Shown here: in pieces, positions 1-64,000 of the stretch
How positions within the stretch are numbered: the first letter of the stretch is position 1
Layout: each line of letters opens with the position of its first letter
NCBI GenBank assembly: GCA_902388495.1
Contig: CABMPP010000007.1
Span: 124,001 to 188,000, forward strand
DNA from: an uncultured Bacteroides sp.
Lineage (GTDB): Bacteria; Bacteroidota; Bacteroidia; Bacteroidales; Bacteroidaceae
DNA: 64,000 bases
Direction: 5' to 3'
Notes under the pieces: generated by a model
Told to the model about the DNA's origin: nothing
Database searches by the model: none
Seen by the model: only the letters and a program-made list of their open reading frames with translations
Program-made: the position numbers and the translations under genes

Positions 1-992
1 ATGAACACTTCCGTGTAGTGGTGGACAAGGGGCAGGAGATGATGCGTGTGGACAAATACTTGTTCGACCGTCTGACGAACGCCTCGCGCAACCGCATCCA
101 GAAAGCAGCCGATGCGGGCTTCGTAATGGCCAACGGCAAGCCCGTGAAGAGCAGTTACAAAGTGAAGCCGCAAGACGTCATCACCGTGATGATGGACCGC
201 CCGCGCTACGAAAACGAAGTAATCCCCGAAGACATCCCCCTCCATATAGTATACGAGGACAAGTACCTCATGGTCGTGAACAAGCCTGCCGGCCTGGTGG
301 TACACCCCGGACACGGCAACTATCACGGTACCCTTGTCAACGCCATCGCCTGGCACATGAAGGATAATCCCGATTACGACGCCAACGACCCTCACGTGGG
401 ACTGGTGCACCGCATCGACAAAGATACCTCCGGCCTGCTGGTGATAGCCAAAACTCCGGATGCCAAGACAAACCTCGGTAACCAGTTTTTCAACAAGACC
501 ACGAAGCGCCGGTACCGCGCACTGGTTTGGGGAAATGTAGAACAAGACGAAGGCACCATCGTAGGCAACGTAGGGCGCAACCCCCGCGACCGTATGCAGA
601 TGATTGTCCTTCCCGATGACCAGGGCAAGCATGCCGTCACCCACTACCGGGTGTTGGAACGCCTGGGTTACGTAACTCTTGTGGAGTGCATCCTTGAGAC
701 AGGACGTACCCATCAGATCCGTGTGCACATGAAGCACATCGGGCACATACTTTTCAATGATGAACGCTATGGTGGGCACGAAATACTGAAAGGAACCCAC
801 TTCGCTAAATACAAACAGTTTGTAAACAATTGCTTCGATACTTGTCCGCGGCAGGCGTTGCACGCCATGACCCTGGGGTTTGTGCATCCCGTCACCGGCG
901 AAGAGATGTACTTCACCTCGGAACTGCCCGACGACATGGCCCGGCTGATTGACAAATGGAGAAGCTATATCAGTAACAGAGAATTAGAATGA
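1..992 (+). CDS. rluD: RluD-family 23S rRNA pseudouridine synthase (5' end outside window)
   Basis: Converts specific uridines of large-subunit rRNA to pseudouridine in the cytoplasm. The frame is open from base 3, so the true start lies upstream; the first in-frame ATG is at 39 and an internal GTG at 18 is unlikely to be the start. An S4-like RNA-binding segment comes first (VDKYLFDRL...), followed by the catalytic domain with the family signature HRIDKDTSGLL, whose Asp is the nucleophile, and the late RTHQIRVH motif. Its stop overlaps the ddl start by 4 nt (ATGA), which points to translational coupling. RluD is the best paralogue guess because of the S4 segment and overall shape; other RluA-family members remain possible. 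Confidence 0.9.
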   Translation, partial: EHFRVVVDKGQEMMRVDKYLFDRLTNASRNRIQKAADAGFVMANGKPVKSSYKVKPQDVITVMMDRPRYENEVIPEDIPLHIVYEDKYLMVVNKPAGLVVHPGHGNYHGTLVNAIAWHMKDNPDYDANDPHVGLVHRIDKDTSGLLVIAKTPDAKTNLGNQFFNKTTKRRYRALVWGNVEQDEGTIVGNVGRNPRDRMQMIVLPDDQGKHAVTHYRVLERLGYVTLVECILETGRTHQIRVHMKHIGHILFNDERYGGHEILKGTHFAKYKQFVNNCFDTCPRQALHAMTLGFVHPVTGEEMYFTSELPDDMARLIDKWRSYISNRELE

Positions 993-1963
993 AACGCACG
1001 ATTGCTATTGTAGCCGGAGGAGATACCTCCGAATTCGAGGTTTCCCTGCGCAGTGCACAGGGCATCTACTCCTTTATCGACAAGGAGAAGTACACATTAT
1101 ATATAGTAGAAATGCATGGCCTGGACTGGCATGTCCAACTGTCCGACGGAACGAAAGCTCCCGTAGACCGCAATGACTTCAGCTTTCTGCTGGATGGCAC
1201 GAAGATTACCTTCGACTTTGCCTATATCACGATTCACGGCACTCCGGGCGAAGACGGCCGTTTGCAGGGCTATTTCGATATGATGCACATCCCGTATTCC
1301 TGTTGTGGCGTGCTGGCGGCAGCCCTTACTTACGATAAGTTCGCCTGCAACCAGTATCTGAACAAGTTCGGAGTCAGCATTGCCGATTCGTTGATGCTGC
1401 GTCGCGGGCAGCAGATTTCCGATGAGGAAGTGATGGAGAAGATCGGGCTGCCTTGTTTCATCAAACCCAGTTTGGGCGGCTCCAGCTTCGGCGTAACCAA
1501 GGTGAAAACGCAGGAACAGATACAACCTGCCATAGCCAAGGCGTTTGAAGAAGCTCCCGAAGTGGTCGTGGAGGCTTTTATGGACGGCACGGAACTTACT
1601 TGTGGTTGCTACAAAACAAAAGATAAATCTGTAGTGTTTCCTATTACGGAGGTAGTGACGCACAACGAGTACTTCGACTACAAGGCCAAGTACAACGGTG
1701 AGTCGGATGAGATTACTCCCGCCCGTATTTCTGCTGAACTGACCGGTCGCGTGCAGGCGCTGACATCGGCTATCTATGATATACTGGGCGCTTCGGGTAT
1801 TATCCGTGTAGACTACATCATCACCGATGGCGGAAAGATTAATCTGCTGGAAGTGAATACCACTCCCGGTATGACTGCCACCAGCTTCATCCCCCAGCAA
1901 GTACGTGCTGCCGGACTGGATATTAAAGATGTAATGACTGATATAATAGAGAACCGGTTCTAG
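989..1963 (+). CDS. ddl: D-alanine--D-alanine ligase
   Basis: ATP-grasp enzyme that joins two D-alanines for peptidoglycan precursors in the cytoplasm. At 324 aa it is of normal length. Visible signatures are the N-terminal GGDTSEFEVSLRSAQ segment, the HGTPGEDGRLQG motif, the ATP-binding KPSLGGSSFGVTKV stretch and the C-terminal metal-binding LLEVNTTPGMT. The start overlaps the rluD stop through ATGA. A lipid acyltransferase follows 38 bp downstream, so rluD, ddl and that gene probably form one envelope-related transcription unit. Confidence 0.95.
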   Translation: MKRTIAIVAGGDTSEFEVSLRSAQGIYSFIDKEKYTLYIVEMHGLDWHVQLSDGTKAPVDRNDFSFLLDGTKITFDFAYITIHGTPGEDGRLQGYFDMMHIPYSCCGVLAAALTYDKFACNQYLNKFGVSIADSLMLRRGQQISDEEVMEKIGLPCFIKPSLGGSSFGVTKVKTQEQIQPAIAKAFEEAPEVVVEAFMDGTELTCGCYKTKDKSVVFPITEVVTHNEYFDYKAKYNGESDEITPARISAELTGRVQALTSAIYDILGASGIIRVDYIITDGGKINLLEVNTTPGMTATSFIPQQVRAAGLDIKDVMTDIIENRF

Positions 1964-2001
1964 TGATTTTACAGATCACTGAACACTAATCATTTATCGC
2001 T

Positions 2002-3150
2002 ATGAACGTGGAATTTGATGAAATCCGTCCTTATCATGACGAGGAGCTTCCCCAAATCTTTGAGGAATTGATAGCCGACCCTGCATTCCGGCAGGCTGCT
2101 GCAACGGTTATGCCCGATGTACCTTTTGATGTGGTGGCACAGAAAATGCGCGCGTGTAAAACCAAACTGGAGTTTCAGAAAACCTTCTGTTACGGTCTGT
2201 TGTGGAAACTGGCTGCGGACACTACGGATGGACTGTCGCTCGACCATACGGCGTTGCCGGATAAGAAGATAGCCTATACTTATATTTCCAATCACCGCGA
2301 CATCATCCTTGATTCGGGCTTTCTGTCCATTCTGTTGGTAGACCAGGGCATGGATACGGTGGAGATTGCTATCGGAGACAACTTGCTCATCTATCCGTGG
2401 ATTAAGAAGTTTGTCCGCGTCAACAAATCCTTTATTGTGCTGCGTGCCTTGAGCATGCGTCAGAAGTTGGAAGCATCCGCACGCATGTCCCGCTATATAC
2501 ATTACACCATTGGCGAGAAGAACCAGTCCATCTGGATTGCCCAGCGTGAAGGGCGCGCCAAAGATGCGAACGACCGTACGCAGGACAGTGTACTGAAGAT
2601 GTTGGCAATGGGCGGTGAAGGACACGTCATCGATCGGTTGATGGAGATAAACCTGGCTCCGCTCGCTATCTCCTACGAATACGACCCTTGCGACTTCCTG
2701 AAGGCGCAGGAATTCCAGTTGAAGCGCGATATCCCCGACTATAAAAAGAGCACTGCCGACGACCTGCTGAATATGCAGACCGGCCTGTTCGGCTATAAAG
2801 GCCGGGTACACTTCCAGACGGGAGCCTGCATCAACGATGAACTGGCCAAGATGGATCGTTCATTGTCGAAGCCGGAGCTTTTTGCACGCTTGTCGGCGCT
2901 GATAGACAAGCGCATTCATGCCAATTACCAGATTAATCCTAATAATTACGTGGCGCACGACCTTCTTGAAGGAAACGAGACTTTCGCCTCGCACTATACT
3001 GCAGAAGACAGGCAGCGATTCATCACCTACGTAGATGGGCAACTGGATCGTATCACTATTCCCAATAAAGACTTGTCTTTCCTGCGCGAGAAGATGTTCC
3101 TGATGTATGCCAACCCGCTGAGGAACTACCTGGCGGCCATAAAAGAATAA
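2002..3150 (+). CDS. 1-acyl-sn-glycerol-3-phosphate acyltransferase-like protein (PlsC family)
   Basis: A 382-aa protein with the glycerolipid acyltransferase active-site box NHRDIILD (HxxxxD) near residue 96 and an IAQREGRAKD segment near residue 180 that resembles the family's substrate-binding block. It probably transfers an acyl chain to a lipid or lipid-like acceptor at the inner membrane. It is longer than a minimal PlsC (about 240 aa), with a C-terminal extension of unknown role. No clear N-terminal transmembrane segment is visible. It lies between ddl and two lipoprotein genes on the same strand. The acceptor cannot be deduced from sequence. Confidence 0.7.
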   Translation: MNVEFDEIRPYHDEELPQIFEELIADPAFRQAAATVMPDVPFDVVAQKMRACKTKLEFQKTFCYGLLWKLAADTTDGLSLDHTALPDKKIAYTYISNHRDIILDSGFLSILLVDQGMDTVEIAIGDNLLIYPWIKKFVRVNKSFIVLRALSMRQKLEASARMSRYIHYTIGEKNQSIWIAQREGRAKDANDRTQDSVLKMLAMGGEGHVIDRLMEINLAPLAISYEYDPCDFLKAQEFQLKRDIPDYKKSTADDLLNMQTGLFGYKGRVHFQTGACINDELAKMDRSLSKPELFARLSALIDKRIHANYQINPNNYVAHDLLEGNETFASHYTAEDRQRFITYVDGQLDRITIPNKDLSFLREKMFLMYANPLRNYLAAIKE

Positions 3151-3155
3151 AATGA

Positions 3156-3818
3156 ATGAATAAGTACTGCTATTGGTGGCTTTTGCCTTTGTTGGTCTGC
3201 CTGCTGGCAGCTTGTGGTGATGACGAATACCACTATCCTCCCGTGAAGCTGGAATTCCTGACCGCCTATTCGGGTGCGGACGGTAGTCTGCAATCCGTCT
3301 TGACGGATGAAGGGAAAAGCTATCCGGTAGTAGAGGACTTGACCGGTACTCATATTGATGCCGATACTTCAGTCCGTGTTATCAGCAACTATGCTTCGGA
3401 GACGGCTATTGACGGCACACCCGGCGTAAAGCTGTATGCGCTGAGTGGCGTCGTCTCTGTTGTTCCCCAAACAGCCGATAAGTTTAAGAATGGTGTCAAG
3501 ACAGACCCTGCCAATGTGTTGAGCATTTGGATGGGACTCGATTATCTGAACCTGACGCTTCAAGTTAAGGAGAGCGGCCAGCATCTTTTTCATTACGTGG
3601 AAGATAGAGTTACGACAGATGCTGCAACCGGGCAGAGTGATGTCTATATTACGCTTTATCATGAAGCAGGCGGGGAAGTATCCTATACCCGACGTGCTTA
3701 TGCTTCCATGCCTCTGCGGCAATATGCTGTGGAAGGTGTACAGAAGGTGACGGTTCACTTCAGCGTGCATACTTATGCGGGCGACATAAAGACTTATGAC
3801 TTTGAATATATACCTTGA
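3156..3818 (+). CDS. NigD-like lipoprotein
   Basis: A 220-aa protein with a lipoprotein signal (hydrophobic LLPLLVCLLAAC, lipidated Cys near residue 20). The mature part starts with a DGS...LTDEGKSYPVVED segment, typical of the two-domain NigD-like proteins of Bacteroidales, and ends in a beta-rich domain. Some relatives lie in bacteriocin loci, but most have no known function; there is no bacteriocin context here. The start 6 bp after the acyltransferase stop suggests one operon. An out-of-frame ATG overlaps this start (ATGAATGA); the chosen ATG at 3156 alone gives the signal peptide. Confidence 0.65.
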   Translation: MNKYCYWWLLPLLVCLLAACGDDEYHYPPVKLEFLTAYSGADGSLQSVLTDEGKSYPVVEDLTGTHIDADTSVRVISNYASETAIDGTPGVKLYALSGVVSVVPQTADKFKNGVKTDPANVLSIWMGLDYLNLTLQVKESGQHLFHYVEDRVTTDAATGQSDVYITLYHEAGGEVSYTRRAYASMPLRQYAVEGVQKVTVHFSVHTYAGDIKTYDFEYIP

Positions 3819-3824
3819 TTAAAA

Positions 3825-4223
3825 ATGAAATATCTGATGAAAACCTTGTTTGCAGGCATTTGCCTTTTCTTTTCCACTTTGTTCTCTTGCCAGCAGAAAG
3901 CAGATAACTTTAAATCTGTTTCTGTAGACGAATTTGCCGCCTTGATAGCCGATCCGGAAGTACAGCGTCTGGATGTGCGTACCGTTGCCGAATATTCGGA
4001 AGGGCATATCCCCGGTAGTATTAATGTCAATGTGCTGGATGATGCATTTGCGGAGGTTGCCGATTCGGTATTGCAGAAAGATAAGCCTGTTGCACTATAC
4101 TGCCGCAGCGGTAAGCGCAGCAAGAAAGCCGCTTCCATATTGAGTAAGAAAGGGTATACCATTTATGACCTTGACAAAGGATTCATAAGTTGGCAAGGAG
4201 CGGGGAAAGAAGTGGAGAAGTAA
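3825..4223 (+). CDS. Rhodanese-like domain lipoprotein
   Basis: A 132-aa single-domain rhodanese with an N-terminal lipoprotein signal ending in LFSC (Cys near residue 22). The domain shows DVRTVAEYSEGHIPGSINV and the active-site loop CRSGKRSKKA, whose Cys would carry a persulfide. In this family the protein moves sulfane sulfur or acts as a redox or sulfur carrier; export to the periplasmic or surface face is inferred from the signal. It follows the NigD-like gene by 6 bp and is closed by a strong terminator, so it is the last gene of the run. Confidence 0.8.
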   Translation: MKYLMKTLFAGICLFFSTLFSCQQKADNFKSVSVDEFAALIADPEVQRLDVRTVAEYSEGHIPGSINVNVLDDAFAEVADSVLQKDKPVALYCRSGKRSKKAASILSKKGYTIYDLDKGFISWQGAGKEVEK

Positions 4224-4261
4224 ATCGTTTTATGTTGAGATGATGATATAAAATCATTGGT

Positions 4262-4290
4262 GCGCCCCGGGCGCTCTTTCCCTTTTTTCT
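4262..4290 (+). terminator. Rho-independent terminator after the rluD-ddl-lipoprotein run
   Basis: GC-only hairpin (GCGCC, short loop, GGCGC) followed by a pyrimidine tract rich in T. It lies 39 bp after the rhodanese stop and directly abuts the end of the convergent Rpn gene. Confidence 0.75.
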
Positions 4291-5241
4291 TTATAGATTG
4301 GCAATCTCTTCGAGAGACAAGCCGGTGATATCGGCAATCGTTGCGTTGTCGAATCCTTTGTTCTTCATCTTTCGGGCAGCAGAGAGGCGCTCTTCTTCTT
4401 TTCCTTTTTCTCGTCCTTCTACTATTCCTTTTTCCCTTCCTTCTGCTATGCCTTCTGCTCTTCCTTCTGCTCTTCCTTCCAATCTCCCTTCTAATCTCCC
4501 TTCCAGTTTAGCTGAATCGATCACATCATTCTGAATCATCACCGCACTGAGATGTTCATCGTACGCCCGACGTTCTTGTGGCGTCATAGAGTAGTACTTC
4601 AGCTTCTCGCGTGCTTCTTCCAAGCCGGGAGCTGTAGTATCGGGGCGTATTATTCCGCTTTTCAGATACCTCATCCATTCTTCCAGCGGCGTAACCGCCA
4701 CCTGGTTGAACTCATTGACACGGATCAAAACATATTCCGGGAAAATCTCAGCAGGCATACGCGTCACTATTGCGTTCTTTTCCTTGACATTGATTTGCAA
4801 TTTATCGCCGGTATGTACACCTATAAAATTATTCTGTCCGTAGTACAGGTAATCACTGCCGATGCCGATGTCGAAGTACAGTATGCTGATGGAATATATC
4901 TTCTTCACATGATAGTAAGTTTCGCCCAGCGAAATATGCTCGGTGATTGCTTTGGCCACGCCGTAAAGAATACGTTCCAGGTAATAGAGTTCGCGCGTGT
5001 TCTGTATTTCGATGATGATGATTTCATCCTTGCTGTTGCGCGCTTTGATGTCCACCCGGTTGAATTTATCATCGGCGGTCTGCTGGTTACCCTCACTTTC
5101 GAGTATCTCCAGGATGGTGACTTTTTCTTTCAGGAATACGGTCAGGAACCCTTCGAGCACACCAAAGTTAGCTTTCTGGCGTAGCAGGCGCTTGATGGCC
5201 CAGTCAAATCGTATGTATTTATCTTCCAAATAGCTTTCCAT
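4291..5241 (-). CDS. Rpn-family PD-(D/E)XK nuclease / putative transposase
   Basis: A 316-aa protein of the Rpn (recombination-promoting nuclease) family that is multicopy in Bacteroides genomes. The nuclease core is visible as NRVDIKARN near residue 63 followed by IIIEIQNT, the D...ExQ pattern of PD-(D/E)XK enzymes. The C-terminal third is a charged helical region made of tandem EGR[L/A]-type tetrapeptides (about residues 245-280), encoded by 12-bp DNA repeats. Biochemically studied relatives cut DNA and promote RecA-independent recombination; mobility of this copy is not shown. No terminal inverted repeats flank it. Its promoter sits inside a perfect inverted repeat at 5269-5298. Confidence 0.8.
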   Translation of the reverse strand: MESYLEDKYIRFDWAIKRLLRQKANFGVLEGFLTVFLKEKVTILEILESEGNQQTADDKFNRVDIKARNSKDEIIIIEIQNTRELYYLERILYGVAKAITEHISLGETYYHVKKIYSISILYFDIGIGSDYLYYGQNNFIGVHTGDKLQINVKEKNAIVTRMPAEIFPEYVLIRVNEFNQVAVTPLEEWMRYLKSGIIRPDTTAPGLEEAREKLKYYSMTPQERRAYDEHLSAVMIQNDVIDSAKLEGRLEGRLEGRAEGRAEGIAEGREKGIVEGREKGKEEERLSAARKMKNKGFDNATIADITGLSLEEIANL

Positions 5242-5264
5242 GATGATTTTCTTTTAGAGTTAAA

Positions 5265-5298
5265 CAAAGGTATTGCTTTTACTTTAAAAAGCAATACC
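5265..5298 (-). promoter_or_regulatory. Promoter of the Rpn gene embedded in a perfect inverted repeat; may also terminate argF'
   Basis: Two 12-bp arms (5269-5280 and 5287-5298) are exact reverse complements around a 6-nt centre. On the minus strand a TTG (-33) lies in the first arm and, 19 bp on, TACCTTTG (-7, matching TAnnTTTG) covers the end of the second arm. The hairpin also lies just downstream of the argF' stop and is followed by TTTG-TTT, so it could double as the argF' terminator. Confidence 0.6.
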
Positions 5299-5321
5299 GG
5301 CAGGGAACCTTTTATTTTGTT

Positions 5322-6275
5322 TTATAGCCCTTCAATCAATCTCTTCAGCACCACCGTTGCCGATATCTCCCGATTGGCAGCCTCGGGAATAACGATGGAC
5401 TGCGGACTTTCGATCACGTCATCCGATACAATCATGTTGCGGCGAACCGGCAGGCAATGCATGAAGTAAGCATTGTTAGTGACAGCCATTTGTTGCTTGT
5501 CCACCGTCCAGGCGCGGTCTTTGCTCAGTACCTGGCCGTAGTTGTCGCCCGTATAGGCTGCCCAGCTCTTGGCATAAACAAAGTCGGCACCTTCAAGGGC
5601 CTTCATTTGGTCGTATTCCACACGTGCGTTGCCCACAAACTTCGGGTCGAGTTCGTAGCCTTTGGGATGTGTAATCACAAAATCGTAATCCGTGGCATTC
5701 ATCCACTCGGCAAAGGAGTTGGGAACGGCCTGCGGCAACGGGCGCGGATGCGGTGCCCACGTCATAACGACTTTAGGACGCGCCGTCTTCTTATATTCCT
5801 CAATCGTTATCAGGTCGGCAAAGCTTTGCAACGGGTGGCGTGTAGCTGCCTCCATAGAGAATACAGGACGACCGGAGTACTGGATGAACTGGTTCAGTAT
5901 CACTTCGTTGTAATCATATTCTTTGTTCTCGAAGCGGGCAAAGGAACGTACGCCGATTACATCGCAATAGCAACCCATCACGGGAATTGCTTCCAGCAGG
6001 TGCTCCGGTTTGTCGCCGTCCATGATGACGCCCCGTTCCGTCTCCAGCTTCCAGGCACCCTGGTTGATGTCCAGTACAATGACATTCATGCCCAGGTTCA
6101 AGGCAGCCTTCTGAGTGCTGAGGCGTGTGCGCAGGCTGGAGTTGAAGAATATCATCATCAACGTTTTGTTACGTCCCAGTTCCACATATTTGAAACGGTC
6201 TTTCTTAATCTCAAATGCTTCGTCCAGTGCAGACTTCAGGTTTTCGATGTCTTGCACGCAAGTAAAGTTCTTCAT
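5322..6275 (-). CDS. argF': N-succinylornithine (N-acylornithine) carbamoyltransferase
   Basis: Transfers a carbamoyl group to N-acylated ornithine in the acylated route to arginine. It shows the carbamoyl-phosphate loop FFNSSLRTRLSTQ, where classical enzymes have STRT, and the HCLPVRRNMIVSDDVIE C-terminal motif. These match the Bacteroides enzyme known to prefer N-succinyl-L-ornithine rather than free ornithine. I start at the ATG at 6275 (317 aa), giving MKNFTCVQDIENL; the upstream extension has no family similarity and would cover the promoter. It is divergent from the porin gene. argH lies at 21 kb and argR-argG-argC-argD at 36-41 kb, so the pathway is split over three sites. Confidence 0.93.
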   Translation of the reverse strand: MKNFTCVQDIENLKSALDEAFEIKKDRFKYVELGRNKTLMMIFFNSSLRTRLSTQKAALNLGMNVIVLDINQGAWKLETERGVIMDGDKPEHLLEAIPVMGCYCDVIGVRSFARFENKEYDYNEVILNQFIQYSGRPVFSMEAATRHPLQSFADLITIEEYKKTARPKVVMTWAPHPRPLPQAVPNSFAEWMNATDYDFVITHPKGYELDPKFVGNARVEYDQMKALEGADFVYAKSWAAYTGDNYGQVLSKDRAWTVDKQQMAVTNNAYFMHCLPVRRNMIVSDDVIESPQSIVIPEAANREISATVVLKRLIEGL

Positions 6276-6310
6276 GTTCACTGTTCTTTTTAGTGTATCT
6301 ATATGCACAG

Positions 6311-6340
6311 CAAAGATAAAGATTAAATGCGAATTACAAA
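6311..6340 (-). promoter_or_regulatory. Promoter of argF'
   Basis: On the minus strand TTTG (6337-6340) and TATCTTTG (6311-6318) are 18 bp apart, matching the Bacteroides housekeeping consensus; it is 36 bp upstream of the chosen argF' start. Confidence 0.6.
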
Positions 6341-6344
6341 TAAA

Positions 6345-6376
6345 TTTGCAACTGCTTTCGGTTTGCATTATCTTTG
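6345..6376 (+). promoter_or_regulatory. Promoter of the OprP-like porin
   Basis: TTTG (6345-6348), 20 bp, then TATCTTTG (6369-6376). It is back to back with the argF' promoter in the same 140-bp divergent gap. Confidence 0.65.
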
Positions 6377-6415
6377 TCCTGGAATTTTAACCTTATAGAT
6401 CTGATACGCTGAATT

Positions 6416-7597
6416 ATGAAAAAGACCATTCTGCTTTCCTGTCTGCTGACGGGATGCGCGGCATCTGCCATGTCGCAAGAGCCATTGATTCGTCCCGAAG
6501 AGGGGAGAACCTTGTTGGAACGTGTTACTGAAGATGGTAAATCCATTGCTTCCGCCAGTATGAACCTCCAGTTCTACACTTCGGCTGCCGCTTACCTTAC
6601 CGATGGGAAACTGGATGAGGCAGCTTTTAAAATCAATGCCGTACGCCTGGAGATATTAGGCGATTTCGGTGAGGATTTCTCTTATCATTTCCGTCAATCT
6701 TTCAACAAATACAGCAACCCGCATGTGCTCGACAATTTGTCGTCTTCCGTGGAGTGTGCTCTGGTAAACTGGAATATGAACAAGCGCTTTACGCTGACCG
6801 TGGGCAAACAGGCACTTCAGCTGGGGGGCTACGAGTATTGGGTGAACTCCATCAAAGTGCGTGAGTTCAGCGATTTCAATAACAATGTGGCTTGCTATCA
6901 GGCTGGGGTGAACGGTGCCGTCAACCTGTCGCCCACACAACAGCTGAACTTGCAGATAGTGAACAACCGCAGCGGTGATGAAGACGAGACTTTTCTCTAC
7001 GGTCGTCCGGAGGAGGTGGGCAAAGTACGCGTACCCATGTTGTCTACTGCCAATTGGGACGGCTACTTCTTCGATCGCGGATTGAATTTGCGCTATTCCG
7101 TATCGTGGGGACAGTTGGCGGACAAGCGGAACATTCTTTATCTGACTGCCGGCAATGTTTGGAAGAAAGGGCCGGTTGTGGCTTACGTGGACTTGATGTA
7201 TTCGCGCGAAGGGCTGGACAGCAAAGGACTCATCAGCGAACTTTCCGCCGGCCGGCCGGAAGGAGGTGTCACCGCCCAGCATGTCTCTTACTTTACTACG
7301 ATCGCCAACTTCGACTACCGCATACATGCGCATTGGAATCTGTATGCCAAGGGCGCTTATGAAACGGGAAGCGTTTACAAGACAAACGGTTTTTACGAGA
7401 AGGGGCTTTATCGTCGTACCTGGAATGTGCAGGCATGCGCTGAATATTTCCCCATGAAAAACAGTGAGCTGCTCATCTTCCTCCACCTTTTGTACAAGAA
7501 TCACGGCTTGACACAACGTGCCAAAGCACTTGGTGCGGAAGACTACAGCTCACAGCGTATTTCGTTGGGATTAGTCTATACGATACCGGTATTTTAG
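6416..7597 (+). CDS. OprO/OprP-type outer-membrane porin
   Basis: A 393-aa exported beta-barrel with signal peptide [21 protein letters not shown] and alternating amphipathic strands ending in an aromatic residue ([11 protein letters not shown]-terminal Phe), as expected of an outer-membrane protein. The body ([35 protein letters not shown]) resembles the phosphate/polyphosphate-selective porin family found widely in Bacteroidetes. Substrate is unknown. The C-terminal end overlaps the convergent proA stop by 4 bp with no visible terminator between them. Confidence 0.7.
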
Positions 7598-8841
7598 CTT
7601 CTGATCTGGCCTTCTCCTTCGATAATCCACTTGTATGTGGTGATTTCCTCCAATGCCATCGGGCCGCGTGCGTGCAGCTTCTGGGTGCTGATACCGATTT
7701 CGGCACCCAGCCCGAACTGGGCTCCGTCTGTAAACGAAGTCGGGGCATTAACGTAGACGCAGGCAGCGTCTACATCGCGACAGAATTGTTCGGCGCGTTT
7801 CTTGTCTTCCGTAATAATGCATTCGCTATGCTTGGAACTGTACTGCCGGATGTGTGCCATTGCTTCCTGGATGGACGCAACGGTTTTAATAGCCATCTTG
7901 TAGTCCAGGAACTCTCTGCCGTAGCAGTCTTCGGTGGCCGGCTGCAATAATTCAGCGGGGTATTTGCCTTGCAAGGCGCTATAGGCGGGGGCATCGGCGT
8001 AAATCATTACGTTGCTTGCGTGCATAGGCTGGCATAAGTCCGGCAAATCAACCAGGCGGTTCTGATCGATGATAAGGCAATCCAGTGCATTGCAAACGCT
8101 GACGCGGCGTGTCTTGGCATTGTTGATGATGGCGGCACCCCTATTGGCATCGCCATAAAGGTCGAAGAAAGCATGGCATACGCCTGCACCGGTTTCAATG
8201 ACCGGTATCGTGGCATTCTGGCGTACAAAGTTGATGAGGCTGCTGCTGCCGCGCGGAATAATCAGGTCTACATAGCCGTTGGCATGCAGCAATTCGGCGG
8301 TTGCTTCGCGGTCGGCGGGCAGCAGTTCCACGACGTGCGGGTCTACATTGAAGTGTTCCAGTACTTGGTGTATCACGCTGACAATGGCACGGTTGGAGCA
8401 GTCGGCATCGCTGCCACCTTTCAGTATGCAGGCGTTGCCGCTCTTCAGGCAGAGCGAGAATACATCGAAACTGACGTTGGGACGTGCCTCGTAGATGATG
8501 CCGATAACGCCGAACGGCACACTTATTCTTTTTATCTTCAGTCCGTTGGGTAGAATGTTTTCCTTCAATACCCGTCCCAGCGGGGAGGGGAGAGTTGCTA
8601 CGTTGCGCATGTCTGCGGCGATGCCTTGCAGACGGTCTTCGGTCAGTTTCAGACGGTCGTACTTCGGATTGGCAGGGTCCATGCGGTCCAGGTCTTTCCG
8701 GTTCTCGGCAAGGATGAAGTCTGCCTGCTCCATGGCAGCATCGGCAACAGCCAGCAATATCCGGTTGATCTCTTCGTCACTCAATGCCAAAAGCTTGCGG
8801 CTTGCATCTTGTACTGCAACAAAAGTTTTGTTCAAGTTCAT
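7594..8841 (-). CDS. proA: Gamma-glutamyl phosphate reductase
   Basis: Reduces gamma-glutamyl phosphate to glutamate-5-semialdehyde with NADPH, the second step of proline synthesis. At 415 aa it is of normal length for this aldehyde-dehydrogenase-fold enzyme. Visible are [32 protein letters not shown], the catalytic Cys in [18 protein letters not shown] and the late [25 protein letters not shown]. It lies downstream of proB on the same strand but is separated by 315 bp holding a palindrome array; a TACATTTG (-7-like, 8875-8882, minus strand) suggests its own promoter. Confidence 0.96.
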
Positions 8842-8916
8842 CTTAAATGTGGTTTATGGTGTTTATAACATCTGCAAATGTAATGATTAAAATTGGGTTC
8901 TTATATAATGAAATTC

Positions 8917-9112
8917 GTTTCCTTAGCACAAACTTCTGTTCCCATAGTGGGACACATTCGTTTCCATAGTAGGAAACGAGCGTTCCCATTATAGGAAACG
9001 ACAGTTCCCATTAGGAGAAACTCTCGTTCCCATGCGAAGAAACTGGCGTTCCCAACGCACGGAAACTGGCGTTTCCATGCGAAGAAACAGGAGTTTCCTA
9101 CCTATAGGAAAC
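8917..9112. repeat. Nine tandem short palindromes between proB and proA
   Basis: Nine consecutive units of the form GTTYCC, 6-7 nt, GAAAC (usually GGAAAC), then about 4 nt, at a period of about 22 bp. Arms are conserved; the interior and spacer vary. Examples begin at 8917, 8938 and 8959. The rest of the 8842-9156 gap holds the proA leader and a short AT-rich stretch; I see no ORF in it. Confidence 0.85.
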
Positions 9113-9156
9113 TGCAACGTATTGTATATTAGATTGATATATGCCTTTGTTGGAGC

Positions 9157-10239
9157 CTATTCTATATAGAGATAATCGTAATGTACTACTGCCTTCTTAC
9201 CGTGTTTGCCCATTGCTTCGCGTGCCTGGGCAGAGTCACAGTTTGCTTTACCCACTCCGATGGGATTGCCTTCGAAGTCGATAATCCGCACAATGTCGTC
9301 TTTCTCGAACTCTCCTTCGATAGCTGTGATGCCTACGGGCAGAATGCTGACGGCCTTGTCGGAAGCAAGTACTTGCGTGGCTTGTTCATTGATGTGCAGT
9401 TCGCCTTTGGCAAAGCCTTCGCTGTGGGCAATCCACTTCTTGACGCTCGATACCGGTTCCGGGGAAGGAATAAAGCGGGTGCAGAGAGTTTCGGCAGGAT
9501 GTTGCAGCAGGTCTACGAGGATATTGTCGCGCTTGCCGTTGGCTATGATTACGGTGATACCTTCGTCGGCTACCTTGCGGGCAATGTTGGTCTTGGTCAG
9601 CATGCCGCCACGCCCGAAGCTGGACTTGGATGTCTGGATGTAAGAAGAGAGGTCTTTGCCCTGTCCTATCTCGCGGATAACCTGGGAGGACGGGTCGGAG
9701 GGCGAACCGTTGTAGATGCCGTCGATGTTGCTGAGAATAATCAGCGCTTGCGCATCCATCATGGAGGCTATCAGGCCCGACAGTTCGTCATTATCCGTAA
9801 ACATCAGTTCGCTTACGGAAATGGTATCGTTCTCGTTGACGATGGGGATGACGCCGTTTTCCAGCATCACGGTCATGCAGTTCTTTTGGTTGAGGTAATG
9901 GCGGCGGGTGCCGAAGTTCTCCTTCATGGTGAGTACCTGCCCCACGGGGATGCCGTGTTCGCGGAACAGTTCGTAGTAGCGGTTGATGAGTTTGGCTTGT
10001 CCTACGGCAGAGAAAAGCTGCCGCTGATCAACGCTGTCCAGTTTCTTGACCGGATGCACCTCGCTACGCCCCGAAGCCACGGCTCCGGAGGAAACGAGGA
10101 TTATTTCTACGCCTGCTTTGTGCAGCTCGGCTATTTGGTCTACAAGTGCAGACATGCGTGTTACGTCGAGCGTTCCGTCGCGTCGTGTCAATACGTTGCT
10201 GCCTACTTTGACGGCAACTCTGCTAAAATCAATCTCCAT
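9157..10239 (-). CDS. proB: Glutamate 5-kinase
   Basis: Phosphorylates glutamate on the gamma-carboxyl, the first and usually proline-inhibited step of proline synthesis. The amino-acid kinase domain (about residues 1-260) shows VAVKVGSNVLT, ILVSSGAVASG, PIVNENDTISV and FGRGGMLTK; a C-terminal PUA domain follows (HINEQATQVLASDKAVSILPVG...). At 360 aa it is full length. Its start overlaps the end of the DUF2007-like gene by 11 nt, implying coupling. Confidence 0.96.
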   Translation of the reverse strand: MEIDFSRVAVKVGSNVLTRRDGTLDVTRMSALVDQIAELHKAGVEIILVSSGAVASGRSEVHPVKKLDSVDQRQLFSAVGQAKLINRYYELFREHGIPVGQVLTMKENFGTRRHYLNQKNCMTVMLENGVIPIVNENDTISVSELMFTDNDELSGLIASMMDAQALIILSNIDGIYNGSPSDPSSQVIREIGQGKDLSSYIQTSKSSFGRGGMLTKTNIARKVADEGITVIIANGKRDNILVDLLQHPAETLCTRFIPSPEPVSSVKKWIAHSEGFAKGELHINEQATQVLASDKAVSILPVGITAIEGEFEKDDIVRIIDFEGNPIGVGKANCDSAQAREAMGKHGKKAVVHYDYLYIE

Positions 10240-10468
10240 CTTTCTTCTTTTCGTATTCGCGCACTACCTCCATAGCGGCTTCATAATCTTTTTCGTTGAC
10301 TACAACAGATATATCGATCGCAGTAGCCGGCAATACCATGTTTACTACCATTTCATCTTGGGCCACGGCTTCGATGTTGTTGTTTGCAAGCAAACTCTTT
10401 ACAAGTTCTGCCTCCCACGGGCTTCCGCTGAATACTTCAATCAGCTTGGTTTTATCTTCTTCTTTCAT
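10229..10468 (-). CDS. Small DUF2007-type protein
   Basis: A 79-aa protein resembling the DUF2007 'putative signal transducing' fold: LIEVFSGSPWEAELVKSLLANNNIEAV followed by VVVNEKDYEAAMEVVREYEKKK. The family is small, cytoplasmic and uncharacterised; a role as a regulatory module is only a guess. It overlaps proB by 11 nt, so it is co-translated with the proline pathway. No signal peptide or membrane segment. Confidence 0.7.
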   Translation of the reverse strand: MKEEDKTKLIEVFSGSPWEAELVKSLLANNNIEAVAQDEMVVNMVLPATAIDISVVVNEKDYEAAMEVVREYEKKKDGD

Positions 10469-10543
10469 GACAGTATGAATTTAGAGGTTATTGTATGACA
10501 AATATAACAATTGTTTTCGTTTTAATGTTTAAATTCCTACGAA

Positions 10544-11383
10544 TTATAGTTCTATCCGTTCTACTCTGACCGCTTCATTCAAGAAAGTGGAAGCCGATTC
10601 TATGAATTTATCTTCTGCTTCGGTGGTTCGATAGACGCATCTTCCGCCTTTTGTACATTTCCTGTCCATCTCTGGATGGCGGTGGAGATAGTCTTTCAGA
10701 CTTCTTGCCACCAGCTCCCCTTGCGATACGATAGTAATCCCTTCGGGCATGTACTGCTGTATCTTGGGCAGTAGCAGCGGATAGTGTGTGCACCCCAGTA
10801 TTACGGTATCTATCAATGGGTCTTTGGCAAGCAATTCGTCGATATATTTGCGTATAAAGTAGTCTGTACCTTCTCCTTGTGCCTCGTTGTTCTCTACAAG
10901 CGGCACCCATAGCGGGCAAGCCTCGCTACTGACTTTGATGTCGGGAAAGAGCTTGTGTACTTCCAGCGGATAGGATTCCGATTTGATGGTTCCCGATGTG
11001 GCAAGTACACCGATATGGCGGCTATGGGTAATGCTACCAATACATTCCACCGTAGGGCGGATGACGCCTAATACACGGCGCTCGGGGTCGAGGTGGGGCA
11101 GGTCGTTCATCTGTATACTGCGCAGGGCTTTGGCAGAGGCAGTGTTGCATGCCAGTATCACGAGGTGGCATCCCATACCGAACAACTTGGTGACTGCTTG
11201 CAGAGTGAACTCGTAGACAATTTCAAAGGAACGTGTCCCGTAGGGCGTACGGGCATTGTCGCCCAGATAAATGTAGTCGTATTCGGGAAGTGCTTCCCGT
11301 ATCTTGCTCAAAATAGTCAGTCCGCCATATCCTGAGTCGAATACGCCGATAGGGCCAGAGGCGGAAGGTAATGTTTGTTTCAT
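10544..11383 (-). CDS. murI: Glutamate racemase
   Basis: Makes D-glutamate for peptidoglycan. The 279-aa protein has both catalytic cysteines in context: LVILACNTASAKALR and VILGCTHYPLLLPKI, with the substrate-binding GVFDSGYGGLTIL at the N-terminus. It follows the Skp-bamA run on the same strand but is insulated by a strong terminator and has its own promoter. Confidence 0.95.
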   Translation of the reverse strand: MKQTLPSASGPIGVFDSGYGGLTILSKIREALPEYDYIYLGDNARTPYGTRSFEIVYEFTLQAVTKLFGMGCHLVILACNTASAKALRSIQMNDLPHLDPERRVLGVIRPTVECIGSITHSRHIGVLATSGTIKSESYPLEVHKLFPDIKVSSEACPLWVPLVENNEAQGEGTDYFIRKYIDELLAKDPLIDTVILGCTHYPLLLPKIQQYMPEGITIVSQGELVARSLKDYLHRHPEMDRKCTKGGRCVYRTTEAEDKFIESASTFLNEAVRVERIEL

Positions 11384-11407
11384 ACTTTCTAAAAGCTATG
11401 TACGTTG

Positions 11408-11438
11408 CAAAGATAGTGTAAAAAGTAAGCGCGGACAA
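11408..11438 (-). promoter_or_regulatory. murI promoter overlapping the upstream terminator
   Basis: On the minus strand TTG (11436-11438), 20 bp, then TATCTTTG (11408-11415). The -33 element lies in the loop of the hairpin that ends the Skp operon. Confidence 0.6.
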
Positions 11439-11457
11439 ATTGCCCGCGCTTACTTTT
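11421..11457 (-). terminator. Terminator after the bamA-skp operon
   Basis: Ten-bp perfect stem (GTAAGCGCGG / CCGCGCTTAC) with a 9-nt loop, flanked by A4 and T4, so it could work on both strands; it follows the second Skp gene. Confidence 0.8.
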
Positions 11458-11482
11458 CAGAGATAATATCTTTTCCGGATTT

Positions 11483-11989
11483 TTATTTAATGCCTAATTG
11501 TGTCTTGACCTTAGCCGTTACATCCGTGCTTTGTGTACTTACATAAGGTATTGCCGTACGAGCCAGGTCGAAGATATAAACTACACCTTCTGCCTTACCT
11601 ACTGCCTGGATTGCTTCATCCAGTTTCTGATAGATGGGAGCCATAGCATCTTGCTGTGCTTTCTGCATAGACTGGTAAGCCTCTTGTTGGAATTGTTCCT
11701 GACGTTGAGCCATATCTTGCAATTCTTTCTGGCGTCTTTCTGCAATGTTCTTCGGCAGAGAGTCTGCTTGTGCTAAGAATTCCTGATACTTCTTTTGGAA
11801 TTCTTCGTTGGTACGTTGCATCTCTTCCTGATACTTCTTGGACATGGCATCCAGATCAGCTTGCGCCTTTGTGAATTCGGGCATTACAGAAATAACTTCC
11901 TGTGAGTTCATGTGAGCGAACTTCGCTTGTGCCATCGCTCCCAGCGGGAGGACAAACATAACTACGAGTAGTGCGATTTTTTTAAGCAT
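11483..11989 (-). CDS. OmpH/Skp-family periplasmic chaperone (distal copy)
   Basis: A 168-aa exported protein: signal peptide MLKKIALLVVMFVLPLGAMAQA, then a long charged coiled-coil arm rich in Gln, Glu and Lys (about residues 40-115), the usual Skp architecture. Skp trimers hold unfolded outer-membrane proteins in the periplasm. It is the second of two tandem paralogues placed after bamA, the normal genomic context. The two copies differ clearly in sequence and may have divided labour. Confidence 0.85.
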   Translation of the reverse strand: MLKKIALLVVMFVLPLGAMAQAKFAHMNSQEVISVMPEFTKAQADLDAMSKKYQEEMQRTNEEFQKKYQEFLAQADSLPKNIAERRQKELQDMAQRQEQFQQEAYQSMQKAQQDAMAPIYQKLDEAIQAVGKAEGVVYIFDLARTAIPYVSTQSTDVTAKVKTQLGIK

Positions 11990-12043
11990 AATGTTTATTA
12001 TTTATTTGAATGATTATTTATAGTGGGGTACAAATGTATGAAA

Positions 12044-12559
12044 TTAATTTGAAAATCCTAATTTAGCAAGCACTTCATTGCTGACATCAATGCTTGGTGA
12101 AGCAAAAATAATGCTTGATGCCGAGGCACGATCCACTACTACAGCATATCCGCTTTGGGTAGCTATCTCCTTTACCGCTTCATATATCTCATCCTGAATC
12201 GGACCTATCAGGTCTTCACGCATCTTATAAAGTTCGCCTTCCGGACCGAAGTATTTGCGGCGCAGGTCGGCTGCTGCTTTCTCCTTGGCTACAATCTCTT
12301 CTTCCTTTTTGCCTCTCTGTACATCAGAGAGGGAGGCTATCTGAGACTGGTAGTTTTTGTACATCGTCTTGGCTTCTTCGGCAATCTTTTCAACTTCGCT
12401 TTGCCATTGCTTGGACGATTGTTCCAGTTGCTGGTTTGCATGTTCGTAAGCCGGAATATTCTCTAAGATATATTCCATATCGATCAAGGCAAACTTCTGT
12501 GCATTCGCTGTAATGCCTGCGGCAAACAGCAGAAACATGAATAAAATAGTCTTTCTCAT
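12044..12559 (-). CDS. OmpH/Skp-family periplasmic chaperone (proximal copy)
   Basis: A 171-aa exported protein with signal MRKTILFMFLLFAAGITANAQ, the KFALIDMEYILENIPAYEHA motif common to Bacteroidetes Skp proteins and a central coiled coil (about residues 40-110). It begins 24 bp after bamA and is followed by its paralogue. It should escort outer-membrane barrels to the BAM machine encoded next door. Confidence 0.88.
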   Translation of the reverse strand: MRKTILFMFLLFAAGITANAQKFALIDMEYILENIPAYEHANQQLEQSSKQWQSEVEKIAEEAKTMYKNYQSQIASLSDVQRGKKEEEIVAKEKAAADLRRKYFGPEGELYKMREDLIGPIQDEIYEAVKEIATQSGYAVVVDRASASSIIFASPSIDVSNEVLAKLGFSN

Positions 12560-12583
12560 AACGTCTGGTTTTTGTGAAACAAA

Positions 12584-15223
12584 TTAGAATTCTTGTCCTA
12601 AGATAAAGTGGAACTGGCTGCCACCGTAGCTTGTAGAACCAAATACTTTGTCGAAACCGTAAGCCCAGTCAATACCCATCATACCAATCATCGGGAGGAA
12701 GATGCGGACACCGACACCGGCAGAGCGCTTCAACTCAAACGGATTGAACTTATTGACATCTTGCCAGGCATTACCTGCTTCTACGAACGTTAACGCATAA
12801 ATACTGGTACTTGTTTCCAGCATCAGCGGATATCTTAATTCCAGACCAAGGCGAGAATAAGCATAGCCTTCGTAACCGTACGGGGTCAATGAGCTGTTCT
12901 CATAACCACGAAGGGCAATACTTTCTGTTGCATAGCTGGAATAACCGGTCATACCGTCACCACCCACATCGAATGTTTCGAATGGAGACTTTTTGTATTT
13001 ATTGTAATGACCCAGCAAACCGAATTCTACACGTCCCATCAATACCGGCGTACGTTTTACCGTCATCGGGTCCATCAAAGGGATATAGACTTTGGATTTG
13101 AACTTCCACTTGTGGTATTCAATCCATTTGTGCATCTTGTTCATGTCGTCCTGGTTGCTGGTGCTGTACTTGCTGTAGTCTTTGCCGTCAATAAGAGAGT
13201 AGGGCGGCGTAAGTTGTGCAGACAGTGAGAACTCGGAACCTTGGCGCGGATAAATCGGGTTATCGATAGAACTGCGGGACAAAGTCAGATTGATACTCAG
13301 GTTGTTGCACTTACCATTGGTAACAGGGAAGTATTGCCAGTCGCTCAGTACATAGCGTTGGTAGGACAATTCTGCGGTGAACTGGAAGTAGTCATCCGGC
13401 CACTTCAAGCGCTTACCGAACATTACGGCAAGACCGTACATCTGAATAGACTTGTCAGGATCGTAATAGTTCTCGTAGTTGTTGTAGTTACCATAATTGT
13501 ACATACCATAACCATACATACCGCTGTAATAGCTGTTGTAATAGTTGTTCATGTATGCCGAGTTGTAATAGCGGCTACTGATATCAGTCTGTCTGGAGTA
13601 GAATGCCGATACGGAGAATGCGTTCGGGCGCTTACCACCGAACCATGGGTCGTAGAAGGATATACTGTAAGACTGATAATATTTGGCATTGGTCTGACCG
13701 CTGACTGTCAATGTCTGACCGTCACCTTGCGGCAGGATACCGCGATAGTTGTCACCCGGATGCAGCAAGTTGGCAAGGGAGAAGTTGGTAAACTTCAAAC
13801 TCAACTTACCGATGATACCCGTTTGACCCCAACCGGCCGAGAATTCTACCTGGTCATTTGCTTTGGAAACGAGGTCGTAACCGATATCTACCGTACCGTC
13901 TTCCGGTCTTGGCTGGATGTCTGGTTTGATTTGTTCCGGGTCGAAGTGTCCCATCTGCTGGATTTCACGCATGGAACGCATCAAGTCTTCACGGCTGAAC
14001 AGTGCACCCGGACGGGTACGGAGTTCACGGCGTACTACGTTTTCGTACAGGCGGTCGTTACCGTTGATGCTTACCTTATTGATAGTAGCTTGGCGGCCTT
14101 CGTAGATACGCATTTCCAAGTCTATGGAGTCGCCTACGATATTTACTTCCACCGGTTCGAGGCTGTAGAACAGATAACCGTTGTTATAGTAAAGGTTACC
14201 GATAGCGTCATCATCCGTCATTGTGCGTTCTTCCAGTAATTTCTGATTGTAAACGTCACCCTTCTTCATGCGAAGCAGGAAGTTCAACTGTTCGGAAGGA
14301 TAGAGTGTGTTGCCCACCCACGTCACATTACGGAGGTAGTATTTCTGACCTTCTTCAATCTCCATGAAGATGTCTACCGTGCGGTCATCGTAAGGCTTGA
14401 TGCTGTCTTTTACGATCATGGCGTCACGATATCCCAGCTCGTTATATTTGTCGATAATCAGTTGCTTGTCAGCTTCGTAGTTCTCCTCAATGAACTTTTT
14501 GGTACGGAAGAAGTTGACCAGCTTGTTCTTCTCGTTTGTCTTCTTCATCACTCGTTTCAGTTTCTTGGTCTTAAGAGCCTCGTTACCTACGATGGTGATT
14601 TCGTGCACTTTCACTTTCTCCTTCTTGTCGATGTCGATGTTGACGATTACTTCGTTCTTCTTATCGGGATCGTCCTTCTGAGTAATGATGACGTCTGCGT
14701 TCTTGAAACCTTTGTCGTCAAAGTAGCGCTTAATCAAGGTTTTGGCACGGTCTACAATATTAGGTGTAATCTGACCGCCCTTTATCATGCCGATTCTGCT
14801 TTCCAGGTCACTGCGCTCCGACTTCTTCACGCCACTATAGCGTATTTCGGAAACACGGGGACGCATTGTCAAGTGGATGGTCAGCCAGATTTGGTCGCCC
14901 TCAATTTTATCAGCTGTAATCTCTACGTCGGAGAACAGTCCATGGCGCCAATAGCGCTTACAAGCCTGTGTAATCTCATCACCCGGTACAGTGATTATTT
15001 GCTTCTTGGATAATCCGGACAATCCGATAATTACATAGTCCTCATAGTTCTGGGCTCCTTCGACTTTGATGTCTGCTATTTCATACTTCTTAGGTGTTCC
15101 CGAATAGAGGATAACCGGCTTTTCGGCTTCATCGGTGTTGTCTACGTCCTGCGCTGCGGTTGTCAGTACGCAGCCGAAAAGGCAGATAAACGTTACGAAT
15201 ATGGAGAAAATACGATAGTGCAT
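12584..15223 (-). CDS. bamA: Outer-membrane protein assembly factor BamA
   Basis: Core of the barrel-assembly machine. The 879-aa protein has a signal peptide, five POTRA-like repeats (about residues 50-440; EIRYSGVKKSERSDLESRI, ITIVGNEALKTKKLKRVMK, NVTWVGNTLYPSEQL, KVSINGNDRLYENVVRREL) and an Omp85 barrel ending in FHFILGQEF (C-terminal Phe). A low-complexity Tyr/Asn/Gly-rich insertion (about residues 555-590, many NYYNSYYSGMYGYG-type runs) lies in an extracellular loop and looks lineage-specific. The operon order uppS-bamA-skp-skp is typical. Confidence 0.95.
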   Translation of the reverse strand: MHYRIFSIFVTFICLFGCVLTTAAQDVDNTDEAEKPVILYSGTPKKYEIADIKVEGAQNYEDYVIIGLSGLSKKQIITVPGDEITQACKRYWRHGLFSDVEITADKIEGDQIWLTIHLTMRPRVSEIRYSGVKKSERSDLESRIGMIKGGQITPNIVDRAKTLIKRYFDDKGFKNADVIITQKDDPDKKNEVIVNIDIDKKEKVKVHEITIVGNEALKTKKLKRVMKKTNEKNKLVNFFRTKKFIEENYEADKQLIIDKYNELGYRDAMIVKDSIKPYDDRTVDIFMEIEEGQKYYLRNVTWVGNTLYPSEQLNFLLRMKKGDVYNQKLLEERTMTDDDAIGNLYYNNGYLFYSLEPVEVNIVGDSIDLEMRIYEGRQATINKVSINGNDRLYENVVRRELRTRPGALFSREDLMRSMREIQQMGHFDPEQIKPDIQPRPEDGTVDIGYDLVSKANDQVEFSAGWGQTGIIGKLSLKFTNFSLANLLHPGDNYRGILPQGDGQTLTVSGQTNAKYYQSYSISFYDPWFGGKRPNAFSVSAFYSRQTDISSRYYNSAYMNNYYNSYYSGMYGYGMYNYGNYNNYENYYDPDKSIQMYGLAVMFGKRLKWPDDYFQFTAELSYQRYVLSDWQYFPVTNGKCNNLSINLTLSRSSIDNPIYPRQGSEFSLSAQLTPPYSLIDGKDYSKYSTSNQDDMNKMHKWIEYHKWKFKSKVYIPLMDPMTVKRTPVLMGRVEFGLLGHYNKYKKSPFETFDVGGDGMTGYSSYATESIALRGYENSSLTPYGYEGYAYSRLGLELRYPLMLETSTSIYALTFVEAGNAWQDVNKFNPFELKRSAGVGVRIFLPMIGMMGIDWAYGFDKVFGSTSYGGSQFHFILGQEF

Positions 15224-15250
15224 TTATGTTATGATTAAATATGTTTTGGT

Positions 15251-15985
15251 TTAACTGATTTGTTCACTGGTTTTGCCGAACCTGCGTTCGCGCTTCTGAT
15301 AGTCACAAATGGCTTTGCGAAGCTCTTCTTCGCGAAAGTCAGGCCAATAAGTGTCACAGAAATAAAGTTCCGAGTAGGCGCATTGCCAAAGCAAATAGTT
15401 ACTCAGGCGTATTTCTCCTCCGGTGCGTATAAGCAAGTCGGGGTTGGGCATGAAATGGGTTGTCAGGTGCTGTTCAATCAGTTCGTCGCTGATTTCTCCG
15501 GGCTCTAACTCTCCCTTTTGCACCAAGGTGGCTATTTGCCGGGTAGCTTCTGTTATTTCCCAACGGGAAGAATAGCTGAGAGCCAGAACCAGACACATGC
15601 CTGTGTTGTGAAGAGTGTGTGCCACGCAGGTACTTAGTCTCTGCTGTACGTTGACCGGTAACTTTTCAATGTCTCCAATCACCTGGAAGCTGATATTATT
15701 CTTCATAAACGTCTCTTCCTCGATGGAGTCGAGAAGGAGTCCCATCAAAGCTGCCACTTCGTCCGACGGACGGTTCCAGTTTTCGGTAGAGAACGTATAT
15801 AAAGTAAGGTATTTGATTCCCAGTCTGGCGGCCTCCTCCGCGATGACGTGCACAGTCTCTGCACCGGCCTGATGTCCGTAGCTGCGCTCATGTCCGCGCT
15901 GCTTGGCCCATCTTCCGTTACCATCCATGATAATCGCCACGTGTTGGGGTATCCGGCTTGAATCGATTTCTTCTTTATATAACAT
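15251..15985 (-). CDS. uppS: Isoprenyl transferase (undecaprenyl diphosphate synthase)
   Basis: Cis-prenyltransferase making undecaprenyl diphosphate, the lipid carrier for peptidoglycan and surface glycans. The 244-aa protein shows [21 protein letters not shown] (catalytic Asp in MDGNGRW), [13 protein letters not shown] and [20 protein letters not shown]. It sits between the DUF6242-like lipoprotein gene and bamA with short gaps (9 and 27 bp), so all are probably co-transcribed. Confidence 0.95.
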
Positions 15986-15994
15986 CTTTGAATT

Positions 15995-17344
15995 TTATTG
16001 TATTTCGAAGCCCAATTTGTTAAGACGCCCGCGCCATACTTCGTTCTTGGTACCGTTTCCGCCAAATATCACCCAGATAAAATCTCTTTTATCTTCCGGG
16101 TTTACTGTCGGGTCCACTACCACTGAATAAGAGCCTTTATCTTTGAATTCCTGAGGTAACAGGAAGTTCTTTTCTGTCTTGAACCATGCAAGGCTTGCAA
16201 CGGAGCTATAAATAGCGTCCAGTTTACCGCCGAAGCAGTAGTACATCTCACCATAATACATGATGAAAGGATTGGTCATTCCCGGACAGTATGTGTCGTA
16301 AGCAGTGTTTTCCAGACTTGCCCAGCCCTTGCCGTCTAATGAGAACCAGGGAATTGTCATCTTTTCATCTGCCTGTGGCATGCCGGTTAAAACTACTTTT
16401 TCTATACCGTTACCGGTGGTGGCCACAGTAGAAGATATGTTCTCAGTAGGGAAACCATTGGGAACTTCATCGAGTATGATGTTGTCTTCCTTTTGAGCCG
16501 GTTCCCAGTTCTTTCCGTCGCAGATGTTGAAATATTGCTTTCCACCTATCTCAACGATACCCGAAAGTCGGTCGGAGAAGCCGGATATAAGGGTAATGAC
16601 ATTGTCTCCTAAAGTCGTAACATCTGTCCAGTTTGTACCATTGGTAGAAGTGAATACCTTCTTACTCTCTGTTACCATGTAAAGGGCATCTTTATAGCTG
16701 ACGGCAGATGTCAGTTTTGCATCGGACGGCAGATTGACGACAGATGCCTGGCTCCAACCGTATTCACCTGGTTTTGCAGATGTCTTATAAACAGTAGTAT
16801 TAGAGGTATAGACTAATAACTCATTTCCCAAGATCACAACCTTCTGCTCACCCGGATTTACCGTATTGGAGAACACGCTGCCTATTTTCTGCATATCTGT
16901 CCAGACCAGAGAGTCAGGATCTTGCAGGTGCACATTGACCTTCAGCTTATATTCACGGGTGGTGAGACCATCGGCTGCATGTACTTTGAACTGCATACCG
17001 GCATCATTGTTCATGGCAGGTGTTAAGTCCACCGAATCAGCAGTGCTGAATAAAGTATCGTTGGGTGAACCGGAAGTTATCCAGCCCGTAACACTCATGG
17101 TTTTAATCAGGATGCGGTCAATGATGGTATCTGATCCAACGGGTAACGAGTCCCTGTTGTAGATAAGTCTGTTGAGTTGGTCTATTGTAAAGGTGTAATT
17201 TACGCCGTGCACTGTGTCTAAGACAAAGGCTTTTAGCGTAGCATCGGAGCTGTATTCGTAATCGTCGTCTGAGTTAAGGCATGAACTCACAGCAAATGAC
17301 ACAATAAGAAAACTCACTATTACTGATAGAAACTTTATTCTCAT
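15995..17344 (-). CDS. DUF6242-like lipoprotein
   Basis: A 449-aa protein with a lipoprotein signal (FAVSSCLNSDDDYEY; Cys near residue 22, followed by an acidic stretch compatible with surface export in Bacteroidetes). An N-terminal Ig-like part carries YTFTIDQLNRLIYNRDSLPVG, typical of Bacteroidales DUF6242 proteins, and the C-terminal two thirds read like beta-propeller repeats (SVFSNTVNPGEQKVVILGNEL, KDALYMVTESKKVFTSTNGTNW). Function unknown. It heads the uppS-bamA-skp-skp run 9 bp before uppS; a TATTTTTG -7-like element lies just upstream. Confidence 0.65.
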   Translation of the reverse strand: MRIKFLSVIVSFLIVSFAVSSCLNSDDDYEYSSDATLKAFVLDTVHGVNYTFTIDQLNRLIYNRDSLPVGSDTIIDRILIKTMSVTGWITSGSPNDTLFSTADSVDLTPAMNNDAGMQFKVHAADGLTTREYKLKVNVHLQDPDSLVWTDMQKIGSVFSNTVNPGEQKVVILGNELLVYTSNTTVYKTSAKPGEYGWSQASVVNLPSDAKLTSAVSYKDALYMVTESKKVFTSTNGTNWTDVTTLGDNVITLISGFSDRLSGIVEIGGKQYFNICDGKNWEPAQKEDNIILDEVPNGFPTENISSTVATTGNGIEKVVLTGMPQADEKMTIPWFSLDGKGWASLENTAYDTYCPGMTNPFIMYYGEMYYCFGGKLDAIYSSVASLAWFKTEKNFLLPQEFKDKGSYSVVVDPTVNPEDKRDFIWVIFGGNGTKNEVWRGRLNKLGFEIQ

Positions 17345-17454
17345 TTGAAAGTTAGTGTTTATTTACAAGTTGCAAAAATAGGAACATTTTTTTCTATAAA
17401 CAGCTTTACAGGGAAGTTTTATATAAAATTATAGATAATAGTACTGTTTTTCTC

Positions 17455-17479
17455 GATAAAAAAGCCCCAAAATGAGGCT
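17455..17479 (-). terminator. Terminator of ribD
   Basis: On the minus strand AGCCTC and GGGGCT pair (one G-U) around ATTTT, followed by T6. It overlaps the last bases of ribD. Confidence 0.7.
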
Positions 17480-18524
17480 ATTGCCTATTTCTTGCTGCTG
17501 TATAATGACGAAAACTCCTGCCGAAAGATTGTTCGATGACATAGGGAATTTTATCGCTGATTTCAGGTGCTTTAACACCGGAATGGAGCAGAATCGGAGC
17601 TTCTTCTACAAATATCTCGTCCCATAGCCCGGCGTCGATGAACGACTGTAGCAGGAAACGGCCTCCTTCCACCAGGAGCGATTGCAATCCGCGGGCGTAT
17701 AACGTCTCCATGATTTGAGGGAGGATGTCTTGGTGGTAGTCTGTCGGAACGTATTCAATATTGTGCACTGCTTCGTGTGGGTGTTCCGTGAAAACAAGAG
17801 TCGGCGTACTGCCGTCAAAAAGATGCAGGCTGGGAGAAAGAATACGCTGCCGGTCCAGAACAATGCGTACCGGCGAAGGTCCTTGCCAATGACGGACGGT
17901 GAGACTGGGATTATCCAGTTCGGCGGTGCGGGTACCTACCATAATGGCACTATGCTCAGCCCGTTTCTTGTGTACCAGCATGGAAGTCAGCGGATTGGAC
18001 AGAATGACCGGAGTGCCGTTTTTCCGCAATACGTCTATGTATTTATCTGCAGATTCTGCCCATTTTAAGGTAATGTAAGGTCGTCTCAAGGTGTGGAACG
18101 TAATAAATCTGCGGATCAGATGCTGGCATTCTGCTTCCATGACCCCTGTGATGACTTCGCGGCCGGCATCTTTTAACTTCTGTATGCCCCTTCCGGCTAC
18201 TTTGGCAAAAGGGTCCTGACATCCGATGACAATACGCGGTATCTGCTTTTCGATGATCAAGTCTGCGCAAGGAGGCGTTTTGCCATAATGTGAACACGGT
18301 TCCAGGCTTACGTAAATAGTAGAACGTTTCAATAGCGACGGATCTTTTACAGAACGGATGGCGTTGACTTCAGCATGCGCCTCTCCGCAACGCACGTGAT
18401 ACCCTTCTCCTATGATCTTTCCGTCACATACTATTACCGCTCCCACCATGGGATTGGGAGCGGCGTTGCACAATCCGTTTTGTGCCAATTGGATACATCG
18501 TTGCATGTATTTTTCTTCTTCCAT
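17478..18524 (-). CDS. ribD: Bifunctional diaminohydroxyphosphoribosylaminopyrimidine deaminase / uracil reductase
   Basis: Second and third steps of riboflavin synthesis. The N-terminal deaminase domain (about residues 1-145) has the zinc ligands in GEAHAEVNAI and YVSLEPCSHYGKTPPC; the C-terminal reductase domain follows (RPYITLKWAESADKYI, ILSNPLTSMLVHKKRAEHSAIMVG, SLLVEGGRFLLQSF). At 348 aa both domains are complete. Divergent from prmC; no FMN riboswitch-like leader is evident in the 56-bp gap, so this copy does not appear to be riboswitch-controlled. Confidence 0.94.
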   Translation of the reverse strand: MEEEKYMQRCIQLAQNGLCNAAPNPMVGAVIVCDGKIIGEGYHVRCGEAHAEVNAIRSVKDPSLLKRSTIYVSLEPCSHYGKTPPCADLIIEKQIPRIVIGCQDPFAKVAGRGIQKLKDAGREVITGVMEAECQHLIRRFITFHTLRRPYITLKWAESADKYIDVLRKNGTPVILSNPLTSMLVHKKRAEHSAIMVGTRTAELDNPSLTVRHWQGPSPVRIVLDRQRILSPSLHLFDGSTPTLVFTEHPHEAVHNIEYVPTDYHQDILPQIMETLYARGLQSLLVEGGRFLLQSFIDAGLWDEIFVEEAPILLHSGVKAPEISDKIPYVIEQSFGRSFRHYTAARNRQ

Positions 18525-18580
18525 GCTCTTTCTTTGTTAGATTATTCTTACTTTTGCAGCCCGAAAGCTACCAGTAAACA

Positions 18581-19417
18581 ATGAATGTAACCGTTTCTCA
18601 TATCCGCAGCACTTTGCAGAGGTCTTATCCTGTACAAGAAGCCGCCAACCTTTCCCGCATTATCTGCTGTGAAATGTTAGGGCAGAGTGCCGTTGATTAT
18701 TATCTGGGCAAAGATATGATTTTATCCCCAAAAGATGAAAAGGAATTGGAAACCATTCTCGCCCGGCTGTGCAATTTTGAACCGATACAATATATACAAG
18801 GTGTAGCCCGTTTTTGGGGCCGGAGTTTCCGGGTGGCTCCGGGGGTATTGATTCCCCGTCCTGAAACGGAAGAATTGGTAGAAAGGATCTTGAAAGAAAT
18901 TTCTCCGGCTTCCCGCATCCTTGATATTGGCACCGGTAGTGGCTGTATAGCGGTTACTTTGTCGAAAGAACTGCCAACGGCACAGGTCATGGCTTGGGAT
19001 ATATCCCAAGATGCCCTTGCCATAGCCCGTAGCAACAACGAACTATTGCAGGCTTCCGTCCATTTTTTGCAGTGCGACGTGCTGGCTTACCAACCGGCTC
19101 CGGATGATTGTTACGACGTGATTGTCAGTAATCCGCCGTATGTTACGGAAGCAGAAAAGCAGGAAATGGAACGAAATGTACTGGATTGGGAACCTTTTTC
19201 GGCTTTATTTGTTCCAGATGCAGATCCGCTCCGCTTCTATCGTCGTATCGGTGAGTTAGGGCTGAAGATGCTGGTGGCCGGCGGCAAACTTTATTTTGAA
19301 ATAAACCGGGCATTTGGTGAAGCTATTGTCATGATGCTTCGTGAACAGGGATATGCCGATGCCTATATTCTAAAAGATATTTCCGGCAACGACCGGTATG
19401 TAATTGCAGAACGATGA
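18581..19417 (+). CDS. prmC: Peptide chain release factor N5-glutamine methyltransferase
   Basis: Methylates the GGQ glutamine of release factors RF1 and RF2. The 278-aa protein has an N-terminal helical domain, the SAM-binding ILDIGTGSGCIAV and the catalytic NPPY motif (IVSNPPYVTEAEKQEM). A TACTTTTG -7 element lies about 25 bp upstream. Its stop overlaps the recX start (ATGA). Confidence 0.94.
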   Translation: MNVTVSHIRSTLQRSYPVQEAANLSRIICCEMLGQSAVDYYLGKDMILSPKDEKELETILARLCNFEPIQYIQGVARFWGRSFRVAPGVLIPRPETEELVERILKEISPASRILDIGTGSGCIAVTLSKELPTAQVMAWDISQDALAIARSNNELLQASVHFLQCDVLAYQPAPDDCYDVIVSNPPYVTEAEKQEMERNVLDWEPFSALFVPDADPLRFYRRIGELGLKMLVAGGKLYFEINRAFGEAIVMMLREQGYADAYILKDISGNDRYVIAER

Positions 19418-19893
19418 CAGAAATAACCGAAACAGAAGCTCTGAGCCGCGTGGCAGCCTATTGCTCTACTGCCGAGCATTGCCGGGCGGAGATTGCAGAA
19501 AAACTGCAACGATGGAGCGTCGCCTATGATGCCATAGACCGTATCATAGCCCGTCTGGAACAAGAAAAGTATATTGATGAAGAGCGCTTCTGCCGTGCTT
19601 TTATCAATGATAAATACCGTTTTGCCAAATGGGGTAAAATGAAAATAGGGCAAGCCCTGCAGCTGAAGAAGATTTCTTCGTCTGTCTACTGGTCTTTTCT
19701 GAATGAAATTGATGAAGAGGAATATCTCTCCATTCTGCGTGGATTGTTAACCGCAAAACGGAAAAGCATCCATGCCGACACGGAATATGAACTGAACGGA
19801 AAATTGATACGTTTTGCGTTGAGCCGGGGTTTCGAAATGAAAGATATACGTCGTTGTATAGACGTTTCTGATGAAAATGATTACTCCGAATGA
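19414..19893 (+). CDS. recX: Regulatory protein RecX
   Basis: A 159-aa all-helical RecX-family protein (LSRVAAYCSTAEHCRAEIAEKLQRW, QEKYIDEERFCRAFINDKYRFAKWG) with the tandem three-helix repeats of the family. RecX proteins bind RecA filaments and moderate recombination. It is coupled to prmC by a 4-nt overlap rather than lying next to recA, which is common in Bacteroidetes. Confidence 0.85.
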   Translation: MTEITETEALSRVAAYCSTAEHCRAEIAEKLQRWSVAYDAIDRIIARLEQEKYIDEERFCRAFINDKYRFAKWGKMKIGQALQLKKISSSVYWSFLNEIDEEEYLSILRGLLTAKRKSIHADTEYELNGKLIRFALSRGFEMKDIRRCIDVSDENDYSE

Positions 19894-19974
19894 AAAATTA
19901 TTGGCATTCTCTTTTTTATTCTCGTTCTGTTTCTGTATTTTTGTGCCATATTTATCATAATAGTTAGTTTTGCT

Positions 19975-20613
19975 ATGAAAACTTTAGAAAGATTGTTTGC
20001 TGAAAAGTTGCTGAAGATAAAAGCGATTAAACTACAACCGGCTAACCCGTTTACTTGGGCATCTGGATGGAAGTCTCCATTTTATTGTGATAACCGCAAA
20101 ACCCTTTCTTATCCTTCCCTCCGTAATTTTGTGAAAATTGAAATTACGCGTTTGATATTGGAACGTTTCGGACAGGTCGATGCTATTGCTGGTGTGGCTA
20201 CGGGAGCTATCCCGCAGGGAGCCTTGGTGGCCGATGCATTGAACTTGCCGTTTGTATATGTACGCTCCACTCCGAAAGACCATGGATTGGAGAATCTGAT
20301 TGAAGGTGAACTTCGCCCCGGTATGAAAGTTGTAGTAGTAGAAGACTTGATCTCTACGGGAGGAAGCAGTCTGAAGGCTGTCGAAGCCATTCGTCGTGAT
20401 GGCTGCGAAGTAATCGGTATGGTTGCTGCCTATACGTATGGTTTCCCGGTTGCCGAGAAAGCGTTCAAGGATGCAAAAGTACCCTTGCTGACATTGACCA
20501 ACTACGAAGCTGTTATGGAAGTAGCACTGCGTACGGGATACATTGAGGAAGAAGATGTAGAGACGCTGAATGAATGGCGCAAAGATCCGGCTCATTGGGA
20601 TGCTGGTAAATAA
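19975..20613 (+). CDS. pyrE: Orotate phosphoribosyltransferase
   Basis: Adds phosphoribose from PRPP to orotate in UMP synthesis. The 212-aa protein has the PRPP-binding loop VVVVEDLISTGGSSLKAVEAI and an N-terminal TWASGWKSPFYCDNRK motif. A TATTTTTG element in the 81-bp gap suggests its own promoter; a terminator follows. Confidence 0.95.
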   Translation: MKTLERLFAEKLLKIKAIKLQPANPFTWASGWKSPFYCDNRKTLSYPSLRNFVKIEITRLILERFGQVDAIAGVATGAIPQGALVADALNLPFVYVRSTPKDHGLENLIEGELRPGMKVVVVEDLISTGGSSLKAVEAIRRDGCEVIGMVAAYTYGFPVAEKAFKDAKVPLLTLTNYEAVMEVALRTGYIEEEDVETLNEWRKDPAHWDAGK

Positions 20614-20655
20614 AACGTATTCTTGTTAATAATATAGTATGATGAAAGAGCCATT

Positions 20656-20698
20656 CGGACAGATTCTGTCCGGGTAGTTCTTTTGTCTTTTTAATCCG
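20656..20698 (+). terminator. Terminator after pyrE
   Basis: Perfect 7-bp stem (CGGACAG / CTGTCCG) with a 3-nt loop, then a T-rich tract. It lies between pyrE and the SRPBCC gene. Confidence 0.7.
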
Positions 20699-20706
20699 AT
20701 TGAAAT

Positions 20707-21117
20707 ATGACGAAATTTGAAAGTGGAGTAAAGGTTATTCCTGCTTCACAAGAGGCTGTCTATGAGAAATTGTCTGACTTGAGCAACCTGGAGAAAGTAA
20801 AAGACCGCCTGCCCGAGGATAAAGTGAAGAATTTGAGCTTTGACTCGGAAAGCATAAGCATAGAAGTGGCTCCTGTAGGGAAAATCACCTTGCAGATCAT
20901 AGAAAGAGAACCGTGTAAATGCATCAAGTTCGAAACAACCACTTCGCCGCTACCTTTCAACCTGTGGATACAGATTGTACCCGTCACTGATATCGAATGC
21001 AAGATGAAGCTGACTATCGGGCTGGATATCAATCCGTTTATGAAGACCATGGTGCAGAAGCCTTTACAGGAGGGACTTGAGAAGATGGCAGACATGCTGG
21101 CAATGATACAATACTAA
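20707..21117 (+). CDS. SRPBCC (START-like) family protein
   Basis: A 136-aa protein predicted to fold as a helix-grip SRPBCC domain: an N-terminal strand then KVIPASQEAVYEKLSDLSNLEKV, a run of beta strands and a long C-terminal helix (PLQEGLEKMADMLAMI). Such proteins bind lipids or other hydrophobic ligands, but no ligand can be assigned. It is 18 bp upstream of argH and probably co-transcribed; a link to arginine synthesis is not established. Confidence 0.65.
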   Translation: MTKFESGVKVIPASQEAVYEKLSDLSNLEKVKDRLPEDKVKNLSFDSESISIEVAPVGKITLQIIEREPCKCIKFETTTSPLPFNLWIQIVPVTDIECKMKLTIGLDINPFMKTMVQKPLQEGLEKMADMLAMIQY

Positions 21118-21135
21118 TAAGTTATAACTCGATTT

Positions 21136-22476
21136 ATGGCTCAGAAACTTTGGGAAAAATCCGTTCAAGTAAATAAGGATATTGAACGCTTTACGGTGGG
21201 ACGCGACCGTGAAATGGATCTCTATTTGGCAAAGCACGATGTGCTGGGCTCTATGGCGCATATCACAATGCTTCAGAGTATCGGCCTGCTGACAAAAGAA
21301 GAATTGGAACAACTGCTTGCCGAGTTGAAGAATATCTATGCAACGGCAGAACGCGGAGAGTTCGTGATAGAAGAAGGAGTCGAAGATGTACATTCGCAGG
21401 TAGAACTTATGCTGACGCGCAAGCTGGGTGATGTGGGCAAGAAGATTCATAGCGGACGTTCGCGTAACGACCAGGTGCTGCTCGACTTGAAACTCTTTAC
21501 CCGTGCCGAAATCAAAGAAATTGCTGAAGCTGTGGAACAGCTGTTTCATGTACTTATTATGCAAAGCGAGCGGTATAAGAGTGTACTGATGCCCGGTTAT
21601 ACCCACTTGCAGATAGCAATGCCTTCTTCTTTCGGACTGTGGTTCGGCGCTTATGCCGAGAGTTTGGTAGATGACATGTTGTTCCTGCAGGCTGCATTCA
21701 GGATGTGTAACCGCAATCCTTTGGGGTCGGCTGCCGGATATGGCTCTTCTTTCCCATTGAACCGTACGATGACGACCCGCCTTCTGGGTTTCGACTCGCT
21801 GAATTATAATGTTGTGTATGCCCAGATGGGACGCGGCAAGATGGAGCGCAACGTAGCATTTGCCCTTGCCAGCATAGCCGGTACCATCTCCAAGCTGGCA
21901 TTCGATGCATGTATGTTCAATAGCCAAAACTTTGGTTTTGTTAAGTTGCCGGATGATTGTACTACCGGTTCCAGCATCATGCCACATAAAAAGAATCCGG
22001 ATGTCTTTGAACTGACGCGTGCTAAATGCAACAAACTTCAATCCCTGCCCCAGCAGATAATGATGATTGCCAATAATCTGCCTTCCGGTTATTTCCGTGA
22101 CTTGCAGATTATCAAGGAAGTCTTCCTTCCTGCCTTCCAGGAACTGAAAGACTGTTTGCAGATGACGACTTACATCATGAACGAGATTAAGGTGAATGAG
22201 CACATCCTTGATGATGACAAGTATCTGCTTATCTTCAGTGTAGAGGAAGTGAACCGCCTTGCACGCGAAGGGATGCCTTTCCGTGATGCTTATAAGAAGG
22301 TGGGATTGGATATAGAGGCTGGAAATTTCTCGCATAGTAAAGAAGTTCATCACACCCATGAGGGAAGCATCGGAAATCTTTGTAATGATGCGATTACTGC
22401 ATTGATGCAGAAGGTTGTAGATGATTTTAACTTCGAGACGATGGAGGTTGCAGAGAAAGAATTGCTCGGCAGATAA
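21136..22476 (+). CDS. argH: Argininosuccinate lyase
   Basis: Splits argininosuccinate into arginine and fumarate, the last step of arginine synthesis. The 446-aa protein shows VHSQVELMLTRKLGDVGKKIHSGRSRNDQV and the fumarase/aspartase superfamily signature GSSIMPHKKNPD with the catalytic Ser loop. Full length. A 27-bp tRNA-Leu fragment begins 7 bp after its stop, so its extreme 3' end may lie next to an old recombination scar. Confidence 0.95.
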   Translation: MAQKLWEKSVQVNKDIERFTVGRDREMDLYLAKHDVLGSMAHITMLQSIGLLTKEELEQLLAELKNIYATAERGEFVIEEGVEDVHSQVELMLTRKLGDVGKKIHSGRSRNDQVLLDLKLFTRAEIKEIAEAVEQLFHVLIMQSERYKSVLMPGYTHLQIAMPSSFGLWFGAYAESLVDDMLFLQAAFRMCNRNPLGSAAGYGSSFPLNRTMTTRLLGFDSLNYNVVYAQMGRGKMERNVAFALASIAGTISKLAFDACMFNSQNFGFVKLPDDCTTGSSIMPHKKNPDVFELTRAKCNKLQSLPQQIMMIANNLPSGYFRDLQIIKEVFLPAFQELKDCLQMTTYIMNEIKVNEHILDDDKYLLIFSVEEVNRLAREGMPFRDAYKKVGLDIEAGNFSHSKEVHHTHEGSIGNLCNDAITALMQKVVDDFNFETMEVAEKELLGR

Positions 22477-22482
22477 AAGAGT

Positions 22483-22509
22483 TGCGGGTTCAAGTCCCGC
22501 TTCGAGTAC
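22483..22509 (+). pseudogene. Orphan 3' fragment of tRNA-Leu(TAA)
   Basis: 27 bases identical to the T-arm and acceptor 3' side of the intact tRNA-Leu at 22679 (shared part 22736-22762), with no matching 5' half. It lies immediately after argH, upstream of the tRNA-Gly promoter. It is most simply a scar of an earlier tRNA duplication, deletion or element insertion. Confidence 0.75.
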
Positions 22510-22529
22510 GATACTTTTTAAAAGAAATA

Positions 22530-22561
22530 TTTGGCAGGAACGGGAAAACTGTTTATCTTTG
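22530..22561 (+). promoter_or_regulatory. Promoter of the tRNA-Gly/tRNA-Leu unit
   Basis: TTTG (22530-22533), 20 bp, TATCTTTG (22554-22561): a near-ideal Bacteroides promoter, 17 bp before tRNA-Gly. Confidence 0.75.
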
Positions 22562-22577
22562 CACCCGTTCCTCAAAT

Positions 22578-22650
22578 GCGGAAATAGCTCAGTTGGTAGA
22601 GCACAACCTTGCCAAGGTTGGGGTCGCGAGTTCGAGTCTCGTTTTCCGCT
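22578..22650 (+). tRNA. tRNA-Gly (anticodon GCC)
   Basis: 73-nt cloverleaf: acceptor GCGGAAA/TTTTCCGC (with discriminator T), D-arm with AGTTGGTAGAG, anticodon arm CAACCTTGCCAAGGTTG placing GCC in the loop, and T-arm GAGTTCGAGTCTC. CCA is not encoded. Confidence 0.93.
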
Positions 22651-22678
22651 CTTTCTTTTTTCTTCTTTCTTTGAGGAT

Positions 22679-22762
22679 GCTCGAATGGTGGAATGGTAGA
22701 CACGAAGGACTTAAAATCCTTTGGCCATTGCGGCTGTGCGGGTTCAAGTCCCGCTTCGAGTA
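22679..22762 (+). tRNA. tRNA-Leu (anticodon TAA), integration site of the island
   Basis: 84-nt class II tRNA. Acceptor GCTCGAA pairs with TTCGAGT, anticodon loop CTTAAAA gives TAA, a long variable arm follows, then T-arm GCGGGTTCAAGTCCCGC. CCA is not encoded. The gene stays intact at the left end of the island because the element restores its 3' half. Its terminator (stem 22769-22799) is part of the duplicated att sequence. Confidence 0.93.
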
Positions 22763-22812
22763 CTGTTTAAAGCTCTGTAAATCAAGTGTTTACGGGGCTT
22801 TATTCTTTTATG
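22707..22812 (+). repeat. attL: tRNA-Leu 3' half plus terminator
   Basis: Matches 30855-30960 over 106 bases: identical for the first 75 (22707-22781), a 7-base differing block that is the terminator loop, then identical for 24 more. It spans the anticodon arm to the tRNA terminator. Confidence 0.9.
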
Positions 22813-22867
22813 AAACTTCCTTGCTTTCTTCATTAAATGATACAGATTCTACCGGATTTGGGCTACT

Positions 22868-22903
22868 GAGTTAAACCGAGAGTTAAACCAAGAGTTAAAC
22901 CGA
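22868..22903 (+). repeat. Three 12-bp direct repeats before int (putative integrase arm sites)
   Basis: GAGTTAAACC plus 2 variable bases, repeated exactly every 12 bp at 22868, 22880 and 22892, ending 7 bp before the integrase start. The same unit recurs near attR, as expected of arm-type binding sites. Confidence 0.7.
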
Positions 22904-22910
22904 AATTGTA

Positions 22911-24116
22911 ATGAAAGCTACTGTTAATGTATTGTGTTACAGGTCTAAAACTCTTAGTAATGGTGAACATCCAATCATGTTACGCGTGTGTAAAGGCGGT
23001 AAGAAGAAGTATATCGGTCTTGGAATCTCTGTAAATCCCAAATATTGGGACTTTGAGAAGAACAAGCCTAAACGTAATTGCCCTAATCGGGAACAGATAA
23101 TCAAGGTTATTAATGAGCAGGAACAGAAGTATTCAGAGCAGATACTTGAATTTTCTACGGAGCAACGGGAATATTCTCCTACTACTCTGGTTGAAGCAGT
23201 TGCCCCGATACGTAAGAGTAAAACTGTTAATGATATGTTTGAAGAGTATATAACTCAACTTAAAGATGAAGGCAGGTTGGGGTATGCGTTATCTGTGCAG
23301 CAAGTCCGTAATTCTCTGTTAAAATTCAAGGGACATTCGGATGTGTTTTTCTCTGAAATAGATGTGAACTGGCTGAAAACGTATGAATCGTGGTTGAGAT
23401 GCTGCAAGTTGGAAGATAATACGATTGGCATCCGTTTCAGAACGCTACGAGCAGTCTATAATTTGGCTCTGACTGAGGGGGTGGTAAAGGCTGATTGTTA
23501 TCCATTCAAGAAGTATAAGGTGTCTAAATTGCATAAAGAGACTGCCAAGCGCGCCATAACAAAAGAGCAGGTGAAGCAGGTTATTGAATATGATGTGTCA
23601 GGAGCACGTTTCTATAAGAGGTTGGCAGTTGATATGTTTACGTTCTCTTATTTGATGGGCGGTATCAACTTTACTGATATGGCACTTCTTACTGATAAGA
23701 ACTTTGAAGGTGAGCGTTTAGTGTATGTTCGTCAGAAAACGAAGAAGTTGATAATGTTACCATTGCAGGAGAAGGCTATGGAAATAGCGGGCCGTTATCG
23801 CTCTCCACAGTGTAAATATATATTTCCGATACTGGATAATAGAGAGCGAACTCCACGACAAATAAGGAATCGAATATATGACGTATTAGCCAATGTGAAT
23901 GGACATTTGGAAGATATTGGGAAGGAATTGGGGATTGAGTTGAAGATTTCCAGTTATGTTGCTCGTCATTCTTATGCTACGGTCTTGAAACGTTCGGGAG
24001 TTTCGACTTCTGTAATCAGTGAATCTTTGGGGCATAGTTCTGAACGGGTAACACAGATTTACTTGGATAGTTTTGAGAATAAGCAACTTGATGATGCTAT
24101 GAAGCACTTACTTTAA
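22911..24116 (+). CDS. int: Tyrosine recombinase / integrase of the island
   Basis: 401-aa integrase with an N-terminal arm-binding region (about residues 1-100), a core-binding SAM-like domain (about 105-200) and a C-terminal catalytic domain. Catalytic Lys is in RQKTKKLIML, box II Arg in SYVARHSY (near residue 351), His in LGHSS and the nucleophile in QIYLDSF (near residue 384). The usual first Arg is not visible: the equivalent SYLMGGINF has no Arg, as in the CTnDOT-type integrases where Arg I is absent. It reads inward from attL and is followed by a terminator. It should catalyse integration at tRNA-Leu. Confidence 0.93.
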   Translation: MKATVNVLCYRSKTLSNGEHPIMLRVCKGGKKKYIGLGISVNPKYWDFEKNKPKRNCPNREQIIKVINEQEQKYSEQILEFSTEQREYSPTTLVEAVAPIRKSKTVNDMFEEYITQLKDEGRLGYALSVQQVRNSLLKFKGHSDVFFSEIDVNWLKTYESWLRCCKLEDNTIGIRFRTLRAVYNLALTEGVVKADCYPFKKYKVSKLHKETAKRAITKEQVKQVIEYDVSGARFYKRLAVDMFTFSYLMGGINFTDMALLTDKNFEGERLVYVRQKTKKLIMLPLQEKAMEIAGRYRSPQCKYIFPILDNRERTPRQIRNRIYDVLANVNGHLEDIGKELGIELKISSYVARHSYATVLKRSGVSTSVISESLGHSSERVTQIYLDSFENKQLDDAMKHLL

Positions 24117-24121
24117 TTTAT

Positions 24122-24158
24122 AATGCCACTCTGTTGTATAATGGGGTGGCATTTCTTA
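24122..24158 (+). terminator. Terminator after int
   Basis: AATGCCACTC pairs with GGGTGGCATT (one G-U) around a 12-nt loop, followed by a short T-rich tail. Confidence 0.7.
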
Positions 24159-24242
24159 CTGAAATCCATTTGCTGATATTAGCGGATTAATACATATATT
24201 AACTGTTGCTTCAGGATTATCGGTATTTCTTGGCGCTCCCTA

Positions 24243-24411
24243 TTGTATGTAACAAAAATGTACCTATCTTTGTACCGTTGCAACTCCGCAACGAGAGCTC
24301 TTTAACTTGATGTACTGTATTAGCGTGACAACCATAATATTCCGTCTCGATTGCGATTGCAATACTTGGCGGTGATTCTGGTTATTTTAAATTTTAAAAC
24401 AATTAAAATTT
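24243..24411 (+). promoter_or_regulatory. Promoter and structured leader of the 294-aa island gene
   Basis: TTG (24243-24245), 19 bp, TATCTTTG (24265-24272), a good Bacteroides promoter. The leader of about 130 nt starts with a hairpin CGTTGC/GCAACG (24276-24293) and then GAGAGCTCTTTAAC. It is long for a housekeeping gene and could hold post-transcriptional control. Confidence 0.6.
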
Positions 24412-25296
24412 ATGAAGAATCGGAATCTAAAGACAGAGGAGAATCCTCTGTTTGTAATGACCGTCACTATCATGGCTGACGGTAAAGAGCAGGAAATAAT
24501 TCCTGTATTCTCAGAGTTCTCAATGGGACGCAAGTCATTTGGGAATGATAGTATTCACAATGCATTGGATAGAAGTAAGATTCTTCCTACTGTCTTTTCC
24601 TTTGTTGATGTGAAGACATTGGAGGGAGAGCAATATCCGCTGTTTGACTATGCGGGTAATCAGATACCTGATGATTTCGACTGCGAAATACCCCTCATGC
24701 TGTACTTGGATAAGGCTGATAACTTCCAGTTGTTGGGAGAAGTTGAAGAGCCACTAAATGCGGTTATTGTGGATGAATGCAAGTCGTTTGCAGATGCTTA
24801 TCAAAGGGTGGCGACTTCCGCCTATTACTCTAGAACCCCGAACAAAATAGAGTGGCTCGGTTGGGGAGGTATAGTCACTAACGATGATATACTGATTGCA
24901 ATCAGAGGGTTCTGTAACCTATATAAGGTGTCCGGCACTGTTGCCCAGAAATATTTCGGTATTCAGGTGTCAAACTCACTGCTACATGCCAAAGCACTTG
25001 GTATAAACGATTCCCTAATTACCCCTAAACGCACTCCTACGCAAGCCGTTGCACTTTACAAAGCTGCGGTAGAGGCTTTCGGAGTGAAGATTGCAGGTCA
25101 GGGATATTCGGTCAACGCTATTAATTACTGTATTAACAACAGCAGTTATGGCCTAGTTTTAGCAGCCTTAGCTGAAATTAAAGCAGAGGAGAAACTTCAA
25201 TTAGAGCATACTAAATGCGGCGAAAAAACAGCATGTATTCAGGCGCTCATGCTTGAAGTCATAAGAACCTTGAAAGAGGAAGCGGAGATTGCATAG
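24412..25296 (+). CDS. Unrecognised 294-aa island protein
   Basis: I do not recognise a family. No signal peptide or membrane segment; it appears soluble and mixed alpha/beta. The first 110 residues look beta-rich (VMTVTIMADGKEQEIIPVF, YPLFDYAGNQIPDDFD). The middle reads like helices that could bind DNA or protein (GWGGIVTNDDILIAIRGFCNLYKVSGTVAQKYFGI) and a C-terminal helix is charged. It has its own strong promoter and long leader and ends at a bidirectional-looking terminator shared with the helicase-like gene. Its placement beside the integrase suggests a role in element control or replication, which is inference only. Confidence 0.75.
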   Translation: MKNRNLKTEENPLFVMTVTIMADGKEQEIIPVFSEFSMGRKSFGNDSIHNALDRSKILPTVFSFVDVKTLEGEQYPLFDYAGNQIPDDFDCEIPLMLYLDKADNFQLLGEVEEPLNAVIVDECKSFADAYQRVATSAYYSRTPNKIEWLGWGGIVTNDDILIAIRGFCNLYKVSGTVAQKYFGIQVSNSLLHAKALGINDSLITPKRTPTQAVALYKAAVEAFGVKIAGQGYSVNAINYCINNSSYGLVLAALAEIKAEEKLQLEHTKCGEKTACIQALMLEVIRTLKEEAEIA

Positions 25297-25344
25297 AGAA
25301 ATTAACCCCGTCTGATTGATACAGATTCACAAGTAAAGAATTCG

Positions 25345-25379
25345 CCCCTGCCAGAGTTATCTAGCAGGGGTTTCTTTTT
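25345..25379 (+). terminator. Terminator between the 294-aa gene and the helicase-like gene
   Basis: Perfect 7-bp stem (CCCCTGC / GCAGGGG), then TTTCTTTTT; it touches the stop of the convergent gene. Confidence 0.8.
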
Positions 25380-27195
25380 ATCTAATCTCCCACCCGTTTC
25401 TACGACCTTCAGGAGTTACCACTTTCTGACCTGACAAAGAATCGGGAAAGTATTCAAGTATATCGGTCGCATGGGCTGTTTTCTTGAATCGCAATTTATC
25501 ATAGATAGATTGCAGTAATGCTTTCAATGCAGGGTTCGTTATCCGTTCCCCTCTCTTGATGACTTTACCAAGTTCATAGAGAATACGGCTCTTTGAGTTC
25601 ATTATGCTTATCTCATTTTTAAGGTTACACTCCTTATAACTTAACGCCTTGATTCTGGAACTTCCCAGAGTATTGTAGTAATACTCCAATTCAGGGTATT
25701 TGGATTGCAAGGTGTTTGCATATACGTCCAGTATCAAATTACCCTTATCCTTGTACTCACAATAATATTTCATCCTCTCCGAGAAATCCTCCTTCTTAAT
25801 CAGGTGCTTCAACTGTTCCTGATAGGATATATACTCTTGGTTTACAGAAGTATCAAAGTGATTGTCATCCAACTGCTTCCTGATGATGATTCCATTCTGA
25901 TAATTATGTTTCTGTAAATCGAAGCAGAACTGTTCATTTACGTAAGCTAGTCTATTGAAAACAAATTGCTGGGAATGTTCATCATACATAGTGTATGAAT
26001 CCTGATAACGTAATGACATTGGCATTTTGTTCCAGTCCTTGATGCGTTTCTGCTTCAACGGCTCTGCTTCATTGTTGTTCGATTTCACTTCCATATTGGT
26101 AACGGCAACCTTACCCTCTAATGCTTGGTAAAACTCTATGCCCGAAATTTCCTCTACGCTGGTATTATATATGAAGGTAAGATATTTCCTGAATGGATTG
26201 GAATCCAATCTTTGCCGACCTGCAATCTGAACAAGGTCGGTGGATATGTCTATGGAAGTGTTAATTCGGGTACAATCACTAATAACGAACGATGCTGCGC
26301 TTTCAGAATAGAAATCGCAACCCGCATAGGCAGTGGAAGTACAAAAGGTAAACTGTTTATGCGGTTCACCCTTCAACGGTATTCTCCCTCTGCTGAAACC
26401 TGCTCCAATCTTCTTGATTAGTTTGTCGTTGTCATCGGTACTTCCTACAATGATATTTACGTCCTCTGGTCTTAATTCCGTATGCTTGATGATGTTTAAG
26501 ATATTGGTTACGCTATTCAGGAAAATTACGCACTCTATAGATTGATGTACTTTATTGTCAATCACTATTGAAGGATAATTTTTTGCCTGATACATTCGCA
26601 CAATGTTGATGGCTATATTAATAGGCTTGGGATTCTTATATCTTATTAACTGTACTGTCTCTATCTCCTTCCATTGCAATTCATAATAAGGTATATCATT
26701 GAAAAAATCTATCTGCTCTAGATACTTGTCAAGAATTGGAGTTGCAGAAAGATATGTAATGTATGGGAAGGCTTTCAAGTGATTCAGAAAATGAAACTCC
26801 GTCTCTGATTTGAAGCTACTATCACTCAACAAACATTGAAACTCATCTACTACCACTCTCCACTCCGATTTATCTTTGATACATCCAATCAACTTATACA
26901 TGGAATCATAAGAAACCAAAATTTTAGGAATATCAGTATCCTGTATATATCTGTCAATCTCATCTTGATATACACCGCCAACAACAAGTAAGGAGTTTGA
27001 ATATTGGGCGTGCTTGTTCTTTAGGAGTTCGTTTCTAGGACTGCATATAATGGTCTTATGATTATCTATAAGTGCTACTGTGGTTGCTCCACAACCGGGT
27101 ATCTTTTTGTTGCATACTCCATTTGGAAGTTCAAATTCATCTAGGTCTGTGAGGTACTTGATACCTTCTGGAATAGAAATCAATTCTCTTCTCAT
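25378..27195 (-). CDS. SF2 helicase-like protein with atypical P-loop (possible replication protein)
   Basis: 605-aa protein with the layout of a superfamily 2 helicase: IPGCGATTVAL at the Walker A position near residue 31, VVVDEFQCLL (Walker B, DEFQ) near 115, YLSATPI (motif III) near 152 and VQIAGRQRLDSN (motif VI) near 325. The C-terminal 250 residues are helical and not recognised. The P-loop lacks the usual Lys (GCGATT in place of GxGKT). The motif spacing resembles the herpes-type origin-binding helicases found in some phages and mobile elements, so a role in element replication is plausible but unproven. Transcribed against the rest of the island. Confidence 0.65.
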   Translation of the reverse strand: MRRELISIPEGIKYLTDLDEFELPNGVCNKKIPGCGATTVALIDNHKTIICSPRNELLKNKHAQYSNSLLVVGGVYQDEIDRYIQDTDIPKILVSYDSMYKLIGCIKDKSEWRVVVDEFQCLLSDSSFKSETEFHFLNHLKAFPYITYLSATPILDKYLEQIDFFNDIPYYELQWKEIETVQLIRYKNPKPINIAINIVRMYQAKNYPSIVIDNKVHQSIECVIFLNSVTNILNIIKHTELRPEDVNIIVGSTDDNDKLIKKIGAGFSRGRIPLKGEPHKQFTFCTSTAYAGCDFYSESAASFVISDCTRINTSIDISTDLVQIAGRQRLDSNPFRKYLTFIYNTSVEEISGIEFYQALEGKVAVTNMEVKSNNNEAEPLKQKRIKDWNKMPMSLRYQDSYTMYDEHSQQFVFNRLAYVNEQFCFDLQKHNYQNGIIIRKQLDDNHFDTSVNQEYISYQEQLKHLIKKEDFSERMKYYCEYKDKGNLILDVYANTLQSKYPELEYYYNTLGSSRIKALSYKECNLKNEISIMNSKSRILYELGKVIKRGERITNPALKALLQSIYDKLRFKKTAHATDILEYFPDSLSGQKVVTPEGRRNGWEIR

Positions 27196-27316
27196 TCAAT
27201 TTAAAATTAGATAAGTGTTAATGAAGAAACTATCTGAAATGTGGTGTCCAGTTTTTTGCTAGATTCAATCTATATACTAAGGGAGTCAAGGTCAATAAAT
27301 TAGACAAGTGGGAGAA

Positions 27317-27340
27317 TAATAAAACCAGACTGGAATCTGG
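27317..27340 (-). terminator. Terminator of the small-gene pair, lying in the helicase-gene leader
   Basis: On the minus strand CCAGA and TCTGG pair around 6 nt and are followed by TTTTATTATT. Confidence 0.55.
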
Positions 27341-27443
27341 CTCTATTACTTCCTTCGATTAATACATATCTAGTGATTATTGCAATAATTGAGCGATTTA
27401 TCCTCTTGAATGATACTCTCTCTACTTCCCTTACTTGATTATG

Positions 27444-27474
27444 CAAAGATAGTAAACTTTCCTTACTTTAAAGA
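27444..27474 (-). promoter_or_regulatory. Possible promoter upstream of the helicase-like gene
   Basis: TATCTTTG on the minus strand (27444-27451) fits the -7 consensus; the -33 position (around 27471-27474) is weak. The transcript would have a leader of about 240 nt crossing the hairpin at 27317-27340. The rest of 27196-27516 is AT-rich with no ORF I can support. Confidence 0.45.
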
Positions 27475-27516
27475 ATGAACATATATTGTATTGGAAACTT
27501 TGAGCTTAGAGGCATC

Positions 27517-27738
27517 TTAACCTTGATTCTTTTTCTCTGATTGAACTCCGTTCCCCTTACGTGGGGCTAATTTAGCGTTCCCCTTCTTGGAACTGGGCTT
27601 ACGGAATGGTACGTCTTTACGGGGTATCAATTTAGGGCTGTCTATTACATATTGGTGGTTTTCGTGAACTATCTCGTGAATTACGTTATCTGTAACTATG
27701 GTTGTCGCTTCGGGGAATACTGGAATTTCTATTCGCAT
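27517..27738 (-). CDS. Small basic protein of the island, unknown function
   Basis: A 73-aa protein with no recognisable family. The first half is mixed (MRIEIPVFPEATTIVTDNVIHEIVHENHQ) and the C-terminal 40 residues are strongly basic (LIPRKDVPFRKPSSKKGNAKLAPRKGN), suggesting nucleic-acid contact. Its start lies inside the end of the upstream 56-aa gene (10-nt overlap), which supports it being translated by coupling. No good ribosome-binding site is visible, usual in Bacteroides. Confidence 0.5.
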   Translation of the reverse strand: MRIEIPVFPEATTIVTDNVIHEIVHENHQYVIDSPKLIPRKDVPFRKPSSKKGNAKLAPRKGNGVQSEKKNQG

Positions 27739-27899
27739 GGTAATTTTGTGTAATAAGTCTTTCTAACGTGGTTAATCTGTTTACGTATCTTGGTGAACCC
27801 CGATAACCGTGCCCATACTCCAATATGAACCCGATTATCAGATACACCCGCTTTTATAGCTATATCTCTCAATTCTTCATAACTAAACATTTCATTCAT
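27729..27899 (-). CDS. 56-aa small protein, possible helix-turn-helix
   Basis: Translated by hand: starts MNEMFSYEELRDIAIKAG and ends YYTKLPCE. The pattern YEELRDIAIKAGVSDNR..IGVWARLSGF looks like a compact helix-turn-helix followed by a basic tail (TKIRKQINHVRK). Similar short proteins with a 'YEELR...AI..G' start occur near Bacteroides mobile elements in my recollection, but I cannot name a family. An excisionase-like role would fit its size and place. It overlaps the next gene by 10 nt. Confidence 0.5.
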   Translation of the reverse strand: MNEMFSYEELRDIAIKAGVSDNRVHIGVWARLSGFTKIRKQINHVRKTYYTKLPCE

Positions 27900-28476
27900 T
27901 ATCATAGGCGATTGATTAATGGCAAGTAATCTGTGTATTATGGCAGAGTTATCTACGGGCAGCTATATCTATCAAATGAAGTCGGTAATAGGATAGCTTA
28001 TAAGCAAGTTGATAAGTGACTGCAATTATATATCCGATTTGAAAATGGAAGTTCGATTTGCTGATACCTTATAAATACGGTAACGGTAAACTGCATTATA
28101 TATTTGAATTACAAGCCTAAGAGACTGACATTACTAACTTCCCTTACCCACCTTAAAGATACTACATATTTGGAACTCCGTAAAATGAAACGGATATAAC
28201 TTGTAAGATTGTGGCGCATATCAGAGCCACTTCATTATTAATGGCATCCAGTATCGCAGATTGGAATATACAGGAAAGAGACACGCATAATATAACGGGT
28301 ACTTCATTACAGATACCCCCATCTATCCGATTCAAAGTGGAAGTATATATAAAGCCAATTCCTTATAAATAGTCAGAGCCTCATCCATAAATACGTCACG
28401 TAAACGTGACTTGACATCCTCTCATGACCCCTCCAGTGGGGTGATATAAGAAACAACATTTAAAACAGTTCAATTT
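27900..28476. other. Gene-poor repeat-bearing stretch of the island (candidate origin or regulatory region)
   Basis: No ORF I can support. It contains an imperfect direct repeat (28031-28077 and 28324-28371), both starting TATCCGATT and ending CCTTATAAATA. It also has hairpins: GTGGC/GCCAC (28210-28230), GGGTA/TACCC (28297-28320), GTCACG-TAAA-CGTGAC (28395-28410) and ACCCC/GGGGT near 28427-28442. Such density of repeats beside helicase and recombinase genes suggests an origin or control region; this is inference. Confidence 0.4.
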
Positions 28477-28650
28477 ATGGAAGGGCAAAGATTACTCCGA
28501 GTTAGTGAGGTAAAACTCACTTATCAACCTAAAGTTAAGGCATCCGAACGCTACTACATAGCGCATAGTGAGGACACTTACAAATTATTGAAGGAACATT
28601 GTTACGATGAAAGCACTCTCCTTACGGATGAAGGTACGTTAAACCGTTAA
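28477..28650 (+). CDS. 57-aa ORF matching only the N-terminus of Bacteroides RadC-like proteins
   Basis: Translated by hand: starts MEGQRLLRVSEVKLTYQPKV, continues KASERYYIAHSEDTYKLLKE and stops after DEGTLNR. The segment VSEVKLTYQPKVKASER...S.EDTYKLLKE is the conserved N-terminal lead of the JAB-domain RadC-like proteins on Bacteroides mobile elements, but the JAB metalloprotease domain (HxHPSG) is missing altogether. Either a truncated remnant or a stand-alone small protein reusing this domain; the clean ORF and following co-directional gene leave the second open. Confidence 0.5.
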   Translation: MEGQRLLRVSEVKLTYQPKVKASERYYIAHSEDTYKLLKEHCYDESTLLTDEGTLNR

Positions 28651-28661
28651 TTCATGGCATT

Positions 28662-28802
28662 ATGAAAGATGTATTCTACTTTATACTCTCGCTTGCAGCA
28701 GCATTTGCTATCGTATTACTGTGTCCGTTATTTGCGGTCGCATTAATAATTTGGTGGATTATATGGATAGGTAAGGAAGTCTCGAAATATGACGGACTTT
28801 AG
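28662..28802 (+). CDS. 46-aa small membrane protein
   Basis: Translated by hand: begins MKDVFYFILSLAAAFAIVLL and ends IGKEVSKYDGL. It is almost entirely hydrophobic from residue 5 to 36, enough for one long or two short membrane helices, with a short charged C-terminus. It follows the RadC-like ORF by 11 bp on the same strand, so the two are probably co-transcribed. Function unknown; holin-like, toxin-like or membrane-anchor roles cannot be told apart. Confidence 0.5.
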   Translation: MKDVFYFILSLAAAFAIVLLCPLFAVALIIWWIIWIGKEVSKYDGL

Positions 28803-28873
28803 TTATTAATCAGAGTGTTACATGAATTGAACGTTCGTTTAGCTCGTGTAACCACTCTTAAAATATGTAAACG

Positions 28874-29536
28874 ATGAAGACATACATAGCGTATTTACGC
28901 CAATCAACCATGAAGCAGGAAAGAAGCGGTCTTGGAGTTGAGGCTCAAAGAGAGATTATTCATAACTTCATTAAAGAGGGAGTTATCCTACATGAATTTG
29001 TCGAGACTGAAAGCGGTAAGAGGACGGATAGACCTAAATTGCAAGAAGCGTTGATAATGTGCCGTAAGACCAATTCTATTCTTATTGTGGCGAAGTTAGA
29101 CCGATTGAGCCGTAATGTGGCGTTCACTTCCAAGTTATTGGAGAGTGATGTGGAGATTACCTTTTGTGATTTCCCGCAAGCTAACCGCTTGATACTCCAC
29201 ATTATCAGTAGTATCGCTGAATATGAAGCAGGGTTAATCAGTCAACGCACAAGGCAGTCATTGCAAGCTAAGAAGGCACGAGGGATGAAACTGGGTAAAT
29301 CGGATAACTTGATGAACAAGCATAAAGAGGCTATCGCTAATAGTAACCGTACCAATAGATTGAAAGCGGATAGTAACCCCAATAATATGCGGGCAATCGC
29401 TTTACTACGCTCGTTATCAATGGAAGGTAAGACCTTATCCGAAATGGCAGACCTACTCAACGCACAAGGTTTTGTTACTTCACGAGGTTGCAAGTTTCAG
29501 AAGGTACAAGTAAGCAGGTTACTTGCTAAACTCTGA
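28874..29536 (+). CDS. Serine recombinase (resolvase/invertase family)
   Basis: 220-aa small serine recombinase. The catalytic Ser is in AYLRQSTMKQ (residue 11), followed by GLGVEAQREII, the Arg-rich active-site motif AKLDRLSRNVAF and the long E-helix (LHIISSIAEYEAGLISQRTRQSLQAKKARG). A C-terminal helix-turn-helix binds DNA (KTLSEMADLLNAQGFVTSRGCKFQKVQVSRLL). The family resolves dimers or inverts segments. With a tyrosine integrase already present, a resolvase or inversion role inside the element, or a copy-control role, is more likely than integration. Confidence 0.9.
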   Translation: MKTYIAYLRQSTMKQERSGLGVEAQREIIHNFIKEGVILHEFVETESGKRTDRPKLQEALIMCRKTNSILIVAKLDRLSRNVAFTSKLLESDVEITFCDFPQANRLILHIISSIAEYEAGLISQRTRQSLQAKKARGMKLGKSDNLMNKHKEAIANSNRTNRLKADSNPNNMRAIALLRSLSMEGKTLSEMADLLNAQGFVTSRGCKFQKVQVSRLLAKL

Positions 29537-29544
29537 TTACTTTA

Positions 29545-29603
29545 GTTGGGAGGAAATCTTTAAAATTCTGTATATATAGACCGAGTTACAATTTCCTCCT
29601 AAC
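29545..29603. other. Hairpin after the serine recombinase gene
   Basis: 13-bp stem (29545-29557 with 29591-29603, one G-U) around a 33-nt AT-rich loop; no T-run follows, so it is not a classical terminator. Confidence 0.5.
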
Positions 29604-29653
29604 CTTGATTTATCAACGGGAGACTATTCTCAACTATTAATAAACAATAGTTC

Positions 29654-29683
29654 TTGTCAATCAAACGTAATTTAGTAACTTTG
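29654..29683 (+). promoter_or_regulatory. Promoter with no downstream ORF
   Basis: TTG (29654-29656), 19 bp, TAACTTTG (29676-29683), a close match to the Bacteroides consensus. The sequence downstream has no convincing ORF, so the product may be an RNA. Confidence 0.65.
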
Positions 29684-29689
29684 CAGCAA

Positions 29690-29950
29690 TTCCAAGCCTC
29701 TAAAGAGATAGGGGACTGGAAGGACTTATTAGTTAACGAAGAGCGTTTGACATATTATCCTGCATTGGAATCTCGACAATTTCATTCTTCAAGGATAATA
29801 GACAAGAACGCTCACGTCAATGCTATATACCCGCTTTACTAAGTGGACTATATAACGTTTGGCGTGGGCTATTGTTTATTACTTGAAGAAGGGCAGTCGA
29901 GAGCCTCAATGCAGTAATATTCAATAGTTCCCACGCCTCTCTATTTATTA
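29690..29950 (+). ncRNA. Candidate structured RNA of the island
   Basis: Starts just after the promoter above. Its 3' part folds into a long interrupted hairpin (29861-29937): GGCGTGGG/CCCACGCC, a 2-nt bulge, CTATTG/CAATAG, a symmetric TT/TT loop, TATTACT/AGTAATA, and a 29-nt apical part. A pyrimidine-rich tail (TCTCTATTTATT) follows. The paired blocks total 21 bp. Boundaries are estimates. No reverse transcriptase is nearby, which argues against a retron. Confidence 0.4.
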
Positions 29951-30036
29951 ACAGCTAACATTCGGGAACAAGTTAGCGTAATATATTGGATAAGAAACGG
30001 ATATATAGTTTACTACTTACAACTACTTTATTAATG

Positions 30037-30073
30037 ATATGTAAGCCTATTAATAGGATGCTGCCTTACATAT
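30037..30073. other. Inverted repeat upstream of the small barrel gene
   Basis: 9-bp arms (ATATGTAAG at 30037, CTTACATAT at 30065) enclosing a second palindrome CCTATTAATAGG. It lies about 50 bp before the barrel start and may be an operator or an RNA hairpin. Confidence 0.5.
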
Positions 30074-30123
30074 ATTTCACGTTGCAACCCTAAGCAGCAG
30101 GGATGCACTTATATTATTAACTT

Positions 30124-30627
30124 ATGAAGACATTAAGATTATTAGCGGTATTAGTTATCGCAATGACTGCATCTATATGCAGTGCACAGAACGGGTATAG
30201 AGGTATGATTGAAGGAGGACGAACATTCCACCTTGATGAGACAGCATTACACGCCACCGAGTTTTCTACCACACACGGGTATCAATTCAATCCCTATTTG
30301 TTTGTCGGTGCAGGATTAGGATTTCACTTTACATCTTCGGATGCAGAAATGACTTATATGCCGTTGTATTTGGATGTGAAAGCCAATCTTATGCAGACTA
30401 AGGTTGCTCCATTCATTGACGTAAAGGCAGGCTACTCCGTACTGGATGCTAAGGGAGTATATCTAAGTCCGAGTGTGGGAGTTAACTATAATTTCTATAA
30501 ATGCTTATCTGTATATCTGAAAGTGGGTTACACCTATCAGAAAGTGGATAGCCCTATATATGCTAACAGTGATAAAGAAATCAGCAATATAGGCGGTATC
30601 ACAGCTAAAATCGGATTTGAGTTTTAA
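30124..30627 (+). CDS. Small outer-membrane beta-barrel protein (island cargo)
   Basis: 167-aa exported protein: signal peptide MKTLRLLAVLVIAMTASICSAQ, then about eight predicted amphipathic strands (YLFVGAGLGFHFTSS, LYLDVKANL, PFIDVKAGYSVLD, VYLSPSVGVNYNF, LSVYLKVGYTYQKV) ending in GGITAKIGFEF with a C-terminal Phe, the outer-membrane insertion signal. It resembles small OmpA/OmpW-like eight-stranded barrels of Bacteroidetes. A surface role such as altering phage reception or host fitness is possible but speculative. It is the last island gene before attR and ends at a hairpin terminator. Confidence 0.75.
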   Translation: MKTLRLLAVLVIAMTASICSAQNGYRGMIEGGRTFHLDETALHATEFSTTHGYQFNPYLFVGAGLGFHFTSSDAEMTYMPLYLDVKANLMQTKVAPFIDVKAGYSVLDAKGVYLSPSVGVNYNFYKCLSVYLKVGYTYQKVDSPIYANSDKEISNIGGITAKIGFEF

Positions 30628-30641
30628 TATGAGCAGATATA

Positions 30642-30675
30642 AGGCGGCATTGAAGTAATTCAGTGTCGCTTTATT
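30642..30675 (+). terminator. Terminator of the barrel gene
   Basis: 13-bp stem with G-U pairs (AGGCGGCATTGAA with TTCAGTGTCGCTT), loop GTAA, followed by TTATT. Confidence 0.7.
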
Positions 30676-30715
30676 GGCTATATAATGAATAAAAATTAAA
30701 TGTTGAATATTTCTT

Positions 30716-30752
30716 GGGTTAAGTCTCAGAGTTAAACCAATAGTTAAACCAA
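30716..30752 (+). repeat. Right-end arm-type repeats
   Basis: GAGTTAAACC at 30729 and TAGTTAAACC at 30741, 12 bp apart as at the left end, preceded by a degenerate copy GGGTTAAGTC at 30716. About 100 bp inside attR. Confidence 0.65.
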
Positions 30753-30854
30753 GATAGAATCAGAGTGTAAGATATAGAAGTGTACATTGCATAAATCGCA
30801 GATTTATAGCTTTATAATAGGCTGTTGCAAAGCGAGAATGGTGGAATGTGTGGG

Positions 30855-30960
30855 GGACTTAAAATCCTTTGGCCATTGCGGCTGTGCGGGTTCAAGTCCC
30901 GCTTCGAGTACTGTTTAAAGCTCTGTAAACGACAAGTTTACGGGGCTTTATTCTTTTATG
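30855..30960 (+). repeat. attR: duplicated tRNA-Leu 3' half and terminator
   Basis: The 106-bp partner of attL. Bases 30834-30848 also match the 5' part of tRNA-Leu (GAATGGTGGAATG), so the site looks like a damaged tRNA copy, but the D-arm and acceptor are broken. Confidence 0.9.
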
Positions 30961-31022
30961 GACTTACCATATATTCATAGTCTGGGAATTAGCGCAGTTC
31001 TATGTATGTTTTTTCCTTCATC

Positions 31023-31099
31023 TTATTACTGCAATGATTTCAGAAATCATTGCAGTAATAATTTCAGAGATCATTGTAGCAATGATTTCAGAAATCATT
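31023..31099. repeat. Tandem palindromes beyond attR
   Basis: A perfect palindrome with 19-bp arms around one base (31023-31061), followed by two more units of the same core (AATTTCAGAGATCATT, AATGATTTCAGAAATCATT), giving three units at a 24-bp period. 30961-31319 otherwise holds no supported gene; a pair of TGTAAACC repeats 12 bp apart (31159, 31171) resembles the integrase arm sites. Confidence 0.8.
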
Positions 31100-31319
31100 C
31101 AAAATACTCCATAGCGCTTCTAAATTATGCTCATTTTAGATATGATTTGCAGCACTCGTGTAAACCAAGATGTAAACCGGTAAAGCTATCAATCCAAAAG
31201 AACTTCTGTACAGTTGCAAGATCCGGGGTATATTCAGACTTCAAATTGTCCTTTATACCGTAAACCTTTCTTCTCTTCGTATTGTTGAAATTCCAACTAT
31301 TAACTTAAACAAGAATGAT

Positions 31320-31640
31320 ATGGAAGAGAAGAAAGTTGCTCGTGAGGAGAGAAACCGGGAGAAGTTGGCTAATGCTGATTGGGTAATGGCTGAGTTTTAT
31401 GCAACGTGGTGCCCTCATTGCAAACGTATGCAGCCGGTGGTAGAAAAATTTAAGAAGGCGATGGAAGGAACACTTGAGGTGGTACAAGTGGATGTAGATC
31501 AGGAAAGCGACCTCGCTGATTTCTATACAATCGAAGTAACCCCTACATTTATCCTTTTCAGAAAAGGAGAGCAGTTGTGGAGGCAGTCGGGAGAATTGAC
31601 TCTGAGCAGACTGGAAAGAGCGGTCGAAGAGTTTGGGTAA
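31320..31640 (+). CDS. Thioredoxin
   Basis: 106-aa cytoplasmic thioredoxin with the active site ATWCPHCKRMQP (CPHC rather than the usual CGPC) near residue 37 and the cis-Pro in IEVTPTFILF. It has no signal peptide. The N-terminus is unusually charged (MEEKKVAREERNREKL). The CPHC site is more oxidising in DsbA-like proteins, so its redox role may differ from that of TrxA; a general disulfide reductase is the safest call. Convergent with the following barrel gene. Confidence 0.88.
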   Translation: MEEKKVAREERNREKLANADWVMAEFYATWCPHCKRMQPVVEKFKKAMEGTLEVVQVDVDQESDLADFYTIEVTPTFILFRKGEQLWRQSGELTLSRLERAVEEFG

Positions 31641-31659
31641 GCCATGCTCCTTGAACCGT

Positions 31660-32904
31660 TTAGTATAGCTTGGGGCGCTTGTTATTGAACCGGAAGCCTA
31701 GACCCAGCATCAGGTAATTAGGCTCATGAAATTCCCTGAGGTTATATCCGATGTGAAGATAGGAGTTGCGGGTGACGTCTATCTTCAATGCCAGTATCTG
31801 GTAGAAAGATTTGAGGTCGCCTCCGCTATGCAGTACATTGGCTCCAAGGCCGATGCCTACGGTGAAGTAGGGCATTACGAACTCTCCGCGGGCGGATAAG
31901 CCTAAGGCCATCTGCTTGATGGCAGAAGGGGAGGAAAAGTCATCCATTCCGTTGTATACCGCTTCAATGTTCGCACTGTGGTCGTATACTCCATCCAAGG
32001 CTACACCGGCACGAAATTTATAGCCTAAGTTGTACATCGGTGCAAAGCTGAAACCTGCTACGGTGTAAGTGCCCGGTGCAGGTACTTGTCCACCGCCGAA
32101 GTCCACAGCCTTCTTGCGCCAGGAACCGAAGAACGTCAGGTCGTAGCTGATGTGGCGCGGAAAGGGCGGGGGGATAGGACGCTGCCAGGATTTGCCCAAT
32201 TCGTCTGCCCGCCGGTTGAAGTTATAGACCAGACCCACTTTGCAGTCAATTGTATTCAGACCCGAATTGGGGTACTGGGTATTTCCGTTGGAGAAGTGAC
32301 TTCCGGTAGCTCCCACTATCAAGTCGATTTTTGGGGAAACTGCCCAGTTCAAGTAAAGGTTGACATTGAGGAAGGCATTTGTTTTCGAGCCGATGATCGT
32401 GTTCTCCGGATTTTCATAATCCTCGTAAGGCTTCCAGTTGAAGGAGGCTCCGAAGTTCCATTCGTAGTTGAGCGACAGACGAGGGGTGAGTTGGGCAAGA
32501 CGTCCTCCCTGGAACAGGTAGAGGGCAATGGGGTTTCCCAGTTCCTGCTTGTTCTCGAAGTCGAAATAACCTAATCCGATGCCTTGGTAAGCACCTATGT
32601 AAGCACGGTCGGCGGCGGTGTTGGGGCGGACTTGGAACGAATACTTCAGATGGCCGGAATAGGTGTCGTTCATGGTCTTGCCACTACGGTTGTAGCCTTC
32701 CAGGAAAGGGTTGGTGGGGAATATGTAGCCCATACGACCTTCTACGCCTAATCTGTGGATGAAGCGATGTGCAAATGAGACTGTGTCTCGTTTTGTTTCC
32801 GAAGAATAATCGGATGTCCATTGCTGGGCGTATATCGTATCAGACAAAAGAAGCATTACTCCCAAGAAAGCAAGAAGCTTCCATGTCTGTGTTTTGTTTT
32901 CCAT
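31660..32904 (-). CDS. Outer-membrane acyloxyacyl hydrolase / PagL-like protein
   Basis: 414-aa exported barrel (signal up to IYAQQ). The segment VGATGSHFSNGNTQYPNSGLN contains the His-x-Ser motif that is catalytic in PagL-type lipid A 3-O-deacylases. The barrel continues through many aromatic-edged strands and ends LGLGFRFNNKRPKLY. In the family it removes an acyl chain from lipid A. The protein is about twice the length of PagL, so it may have an additional barrel half or another role. A TATATTTG element lies upstream. Confidence 0.6.
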   Translation of the reverse strand: MENKTQTWKLLAFLGVMLLLSDTIYAQQWTSDYSSETKRDTVSFAHRFIHRLGVEGRMGYIFPTNPFLEGYNRSGKTMNDTYSGHLKYSFQVRPNTAADRAYIGAYQGIGLGYFDFENKQELGNPIALYLFQGGRLAQLTPRLSLNYEWNFGASFNWKPYEDYENPENTIIGSKTNAFLNVNLYLNWAVSPKIDLIVGATGSHFSNGNTQYPNSGLNTIDCKVGLVYNFNRRADELGKSWQRPIPPPFPRHISYDLTFFGSWRKKAVDFGGGQVPAPGTYTVAGFSFAPMYNLGYKFRAGVALDGVYDHSANIEAVYNGMDDFSSPSAIKQMALGLSARGEFVMPYFTVGIGLGANVLHSGGDLKSFYQILALKIDVTRNSYLHIGYNLREFHEPNYLMLGLGFRFNNKRPKLY

Positions 32905-33048
32905 ATACCGTGCCGGTCTTTATTATTTAATACATGTCTGAAGTAAAGTTCAATTTCGTCACAAATATAAGTCTTTTATCCTTTGCGCCTGTATAATGAA
33001 GTATATATTTGCATACGTTAAAACTATGCAGGTACCAATAAACAAGTA

Positions 33049-33100
33049 GAGAGGCTGTTTCTTGAACGATTAACGTTAATCATTCGAGAAACGGCCTCTC
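33049..33100 (-). terminator. Long hairpin terminator after the AMP-binding ligase gene
   Basis: Outer stem GAGAGGC/GCCTCTC, inner GTTTCT/AGAAAC and a central palindrome GATTAACGTTAATC; the 32905-33119 gap contains no ORF. Confidence 0.65.
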
Positions 33101-33119
33101 CACTTATCTGCAAATCTAT

Positions 33120-34775
33120 TTATTTCTGATCATTCTCTCTGATTTCCACGCGGCGGATTTTTCCGCTGATGGTCTTCGGCAGCTCGTCCACGAACTCGAT
33201 GACACGTGGATACTTATAAGGAGCAGTCACCTTCTTCACATGGTTCTGAAGTTCTTTGATAAGTTCTTCGCCGGCGCGGGCCTTGTACTCTTTGGAGAGG
33301 ACGATGGTTGCTTTCACCACCTGTCCGCGAATCTCGTCGGGTACTCCGGTGATGGCACACTCTACAACAGCAGGATGCGTCATCAATGCACTTTCCACTT
33401 CGAAGGGGCCGATGCGGTAACCACTACTCTTGATAACGTCGTCGGCACGACCTACGAACCAGAGGTAGCCGTCTTCATCTTTCCACGCTACATCTCCGGT
33501 ATAGTAGATGCCGTCGTGCCAAGCCTCGTGGGTGCGTTCGGCGTCGCGGTAGTACTCTTTGAAGAGGCCCAGCGGTTTGCCCTTGTCGGTGCGGATTACG
33601 ATTTGTCCTTGTTCGCCGGCTTCTACGGAGCGGCCGTCGTAGTCTATCAGATCTACATCATATTGTGGATTGGGAAGTCCCATGCTGCCCGGTTTCGGTT
33701 CCATCCAAGGCATGGTGGCTACGGTGAGTGTGGTTTCCGTTTGGCCAAAGCCTTCCATCAGTTTGATACCGGTCAGTTTCTTAAAGGTGTCGAACACGGC
33801 GGGGTTCAAGGCTTCTCCGGCGATGGTGCAGTATTGCAGGCTGGAGAGGTCGTACTTCGTCAGGTCTTCGTGGATGAGGAAGCGGAAGATGGTGGGCGGT
33901 GCGCAGAGAGAAGTGACGTGATAGTCTTGTATCTTCTCCAAGATGGCGGCGGGGGTGAACTTCTCGTGGTCGTAGACAAAGATATTGGCGCCTGCTATCC
34001 ACTGTCCGTAGAGCTTACCCCATACGGCCTTGCCCCAGCCTGTGTCGGCGATGGTGAGGTGCAGGCTGTCTTCGGTCAGGCGGTGCCAGAAGCTGCCGGT
34101 GACGATGTGTCCAAGCGGATAGGTGAAGTCGTGGGCTACCATCTTCGGTTCGCCGGTGGTGCCGCTGGTGAAGTACATCAGTGAGATGTCATCGTTGGTG
34201 TTCGGATGTTCCGGCTTCACGAACGGTGCGGCGGCCTCGATACCTTTGTGGAAGTCTTCGAAACCTTCAGCCACTTCGGGTCCTACGCTGACGAGGTGCT
34301 TCACGGTAGGAGAGTCGGGCATAGCGGCAGTAATATGGTCGGTGATGACCGGTTCGCCGGCGCAGACTATCATCTTGATGTCAGCAGCGTTGCAGCGGTA
34401 TACGATGTCTTTCTTCGTCAGCAGGTGCGTGGCGGGGATGACTACGGCGCCCAGTTTGTGCAGGGCGATGATGCTGTACCAGAACTCGAAACGGCGTTTC
34501 AGTATCAGCATTACCATGTCGCCATGGCCGATGCCGAGGCTTTGGAAGTACGAAGCCGTCATGTCGGTGTAGCGCTTCATGTCGGCAAACGTGAACTGAC
34601 GGTGTTCGTCTTTATCGTTGGTCCATAGCAGGGCGGGTTTGTCGGGTTGCTCTTGGGCCCAGGCATCTACTACGTCGTAGCCGAAGTTGAAGTTTTCCGG
34701 TACGTTTATTTTCAGGTTCTTGATGAAGTCCTCCTGCGATGTGAAGGAGGTTTGTGATAAAAATCTTTCTACCAT
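33120..34775 (-). CDS. AMP-binding acyl-CoA synthetase
   Basis: Activates a carboxylic acid as acyl-AMP and then the CoA thioester. I start at ATG 34775 (551 aa), 12 bp after the upstream stop; a GTG 9 bp earlier is less likely. Motifs: phosphate loop [61 protein letters not shown] and the C-terminal Lys in [10 protein letters not shown]. It resembles medium-chain or acetyl-CoA synthetase-like enzymes; the substrate is unknown. It is the last gene of a proC-XRE/cupin-ligase run, so the regulator may sense a related metabolite. Confidence 0.85.
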
Positions 34776-34787
34776 AATTAGCACATT

Positions 34788-35342
34788 TTACATGATTACC
34801 GCGAGGAAGCGTACCGTCTTTCCATCCAGCGCCTTCATGCCGTGGGGCAGTTTAGAGTTGAAGTACAGGCTGTCTCCTTCGTTTAAGATAAGTTCTTTGC
34901 CGTCGATGCTCACCATCATGCGGCCTTCCAGTACGAGGTTGAATTCTTGTCCGGCGTGGCTGTTGTAGTGTATCGATTCATCGTCGGGTTTCGGTTCTAC
35001 GGTGACGATGAACGGGTCAGCGGTGCGGTTGATGAAGCCGGCGGCCAGTGACTGGTACTTGTAGGCTTTGGTACGCTCGATGCTAGTACCTTTTCCGGCG
35101 CGGGTCAGGAAGTAGGTGCTCATTTTGGGCTCCTGGCCGAACATTAATGCGTCCAGCGCGATGCCGTAGTGGCGGGCAATTTTTTGCAGCATGCTGACGG
35201 AGATATCGAATTCTCCGGTTTCGGCAAGGCGATATTCTTCAGCAGAAAGGTCGCAGTCGCGGGCAATGTCTTCGGCGGTGAGCTCAAGGACTTCGCGCAG
35301 GCCGCGGAGGCGTTCGGCTATTTGTCTGATTTGGTCTTCCAT
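34788..35342 (-). CDS. XRE-family regulator with C-terminal cupin domain
   Basis: 184-aa protein: an N-terminal helix-turn-helix (LRGLREVLELTAEDIARDCDLSAEEYRLAETGEFDISVSMLQKIARHYG), then a cupin beta-barrel (HYNSHAGQEFNLVLEGRMMVSIDGKELILNEGDSLYFNSKLPHGMKA). Such regulators bind a small ligand in the cupin and control adjacent genes. It is 12 bp upstream of the ligase start and 36 bp after proC; it probably controls this unit. Confidence 0.9.
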   Translation of the reverse strand: MEDQIRQIAERLRGLREVLELTAEDIARDCDLSAEEYRLAETGEFDISVSMLQKIARHYGIALDALMFGQEPKMSTYFLTRAGKGTSIERTKAYKYQSLAAGFINRTADPFIVTVEPKPDDESIHYNSHAGQEFNLVLEGRMMVSIDGKELILNEGDSLYFNSKLPHGMKALDGKTVRFLAVIM

Positions 35343-35378
35343 TTGGTTGATGAATTAGTTATTTGTATTCTGTTTGCT

Positions 35379-36152
35379 TTAAATGCTCTTTTTGATGGCA
35401 TTGATCACGGCAGAGGAGAATCCCTCGTGTTCCAGTTCATTGATGCCTTTGATGGTGATGCCACCGGGGGTACATACTTTGTCGATCTCCACGCTGGGGT
35501 GGGTATCGTTGTTTAGTATCAGTTCGGCGGCGCCGCGTACCGTTTGGGCTACCATGCGCATGCCGTCTGCAGGGCGGATGCCCAGTTCGATGCCGGCTTG
35601 CATGGCGGCCTGGATGTACTTCAGCACGTAGGCGATGCCACAAGAGGCCATGGAAGTGGCGGCGGCAAACTTCTCTTCGGGGATGAGCATAGCAAGGCCC
35701 ATTTGGTTGAAGATGTCGAGCATCAGTTGTTCCTGCTCCTTCGTGGCGTTCCGGCTGGCGATGAGGGTCATGCTTTCCAGTTCGCTGATGGCGGTGTTGG
35801 GGATGATGCGGAACATGGTCATTTCCTTGTCGGCCACGTAGTGTGCCAGTTCTTCAAAGGGAATGCCGGCGGCCACGGAGATGAGTATCTGCTTGCTTTT
35901 CAGTTTCAGTTCGCTCACTACGGGTTTCATTAGCCAGGGTTTCACGGCCAGGATGATGAAGTCGGCGCCGGTCACGGCCTCCTGATTGTCATGCGTAGTT
36001 TGCATGGCGGGGAATTCGGCCTTCAGGGCATCCAGTTTGCCTTGCGAGGGGTTCGATACGATGATGTCGGCGGCGGGGATGATAGTCCCTTTTGCCAGTC
36101 CGCGGGCGATGGAGCCGCCCATGTTTCCTGCTCCGATAATTGCTGTTCTCAT
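35379..36152 (-). CDS. proC: Pyrroline-5-carboxylate reductase
   Basis: Last step of proline synthesis. 257 aa, with the NAD(P)-binding TAIIGAGNMGGSIARGL and the C-terminal domain signature DKVCTPGGITIKGINELEHEGF. It lies beside the arginine operon but is separated from argD by a terminator. A TACCTTTG -7-like element (36184-36191, minus strand) lies just upstream. Confidence 0.95.
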   Translation of the reverse strand: MRTAIIGAGNMGGSIARGLAKGTIIPAADIIVSNPSQGKLDALKAEFPAMQTTHDNQEAVTGADFIILAVKPWLMKPVVSELKLKSKQILISVAAGIPFEELAHYVADKEMTMFRIIPNTAISELESMTLIASRNATKEQEQLMLDIFNQMGLAMLIPEEKFAAATSMASCGIAYVLKYIQAAMQAGIELGIRPADGMRMVAQTVRGAAELILNNDTHPSVEIDKVCTPGGITIKGINELEHEGFSSAVINAIKKSI

Positions 36153-36204
36153 ATCTTCTATATGTTAAAAAGTAATCTGTGGACAAAGGTAGATAAATTT
36201 TCTA

Positions 36205-36250
36205 CAAAAAACGACCGAAAGAGAGGGATTGTCTTTACGGTCGTTTCTTT
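36205..36250 (-). terminator. Terminator at the end of the arginine operon
   Basis: Perfect 9-bp stem AAACGACCG/CGGTCGTTT around a 20-nt loop, then T-rich on the minus strand; A-rich on the other side. Confidence 0.8.
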
Positions 36251-36274
36251 TGTTGGCTGATTATCTGTCAAATA

Positions 36275-37396
36275 TCAAATAACTTTCTGAAATCGTTCGA
36301 GGAATTCATCTGCTTCCTCCATGCTGAGGCAAAGCGGCGGCAGTAACCGGATCACGTTCGTGCCGCTGACACCGGTAAATACATGCTGCTCTTTCAGCAA
36401 CTTCAGGCGTAGTTCTTTGATGGGCTCTTCGAATTCCATGCCAATCATCAGGCCGCGTCCGCGGACTTCCTTGATTTGGGAGAATTTTTTCAGTTCTGTC
36501 AGCAGATGTTCACCCACTTTGGCAGCGTTGTCTATTAGGTTTTCCTGTTCTATCACGTCCAGCACGGCCAGCGCGGCGCTACATGCCAGGTGATTTCCGC
36601 CGAAAGTGGTTCCCAACTGGCCGTATACGGCGGTGAACATCGGGCTGATAAGTACGCCTCCCATCGGGAAGCCATTGCCGATGCCTTTGGCTACGGTGAT
36701 TATATCGGCCTGGATGCCGTTGTGCTGATGGGCGAAGAAGCGCCCGCTACGGGCGTAGCCGCTTTGGATTTCGTCCAGTATCAATACAGTGTTGTGGGCG
36801 GTACAGGTTTCGCGCAGGGCGTGCATGAACTCGTCCGTCGGCAACTGTATGCCGCCTACGCCCTGGATGCCTTCGATAATCACGGCGCAGACATCGCCTT
36901 TGGTCAATTCGGCCTTCATAGCTTCGATATCATTCAGCGGGAGGTACGTTACGTGTCCGCAGTTGTTGATGGGGGCAATGATTTTAGGATTGTTGGTTAC
37001 TTCTACAGCAAGCGAAGTACGGCCGTGAAAGGCTTTGGAGAAAGATACCACGCGGGTGCGTCCGTTGTAGAAAGATGCCAGTTTCAGGGCATTTTCGTTG
37101 GCTTCGGCGCCACTGTTGATAAGGAACAGGGAGTAGTCGTCGTAACCGCAGACTTTTCCCAGTCGTGCGGCCACTTGCTGTTGCAACTTATTAATGACAG
37201 AGTTGGAATAAAATCCCAGCGTCGCTACTTGTTTGCTTATCATCTCCACGTAGTGCGGATGTGCATGTCCGATAGAAATGACAGCATGGCCGCCGTAGAG
37301 GTCGAGGTACTCCGTACCGTTTTCGTCCCATACGTGGCAGCCTTTTCCTTTGACAATGTTGATGTCAAAGAGGGGATATACGTCGAATAATTTCAT
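36275..37396 (-). CDS. argD: Acetylornithine (succinylornithine) aminotransferase
   Basis: PLP enzyme converting N-acylglutamate semialdehyde to N-acylornithine. 373 aa; the PLP-Lys is in IITVAKGIGNGFPMGG, with LILDEIQSGYARSGRFFA before it and TFGGNHLACSAALA after. Since the neighbouring argF' is of the succinylornithine type, the substrate is probably the succinylated form. Its start overlaps the stop of a 31-aa ORF (ATGA). Confidence 0.93.
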   Translation of the reverse strand: MKLFDVYPLFDINIVKGKGCHVWDENGTEYLDLYGGHAVISIGHAHPHYVEMISKQVATLGFYSNSVINKLQQQVAARLGKVCGYDDYSLFLINSGAEANENALKLASFYNGRTRVVSFSKAFHGRTSLAVEVTNNPKIIAPINNCGHVTYLPLNDIEAMKAELTKGDVCAVIIEGIQGVGGIQLPTDEFMHALRETCTAHNTVLILDEIQSGYARSGRFFAHQHNGIQADIITVAKGIGNGFPMGGVLISPMFTAVYGQLGTTFGGNHLACSAALAVLDVIEQENLIDNAAKVGEHLLTELKKFSQIKEVRGRGLMIGMEFEEPIKELRLKLLKEQHVFTGVSGTNVIRLLPPLCLSMEEADEFLERFQKVI

Positions 37397-37488
37397 AATA
37401 CAAATTTTGATACAATGTAAATCGCTGCTCCGATAGCAGCGCCTACGAATGTTGCTTTGAGGAAAACCTCTTTATTAAATTTTGCCAT
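37393..37488 (-). CDS. 31-aa membrane peptide between argC and argD
   Basis: Starts MAKFNKEVFLKATFVG and ends AIYIVSKFVL: a basic start, one hydrophobic stretch with a GAAIGAA small-residue pattern that could pack helices, then a Lys. The ATG is 5 bp after the argC stop, and its own stop overlaps the argD start by 4 nt (ATGA), the same coupling seen for real operon genes. This fit makes it a credible small gene rather than chance. Function unknown; it could also serve as a leader that couples argD translation. Confidence 0.6.
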   Translation of the reverse strand: MAKFNKEVFLKATFVGAAIGAAIYIVSKFVL

Positions 37489-37493
37489 ATCTT

Positions 37494-38462
37494 TTAAAAG
37501 GCACTGGGTTTCAACCGTAATCCTACGGTTTCTTCCAGATTGAACATCAGGTTCATGTTGTGTACAGCCTGGCCGCTGGCACCTTTCAGCAAGTTGTCTA
37601 TGCAGGAAATGATGAGCAGCTTGTCGCCATGCTTCTCCAGATGGATGAGGCATTTATTGGTGTTCACCACCTGCTTCAGGTCGATGTTCTTGTCTACGAT
37701 ATGGGTAAAGGAATCTTTGGCATAATACTCCTGGTACATGCGGATGATTTCTTCCAGCGCCACTTTCGTCTTCACTACGATGGTGGCGAAGATGCCTCGT
37801 GGAAAGTCGCCGCGGTAGGGGATGAAATCAATCTCCGAGTCGAAGCTGTTCTGCAACTGGCGGAGCGATTGCTTGATTTCGGGCACGTGCTGGTGCTCGA
37901 AAGCTTTGTAGACGCTCATGTTGTTGTTGCGCCAGCTGAAGTGGCTTGTTGCGCCGGGTTTTACGCCTGCGCCTGTGCTACCGGTGATGGCATTCACCAT
38001 GACGTCTTCGTTCAGCATCAGGTGCTTGGCAAGCGGGAGCAGGCCCAACTGGATACAAGTGGCAAAACAGCCCGGATTGGCAACATGCTTCGCCTTGCAG
38101 GTGGCGCGGCGGTTCAGTTCCGGCAAGCCGTAGATGAAGTCGTGCTCGGGAGAAGCGATGCGGTAGTCCATAGAGAGGTCGATGATGCGCAATTCTTCGG
38201 GTACGTTGTGGCTGTCCAGAAACTTCTTCGTGTCGCCGTGAGCGGTGCAGAAGAAGAGCACGTCGATCTCGTCCAGCGGAAGCTGGTCGGTGAATACTAA
38301 ATCCGTTTCGCCGTACAGTCCTTCGTGTACGTCGGTAATTTTGTTGCCGGCGTTGCTTGAGCTGTTGATGAAGACGATTTCCGCTTCCGGATGGTTGAGC
38401 AGCAAGCGTATCAGTTCGCCTGCCGTGTATCCGGCTCCGCCGATGATTCCTACTTTAATCAT
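37494..38462 (-). CDS. argC: N-acetyl-gamma-glutamyl-phosphate reductase
   Basis: Reduces N-acylglutamyl phosphate to the semialdehyde. 322 aa: the NADP-binding VGIIGGAGYTAGELIRLL and the catalytic Cys in HVANPGCFATCIQLGLLPL, then TGSTGAGVKPGATSHFSWR. Part of argG-argC-argD; the acyl group is probably succinyl in this genus. Confidence 0.94.
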   Translation of the reverse strand: MIKVGIIGGAGYTAGELIRLLLNHPEAEIVFINSSSNAGNKITDVHEGLYGETDLVFTDQLPLDEIDVLFFCTAHGDTKKFLDSHNVPEELRIIDLSMDYRIASPEHDFIYGLPELNRRATCKAKHVANPGCFATCIQLGLLPLAKHLMLNEDVMVNAITGSTGAGVKPGATSHFSWRNNNMSVYKAFEHQHVPEIKQSLRQLQNSFDSEIDFIPYRGDFPRGIFATIVVKTKVALEEIIRMYQEYYAKDSFTHIVDKNIDLKQVVNTNKCLIHLEKHGDKLLIISCIDNLLKGASGQAVHNMNLMFNLEETVGLRLKPSAF

Positions 38463-38499
38463 TTTGATAATATCTATTGTTTTGTATTTCGCTTATTGG

Positions 38500-39705
38500 T
38501 TAAATCTTTTCGTCTTTATGATTTGCATAATAGGCGCGCAGTGGAGTAGAGGTGACCTTGATAAAGCCTTTGGCATCTTCTGCTGTCCACCCCTTCTGCA
38601 TTTCGCCGTATTCGCCGAGTTTGTTCTTCACGAGGTCGTCTTCGCTTTCCACACCTACGGTAGAGAAGCCGAGCGGGCGAAGTTCGAGGATGGCCGTACC
38701 GTTTACGTTGCGCTGGCTTTCGGTCAGCATGGCCTCGATGTCACGCATCACCGGTTCCAGGTACTGGCTTTCGTGCAGGAACATTCCGTACCAGTTGGCT
38801 ACCTGGTCTTTCCAATACTGTTGCCACTTGCTCAGCGTATATTTTTCGAGGAAGCGGTGTGCGCCGATAATCAGCATCGGAGCGGCAGCCTCAAAGCCTA
38901 CGCGGCCTTTGATACCGATAATCGTGTCGCCTACGTGCATGTCGCGGCCGATACCGTATGCGGCGCCAATCTCTTCTACCTTCTGAATGGCCTTGATAGG
39001 ATCGTCGAACTTCTCGTCGTTCACAGCTTTCAGTTCACCCTTTTCGAAAGTGAGGCGCAACTGTTCGCTGCCTTCTTTCTCGCAATGCTTCAGGTAAGCG
39101 CTTTCGGGCAAGCCCTGTGCAGAGTCCAGAATCTCACCGCCGCAGATGCTGGTACCCCACAGACCTACGTTATAGGAATATTTCAGTTTGGCAAAGTCGG
39201 CGGCAAAGCCATGCTTGTTCAAATAGTCTATTTCTTCCTGACGGCTCAGTGCCATGTCGCGTGTCAAGGTGATGATTTCCACACCCGGAGCCATCACAAG
39301 GAACGTCATGTCAAAACGAATCTGGTCGTTGCCGGCACCGGTCGAACCGTGTGCGATGGCATCTGCTCCGATTTCGTTGGCATAGCGCGCAATGGCCAGT
39401 GCCTGGAAGATACGTTCGGAGCTTACCGAGATGGGATAGGTGCCGTTGCGCAGCACGTTGCCGAATACCATGTATTTCAGGCTCTTTTCATAATATTCCT
39501 GTGTCACGTCGATGGTAACGTACTTCGTAGCCCCCAACTTATAGGCATTTTCTTCGTTGGTTTTCAGCTGTTCGGGGCTGAAACCGCCGGTGTTGGCACA
39601 GGCAGCATATACTTCATATCCTTTTTCCTTGGCAAGATACATCACTGTGAATGAGGTGTCCAGACCGCCGCTGAATGCGACTACTACTTTTTTCTTCTTT
39701 TCCAT
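38500..39705 (-). CDS. argG: Argininosuccinate synthase
   Basis: Joins citrulline and aspartate with ATP. I start at ATG 39705 (401 aa; MEKKKKVVVAFSGGLDTSF), 13 bp after the GNAT stop; an upstream ATG at 39738 would overlap the GNAT gene by 20 bp and adds only a basic stretch. The PP-loop AFSGGLDTSF and the EIGADAIAHGSTGAGNDQIRFD segment are clear. Confidence 0.95.
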   Translation of the reverse strand: MEKKKKVVVAFSGGLDTSFTVMYLAKEKGYEVYAACANTGGFSPEQLKTNEENAYKLGATKYVTIDVTQEYYEKSLKYMVFGNVLRNGTYPISVSSERIFQALAIARYANEIGADAIAHGSTGAGNDQIRFDMTFLVMAPGVEIITLTRDMALSRQEEIDYLNKHGFAADFAKLKYSYNVGLWGTSICGGEILDSAQGLPESAYLKHCEKEGSEQLRLTFEKGELKAVNDEKFDDPIKAIQKVEEIGAAYGIGRDMHVGDTIIGIKGRVGFEAAAPMLIIGAHRFLEKYTLSKWQQYWKDQVANWYGMFLHESQYLEPVMRDIEAMLTESQRNVNGTAILELRPLGFSTVGVESEDDLVKNKLGEYGEMQKGWTAEDAKGFIKVTSTPLRAYYANHKDEKI

Positions 39706-39718
39706 ATCCTTGTGGTTT

Positions 39719-40276
39719 TTAGATTTTATCTTCTTCATGTAATTTCGGATCGTAGAGCATTGCTGTGCAGATGCAGAACTTCCGGTTTTTGGCTACCAGT
39801 ATATCGTGGTTGATGCAGCCTTCGCAACCTTTCCAGAACGATTCGTCGTCGGTCAACTCGTTGAAGGTGACGGGGACGTATCCCAGTTCGGTATTCATCT
39901 TCATTACAGCGGCTCCGCTCGTCAGACTGAAAACCTTGGCATTGGGCCATCGCAATCGTGCCAGGCGGAAAGAGGCGGTTTTGATCCGTTTGGCCAGTCC
40001 CAGCCCGCGATAATCGGGATGTACTATCAAACCCGACGTTGCCACGTATTGTTTGTTACCCCAGCTCTCTATGTAGGTGAAGCCGGCAAATTCGTCTCCA
40101 CACAGTGCAATGATGGCCTTTCCTTCTCTCATTTTAGTAGCTACATATTCGTGCGTGCGTTCTGCGATGCCCGTTCCGCGTACCTTGGCAGCTTCCCGGA
40201 TGGTATCCAAAATCTTGTCCACGTAAACTTCATGTGAGGCGTCAGCCACCATCACATCAATTTGTTTCGAATCCAT
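39719..40276 (-). CDS. GNAT acyltransferase of the arginine operon (candidate N-acylglutamate synthase)
   Basis: 185-aa GNAT-fold protein: SGLIVHPDYRGLGLAKRIKTA carries the CoA-binding RGLGLA (Q/RxxGxG/A type) motif. It lies between argR and argG. No argA or argJ is visible in the operon, and the genus uses succinylated intermediates, so a role in forming N-acyl (probably succinyl) glutamate is the best inference. As I recall, the B. thetaiotaomicron protein at this position was proposed for exactly this step on mutant evidence; verify. Confidence 0.7.
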   Translation of the reverse strand: MDSKQIDVMVADASHEVYVDKILDTIREAAKVRGTGIAERTHEYVATKMREGKAIIALCGDEFAGFTYIESWGNKQYVATSGLIVHPDYRGLGLAKRIKTASFRLARLRWPNAKVFSLTSGAAVMKMNTELGYVPVTFNELTDDESFWKGCEGCINHDILVAKNRKFCICTAMLYDPKLHEEDKI

Positions 40277-40303
40277 TTCTTTCTTTAATTAATATTTCTT
40301 CAT

Positions 40304-40777
40304 TTACTTTACATTCGGAATGATTTGTGACAGAAAGCTACGCACTTCATCGTGTGATGCGGCCTCGTGCACTACCAGCATGATGGTGTCGTCTCCGGCA
40401 ATGGTGCCCAGGATGGCGGGACATTCGCGGTTGTCGATGTCGTAGGCCATGCTGCTGGCATATCCGGGGCGTGTACGGATCACGGCGATATTGCCCGAGA
40501 ACTGAAGTGAAACAAATCCGCTGTTCATCAACATTTCGCTGGCGCTTTGGTCATTGGAGCGTTTGTACATAATGTTGTTGGGTAATACATATACATATTT
40601 CCCGTTCATGTTTGCTGCTTTTGCTACTTTCAGTTGTTTCAAGTCGCGTGACAAGGTGGCTTGCGTCAGTTCAAAGCCCTCCTTTCCCAAAGCTTGCAGC
40701 AGTTCCTCCTGAGAACTGATGTCTTTGCTTGAGATAATCATCTTGATGGCATCTAACCGATTGGCTTTTTTCTTCAT
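40304..40777 (-). CDS. argR: Arginine repressor
   Basis: 157-aa ArgR: N-terminal winged helix (AIKMIISSKDISSQEELLQALGKEGFELTQATLSRDLKQLKVAK) and C-terminal hexamerisation and arginine-binding domain (GTIAGDDTIMLVVHE). As first gene of the arginine operon it is likely self-regulated. A TAATTTTG -7-like element (40807-40814, minus strand) and an AT-rich imperfect palindrome TGTATAATTATTCT lie within 40 bp of the start; the latter is a possible ARG box. Confidence 0.93.
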   Translation of the reverse strand: MKKKANRLDAIKMIISSKDISSQEELLQALGKEGFELTQATLSRDLKQLKVAKAANMNGKYVYVLPNNIMYKRSNDQSASEMLMNSGFVSLQFSGNIAVIRTRPGYASSMAYDIDNRECPAILGTIAGDDTIMLVVHEAASHDEVRSFLSQIIPNVK

Positions 40778-41062
40778 GTTTCTGTATAATTATTCTAAGA
40801 ATGGCGCAAAATTACGGAATCTTTGGGATATAATATACAAAAACGGATATTTTTTTAGTATTTTTATTCCAGTTAGAGCTTTAGAGGGTGATGATTCTGC
40901 ATAAGTATGGGGAAAATAAAAGCCGGATTGTATTTTCTTTGTTTTATTCAGACATTTGCGCCTCAGTTCCTTTCGGGGTTGTTCTTCTGTAAAGATAATG
41001 CTTATTTCTATGTTTTTATTCCCTAACTCCCCCTTTTTTACTATCTTTGACAGCGAGAACAA

Positions 41063-41150
41063 TTCGTTAAACCAAGGTTTACTTTTCGATAGACCTTGGT
41101 TTACTTTTTGCCCAACCATGGTTGATTTTTCGCCCAACCATGGTCGGGTG
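41063..41150. repeat. Four tandem near-palindromes in the leader of the DNABII gene
   Basis: Units of about 21-23 bp, with starts such as TTCGTTAAACCAAGGTTT, TTCGATAGACCTTGGTTT and CCCAACCATGGTTG; each has an ACC(A/T)(A/T)GGT-type core. A TATCTTTG -7 element at 41042-41049 places the array in the untranslated leader of the gene at 41228. 40778-41062 is otherwise AT-rich and without a supported gene. Confidence 0.75.
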
Positions 41151-41227
41151 AAATAAAAATCTCGGTTCTTACTATTAACCTCACCGCTTTTAAATAATAA
41201 ATTCGGTGGCTTATATCTTTATTTACT

Positions 41228-41824
41228 ATGAGTGTCTATTACGATTTGTATCAGAACCCTCCACAAGACGGAGAGAAAGATGAACGCCTGCATGCGCGCG
41301 TTCTGCCTAAAGGGACGATTCCGGCAGATAAGTTCCTGGAGATTGTACACAATGCTACGGGTTTCAGCCAAGCCATTCTGGACGGTACGCTGCAAGCCAT
41401 TACGGACGAACTGCAAAGCTGGCTGGCAGACGGCTGGATTGTGGAAGTAGGCGAACTGGGACATTTCTCCCTTTCGCTGGAATGTGACCGATTGGTGCAG
41501 GATAAGAAGGAGATACGTTCTCCGTCCATTCATTTTAAAAATGTGAACTTGCGGGTGAGCAGCAAATTCCGCCGCCGCTTTGTGACGATGGAACTGGAAC
41601 GGAAAGAGTCACCGTATGTCTCTCATTCTAAGCTATCGGAGGCGCAACGGTTGAAACTTTTGCAAAAACACCTGGATGAGAAAAGGTGCATTACCCGTGC
41701 GGACTATTCTGAACTGACCGGGCGGTCGAAATCGCAGTCACTGGACGATTTGAACCGTTATGTTGAGCAGGGAGTGCTGTGCAAATATGGCAGTGGAAGG
41801 ACTGTGGTTTATCTGAAGCCTTGA
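41228..41824 (+). CDS. HU/IHF-like DNA-binding protein with C-terminal extension
   Basis: 198 aa. Residues 1-130 have the DNABII-like layout of Bacteroidetes (LPKGTIPADKFLEIVHNATGFSQAILDGTLQAITDELQSWLADGWIVEVGELGHFSLSLE), but with a divergent DNA-binding arm. The C-terminal about 65 residues look like a winged helix (KHLDEKRCITRADYSELTGRSKSQSLDDLNRYVEQGVLCKYGSGRTVVYL). Such proteins are numerous in Bacteroides, and few have known roles. Located between argR and the pectin locus. Confidence 0.75.
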   Translation: MSVYYDLYQNPPQDGEKDERLHARVLPKGTIPADKFLEIVHNATGFSQAILDGTLQAITDELQSWLADGWIVEVGELGHFSLSLECDRLVQDKKEIRSPSIHFKNVNLRVSSKFRRRFVTMELERKESPYVSHSKLSEAQRLKLLQKHLDEKRCITRADYSELTGRSKSQSLDDLNRYVEQGVLCKYGSGRTVVYLKP

Positions 41825-41842
41825 TGCTGATTGAGATAAACG

Positions 41843-41906
41843 GCAAAAACAATAAGAGAACCGCCAAAACAGTAAGCGGATCTTTGCCGGGAACTCCTTA
41901 TTTTTG
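41843..41906 (+). promoter_or_regulatory. Promoter with direct-repeat operator before the rhamnogalacturonan enzymes
   Basis: GCAAAAACAATAAG (41843) and GCCAAAACAGTAAG (41863), a direct repeat 20 bp apart, lie 23 bp upstream of a TATTTTTG -7 element (41899-41906). The arrangement fits a dimeric AraC-type regulator (the type found in hybrid two-component systems controlling polysaccharide loci). Confidence 0.55.
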
Positions 41907-41959
41907 CATCGCTATCAAAATGGCATTTAAGTCTTAATCAATAAAACTATTAAAAGCAC

Positions 41960-44482
41960 ATGAAAAAGCTACTTGGACTAACAGTCCTTTTTATTTTCTT
42001 TGTTCTGTGTCCGATAACGGCAAAGATAACCCTTCCTGCTATCTTCTCTGATAACATGGTTTTGCAACAGAATACACAAGTCAATGTATGGGGGAAAGCT
42101 GCACCCGGTGAAAAAATCACGGTAAAGGCTTCCTGGACGGACAAGGTGGTGACTGTCAAGGCTGGTGCAAACGGCAAGTGGACTGTAAAGCTGAAAACTC
42201 CTGCGGCGGCAAAGAATCAGTCCGTTACGGTAAACGGTGAGAATTCCATCACTATTAATAATGTATTGATTGGCGAAGTCTGGCTCTGTACGGGGCAGAG
42301 TAATATGGAGTTCCCCGTTTGCAAGCATCCCGACATGAAGTGGATGACGGGCATGGAGACTGAGGAGGAGGAAATGAAGGACGCCGATTATCCGGAGTTC
42401 CGCCTGTTCCATGTAGAGCATCAGTTGGCGCCCGATGGCGAGATGGACGACTGCCAAGGGAAATGGTTGGTATGCAATCCGAAGAACCTTTATGACTTCT
42501 CGGCAGTGGGCTTTGTGTTCGGCCGCAAACTGCATAAGGAACTGAATGTGCCCGTGGGCATGATACAATCTACTTGGGGCGGCACGCATGCCGAGTCGTG
42601 GACCAAGATGGATGTGATGAAGAACAATCCGCTGTATGCCGATGTGCTGGAAGAGTTTGCGCTGAAAAATGTGAAGCAGCAGAAGGGGTATTGCAAAGTA
42701 CCTGCCACGCTGTGGAACGGCATGATTAAGCCGATTCTGGGATATACGGTAAAAGGAAATATATGGTATCAGGGCGAATCGAATGCTATCCGGGCGGAGA
42801 AGTACCAGCAGGTATTCACCAATATGATAAACAGTTGGCGCAAGGAGTGGAAGCAGCCTGATATGCCCTTCTATTTCATGCAGATTGCTCCGCACAAGGG
42901 GCAGCCGGCTGCTATCCGTGAGGCGCAACTCAAGACGTGGCAGAGCGGGCTGAAAAATGTAGGCATGGCCGTGATTACCGATGCAGGTGATTCTACGGAT
43001 ATTCATCCGCGGAACAAGCGCGTAGCAGGTGAGCGCCTGGCGCTGTGGGCACTTGCCGGACAGTATGGGAAAAAGGTTGTCTGCTCCGGTCCGCTTTTCA
43101 AGACGATGAAGGTGGAGGGAGACAAGGCTGTGCTGAGTTTTGACTATGCCGAAGACGGTTTGATGACTCCGAACAACGAACCGGTGAAGGGCTTCCTCAT
43201 AGCCGGTGCCGACCGGCGTTTCTATCCGGCTACGGCTGTGATTCGCGGCAGCCGGTTGGAGGTATCTGCTCCGCAGGTGGAGGTGCCGGTGGCTGTCCGT
43301 TACGCATTCTGCAATTTCTTCCGTGTGAATTTATACAATAAGGCGGGGCTGCCTGCCGTTCCTTTCCGCAGTGATGCCTGGGAGCCGGGTTCGTATGCCC
43401 GCTGGTTTGCCGATTCCGAGATGAGGCGCTTTCCGCAGGCTTATCAGTTGGACCATGGCAAACGCCTGTTCTTCGGTTATGCGCAAGGCGTGGGGTGCTG
43501 TGCCATGTTGCAGGTGTGGAAAGCAACAGGAGACCATCGTTACTATGATTACGTGAAGCAGTGGGCGGACTCATTGATTAATGAGCAGGGTGAGATACAC
43601 TTGTATGACATGGCTGCCTATAATCTGGACTTCATCAACTCCGGCAAGGTGCTGTTCGACCTCTATCGCGAGACGGGCGACGAACGCTACAAAAAGGCGA
43701 TGGATGTATTGATTCGCCAGTTGAAGAACCAGCCCCGTACGTTGGAAGGCGGTTTCTGGCACAAGCTGGTTTATCAGCATCAGATGTGGCTGGACGGGCT
43801 GTATATGGCTTCGCCGTTCCTGGCACAATATGGTGCCGAGTTCAATAAGCCGGAATGGATTGACGAGGCTGTGAAGCAGTTCCGTCTCTGCCACAAGCAT
43901 ACTTATGATGCAAAAACCGGTCTCTATCATCATGCCTGGGACGAAAGCAAGAGCCAGCGTTGGGCCGATCCGGAGACGGGGCATTCTCCTAACTTCTGGG
44001 GGCGCAGTATCGGTTGGTGGTTCATGGCGCTGGTAGATGCATTGGACTTCATTCCGGAGGATCATCCGGGACGGGCCGATATGATAGGTTACATCAAAGG
44101 ATTGGCGGAGGCACTGCCGAAGTACCAGCGTGGCGGTTTGTGGTATCAGGTGATTGACCAGCCGAAGCGTAAAGGTAACTTTCCGGAAGCATCTGTAACC
44201 ACGCAGTGCATGTATGCTTATGCAAAAGCGGTGAATAAAGGGTATATTGATGCGAAGTATCGTACCGTAGCCGAGAAGGCGCTGCAAGGACTGAAAGACA
44301 AACTGCTGGTTGAGAACCAGGACGGTACTTTGACGCTGACCCGTTGCTGCCAGGTAGGCGGCTTGGGCGGGCATCCGTATCGCGATGGAAGTTTTGAGTA
44401 TTATATAGGTGAAAAGATGCGGGATAACGATGCGAAGGCAACGGGGCCGTTCATTATGGGATGCCTGGAATTAGAGAAATAG
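41960..44482 (+). CDS. Fusion of SGNH carbohydrate esterase and GH105 unsaturated uronyl hydrolase
   Basis: 840 aa, with a signal peptide. Residues about 20-470 are a sialate-O-acetylesterase-like SGNH domain: WLCTGQSNMEFPV (nucleophile Ser near 114) and DSTDIHPRNK (late His near 347). Residues about 475-840 are a GH105 domain (HMWLDGLYMASPFLA-type sequence with a candidate acid/base Asp near 611; SPNFWGRSIGWWFMALVDAL). The pair would deacetylate and then hydrolyse the unsaturated galacturonyl end left by rhamnogalacturonan lyase. First enzyme of the locus, 4 bp before the GH106 gene. Confidence 0.85.
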   Translation: MKKLLGLTVLFIFFVLCPITAKITLPAIFSDNMVLQQNTQVNVWGKAAPGEKITVKASWTDKVVTVKAGANGKWTVKLKTPAAAKNQSVTVNGENSITINNVLIGEVWLCTGQSNMEFPVCKHPDMKWMTGMETEEEEMKDADYPEFRLFHVEHQLAPDGEMDDCQGKWLVCNPKNLYDFSAVGFVFGRKLHKELNVPVGMIQSTWGGTHAESWTKMDVMKNNPLYADVLEEFALKNVKQQKGYCKVPATLWNGMIKPILGYTVKGNIWYQGESNAIRAEKYQQVFTNMINSWRKEWKQPDMPFYFMQIAPHKGQPAAIREAQLKTWQSGLKNVGMAVITDAGDSTDIHPRNKRVAGERLALWALAGQYGKKVVCSGPLFKTMKVEGDKAVLSFDYAEDGLMTPNNEPVKGFLIAGADRRFYPATAVIRGSRLEVSAPQVEVPVAVRYAFCNFFRVNLYNKAGLPAVPFRSDAWEPGSYARWFADSEMRRFPQAYQLDHGKRLFFGYAQGVGCCAMLQVWKATGDHRYYDYVKQWADSLINEQGEIHLYDMAAYNLDFINSGKVLFDLYRETGDERYKKAMDVLIRQLKNQPRTLEGGFWHKLVYQHQMWLDGLYMASPFLAQYGAEFNKPEWIDEAVKQFRLCHKHTYDAKTGLYHHAWDESKSQRWADPETGHSPNFWGRSIGWWFMALVDALDFIPEDHPGRADMIGYIKGLAEALPKYQRGGLWYQVIDQPKRKGNFPEASVTTQCMYAYAKAVNKGYIDAKYRTVAEKALQGLKDKLLVENQDGTLTLTRCCQVGGLGGHPYRDGSFEYYIGEKMRDNDAKATGPFIMGCLELEK

Positions 44483-44486
44483 TATT

Positions 44487-47339
44487 ATGAAGAAAGTATT
44501 AAGTCTTATTTTGGTATTCTTTGCTGTCGGTTCCTTGTCAGCGCAAACCACTGCCTGGCCCGAAGTCACGACCGAAGCTAAGCCTGCCGCCCGCTGGTGG
44601 TGGATGGGAAGTGCGGTAGATAAGGAAAACCTTACCCGTAATCTGGAAGCGTATGCCGCAGCAGGCATGGGAACCATGGAAATCACCCCTATCTATGGGG
44701 TGCAGGGAAATGATGCCAACGAAATCCCGTTCCTTTCTCCCCGGTGGATGCAGATGCTGCAACATACGGAAAGCGAAGCAGCCCGCCTGGGCATGCAGAT
44801 AGATATGAATACCGGTACGGGCTGGCCCTTTGGAGGTCCTGAGGTAGCCATAGAAGATGCCGCCTGCAAGCTGTTTGTAACGGAATATCGGCTGCAAGCC
44901 GGAGAGCGTCTTGCTGAAAAGATAGAAGTTTCCGACGCCAGGCAGCAGCCTTATGCCAGATTAGAACGCTTGATGGCTTTCTCCGACGCTGGGAAGTGCA
45001 TCAACCTTACCGATAAAGTCAAAGAGGGAATGCTCGACTGGAAAGCTCCGAAGGGAGACTGGCGCCTGATAGCTGCCTTCTGTGGCAAGACCTTGCAGAA
45101 AGTGAAACGTGCCGCTCCCGGTGGCGAAGGTTATGTGATGAACCACTTCTCAGCCCGTGCTGTGAAGAATTACCTCGACCGCTTTGACCGGGCCTTTGCC
45201 GGGACGGCTTCTGGGGATGGTGCCTCTGCCGCCTATCCTCATAATTTTTTCAACGACTCCTACGAGGTCTACGGCGCCGACTGGACAGAAGGACTTTTCG
45301 ATGAATTCTCTGCCCGCCGCGGCTATAAGCTCGAAGAACAACTGCCGGAATTCCTTGCCAAAGGCGAACGGACCGACGCTGCCCGCCGAATCATTTCCGA
45401 CTACCGTGAAACCCTCGGCGAACTGCTGCAAGAAAACTTCACCCGGCAGTGGACGGACTGGGCGCATCAGCACGGCTCCAAGACCCGCAACCAGGCGCAT
45501 GGCTCCCCCGGAAACCTGATAGACCTTTACGCCACGGTAGATGTCCCGGAATGTGAAGGCTTCGGCCTGTCAGACTTCGGCATCCGCGGTTTGCGCCGTG
45601 ACTCCCTGACGCGCCCCAACGACTCCGACCTCTCCATGCTGAAATACGCCTCTTCGGCTGCACATATTGCCGGAAAGCCCTATACCTCTTCGGAGACATT
45701 CACCTGGCTGACGGAGCACTTCCGCACTTCCTTGTCGCAGTGCAAACCCGATATAGACCTGATGTTCGTTTCCGGCGTCAATCATACCTACTTCCATGGT
45801 ACCACGTATTCGCCTGCCGAAGCTGCCTGGCCGGGATGGAAGTTCTACGCTACGGTGGATATGAGCCCGACGAACAGTATCTGGCGGGATGCGCCGGCAT
45901 TTTTCCAATACATCGCCCGCTGTCAGAGTTTCTTGCAGATGGGGCAACCGGATAACGATTTTCTGGTCTATCTGCCGGTTTATGACTTATGGCAGGAGCA
46001 GGACGGACGCTTGCTGATGTTCGATATCCATAAGATGGCGCAGCGTGCTCCCCGTTTTATCGAGGCTGTGCACCGCATCAACGATGCGGGCTACGATATG
46101 GACTATATCTCCGATAACTTTATCCGCAGCGCCGCGTGCCGCGACGGCAGGATTGTGACTTCCGGTGGAGCAGCTTACAAGGCGCTTGTCATTCCCGGTG
46201 TCCGGCTGATGCCTGCGGATGTGCTGAAGAAGCTTTTGAGTCTTGCACGTGAAGGGGCGACTATCGTCTTCTTGGACCGATATCCCGAAGACGTGCCGGG
46301 CTTTGCGAAGGTAGAGAAGCAGCGCAAAGCATTTGGCAAGACAATGGAGAAAATAAAGAAAGCCCAAGAGAAAGGCTGGAAGATACTCTTCGGTACGGAC
46401 TATCGGCGGACGCTGGCTCAGACTGCCGCCGTGCCCGAAGCTGCGAAGACCACCTACAAACTGAGTTGCATTCGCCGTGCCCATGCTGACGGTTATCATT
46501 ACTTTATCTCTGCCCAGACGGAATGGGATACGGAAGCGTGGATACCACTGGCTGTGCCGGCACGTTCGGTCTTGATTTATAATCCGATGGACGGCACGTC
46601 GGGGAAAGCCCGCATCCGCCAGCGGAACGGAAAGACGGAGGTGCTATTGCAGTTGGCATCCGGCCAGTCCGTTCTGCTCAAGACTTTTACGGAGGCGGAT
46701 GTACAGGCCGGGGAGTGGAAATATTACACGCCTCTGTCCGAGGAATATGCCCGCCACTATGCGAAGGGACCGTACTGCTCTGTGCGACGTTCTCGCGCAC
46801 CCTATGCGAAGCTCTCGCGTACCCTGTGCGATCTGTCTGCTCAAAACTGGTCTTTCCGTTTCCTGCAGAGTGCTCCTGCTGTGGGCAGTGTTCCCGATTC
46901 TGTCTCTTTGGGCTCTTGGACGGATTTGCCCTTTGATGGTGCGGGGACGACGATGGGCACTGCCTGCTACACAACGTCTTTCTACGTTGATGACCCTGCT
47001 TCGGTCGATGACTGGCTGCTCTCCCTGGGCGATGTCCGCGAGAGTGCCCGTGTCCGCATCAATGGGCAGGAGGTGGCTACGCTTTGGGCTGTTCCGTACC
47101 GTTGCCTGATTGGGCAGTATCTGCATCCGGGGCAGAATACGCTGGAAGTGGAAGTAACCAATCTCCCTGCCAACCGCATTGCGGATATGGACCGCAGGGG
47201 AGTGAACTGGCGTATCTTTAAGGATATCAATATGGCGTCGTTGGGCTATAAGAAGGGTACTTATGCCGGTTGGGCGCCTATGCCCAGCGGACTGTTGGGA
47301 CCGGTGCTCGTTGTGCCGATGAAGGCAATACATGAATAA
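44487..47339 (+). CDS. GH106 alpha-L-rhamnosidase
   Basis: 950 aa with signal MKKVLSLILVFFAVGSLSAQ. The N-terminal region AARWWWMGSAVDKENLTRNLEAYAAAGMGTMEITPIYGVQG and GMQIDMNTGTGWPFGGPEV are the GH106 hallmarks; the C-terminus carries a galactose-binding-like domain (VRINGQEVATLWAVPY). Removes terminal rhamnose from rhamnogalacturonan oligosaccharides in the periplasm. It starts 4 bp after the esterase-GH105 gene. Confidence 0.85.
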   Translation: MKKVLSLILVFFAVGSLSAQTTAWPEVTTEAKPAARWWWMGSAVDKENLTRNLEAYAAAGMGTMEITPIYGVQGNDANEIPFLSPRWMQMLQHTESEAARLGMQIDMNTGTGWPFGGPEVAIEDAACKLFVTEYRLQAGERLAEKIEVSDARQQPYARLERLMAFSDAGKCINLTDKVKEGMLDWKAPKGDWRLIAAFCGKTLQKVKRAAPGGEGYVMNHFSARAVKNYLDRFDRAFAGTASGDGASAAYPHNFFNDSYEVYGADWTEGLFDEFSARRGYKLEEQLPEFLAKGERTDAARRIISDYRETLGELLQENFTRQWTDWAHQHGSKTRNQAHGSPGNLIDLYATVDVPECEGFGLSDFGIRGLRRDSLTRPNDSDLSMLKYASSAAHIAGKPYTSSETFTWLTEHFRTSLSQCKPDIDLMFVSGVNHTYFHGTTYSPAEAAWPGWKFYATVDMSPTNSIWRDAPAFFQYIARCQSFLQMGQPDNDFLVYLPVYDLWQEQDGRLLMFDIHKMAQRAPRFIEAVHRINDAGYDMDYISDNFIRSAACRDGRIVTSGGAAYKALVIPGVRLMPADVLKKLLSLAREGATIVFLDRYPEDVPGFAKVEKQRKAFGKTMEKIKKAQEKGWKILFGTDYRRTLAQTAAVPEAAKTTYKLSCIRRAHADGYHYFISAQTEWDTEAWIPLAVPARSVLIYNPMDGTSGKARIRQRNGKTEVLLQLASGQSVLLKTFTEADVQAGEWKYYTPLSEEYARHYAKGPYCSVRRSRAPYAKLSRTLCDLSAQNWSFRFLQSAPAVGSVPDSVSLGSWTDLPFDGAGTTMGTACYTTSFYVDDPASVDDWLLSLGDVRESARVRINGQEVATLWAVPYRCLIGQYLHPGQNTLEVEVTNLPANRIADMDRRGVNWRIFKDINMASLGYKKGTYAGWAPMPSGLLGPVLVVPMKAIHE

Positions 47340-47410
47340 TTAATACGAATCAGGAGTTAAATGATAATTTAGCAACGGAGCCGCTAAAATTTAGCACAGC
47401 GAAGTATCAG

Positions 47411-47643
47411 CGTAGCAAGCCTGAAAGGCTTTCATCTATCAGCCCAGGGCAACGCCCTGGGGTTAAGAAAGCCCCCCTCGCCTTACGCCCTGAAAGGGCA
47501 TAAGATATAACACACGGGCTTTTGCCCTTTCAGGGCGCAGAGATAGAGCAGATTATTACCCAGGGCGTTGCCCTGGGCTGATAGATGAAAGCCCTTCAGG
47601 CTTTGCCGGACTGATAAATGAAAGGCTTTCAGGCTTGCTGCGC
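47411..47643. repeat. Nested inverted-repeat REP/MITE-like element
   Basis: Three nested levels. Outer arms 47411-47443 and 47611-47643; middle 44-bp arms 47418-47461 and 47559-47602 (one mismatch; each contains the palindrome CCCAGGGC...GCCCTGGG); inner perfect 15-bp arms 47486-47500 and 47523-47537. No ORF. It sits between GH106 and PL11 in the polysaccharide locus. The remainder of 47340-47746 is AT-rich leader. Confidence 0.85.
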
Positions 47644-47746
47644 AAGTAATCCGAATGGAAACCTTGCTCCAGCGCTACGCTGGTAAATTTCCATTTATCT
47701 AAATTGTTATTAACGATCGATTCCCATAACCAATAAATAAAGTATC

Positions 47747-49579
47747 ATGAAGAAACATTTCTACGCATGGGCAGCGCTTTGCTGTGTAGTCTGCGCCTTG
47801 CATGCTCAAGACCCGCGTGAGCGGCATTACTTTTACGAAATACTCGATCCGAAACATGAACCGAAACCACTGGTCGAAGGCTTTGCGCAGGAACGGATCG
47901 TGGAGAACCTGAACCGCGCGCTGACTGCGGCCCCAGTACAAGACGGCAAATCGGTTTATCTTAGCTGGCGCCTGCTGGCATCGGATGCACCGGCTACATC
48001 TTTCCATGTGTACCGCGAGGCGGACGGTAAAGTGCGCCGCCTCACCCGGAAAGCCATTTCACAGACTTGCGATTTTGTAGATACCACCCCTTGCGAGCGT
48101 GCCTCCTATTGGGTGGAAGCCGTGGCGAAAGGGCAGAAACCCGTAGCTTCGGATAAAAAGGAAGTGGTGCTTGCCGATCTGAAACCCTATTCCTCCATCC
48201 GCCTGAAGGACGATGCCAAAGCCGGAAAAATAGCCCTTGCCGATTTGAATGGCGACGGTACTTACGATTATATCATCCGCACTCCCGAAACCAACGTAGA
48301 CCCCGGAATGCCGGGCGACACCACCGGGAAAAACTATAAAATTTCTGCCTACCTGAGCGACGGTACTTACCTGTGGACTTACGACATGGGACCGGGCATC
48401 GAACCGGGCATCTGGTACTCTCCGTTCATCGTCTACGACTTCAACGGTGACGGCAAGGCAGAAGTGGCGATAAAAACTGCCGGCAACGACTATGTGAAGA
48501 ATGAAAAAGGTCGTGTCTGTGGTGGTAGCGAATACCTTTCCGTACTTGATGGCATGACCGGAAAAGAAATAGATCGCGTAGACTGGCCCGAACGCAACGA
48601 CCGTTACGGAAATCTGATACGTCAGAACCGTAATCAGATGGGAGTGGCCTATCTGGATGGTAAAACACCGTTTATACTGGCTGCACGTGGCACTTATAAA
48701 CTGATGGTAGTAGACGCCTGGATGTTGAAAGACGGAAAACTGCAACGTGCCTGGCGCTGGGATGGTGACGAGGAAAACCCGATTGTGCGCAGCATGGGCG
48801 CCCATAGCATGGTTACTGCAGATGTGGACGGCGACGGACGGGATGAAATCTTGCTGGGTTCGTGCATGCTCGATGATAACGGTACGTTGCTGTGGTCGTC
48901 CGGATTGGGACATAGTGACAAGGCATATCTCTGCAAGTTGCATCCGGATATGGCAGGAATGCAGGTATTCATGGTCAGCGAGCCTAAAAAAGAGGACGGG
49001 CGCGGTGTTTCCGTTGTAGATGCTGCCACGGGAAAACTGATTTGGGGCATCGGACAGACCACTTATCACGTGGGCGACGGTATGGTAACGGACTTTGATC
49101 CTACCCATCCCGGCCTGGAATGCTTTGCCAGCGAAGACCGCAAAGGAGGCAGTACCGATAAGTATCTGCTGACTGCCGACGGGAAGAAGCTGAACACGAC
49201 CAGCGAAGAAGTGCCCGGTTGCCGCAACTGGATCTGGTGGGATGCCGACTTGCTGCGCGAGACTTTTAAAGGAGATGATAACCGTTGGGGCGCAAACTCC
49301 TCTTCCGGCGGACGCAAGCAGAGTATCTGGAAGTGGAAAGGCGAAGTGCTGACCGAAGGCATCGAAGGAGATATCCTGATGATGGTGGATATGGAAGGAG
49401 ATTGGCGGGAGGAACTGATTACTGCCCTGCCCGGAGAGTTACGCATCTATCGCACCAATATTCCTGCAAGCGACCGCCGCGTCACGCTGATGCAGGATGC
49501 CTTGTATCGCAGCTATGTGGCGCATCGCAGCATGGGATATCCGCAAGCGCCCGTACCATCTTATTATTTAGGAGAATAA
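47747..49579 (+). CDS. PL11 rhamnogalacturonan lyase
   Basis: 610 aa, with signal peptide ending ALHAQ. Sequence shows the eight-bladed propeller of PL11 with calcium-binding repeats: ALADLNGDGTYDYIIRTPETN, VYDFNGDGKAEVAIKTAGND, ADVDGDGRDEILLGS, GMVTDFDPTHPGLECFASED. It cleaves the rhamnose-galacturonate backbone of RG-I by beta-elimination, producing the unsaturated ends taken by the GH105 domain. No lipoprotein Cys is visible, so it is probably periplasmic. Confidence 0.9.
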   Translation: MKKHFYAWAALCCVVCALHAQDPRERHYFYEILDPKHEPKPLVEGFAQERIVENLNRALTAAPVQDGKSVYLSWRLLASDAPATSFHVYREADGKVRRLTRKAISQTCDFVDTTPCERASYWVEAVAKGQKPVASDKKEVVLADLKPYSSIRLKDDAKAGKIALADLNGDGTYDYIIRTPETNVDPGMPGDTTGKNYKISAYLSDGTYLWTYDMGPGIEPGIWYSPFIVYDFNGDGKAEVAIKTAGNDYVKNEKGRVCGGSEYLSVLDGMTGKEIDRVDWPERNDRYGNLIRQNRNQMGVAYLDGKTPFILAARGTYKLMVVDAWMLKDGKLQRAWRWDGDEENPIVRSMGAHSMVTADVDGDGRDEILLGSCMLDDNGTLLWSSGLGHSDKAYLCKLHPDMAGMQVFMVSEPKKEDGRGVSVVDAATGKLIWGIGQTTYHVGDGMVTDFDPTHPGLECFASEDRKGGSTDKYLLTADGKKLNTTSEEVPGCRNWIWWDADLLRETFKGDDNRWGANSSSGGRKQSIWKWKGEVLTEGIEGDILMMVDMEGDWREELITALPGELRIYRTNIPASDRRVTLMQDALYRSYVAHRSMGYPQAPVPSYYLGE

Positions 49580-49597
49580 TCAAAACTATAATTAAAA

Positions 49598-51124
49598 ATG
49601 ACGAAACAATTGTATCTGATTGCAGCCATTTGTGTGTGGGCGCTTAGCGCTTGCCAACCTCAAGAGACAACGTATAAGTACGAAGAACTGTACCGCAACC
49701 TGCCTTTTGACATGCCGCGGGTAGAGGCTCCGCGGTTTCCGGACCGTACTGTGAATCTGAAAGACTTCGGTGCCGTAGGCAATGGTGAAGAACTTTGTAC
49801 CGAGGCCTTTGCCAAAGCTATCCATTCCCTCTCCGAGCAAGGTGGCGGACATTTGATAGTACCTGCCGGAGTTTGGTTTACCGGCCCTATCGTATTGAAG
49901 AGTAATATAGACCTGCACTTGGAGAAGGGTTCCATTATCCTTTTCTCTCCGGATGTAGACCTTTATCCACTGGTAGAAACCGTGTTTGAAGGCTTGGACA
50001 CCCGCCGTTGCCAGTCACCCATCTCCGGCCGCAACTTGGAGAATGTAGCCATCACCGGTGAAGGAGCCATCGATGGAAACGGTCATTACTGGCGTCCGCT
50101 GAAACGCGAGAAGGTGACGGAAGGTGTATGGAAACAGACGATTGCCCGTGGCGGTGTGTATAAACGTCCTACCTATTGGTTTCCTTATCCCGAAACGCTG
50201 AAGGGCGATACCATCAGCAATATGAATGTGCCCCAGACGCTGCAAACAGAAGAGGAATGGCAGAGCGTCCGCCATTTCCTTCGCCCGGTTATGGTGAGCC
50301 TGATAGAATGCAAGAACGTCTGGTTGCAGGGAGTTATTTTCCAGAACTCCCCGGCATGGAACCTGCATCCGCTGATGTGCGAGAATGTTCTGGTTGAAGA
50401 AGTGCAGGTGCGTAATCCGAGCTATGCGCAGAATGGTGACGGGCTGGACCTGGAATCTTGTAAGAATGCCCTTATCGTAAATTCTACTTTCGACGTGGGC
50501 GATGACGGTATCTGCCTGAAGAGCGGTAAGGATGAAGACGGACGTCGCCGTGCACGCGTCTGCGAGAATGTGGTGGTAGACGGCTGTACGGTCTTCAAAG
50601 GTCATGGCGGTTTTGTGGTGGGTAGCGAGATGAGTGGCGGAGTGCGCAATGTATCCGTCAGCAACTGCCAGTTCCTGGGTACGGATGTAGGCTTGCGCTT
50701 CAAGAGTAAGCGTGGACGCGGCGGCATTGTAGAGAATATATGGGTAACCAATGTCTCCATGATGGATATTCCTACCGAACCGATTACTTTCAATCTCTAC
50801 TATGGCGGAAAATCTGCTGTAGAAGTCTTGGAAAGCGGAGAAACCGTTCCTGCGAAGGTAGAGCCGCTGCCGGTGGACGAAACAACTCCCTGTTTCCGTA
50901 ATATCCACGTGAAGAACCTGATTTGTGCCGGTGCTCGCCGCGCCTTGTTCTTCAATGGTATTCCCGAAATGCCTATCGACGGTATTGTGTTGGAGGATAT
51001 AGATATCACCTCCCGGCTGGGAGCTGAATTTATATACAGTAAGAATATCAGCATGAAGAATGTGAATATCCGCAATACGGAGGGGGAAAAGGTGATTACC
51101 CGCTTCTGTGAAGGAGTGGAATAA
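49598..51124 (+). CDS. GH28 polygalacturonase-family hydrolase (lipoprotein)
   Basis: 508 aa, lipoprotein signal (VWALSAC; Cys near 19). Right-handed beta-helix with the GH28 catalytic Asp in NGDGLDLESCKN and VGDDGICLKSGKDEDG and His in VFKGHGGFVVGSEMSGGVRN. In RG-I loci, this family removes galacturonic acid from rhamnogalacturonan oligosaccharides. 18 bp after PL11, so co-transcribed. Confidence 0.9.
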   Translation: MTKQLYLIAAICVWALSACQPQETTYKYEELYRNLPFDMPRVEAPRFPDRTVNLKDFGAVGNGEELCTEAFAKAIHSLSEQGGGHLIVPAGVWFTGPIVLKSNIDLHLEKGSIILFSPDVDLYPLVETVFEGLDTRRCQSPISGRNLENVAITGEGAIDGNGHYWRPLKREKVTEGVWKQTIARGGVYKRPTYWFPYPETLKGDTISNMNVPQTLQTEEEWQSVRHFLRPVMVSLIECKNVWLQGVIFQNSPAWNLHPLMCENVLVEEVQVRNPSYAQNGDGLDLESCKNALIVNSTFDVGDDGICLKSGKDEDGRRRARVCENVVVDGCTVFKGHGGFVVGSEMSGGVRNVSVSNCQFLGTDVGLRFKSKRGRGGIVENIWVTNVSMMDIPTEPITFNLYYGGKSAVEVLESGETVPAKVEPLPVDETTPCFRNIHVKNLICAGARRALFFNGIPEMPIDGIVLEDIDITSRLGAEFIYSKNISMKNVNIRNTEGEKVITRFCEGVE

Positions 51125-51136
51125 ATCTTCTCTATT

Positions 51137-51170
51137 TTGACTACCCTATATCTTTTAAATTTTGTCTTAT
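51137..51170 (+). promoter_or_regulatory. ECF-type promoter motif upstream of the sigma gene
   Basis: TTGACTACCCT (51137) and GTCTTAT (51164), 27 bp start to start, exactly as at 51873-51906. Both copies also share ACTTGA(A/T)AT and ATGC further on. This suggests autoregulation by the ECF sigma encoded next. Confidence 0.65.
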
Positions 51171-51257
51171 AACTAATATACTTGAAATCTATGCGCATAT
51201 TATGAAAAAGAATATTTAATTCTTCTACTTTTGGGGAATTTATCTTTTGTAGCTCAA

Positions 51258-51857
51258 ATGACTATGGAGAAACACATTATTGAAAAACTGAAGCAGGGCG
51301 ACGAAAAGGCATTCAAATACATATATGATTGCCATTACGTTTTGCTCTGCCGTTTTGCGTATCAATTGTTGGATGACTCTTCTTTGTCCGAAGAAGTTGT
51401 AGACGATGCTATCTTTTATTTGTGGGAGCATCGTGCCGATATCGAGATAACTTATTCCATCCGTGCCTATCTGATGCGTGCAGTGCGCAACCGCTGCCTG
51501 AATGAACTGAATTCGCTGGCTCGTCGAAAAGAACTTCGCTTTTCTTCTTTCATGCTTCCGGAGAATATGGAGTTTCTGGATACTGTCTTTATCGATGATA
51601 ATCATCCGTTGGGCACATTGCTGGAACAGGAGCTGGAAGGGAAACTATCTCAATGCATAGAGGAACTTCCGAAGGAATGTCGTGCTGTTTTCAAGAAAAG
51701 CCGCTTTGAACAAAAAAAGTATGAAGAAATTGCCGCTGACCTGAATATCTCTGTAAATACGGTTAAGTATCATATTAAGAATGCTTTGGCATCCATTCAA
51801 CTGCACATGGGGGATTATTTGAAGCTGCTGGTTCTCTATATATTTATGGAGAATTGA
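51258..51857 (+). CDS. ECF RNA polymerase sigma-70 factor (polysaccharide-locus type)
   Basis: 199 aa from ATG 51258 (a second ATG is at 51264). Region 2 is YDCHYVLLCRFAYQLLDDSSLSEEVVDDAIFYLWEHR; region 4 is KYEEIAADLNISVNTVKYHIKNALASIQ. With the following FecR and SusC carrying an STN domain it forms the trans-envelope cascade by which glycan binding at SusC frees the sigma. An upstream TTG would lengthen it by 9 residues but overlaps promoter-like sequence. Confidence 0.9.
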   Translation: MTMEKHIIEKLKQGDEKAFKYIYDCHYVLLCRFAYQLLDDSSLSEEVVDDAIFYLWEHRADIEITYSIRAYLMRAVRNRCLNELNSLARRKELRFSSFMLPENMEFLDTVFIDDNHPLGTLLEQELEGKLSQCIEELPKECRAVFKKSRFEQKKYEEIAADLNISVNTVKYHIKNALASIQLHMGDYLKLLVLYIFMEN

Positions 51858-51872
51858 AAAAAACTTCAATCG

Positions 51873-51906
51873 TTGACTACCCTGGATTTCCTTTTTTTTG
51901 TCTTAT
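51873..51906 (+). promoter_or_regulatory. ECF-type promoter before the anti-sigma gene
   Basis: TTGACTACCCT (51873) and GTCTTAT (51900) with the same spacing as the copy before the sigma gene; 20 bp before the FecR start. Confidence 0.7.
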
Positions 51907-51925
51907 TCATAAACGCACTTGATAT

Positions 51926-52936
51926 ATGCATACAGAAGAAAAACATAACGATATAGATGAACTGATATCATTATACATATCCGGTACATTGGATGAACAA
52001 TCCTTTGCCCGGCTGAAACAGTGGAGCATGGAATCGGAAGCCAACCGGATTTATGTACGAAACCGGTTGGAGGTATGGTTCTCATCGGGAGTGTCGGGCG
52101 ACGGAACGTCTTTCAACAAAGATGAAGCGTTTGATTTGTTCAGACAGCGGATTGCCAAAGCGGAAGAAAAACAAAAGCAAGTTCGTCGTTTCTCCTGGAA
52201 AGTAGTATATCGTGTGGTCGCTGTCATTTTAATCCTGTTGTTACCGCTGGGAGCCTACTGGCAGGGGAAAGAAACCGTCAAGCATACTTTTGCAGACATG
52301 ATTGTTGAGGCTCCGTTGGGAGCACGGACTAAATTGTATTTGCCGGATGGAACATTGGTGTGGCTGAATGCGGGCTCTAAAATCATATATTCGCAAGGGT
52401 TTGGTGTAGACGACAGAAAGTTATCGCTGGAAGGAGAAGGGTATTTTGAAGTAACGCGAAATGAAAAGGTACCTTTCGAAGTTAAGACGAAAGAAGTAAA
52501 CCTGAAAGTTTTAGGAACTAAATTTAATTTTCGGAATTATCCCGATGATGCGGAAGTAACGGTGAACTTACTGGAAGGCAAGGTCGCTTTACACAACGAG
52601 ATTAGGGCCATGCAGGAACTCTATCTGGAGCCGGACGAAAGAATGGTTCTTGATAAATTGACCGGTAAGATGACTAAAAGCCACGTAAAAGCAGAGAATG
52701 CGAATGTGTGGATAAACGATGAGCTCTTTTTTGATGAAGAGTTGTTGGAAGATATTGCAAAGAAGTTGATGCGTAGCTATGATGTAGAGATAGAGGTTGC
52801 CGATTCTTTGAAGAACAAACGTTTCTACGGCAGCTTTAAAATCATGGGAAATACGATTGACGAAGTGCTTCAAACGATAGCATCTACAAACAGAATGAAG
52901 TATCGGCACGAAGATGAGAAATATATATTGTATTGA
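51926..52936 (+). CDS. FecR-family anti-sigma factor
   Basis: 336 aa: an N-terminal cytoplasmic anti-sigma part (about residues 1-85; DELISLYISGTLDEQSFARLKQW), one transmembrane helix (VVYRVVAVILILLLPLGAYW, near 93-112), then a periplasmic FecR domain (ADMIVEAPLGARTKLYLPDGTLVWLNAGSKI) and a C-terminal STN-contacting part. It holds the sigma until signalled by SusC. Confidence 0.92.
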   Translation: MHTEEKHNDIDELISLYISGTLDEQSFARLKQWSMESEANRIYVRNRLEVWFSSGVSGDGTSFNKDEAFDLFRQRIAKAEEKQKQVRRFSWKVVYRVVAVILILLLPLGAYWQGKETVKHTFADMIVEAPLGARTKLYLPDGTLVWLNAGSKIIYSQGFGVDDRKLSLEGEGYFEVTRNEKVPFEVKTKEVNLKVLGTKFNFRNYPDDAEVTVNLLEGKVALHNEIRAMQELYLEPDERMVLDKLTGKMTKSHVKAENANVWINDELFFDEELLEDIAKKLMRSYDVEIEVADSLKNKRFYGSFKIMGNTIDEVLQTIASTNRMKYRHEDEKYILY

Positions 52937-52970
52937 TATAATTGTTGAACCTTAAAAAATCAAGAGAATT

Positions 52971-55900
52971 ATGGGGCATTTAAAAAGGGCTATATTAATA
53001 GCCTCGGCAGCGCTTTGCCTTAACTTATCGGCTTTTTCGCAAGATATAACGCTGAAAGCCAATGATGTAACGGTAAAGGAGGCGATGGAACAGCTAAAGA
53101 AATCGTCAGGATATTCATTCGTGTTTTCATCGGTTGATGTAAATACAAAGAAGCATGTCTCCGTATCGCTGGAGGATGCTGCAATAGAAGAGGCTGTACG
53201 GCAGATACTGCAAGGGCAGAACGGACTGAGTTATGAGATTCAAGGTAAAAAGATTATTATAAAGAAGGTGCAACCGGGCACTGCGACTCCTGTAAAGAAA
53301 ATCAAGGCTACCGGTAAGGTTGTAGATGGAACCGGAGAACCTGTTATTGGAGCAACTGTCAAAGAACAAGGTACACCGAACGGTGCGATTACTGATATCG
53401 ATGGCAACTTTTCGTTGGATGTTGCCGAGAATGCCAGTCTGGAAGTGTCGTACATCGGTTATCGAAGCCAGAGGATAAAGGCGGAAGACGGAAAAATATT
53501 GGCTGTTACTCTGCAGGAAGATACTGAGATGCTTGATGAAGTGGTTGTTGTGGGATACGGAACCGTGAAAAAAGCCAATGTAGTGGGGTCTATTGCCAAA
53601 ATAAGTTCGGATGTAATACAAGACCGGCCGGTAAATAGAGTAGAACAAGCTTTGCAGGGACAAATGGCGGGCGTTTCCGTCAGAAGTACTTCAGGAGCTC
53701 CGGGCAGCGATATTACTATTAATGTACGTGGTGCGGCTTCTATCAACGGGGAAAGTACCCCTCTGTATGTTGTCGACGGAGTTCCTATCGATAATCTGTC
53801 GGGCATTAATCCCGGTGATATTGAGTCGATAGATGTCTTGAAAGATGCTGCTTCGGCTGCTATTTATGGTTCCCGCGGCTCGAATGGAGTTGTGCTGGTA
53901 ACTACCAAGAAAGGAAAAACCGGTGCTCCGGTTATTACGTTGAACGCTTATGCCGCGGTTTCATCGTTGGAGAAGAAGGTGGATGTGATGAACTCTGAAG
54001 AATGGATTGCCTTTAACAAAAAATGGTACGACTACCAATGGGCAAAAACTTCCGGTATGCCCACATCTACTAGCCAGGCGGATAGAATAGCTTATGCGGA
54101 ACAAAAGCTTGGAAAGAAACTGTCTTCGCGTACCGATATGGGGGCAAATGGCGTGCGGAATACCTATGGTATATACGATCCCTGGTGGGGAAGTGCTGAA
54201 ATAGATGCGATCGACTGGCAGGATGAGCTTTTCCGTACTGCTCCTTCATACGACATTCAGTTGACAGCTTCCGGAGCTACCGAAAAGATCAATTATTCAC
54301 TGTCAGGAGGAGTTTATCAACAAGATGGTATTGTATACGGCTCTTCTTATAATCGTTATAATCTGCGTGCCAATATAGAAGCCCAAATGACGGACCGTAT
54401 CAGGGTAGGTCTGACGGTGGCTCCCTCTTACGGAGTGCAGAAAGGCGCCAAAGTGGATGGAAAGGAAAACGCCGTTTCGAAAGCACTGGGACTTCCCGGA
54501 TGGGTACTTGCCGGAAGTGGCAGAAATGCCGGTGCCGATCCTTATAAGTTCTATGGTGAGTGGGGACCGGGCCCTAATGTCGTTAGTCCTTATATTCAGG
54601 CTACTGCGCCCGAAAGAAAAAATGCCGATATCAGAATTAATACTGCTTTGAATGCAACGGTTGATATTATTGACGGTTTGAAAGCTTCAGGAATGGTTGC
54701 ATGGAACTATAGGAGCAGAAATGAAAGAGTATATACCCCCACGTGGTGTAATGCTAAATGGAATACGGCGAGCCACCCCGGTGAATTGTCCAGTTCCAGC
54801 TATTCCACTAATAGTTCAAATTCTTTGCTGGTGCAAGGCTTGCTGACCTACAATAAGAGTTGGGGCTTGCATAGTATTGATGCCATGATAGGCGCATCTT
54901 ACGAGTCGAACAATGCAAATACATCTCTGCAGAGTGTATCGGACTTTCCAAATGATAAAAGTTGGGTCTTTGATAAAAATAAGGGAAGCACGGTGAAGAG
55001 CAATGAGATTGACTATACCGAAAATGCGCTTCTGTCCTATTTCGGACGTGTTCAATACGCTTTAATGGACAGATATCTGTTTTCTACTTCTCTGCGAAGA
55101 GACGGTTCGTCTAAGTTTGGCTCCAAAAACAGATGGGGATTCTTTCCGTCGGTTTCGGCTGCGTGGAAGCTGAATGAAGAATCTTTTATGAAAGATATTG
55201 AATGGCTTGGATCTGCCAAGTTACGTTTAAGTTGGGGACAGGCTGGTAATGACCGCATTGGAGAAGCACAGTTCTTGTCGAACATGATTGCGTTGAATTA
55301 TGCAATCGGAAATTCACAGAACCTGGCCAGTGGCTATGTTCCGGGTAATCTGGCAAATCCTCTGTTAGGCTGGGAGACGACTACTTCTTATAATGTTGGT
55401 ATTGACTTCGGTGTTCTGAATAACCGGATTTATTTCTCAGCAGATTATTATAAGAAGGTGACAAAAGACCTGTTGCTGAAATCTCCCGTTTCATTAATTA
55501 CCGGTTTTAGCAATATGATGGCCAACGTTGGAAATGTGGATAACTGGGGACTGGAATTTGAAGTGAATACAGCCAATATCGTAACCTCTTCCTTTAAATG
55601 GAATTCCTCACTGAATATTTCATTGAACAGAAATAAAATAACGAGTCTTGGTGACGACAATTCGGATATCCGTTCCGGACAGGGTAATACTATTATCCAG
55701 AGAGTAGGGCATCCGGTCAATTCCTATATGCTTCTGGAAGTGGAAAGAACGTTGACTGCAAATGATTTTGAGGCCGATGGCATTACTCCTAAGGAAGGTA
55801 TCGCCATCTATACGGGGCAACGTCCCGGCGATACAAAATGGAAGGACAACAGTCATGATGGCAAAATAACGTCCGATGACTATACGGTCGTGGGAAGTTA

Positions 55901-56399
55901 TCAGCCCAAATTTGAGTGGGGATTCACGAACACATTCAAATACAAAGATTTTGATGCATCCCTCTTGTTGCAGGGACGTGTGGGAGGCAAGCTTTTGTCT
56001 ATCGGTTCAAGAAGCTGGAATCGCGCTACCAATGATCCGAAATATAATTATCTGAACAGATGGCTGTATAAAGCTTATTGGTCCGAAGATGAACCGGGGG
56101 ATGGAAAGACACCTGCGTTCTATGCAACCGTAACGGGTGGGCAGTATGATACGAACTGGTTGTATGATGCCGGATACGTCCGCATCAAAAACATCACCTT
56201 AGGCTACAATATCCCATTCAAGCCTAACAGTGTATTGAGTAAAGCCCGCATTTATGTATCTTGTGATAATGTGTATATGTGGGATCATTACGATGCGGGC
56301 TTCTCACCGGAAGCGGCTACACAAGACAATGCATCTTCGGACTGGGGAGCTTATCCGTTGTCGAGAACTTTTTCTTTTGGTGTAAACGTAACCTTCTAA
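52971..56399 (+). CDS. susC: SusC-like TonB-dependent transporter with STN domain
   Basis: 1142 aa. Signal to about residue 24; STN secretin-like domain (about 25-100, DITLKANDVTVKEAMEQLKK); a carboxypeptidase-D-like domain (about 115-195, VVDGTGEPVIGATVKEQGTP); TonB-box-like DEVVVVGYGTVKKANVVGSI; plug; 22-strand barrel ending FSFGVNVTF. The STN domain marks it as a signal-transducing SusC linked to FecR. Imports RG-I oligosaccharides with the following SusD. Confidence 0.95.
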   Translation: MGHLKRAILIASAALCLNLSAFSQDITLKANDVTVKEAMEQLKKSSGYSFVFSSVDVNTKKHVSVSLEDAAIEEAVRQILQGQNGLSYEIQGKKIIIKKVQPGTATPVKKIKATGKVVDGTGEPVIGATVKEQGTPNGAITDIDGNFSLDVAENASLEVSYIGYRSQRIKAEDGKILAVTLQEDTEMLDEVVVVGYGTVKKANVVGSIAKISSDVIQDRPVNRVEQALQGQMAGVSVRSTSGAPGSDITINVRGAASINGESTPLYVVDGVPIDNLSGINPGDIESIDVLKDAASAAIYGSRGSNGVVLVTTKKGKTGAPVITLNAYAAVSSLEKKVDVMNSEEWIAFNKKWYDYQWAKTSGMPTSTSQADRIAYAEQKLGKKLSSRTDMGANGVRNTYGIYDPWWGSAEIDAIDWQDELFRTAPSYDIQLTASGATEKINYSLSGGVYQQDGIVYGSSYNRYNLRANIEAQMTDRIRVGLTVAPSYGVQKGAKVDGKENAVSKALGLPGWVLAGSGRNAGADPYKFYGEWGPGPNVVSPYIQATAPERKNADIRINTALNATVDIIDGLKASGMVAWNYRSRNERVYTPTWCNAKWNTASHPGELSSSSYSTNSSNSLLVQGLLTYNKSWGLHSIDAMIGASYESNNANTSLQSVSDFPNDKSWVFDKNKGSTVKSNEIDYTENALLSYFGRVQYALMDRYLFSTSLRRDGSSKFGSKNRWGFFPSVSAAWKLNEESFMKDIEWLGSAKLRLSWGQAGNDRIGEAQFLSNMIALNYAIGNSQNLASGYVPGNLANPLLGWETTTSYNVGIDFGVLNNRIYFSADYYKKVTKDLLLKSPVSLITGFSNMMANVGNVDNWGLEFEVNTANIVTSSFKWNSSLNISLNRNKITSLGDDNSDIRSGQGNTIIQRVGHPVNSYMLLEVERTLTANDFEADGITPKEGIAIYTGQRPGDTKWKDNSHDGKITSDDYTVVGSYQPKFEWGFTNTFKYKDFDASLLLQGRVGGKLLSIGSRSWNRATNDPKYNYLNRWLYKAYWSEDEPGDGKTPAFYATVTGGQYDTNWLYDAGYVRIKNITLGYNIPFKPNSVLSKARIYVSCDNVYMWDHYDAGFSPEAATQDNASSDWGAYPLSRTFSFGVNVTF

Positions 56400-56410
56400 T
56401 TAAAAAACTT

Positions 56411-57943
56411 ATGAAAACAAAAATATATATAGTAGCATCGATAATTGCATGTTGTGGTTTATGTTCCTGCAATGATCTTATTGATATTTATCCGGTAGAA
56501 AATAATGTTGCCGATAAGTTTTACTCTTCTGAATTTGAAATCAACCAGGCTGTGATGGGAGTTTATGCCCGTTTGGGACGCAATGGAGGTAACCAGGATT
56601 TTCCTACAATTTATTATTTTATGGCTTCTGAAGGCCGTTCGGACAATTTGTACTATGCAGCTTTGGCAAATGCCCAACGCGATCAGGTTGACTTGAGAAA
56701 CTTTGCCGTTACGGATGTGACAGGTACCAATGAAGATATCTATGCACGGTTGTATCAGATTATAGCTGACGCAAACATGCTGTTAGAGAGAAGTCCCGAA
56801 CAGTATGTACGCTATCGTGCCGAGGCCTCTTTCCTCAGAGCATTGGCTTACTTTGAACTGGTAAGAGCTTATGGCCCTCAGCCTGTAGTCGATCGCTCTG
56901 TTCTAAATGAGGATGCCAAAAAGATGGACCGGCAGCCTATAGAGGATATCTATAAACTGATTATTTCTGATTTGGAGTATGCCGGAAATAACCTGGAAGC
57001 ATTTTATACGGGAGAGGAAGCCGGTCGCGTCGGTTCTGTTGCTGCAAAGTGCTTGTTGGGCGAGGTCTATGTGACTATGGCAGGCTATCCGATGAATGAC
57101 CGGAGTGCTTATCAGAAAGCCGAATCTACCTTACAACCGATTATGGACCAGGCTAAAACGAGATTTGCACCGGATTATTCGTATATTTTTGATGTGAACA
57201 AGGAGAATACGTATGATTTGTTCTCGGTGCAGTTTGCTTCGGGAAACCAGGGGCTTGGCTCTTCATTGGCCGGATATGTGACGGAGGGTTCCGGAGGAGT
57301 TATGATTCCTGAGTGGTTTTATAGTGGCTATCACCTGCAAGGTCAGGACTTCCGTGTAGATACTTTGTTGGTAAATGATATGAAAAAGCTGGGAGATAAA
57401 CGATTGGAAACCTCTGTAACAGAAGGTTACTGGGATACTACCGAGCATGGATTTACTCCGGAAGATTCGGCCAAGCATTACAAGGAACGTTGTATGATGA
57501 TAAAGTATCTGGTAAAAGACAATACCAATAAGACGATAAAAGCTTGGAATGACTATCCGTTGAATTTCCCGATCCTGAGACCGGCTGATGCGTATCTGCT
57601 TTATGCAGAGGCCTTGATTAATAATAATAAGGCAAGTCAGGCCAAAGAATGGATTGATGCCGTCCGTCAACGTGCCGGTTTATCTCCTTTGGACCATACT
57701 CCGACAATGGATGATGTCATGGATGAAAGAAGATACGAGTTTATAGGGGAAGGAAAACGGTACTTTGACCTGGTGAGGATGGGAAAAGATACTTTTGTCT
57801 CGACCTTAAAGAATTTCTCGGATCACTATGAACACGTTACTAAGATGGGTGCAAACAATCCGTCTGAGAAAGATCTGCTCTTGCCGATTCCGCTGACGGT
57901 GATGAACATTCAGGCATCGTGGACTAATAACCCCGGATATTAA
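56411..57943 (+). CDS. susD: SusD-like surface glycan-binding lipoprotein
   Basis: 510 aa from ATG 56411, giving the lipoprotein signal IIACCGLCSC (an upstream start inside susC gives no signal). TPR-like helices (YVRYRAEASFLRALAYFELVRAYG, DAVRQRAGLSPL) and the RagB/SusD C-terminus (DERRYEFIGEGKRYFDLVRMGKD; LLLPIPLTVMNIQASWTNNPGY) are clear. Lid of the SusC channel. It starts 11 bp after susC. Confidence 0.95.
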   Translation: MKTKIYIVASIIACCGLCSCNDLIDIYPVENNVADKFYSSEFEINQAVMGVYARLGRNGGNQDFPTIYYFMASEGRSDNLYYAALANAQRDQVDLRNFAVTDVTGTNEDIYARLYQIIADANMLLERSPEQYVRYRAEASFLRALAYFELVRAYGPQPVVDRSVLNEDAKKMDRQPIEDIYKLIISDLEYAGNNLEAFYTGEEAGRVGSVAAKCLLGEVYVTMAGYPMNDRSAYQKAESTLQPIMDQAKTRFAPDYSYIFDVNKENTYDLFSVQFASGNQGLGSSLAGYVTEGSGGVMIPEWFYSGYHLQGQDFRVDTLLVNDMKKLGDKRLETSVTEGYWDTTEHGFTPEDSAKHYKERCMMIKYLVKDNTNKTIKAWNDYPLNFPILRPADAYLLYAEALINNNKASQAKEWIDAVRQRAGLSPLDHTPTMDDVMDERRYEFIGEGKRYFDLVRMGKDTFVSTLKNFSDHYEHVTKMGANNPSEKDLLLPIPLTVMNIQASWTNNPGY

Positions 57944-57968
57944 CGGAATTCTATTGTAGGATGATTGT

Positions 57969-60900
57969 ATGAGGAAAATCAGATTGTTTTCGCTTCTCTT
58001 ATTGGTAAGTATTGTATGTTATGCCGACTCTTACCCGGTTCCCGGAGGAACGTTCAGTAAAGCTCTGGCCGGTTTTTTGAATCCTCAGGATTCGGCCCGG
58101 ACCAAGATGTGGTGGTTTCATGGTAAATTCCCTTCTACAAAGGAGGGGATGACCAAAGACCTGGAAGCGTTTAAGCGGATTGGTATTGGTGGTATCGTTT
58201 TCTATGATCAGGTTCATGGAGACCAGTTGCCGGGTACCGAGTTGGCAATGAGCAAAGAATGGTGGGATAACGTTTACTATGTAGCAAGAGAAACCGAGCG
58301 TCTGGGGCTTGACTTTGAGTTTCATGTATCTAATGGTTTTGTTGCGGGAGGTCCGTGGATAAAGCCGGAAGATGCAATGAAACGCTTGGAAAGTATCGAA
58401 ACGGTAGTGTCGGGAGGAAAGCAACTTGAATTAAGGCTGAAAGCACCCGAGAATAAATATGATTTTTATCGGGATATAAAGGTGATGGCCATACCTACGG
58501 AAGATACATCGGACTTTCAGGTGAAGCTTTCCTCAAATACTTCTCAAGTCAATCCCGAGGATCTTTTTGGAGGAAAAGAGCTCTGCGTTATTCCGTCTAT
58601 AAAGAATGAACCGGTTTATATTCATATCGATTATTCCCGGGCTAAGGTTCTGAGGAGCATCACTTATATCATAGGTCCGTCCGGAAAGGCAACGACAAGT
58701 GCTACAAACGTACCGGCAGAACCTCAGGAGACTTTCGTCGGTACGGGATATGAAGTATTGCCTCCTTGCGGAGAGTTGCAGTGGAGTGAAGACGGGGAGG
58801 TTTATCACAAAGTTTGTGATTTGAAGCCCTTGTATCGTGCTCACGAAAGCTATAAAAAGAAGACAATCTCATTTCTTCCTGTGAAAGCCCGGTTTTATCG
58901 GATTAAACTTTCCGGCTGGAATGGTTCTGACGAAGGGAAGGCTTTGCGTCTTGGAGGAATTGTTCTAAGTTCGGACCCGATGATTAATGAGTATGAGTAC
59001 AAGGCTGGATATATTTCGGAGTATATTGAGAAGACGATGGACTCACCGGCTTATGCTTCTTCAGAGCTTGTACCTTCCGGTAAGGTGCTGGATATAACCC
59101 ATTGTCTCGGAACGGACGGAGTATTAAGATGGAATGCTCCGGCAGGGAATTGGCGGATATTAAGATTGTGTATGGTACCGACAGGTGGGCAGGTAAAGCA
59201 TGGACGTCCGGAAATGATGGGGCTGGAATGCGACAAACTGTCCGTCCGTGCTGCTACTTTGCAGTTCAATTCTTACTTCAAGCAGATTCTCGATTCTTTG
59301 GATTACCACGGTATCAATAATCTGAAAGGTATGGCAATGGACAGCCATGAGGCAGGTGCCCAGAATTGGACTGATGATTTCCTTGAGGCCTTCAAGAGGT
59401 TTAGAGGATATGATCTGATTCCTTATCTGCCTGTAATGGCCGGATATGTGATTGACAATATCAGGACTTCTGAGAATATCCTGTACGATGTGCGTCTTAC
59501 AATAGCCGATTTGATTGCGGAACGTTATTACGGAACTTTCGATAGGTTGTGCCGGGAACATAATGTTGTTTTTACGGCACAGGCAACGGGAAATGCGCAA
59601 TGTATTGTTGCGATACCGATTGTTGCCAAGAGTAAGGTTCAGAAGCCCCAGGGGGAGTTCTGGGTGATGCAGCCGGATGGCAACTACGATATAAAGGAGT
59701 CTTCGTCGGCAGCACACCTTTACGGAAAACCGATTGCTTCGGCCGAAGCTTTTACTGATGGCGACCTGACCACTATGCCGAGCGACCTGAAGAATATTGC
59801 AGACGGTGCATACGCATTTGGCATTAACGAGTTCGTTGTCTGTGCCTCGGTGCATCAACCTCATGAAGCAAATGCCGGTGATCCGGGCGGTCGATACTAT
59901 GCAACCTATTCGCGTAACAATACATGGTGGGAAAAGAGCCGGGACTTTGGGGATTACCAGGCACGCGTCAGTTATGTGATGCGCCAAGGACGGCCTGTGA
60001 CGGATTTGTGTATTTATCTGGGCAATAATGCACCTGTGAGGATATTGACTCACCGGTTGCCTAAGATTCCTGCCGGCTATGATTTCGATGCCTTCACAGA
60101 AGATGCGTTGCTGACCCGGATGGAATTAGAGGAAGGGAAAATCGTTTTGCCTACAGGGCAGCGCTATTCCATGATGGTGCTTCCCCGTTCCGGCGAGATT
60201 TCTTTGGACGCCTTGCGGAAAATAGCTCTGTTGGTAAAGCAGGGAGCTTGCGCCTATGGAAACAGGCCGACAGGTTCGCCTTGTAAGAAAGATATAGGAA
60301 AAGAGGAAGAATATGAGGCATTGGTTCGTGCAATGTGGGATGCTACCGGCTTCTATGGAAAAGGGAAAGTCTTTTCCGGAATGACTCTATCCGAAGCATT
60401 GCAAAAGGCGTGTATTGCTCCGGATGTGGATGGCACAAAACTATATTTCGCCCATAGGGAAACAGATGATTGCGATATCTACTTCTTGAACAACCATACC
60501 GACCGGCAGATTTCAGGGCAATATGTATTTAAGACGAAGTATAAATATGCCCAGTTATGGGATGCTGTCTCCGGGAGGCGATATAATCTGCAGGCTGATA
60601 AGGGACGTGTAACTCTGCATTTTCTTCCTCGGGAATCCTGTTTCATAGTATTCTCCGATAAAGAGGAAAACCTGGAACATAAGCCGTTATTACAAAAGCA
60701 ACGGGTACTCGATAATGACTGGACTATTTACTTCGATCCTCATTACAAAGGGAAAGGAACGGTACATTGCCGCCGACTGGAGTATTGGAACAGGAATGAG
60801 GATCCGGCTATCCGTTATTATTCGGGAACGGCTGTATATAGAACCTCTTTTGAGTGGCAGAACAGCATGGCTGGTGTCCACCTCCAGATACCGTCCAATA

Positions 60901-61163
60901 ACTGTGTGACGGAAGTATCTGTAAACGGGCAGAAGGTGGGAACGATTTGGTGTTCTCCATGGGAACTGGATATTTCGTCTTATATAAGGAAAGGAAAGAA
61001 CGAACTGGAATTACACGTTACCAATTCCTGGAACAACCGAGCTATTGATGACTTGGGGCAGGACAGGAACAGCAGACTGATAGCCGAACCGGAAGCATTC
61101 GTTTCGGAGCATAGCGCATTGCAAGATGCAGGTTTAGAAGGGGAAGTATTGTTAAAGTATTGA
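57969..61163 (+). CDS. GH106-like large glycoside hydrolase
   Basis: 1064 aa, signal peptide (MRKIRLFSLLLLVSIVCYA). The N-terminal MWWFHGKFPSTKEGMTKDLEAFKRIGIGGIVFYDQVHG and EFHVSNGFVAGGPWIKPEDAM, together with DSHEAGAQNWTDDFLEAFKRFRGYDLIPYLPVMAGYVIDN, fit the GH106 family; a C-terminal galactose-binding-like domain ends it. It differs strongly from the GH106 at 44487, so linkage specificity probably differs. It is expected to release L-rhamnose for the genes that follow. The stop codon lies in a 20-bp tandem duplication. Confidence 0.75.
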   Translation: MRKIRLFSLLLLVSIVCYADSYPVPGGTFSKALAGFLNPQDSARTKMWWFHGKFPSTKEGMTKDLEAFKRIGIGGIVFYDQVHGDQLPGTELAMSKEWWDNVYYVARETERLGLDFEFHVSNGFVAGGPWIKPEDAMKRLESIETVVSGGKQLELRLKAPENKYDFYRDIKVMAIPTEDTSDFQVKLSSNTSQVNPEDLFGGKELCVIPSIKNEPVYIHIDYSRAKVLRSITYIIGPSGKATTSATNVPAEPQETFVGTGYEVLPPCGELQWSEDGEVYHKVCDLKPLYRAHESYKKKTISFLPVKARFYRIKLSGWNGSDEGKALRLGGIVLSSDPMINEYEYKAGYISEYIEKTMDSPAYASSELVPSGKVLDITHCLGTDGVLRWNAPAGNWRILRLCMVPTGGQVKHGRPEMMGLECDKLSVRAATLQFNSYFKQILDSLDYHGINNLKGMAMDSHEAGAQNWTDDFLEAFKRFRGYDLIPYLPVMAGYVIDNIRTSENILYDVRLTIADLIAERYYGTFDRLCREHNVVFTAQATGNAQCIVAIPIVAKSKVQKPQGEFWVMQPDGNYDIKESSSAAHLYGKPIASAEAFTDGDLTTMPSDLKNIADGAYAFGINEFVVCASVHQPHEANAGDPGGRYYATYSRNNTWWEKSRDFGDYQARVSYVMRQGRPVTDLCIYLGNNAPVRILTHRLPKIPAGYDFDAFTEDALLTRMELEEGKIVLPTGQRYSMMVLPRSGEISLDALRKIALLVKQGACAYGNRPTGSPCKKDIGKEEEYEALVRAMWDATGFYGKGKVFSGMTLSEALQKACIAPDVDGTKLYFAHRETDDCDIYFLNNHTDRQISGQYVFKTKYKYAQLWDAVSGRRYNLQADKGRVTLHFLPRESCFIVFSDKEENLEHKPLLQKQRVLDNDWTIYFDPHYKGKGTVHCRRLEYWNRNEDPAIRYYSGTAVYRTSFEWQNSMAGVHLQIPSNNCVTEVSVNGQKVGTIWCSPWELDISSYIRKGKNELELHVTNSWNNRAIDDLGQDRNSRLIAEPEAFVSEHSALQDAGLEGEVLLKY

Positions 61164-61199
61164 TTCTCGATAGATTAATTTGATTCTCGATAGATTAAT
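61160..61199 (+). repeat. Perfect tandem duplication of 20 bp at the GH106-like stop
   Basis: Two adjacent identical 20-bp units starting TTGATTCTCGATAGATTA; the stop codon TGA is in the first copy. Confidence 0.9.
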
Positions 61200-61221
61200 A
61201 AGAACCTCAAACGGGCGGATT

Positions 61222-61286
61222 GTCAAATCAGACACCCTTTCCGTCAAAATGAGTACAGAAGGTAGGGGAGCAATCCCCTATTTTTG
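61222..61286 (+). promoter_or_regulatory. rhaB promoter with candidate AraC-type operator
   Basis: GTCAAA at 61222 and 61243 (21 bp, two helical turns). A perfect hairpin TAGGGGA-GCAA-TCCCCTA (61263-61280) runs into a -7 element TATTTTTG (61279-61286). No clear -33, which fits activator dependence. Rhamnose genes in Bacteroides are controlled by an AraC-type regulator (RhaR). Confidence 0.5.
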
Positions 61287-61317
61287 TACCGTCTAATAGC
61301 GACTAAAACTAATTACC

Positions 61318-62772
61318 ATGAAACAATGCTTTTTTGCGGTCGACCTTGGAGCCACCAGCGGCCGTACCATCTTGGGGGCTTTTACTCCTGCCGGATTGGA
61401 ACTGGAGGAAGTGAACCGCTTTCCCAATCACCTGATTGAAGCCGGAGGACATTTCTACTGGGATATCTACGAACTCTACCGTCACATCGTCGAGGGGCTG
61501 AAACAGGCTGCCCGGAAGGGAGATGTGGAAATAACCTCTATCGGTATCGATACCTGGGGAGTAGATTTTGTCTGTGTGGGCCGGGATGGAGGCTTTCTCC
61601 GCCAGCCATACGCCTATCGTGACCCTCATACGGCGGGAGCTCCCGATGCTTTCTTTACACGGGTTCCCCGTAGCCATGTCTATGGGTGGACAGGCATCCA
61701 GGTGATGAACTTCAACTCGCTGTTCCAGCTCGATACATTACGCCGAAACCACGACAGTGCACTGGCGGCAGCCGATAAAATCCTTTTCATACCCGATGCA
61801 TTGAGCTATATGCTGACGGGCGAAATGGTGACGGAATACACCATTGCCAGTACGGCGCAGTTGGTCAATGCCAATACCCGCAAGCTGGAAGATGCCTTGC
61901 TGAATGAGCTTGGACTGACGCAAGCGAATTTCGGACGCTTTGTCTATCCCGGCGACCGGGTAGGAGTGCTGACCAAAGAGATACAGCGCATGACCGGCTT
62001 GGGCAGCATTCCCGTAATCGCTGTAGCCGGACACGACACCGCCTCGGCCGTAGCGGCAGTACCTGCCATGAACCGGAACTTTGCTTACCTGAGCAGTGGC
62101 ACCTGGTCGCTGATGGGAATAGAAGCCGACGCTCCTGTTATAAATAAAGAAACCGAAGAACTGAACTTCACCAACGAAGGCGGAGTGGAAGGCACCATCC
62201 GCCTGCTGAAGAATATTTGCGGCATGTGGCTGCTGGAACGTTGCCGTGCCGAGTGGGGAGAGACTTCCTATCCGGAACTTATCGCCGAGGCAGATGCCTG
62301 TGAGCCGTTCCGCAGTCTGATAAACCCGGATGACGCTTTGTTTGCCAATCCGGCCAATATGGAGCAGGCCATCCGGACTTATTGCTCCGACCATCGCCAG
62401 CCCATTCCCCAGACGAGGGGACAGATCGTGCGCTGCATCTTCGAAAGCCTTGCTTTGCGTTACCGCCAGGTACTGGATAATCTGCGCCACCTTTCACCCC
62501 GCCCGGTAGAGGCACTGCACGTCATCGGCGGTGGAAGCCGTAACGACCTGCTGAACCAGTGGACGGCCAATGCGGTGGGCATTCCCGTCATAGCCGGTCC
62601 CTCGGAGGCTACGGCCATCGGCAACGTTATGATTCAGGCACTGACGACCGGTGCTGCCCGGGACGTTGCTTCCATGCGGCAGCTTATCAATCGCTCCATC
62701 CCGTTGAAGACTTTCCATCCACAGGATATGGAAGTGTGGGATACCGCCTATCTGTCATTCAGAGGGCTTTAG
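61318..62772 (+). CDS. rhaB: Rhamnulokinase
   Basis: 484-aa FGGY-family kinase phosphorylating L-rhamnulose. N-terminal FAVDLGATSGRTILGAF binds ATP; SIGIDTWGVDFV and VAGHDTASAVAAVP are typical, and HVIGGGSRNDLLNQWTANA is the C-terminal signature. The last six codons (LSFRGL, stop) lie within the left arm of a REP-like inverted repeat, so the terminus may be lineage-specific. Followed by rhaA. Confidence 0.94.
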   Translation: MKQCFFAVDLGATSGRTILGAFTPAGLELEEVNRFPNHLIEAGGHFYWDIYELYRHIVEGLKQAARKGDVEITSIGIDTWGVDFVCVGRDGGFLRQPYAYRDPHTAGAPDAFFTRVPRSHVYGWTGIQVMNFNSLFQLDTLRRNHDSALAAADKILFIPDALSYMLTGEMVTEYTIASTAQLVNANTRKLEDALLNELGLTQANFGRFVYPGDRVGVLTKEIQRMTGLGSIPVIAVAGHDTASAVAAVPAMNRNFAYLSSGTWSLMGIEADAPVINKETEELNFTNEGGVEGTIRLLKNICGMWLLERCRAEWGETSYPELIAEADACEPFRSLINPDDALFANPANMEQAIRTYCSDHRQPIPQTRGQIVRCIFESLALRYRQVLDNLRHLSPRPVEALHVIGGGSRNDLLNQWTANAVGIPVIAGPSEATAIGNVMIQALTTGAARDVASMRQLINRSIPLKTFHPQDMEVWDTAYLSFRGL

Positions 62773-62834
62773 CCCGAAGAATCTACTCTCTTAATATATA
62801 GGGAAGAGATTCTTCGCTACGCTCTGAATGACAG
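62752..62834. repeat. REP-like inverted repeat overlapping the rhaB 3' end
   Basis: Left arm CTGTCATTCAGAG ... CGAAGAATCT (62752-62784) is matched by the right arm AGATTCTTCG ... CTCTGAATGACAG (62807-62834); the two segments are inverted with a short differing middle. The rhaB stop lies within the left arm. Confidence 0.8.
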
Positions 62835-62877
62835 ATACTATAGATTTTCATAACTTATAACTTAATAATTTACTATC

Positions 62878-64000
62878 ATGAAAGAAGAATTGATTACGAA
62901 GGCATTTGAGGTAGCCAAAGAGCGTTATGCTGCTATTGGCGTAGATGTAGAACAGGCAATGGACGCCTTGCAGAAGATTTCCCTCTCGCTGCATTGCTGG
63001 CAGGCAGATGATGTAGCCGGGTTTGAATCGACGGGCTCGCTCACCGGGGGCATTCAGGCTACAGGTAATTATCCGGGCAAGGCACGCACGATGGAAGAGC
63101 TCCGTCAGGACATACTGAAGGCTGCTTCTTATATCCCCGGCACGCACCGTCTGAACCTGCACGAAATATATGGCGACTTCGGCGGAAAGTTCGTAGACCG
63201 CGACCAGGTAGAGCCCGCACACTTTGAGAGTTGGATGCAATGGGCAGCCGAAAACAATATGAAGCTGGACTTCAACTCCACTTCCTTCTCCCACCCCAAG
63301 AGCGGCAACCTTACGCTGTCTAACCCGGACAAGGCTATCCGCGACTTCTGGGTAGAGCACACCATCCGTTGCCGTGCCGTTGCCGAAGAGATGGGCCGTC
63401 GCCAGGGTGACCCTTGTATCATGAACCTTTGGGTACACGATGGCAGCAAGGATATCACCGTGAACCGCATGAAGTATCGCGAGCTGCTGAAGGACTCCCT
63501 CGACCGCATCTTTGCCACCGATTACCGGAATATGAAGGACTGCGTAGAGTCCAAAGTCTTCGGCATCGGTCTGGAAAGCTATACGGTAGGGTCGAACGAC
63601 TTCTATATCGGCTATGGCGTGAGTCGCAACAAGATTGTGACGCTGGACACGGGGCACTTTCATCCCACGGAAAGCGTGGCCGACAAGCTCTCTTCTCTCC
63701 TTCTCTTTATCCCCGAAATCATGTTGCACGTCAGCCGTCCGGTACGTTGGGACTCTGACCACGTGACGATTATGAACGACGATACACTGGACCTTTGCAA
63801 GGAAATCGTTCGTTGCAATGCACTGAACCGTGTACATATCGGACTCGATTACTTCGATGCCAGCATCAACCGCATCGGCGCATACGTCATCGGTAGCCGT
63901 GCTACGCAGAAGTGTGTGCTTCAGGCGCTGCTCGAACCACTGGATACGCTGCGTCGCTACGAGGCTGCCGACCAGGGCTTCGAACGCCTGGCACTGCTCG
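62878..64000 (+). CDS. rhaA: L-rhamnose isomerase (3' end outside window)
   Basis: Converts L-rhamnose to L-rhamnulose, the substrate of rhaB. The ATG at 62878 begins MKEELITKAFEVAKERYA; the frame stays open to the window end (374 codons of about 418). Family segments include FESTGSLTGGIQATGNYPG, RLNLHEIYGDF, KLDFNSTSFSHPKSGNLTLSNPDKAIRDFW, LDTGHFHPTESVADK and RPVRWDSDHVTIMNDDT, which carry the metal-binding His, Asp and Glu residues. Confidence 0.95.
   Translation, partial: MKEELITKAFEVAKERYAAIGVDVEQAMDALQKISLSLHCWQADDVAGFESTGSLTGGIQATGNYPGKARTMEELRQDILKAASYIPGTHRLNLHEIYGDFGGKFVDRDQVEPAHFESWMQWAAENNMKLDFNSTSFSHPKSGNLTLSNPDKAIRDFWVEHTIRCRAVAEEMGRRQGDPCIMNLWVHDGSKDITVNRMKYRELLKDSLDRIFATDYRNMKDCVESKVFGIGLESYTVGSNDFYIGYGVSRNKIVTLDTGHFHPTESVADKLSSLLLFIPEIMLHVSRPVRWDSDHVTIMNDDTLDLCKEIVRCNALNRVHIGLDYFDASINRIGAYVIGSRATQKCVLQALLEPLDTLRRYEAADQGFERLALL

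Follow-up and report, generated by a model that had tools for sequence, protein, structure and literature searches.

What occupies the tRNA-Leu gene of this Bacteroides contig, and how does it live there? The window, i.e., the whole 64-kb stretch of DNA that was analysed, contains an 8.15-kb insert between 106-bp repeats, which a sequence-only reading had described as a mobile, tRNA-integrated element with no recognisable transfer or virion genes. Family scans and empty alleles in related genomes support this description. Most novel in the island is an intergenic RNA (about 29,684-29,950), which the same reading had mentioned in passing. The components are compiled in Table 1.

Table 1. Components of the island from left to right (positions in the window)
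Feature	Position	Strand	Basis
tRNA-Leu(UAA), intact target gene, left junction	22679..22763	+	ARAGORN, Rfam
Left 106-bp att repeat (tRNA 3' part and following hairpin)	22707..22812	+	repeat comparison
Three arm-type GTTAAACC repeats, 12-bp spacing (starts 22870, 22882, 22894)	22870..22901	+	
Tyrosine integrase, 401 aa	22911..24116	+	Pfam
294-aa protein, weakly ParB/KorB-like model	24412..25296	+	conserved module; AF2 model
SF2-type helicase, 605 aa, convergent with the 294-aa gene	25378..27195	-	motifs, fold search
Small ORF, 73 aa	27517..27738	-	no family in scans
Small ORF, 58 aa	27729..27905	-	no family above cut-off
57-aa ORF, probable truncated RadC/JAB gene	28477..28650	+	BLASTP to L015 RadC protein
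46-aa hydrophobic protein	28662..28802	+	ORF list
Small serine recombinase, 220 aa, directly upstream of the RNA	28874..29536	+	Pfam Resolvase E 6.5e-26; slot comparison
Promoter-like motif TAnnTTTG just upstream of the RNA	29676..29683	+	motif scan
Conserved structured RNA, probably bistable, T-rich 3' end	29684..29950	+	alignment, covariation; ends as aligned
Exported beta-barrel protein, 167 aa, cargo downstream of the RNA	30124..30627	+	Pfam OMP_b-brl E 1.5e-6
Two arm-type GTTAAACC repeats near the right end (starts 30731, 30743)	30731..30750	+	
Right 106-bp att repeat	30855..30960	+	repeat comparison

The direct repeats and the intact tRNA at the left were confirmed. The repeats are 95% identical with a spacing of 8148, and both ARAGORN and Rfam recognise the left tRNA. 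The right copy is without a proper tRNA 5' half; ARAGORN places a tRNA at 30832, Rfam at its gathering score none. With direct repeats of a tRNA 3' end at both ends and an adjoining integrase, the insert has the make-up of a genomic island. The integrase is indeed a tyrosine recombinase (Phage_integrase, E 4e-14, plus Arm-DNA-bind_5 and Phage_int_SAM_5 in Pfam), and the 12-bp arm repeats adjoin it as had been claimed. One further GTTAAACC lies inside the island at 28638; the total is eight on both strands of the window.

Eight related genomes were searched for an empty site, as had been suggested. In four of them (G067, G090, G095, G151) the tRNA-Leu gene runs continuously into the right flank of the window, i.e., the site is empty. 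A fifth, G073, holds an unrelated stretch of about 6.6 kb at this position; in G051 and G100 the tRNA-Leu has other neighbours, and in G086 the contig ends 27 bases past it. All eight have a single tRNA-Leu tail within the stretch examined. The proposal of a mobile element would have had to be abandoned if all genomes shared the island at the same site; as the empty alleles demonstrate, they do not. Judged from these comparisons, the insert is a mobile element, not a one-off.

Nor is the combination of genes, which the sequence-only reading did not recognise, singular. The module of integrase, 294-aa protein and convergent helicase is found again next to tRNA-Lys and tRNA-Phe genes of other Bacteroidales, with parts swapped, and also on a 5.2-kb faecal contig (L001). 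Integrase relatives at 47-53% are found in L001 and L010-L015. Fuller relatives add DUF3871, RadC/JAB and a small recombinase of the tyrosine or serine type, as well as the RNA and cargo genes for exported proteins. Among 7997 scored gut-metagenome sequences, 2892 matched the helicase, and many of the best 120 of these matches sit on contigs of 5.6-5.9 kb.

The helicase had been called SF2-like, and motifs identified by eye together with the fold of the model bear this out; with Pfam DEAD the ORF reaches an E of 0.0043 only, which is below the family cut-off. The model has 472 matches in the PDB at E <= 0.001, mostly SF2-type among the matches listed. Like other SF2 helicases, the HSV-1 origin-binding protein is found by Foldseek (9hgj, E 3.8e-8). 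Many unrelated SF2-type proteins, however, score alike, and the fold therefore indicates SF2, not an origin-binder. One relative of faecal origin carries a BT4734-like domain as a fusion, and distant ones occur in phages and Acinetobacter plasmids; support for a putative role in replication is thus indirect. The AF2 model of the 294-aa protein (pLDDT 79.8) matches ParB-family folds weakly.

The best overall explanation, and in our judgement a probable one, is a mobile element, integrated and about 8.15 kb long, that carries a bistable leader RNA. Its basis at the sequence level is the integrase-bearing insert between duplicated tRNA-Leu 3' ends, the empty sites in some relatives and the recurring backbone. 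The integrase would excise the island as a circle; the helicase and the ParB-like 294-aa protein would maintain or copy it, and the small recombinase may resolve multimers. Spread of the island likely needs a helper.

Which helper? The island could be a minimalist phage satellite packaged by a helper phage, a reading we consider unlikely but worth weighing. It shares with PICMIs, as described in PMC10803314, the small size, the integrated state, an integrase, a replication function and the lack of capsid genes, and relatives are found in faecal records labelled "Bacteriophage sp.", a label taken as given. PICMIs as described there, however, integrate at fis in Vibrionaceae, carry alpA and a DUF3987/DUF5906 primase and need a helper phage. 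The island family uses tRNA sites in Bacteroidales, here tRNA-Leu, and has an SF2 helicase, a weakly ParB-like protein and an RNA module; Pfam found neither alpA nor a PICMI-type primase family among the nine ORFs. There is no cos/pac or particle evidence either, and the exact RNA motif occurs in only one viral contig. A single-protein search of viral contigs found no helicase relatives; an alignment search found 20 distant ones, and a covariance-model scan of these 20 yielded no RNA. An ICE that mobilises the island via an unrecognised oriT is an equally good fit.

NBU-type integrative mobilisable elements are also small and integrase-bearing and sit at tRNA 3' ends; NBU1 uses a tRNA-Leu gene. 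They carry a mobilisation gene, whereas none was recognised in the island. Pfam, PHROGs, NCBIfam and PADLOC identified no known family of relaxase or other mobilisation protein, coupling protein, capsid or terminase among the nine ORFs; a relaxase of a novel family would escape detection. Decay of a larger ICE or prophage into an inactive relic is improbable. Of course, the island's RadC/JAB gene appears truncated and DUF3871 is not seen in it, while both are present in several relatives, and the helicases of L008, L009 and L011 are broken by stops. Yet the island's own integrase, 294-aa protein, helicase and recombinase are all open, its att repeats and arm sites are present, and the same small module is seen at other tRNAs as well as on the 5.2-kb faecal contig.

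The structured RNA proved to be real: a conserved, covarying stretch of about 265 nt. In the alignment 95.6% of the cells are paired, and double-changed cells amount to 498 versus 140.5 in shuffles (0/500). The two hairpin loops differ from copy to copy, while their mutual complementarity is retained. The loop duplex has an energy of -28.9 kcal/mol with its own partner and of -11.1 with swapped ones, and the own partner is the best one in 23 of 24 held-out copies. Two conformations are predicted, a terminator hairpin and a more stable long hairpin that disrupts it, each with support. The long-hairpin fold lies within the MFE of 60 out of 61 copies; in the window's RNA it is computed to appear at about 215 nt of transcript. 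Both folds may also be combined as a pseudoknot. An invertible segment between the loops was considered and is unsupported, since all 61 aligned copies have one orientation. The weak covariance-model score of the reverse strand (38.6 bits in the window) is expected from the symmetry of the RNA.

The RNA is not confined to the island. Of 148 genomes sampled from the genus Bacteroides, 52 contain it, and several copies occur in some genomes; a covariance model detects it in 15 of 296 genomes across Bacteroidota. The model also matched helicase loci outside its training set (L002, L008, L010, L011, L015, L018). In the genus sample, 8 of 31 helicase matches have the RNA within 10 kb, or 10 if two weak matches with E above 1e-4 are counted. 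The motif TAnnTTTG, which we take to be promoter-like, precedes 57 of 61 copies, in line with the promoter that had been postulated. A terminator-like hairpin whose following 8 bases include 4 or more T is seen in 61 of 61 copies, and a same-strand gene lies within 400 nt in 60 of 66, which is the layout of an attenuator. By a simple rule, that gene is exported in 43 of 60 cases, as compared to 141 of 445 other ORFs; cargo differs between copies. The slot directly upstream contains a tyrosine recombinase in 13 and a serine recombinase in 16 of 67 rows.

We read the RNA as a putative bistable leader of envelope genes, which in islands often neighbours a tyrosine or serine recombinase, the two types being interchangeable. 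The transcript would start just before the RNA, and the 5' hairpins P1 and alpha would form early. Then two branches are conceivable. In one, the beta hairpin and its T-tract would end transcription; in the other, the alpha and beta loops would pair to build one long hairpin, which would break the terminator and allow read-through into the exported-protein gene. The loop sequences would be free to vary, provided that both sides change together. More tentatively, the RNA could represent a new, self-contained class of RNA switches across Bacteroidota: a double hairpin that re-invents its loop pairing, so that copies within one cell are mostly orthogonal to each other. Such switches would precede genes for surface proteins and travel from species to species on small tRNA islands, which would couple them to an interchangeable recombinase.

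Alternatively, the RNA might be a free-standing small RNA that acts in trans, with its own promoter and terminator, the downstream gene being a mere neighbour. Its promoter motif (57/61), its terminal T-tract (61/61), the hypervariable loops, which could be targeting segments, and the multiplicity of copies in some genomes would all suit such a role. We nevertheless regard it as rather doubtful: the same-strand gene is within 400 nt in 60/66 copies, with exported proteins enriched, the variable loops pair with each other inside one molecule, and the RNA-to-gene spacer holds the promoter-like motif in 4 of 56 cases versus 3.5 by shuffling, which is chance level. Bridge RNAs are guide RNAs and attC sites are folded DNA. 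Very improbably, the double hairpin is a recombination device of one of these types by which the small recombinase exchanges cargo; the shared upstream slot, the variable cargo and a structure conserved over variable sequence would fit, but 38 of 67 rows have neither recombinase, a copy near clpB lacks one, the loops match each other, and no repeated site separates the cargo genes of L015 and L010. An integron-like cassette array was rejected on the same two loci: L015 has only one duplicated 300-bp stretch and L010 no repeats >= 22 nt.

How new is the leader? At gathering cut-offs Rfam has no match over the RNA in the window and 26 further loci, and in E-value mode, applied to two stretches, it gave only weak, chance-level matches, the window's mostly on a palindrome at 31023-31107. 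The RNA resembles attenuators and riboswitch-like leaders in its proposed arrangement, in which a terminator and an antiterminator hairpin ahead of a gene would exclude each other; it differs in having no Rfam family, no identified ligand domain and pairing segments that are rewritten between copies. Searches of open-access papers turned up no description of the RNA or the island family. According to PMC8040213, thousands of candidates have been proposed, including palindromes in Bacteroidetes, one of them near TonB; these could overlap the RNA. "Uncatalogued" here means relative to Rfam; PMC7366714 reports 269 noncoding RNA candidates of B. thetaiotaomicron. FopS and GibS, described in PMC11697453, are likewise multicopy small RNAs of Bacteroides. 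FopS, as characterised there, has a canonical promoter and a length of about 65-70 nt; identity with the RNA was rejected because of this length, and the island RNA further differs by its long-range pairing and by preceding mostly exported-protein genes.

Surface proteins govern the encounters of gut Bacteroidota with phages, diet and host. An uncatalogued leader RNA with strong covariation, common to chromosomal and mobile surface-protein genes, would, if true, be a directly testable layer of control. The dozens of copies with differing pairing sequences and a single fold are a natural experiment, and the islands form a compact family of elements whose helicase is of replication type.

As to the remaining genes, the second, serine-type recombinase and the small barrel proved correct. 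The tiny genes fared less uniformly: small ORFs do exist, but the 57-aa one resembles a truncated RadC/JAB (BLASTP against the RadC protein of L015 as the only sequence gives 38% over 40 aa with E 2e-6), and the 62-aa ORF over the RNA was rejected as a gene because its tblastn match in L007 falls into three pieces in different frames. In L020, the 62-aa ORF matches in one frame over 58 aa. By eye, a 47-aa ORF in the L008 island looks similar to the 46-aa hydrophobic protein.

The island belongs to a recurring type of hitchhiking element that integrates at tRNA genes, and it has unusual parts. The anatomy claimed in the sequence-only reading is present: 106-bp direct repeats (95%) lie at its ends, an intact tRNA-Leu(UAA) contains the left copy, and the right copy consists of the 3' part of the tRNA and the following hairpin. 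Pfam confirms the integrase, the serine recombinase and the beta-barrel. The SF2-like helicase is confirmed more weakly: its DEAD match in Pfam (E 0.0043) is under the cut-off, and its identity also rests on sequence motifs and on the fold of a predicted model. As that reading had it for relaxase, coupling protein and capsid genes, none of the nine ORFs matched these families, nor terminase, in four family libraries.

The strain comparison it proposed revealed an empty tRNA-Leu site. The right-flank DNA was matched in 91 of 149 genomes, and the best eight were selected and searched with the argH-to-tRNA-Leu stretch. In four of these relatives the window's right flank directly follows tRNA-Leu, beginning with an outer-membrane gene (G090, G151, G095) or with thioredoxin at 274 bases and then the outer-membrane gene (G067). 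In G073, about 6.6 kb of unrelated genes separate tRNA-Leu from the same outer-membrane flank; this stretch contains no match to the integrase, the 294-aa protein or the helicase and no second tRNA-Leu tail. G051 and G100 have different DNA beyond tRNA-Leu (1500 and 551 bases seen), equally unmatched by these three proteins, and the G086 contig stops 27 bases past the tRNA. In the stretch examined, all eight relatives have a single exact tRNA-Leu tail adjoining tRNA-Gly; the window has three. The exact copy between argH and tRNA-Gly is absent in all eight, and is possibly the scar of an earlier insertion.

Coordinates of features in the window and in related loci
Feature	Position	Remark
Third tRNA-Leu 3' end	window 22483-22509	27 bp, exact; between argH and tRNA-Gly
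Left repeat	window 22707-22812	
Serine recombinase	window 28874-29536	
Structured RNA	window 29684-29950 (+), ends as aligned	
Beta-barrel gene	window 30124-30627	
Right repeat	window 30855-30960	
Palindrome	window 31023-31107	large, near-perfect, 12-bp units, immediately beyond right repeat; weak microRNA matches in Rfam
TAAACC arm-like repeats	window 31161-31179	two more, beyond right att repeat; perhaps remnant of another element
Unrelated genes at tRNA-Leu (L198)	G073:C1:412300-421500	
Genes after the RNA	L015:400-7205	nine on one strand, reaching element end, many exported-looking; includes duplicated 300-bp stretch (89%)
Helicase with a large serine-recombinase-like protein	L020:12034-13851	same helicase; the large protein stands where the tyrosine integrase would be (by eye)

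Gut data hold thousands of helicase relatives, most at about 62% identity among the matches listed. In line with the joint search for integrase, 294-aa protein and helicase suggested by the earlier reading, a 5.2-kb faecal contig carries the integrase, a 293-aa protein and the helicase in the order of the window. Some of the fifteen genome loci of helicase relatives have the 294-aa gene; in others it was not found. Integrase relatives (47-53%) accompany the helicase in loci L001 and L010-L015, with tRNA-Lys or tRNA-Phe just past the integrase in L010, L011, L012, L013 and L015; L006, L007 and L008 retain the 294-aa gene and the helicase without a close relative of the window's integrase. Repeats of the tRNA end flank L010 (55 bp), L015 (52 bp, 98%) and L009 (60 bp, 95%); that of L013 measures 13 bp, and a bounding one was not found for L008, L011 and L012. 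The helicase reading frame is open in 12 of the 15 loci and interrupted by stops in three. In a sample of 148 genomes from the genus to which G002, the genome with L007, belongs, 24 have the helicase at E 1e-20 and seven the 294-aa protein at E 1e-10. Fuller relatives add, with one example each, DUF3871 (E 1.5e-145), RadC/JAB (E 9.6e-41) and a small catalytic-domain tyrosine recombinase (E 9.5e-21). In a faecal relative the helicase and a BT4734-like domain (E 2.1e-12) share one polypeptide, a hint that the helicase may be linked to replication. Distant helicase relatives (21-25%) occur on Acinetobacter plasmids (L005 and others; 16 records, 35-149 kb).

The reading that fits the RNA best is a bistable leader ahead of envelope genes, island-borne and also chromosomal. 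The DNA between the recombinase and barrel genes is conserved, with matches in three plasmid records from Bacteroidales and in two phage records of faecal origin; in the genus sample the RNA stretch occurs at 95 places in 52 of 148 genomes, some matches being short. Sixty copies retrieved from these places were aligned with that of the window and pairs were counted. The proposed structure is paired in 95.6% of the cells, shifted partners in 34-47%, and double-sided changes amount to 498 cells versus 140.5 in shuffles (0/500 shuffles). Of course, this pairing statistic favours itself, since the structure was derived from the same aligned sequences. For the loop pairs, a held-out test is free of this circularity: with a covariance model built without them, the loop duplex in 24 new copies averages -28.9 kcal/mol with its own partner versus -11.1 with swapped ones, and the own loop is the best partner in 23 (54 of 61 in alignment A2). 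The longest Watson-Crick runs, own versus swapped, are 6.92 versus 3.35 for the paired segments a/a', 7.70 versus 3.53 for b/b' and 6.98 versus 4.69 for k/k'.

The model detects the RNA in six untrained helicase-family loci (L002, L008, L010, L011, L015, L018), matches L009 more weakly and, under strict filters, finds it in 15 of 296 Bacteroidota genomes. It finds none in L001, L003, L005, L006, L012-L014, L016, L017, L019 and L021-L040, several of which are incomplete. RNA and helicase occupy opposite strands in L007, L008, L010, L011, L015, L018 and L020, an arrangement shared with the window; L002 and the weak L009 match depart from it.

RNAalifold favours a single long hairpin in which the loop pairs are formed and the terminator hairpin is disrupted. 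This long hairpin forms the MFE in 60 of 61 copies and is more stable than the terminator-type fold in 52; all 61 end in a T-rich tract. In growing transcripts of the window (one sequence, MFE only) the 5' hairpins form first; the long hairpin appears once the transcript reaches about 215 nt, when the 3' half of the terminator has yet to be synthesized. Alternatively to the long hairpin, the modelled loop pairing may be a kissing pseudoknot.

The motif TAnnTTTG, which we take to be promoter-like, stands directly upstream of the RNA in 57 of 61 copies, and in 4 of 56 RNA-to-gene spacers versus 3.5 expected. Sixty of 66 copies are followed by a same-strand ORF no more than 400 nt away; a simple rule classes 43 of these 60 ORFs as exported, versus 141 of 445 other ORFs (28/32 in the recombinase-type set, 15/28 in the rest). 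Upstream, 67 rows comprise 13 with a small tyrosine recombinase, 16 with a serine recombinase and 38 with neither, and most recombinase-bearing rows have DUF3871 at 0.85-1.5 kb upstream. The recombinase position, taken by two unrelated enzymes, may have a role in resolving multimers. By protein names read by eye, clpB adjoins an RNA copy with the same neighbours in L165, L166, L168 and L169, and the genes downstream of distant copies are of lipoprotein, SusC-like, sigma or response-regulator type. About half of the distant copies in L172-L189 have small, divergent helix-turn-helix-like genes immediately upstream (by eye).
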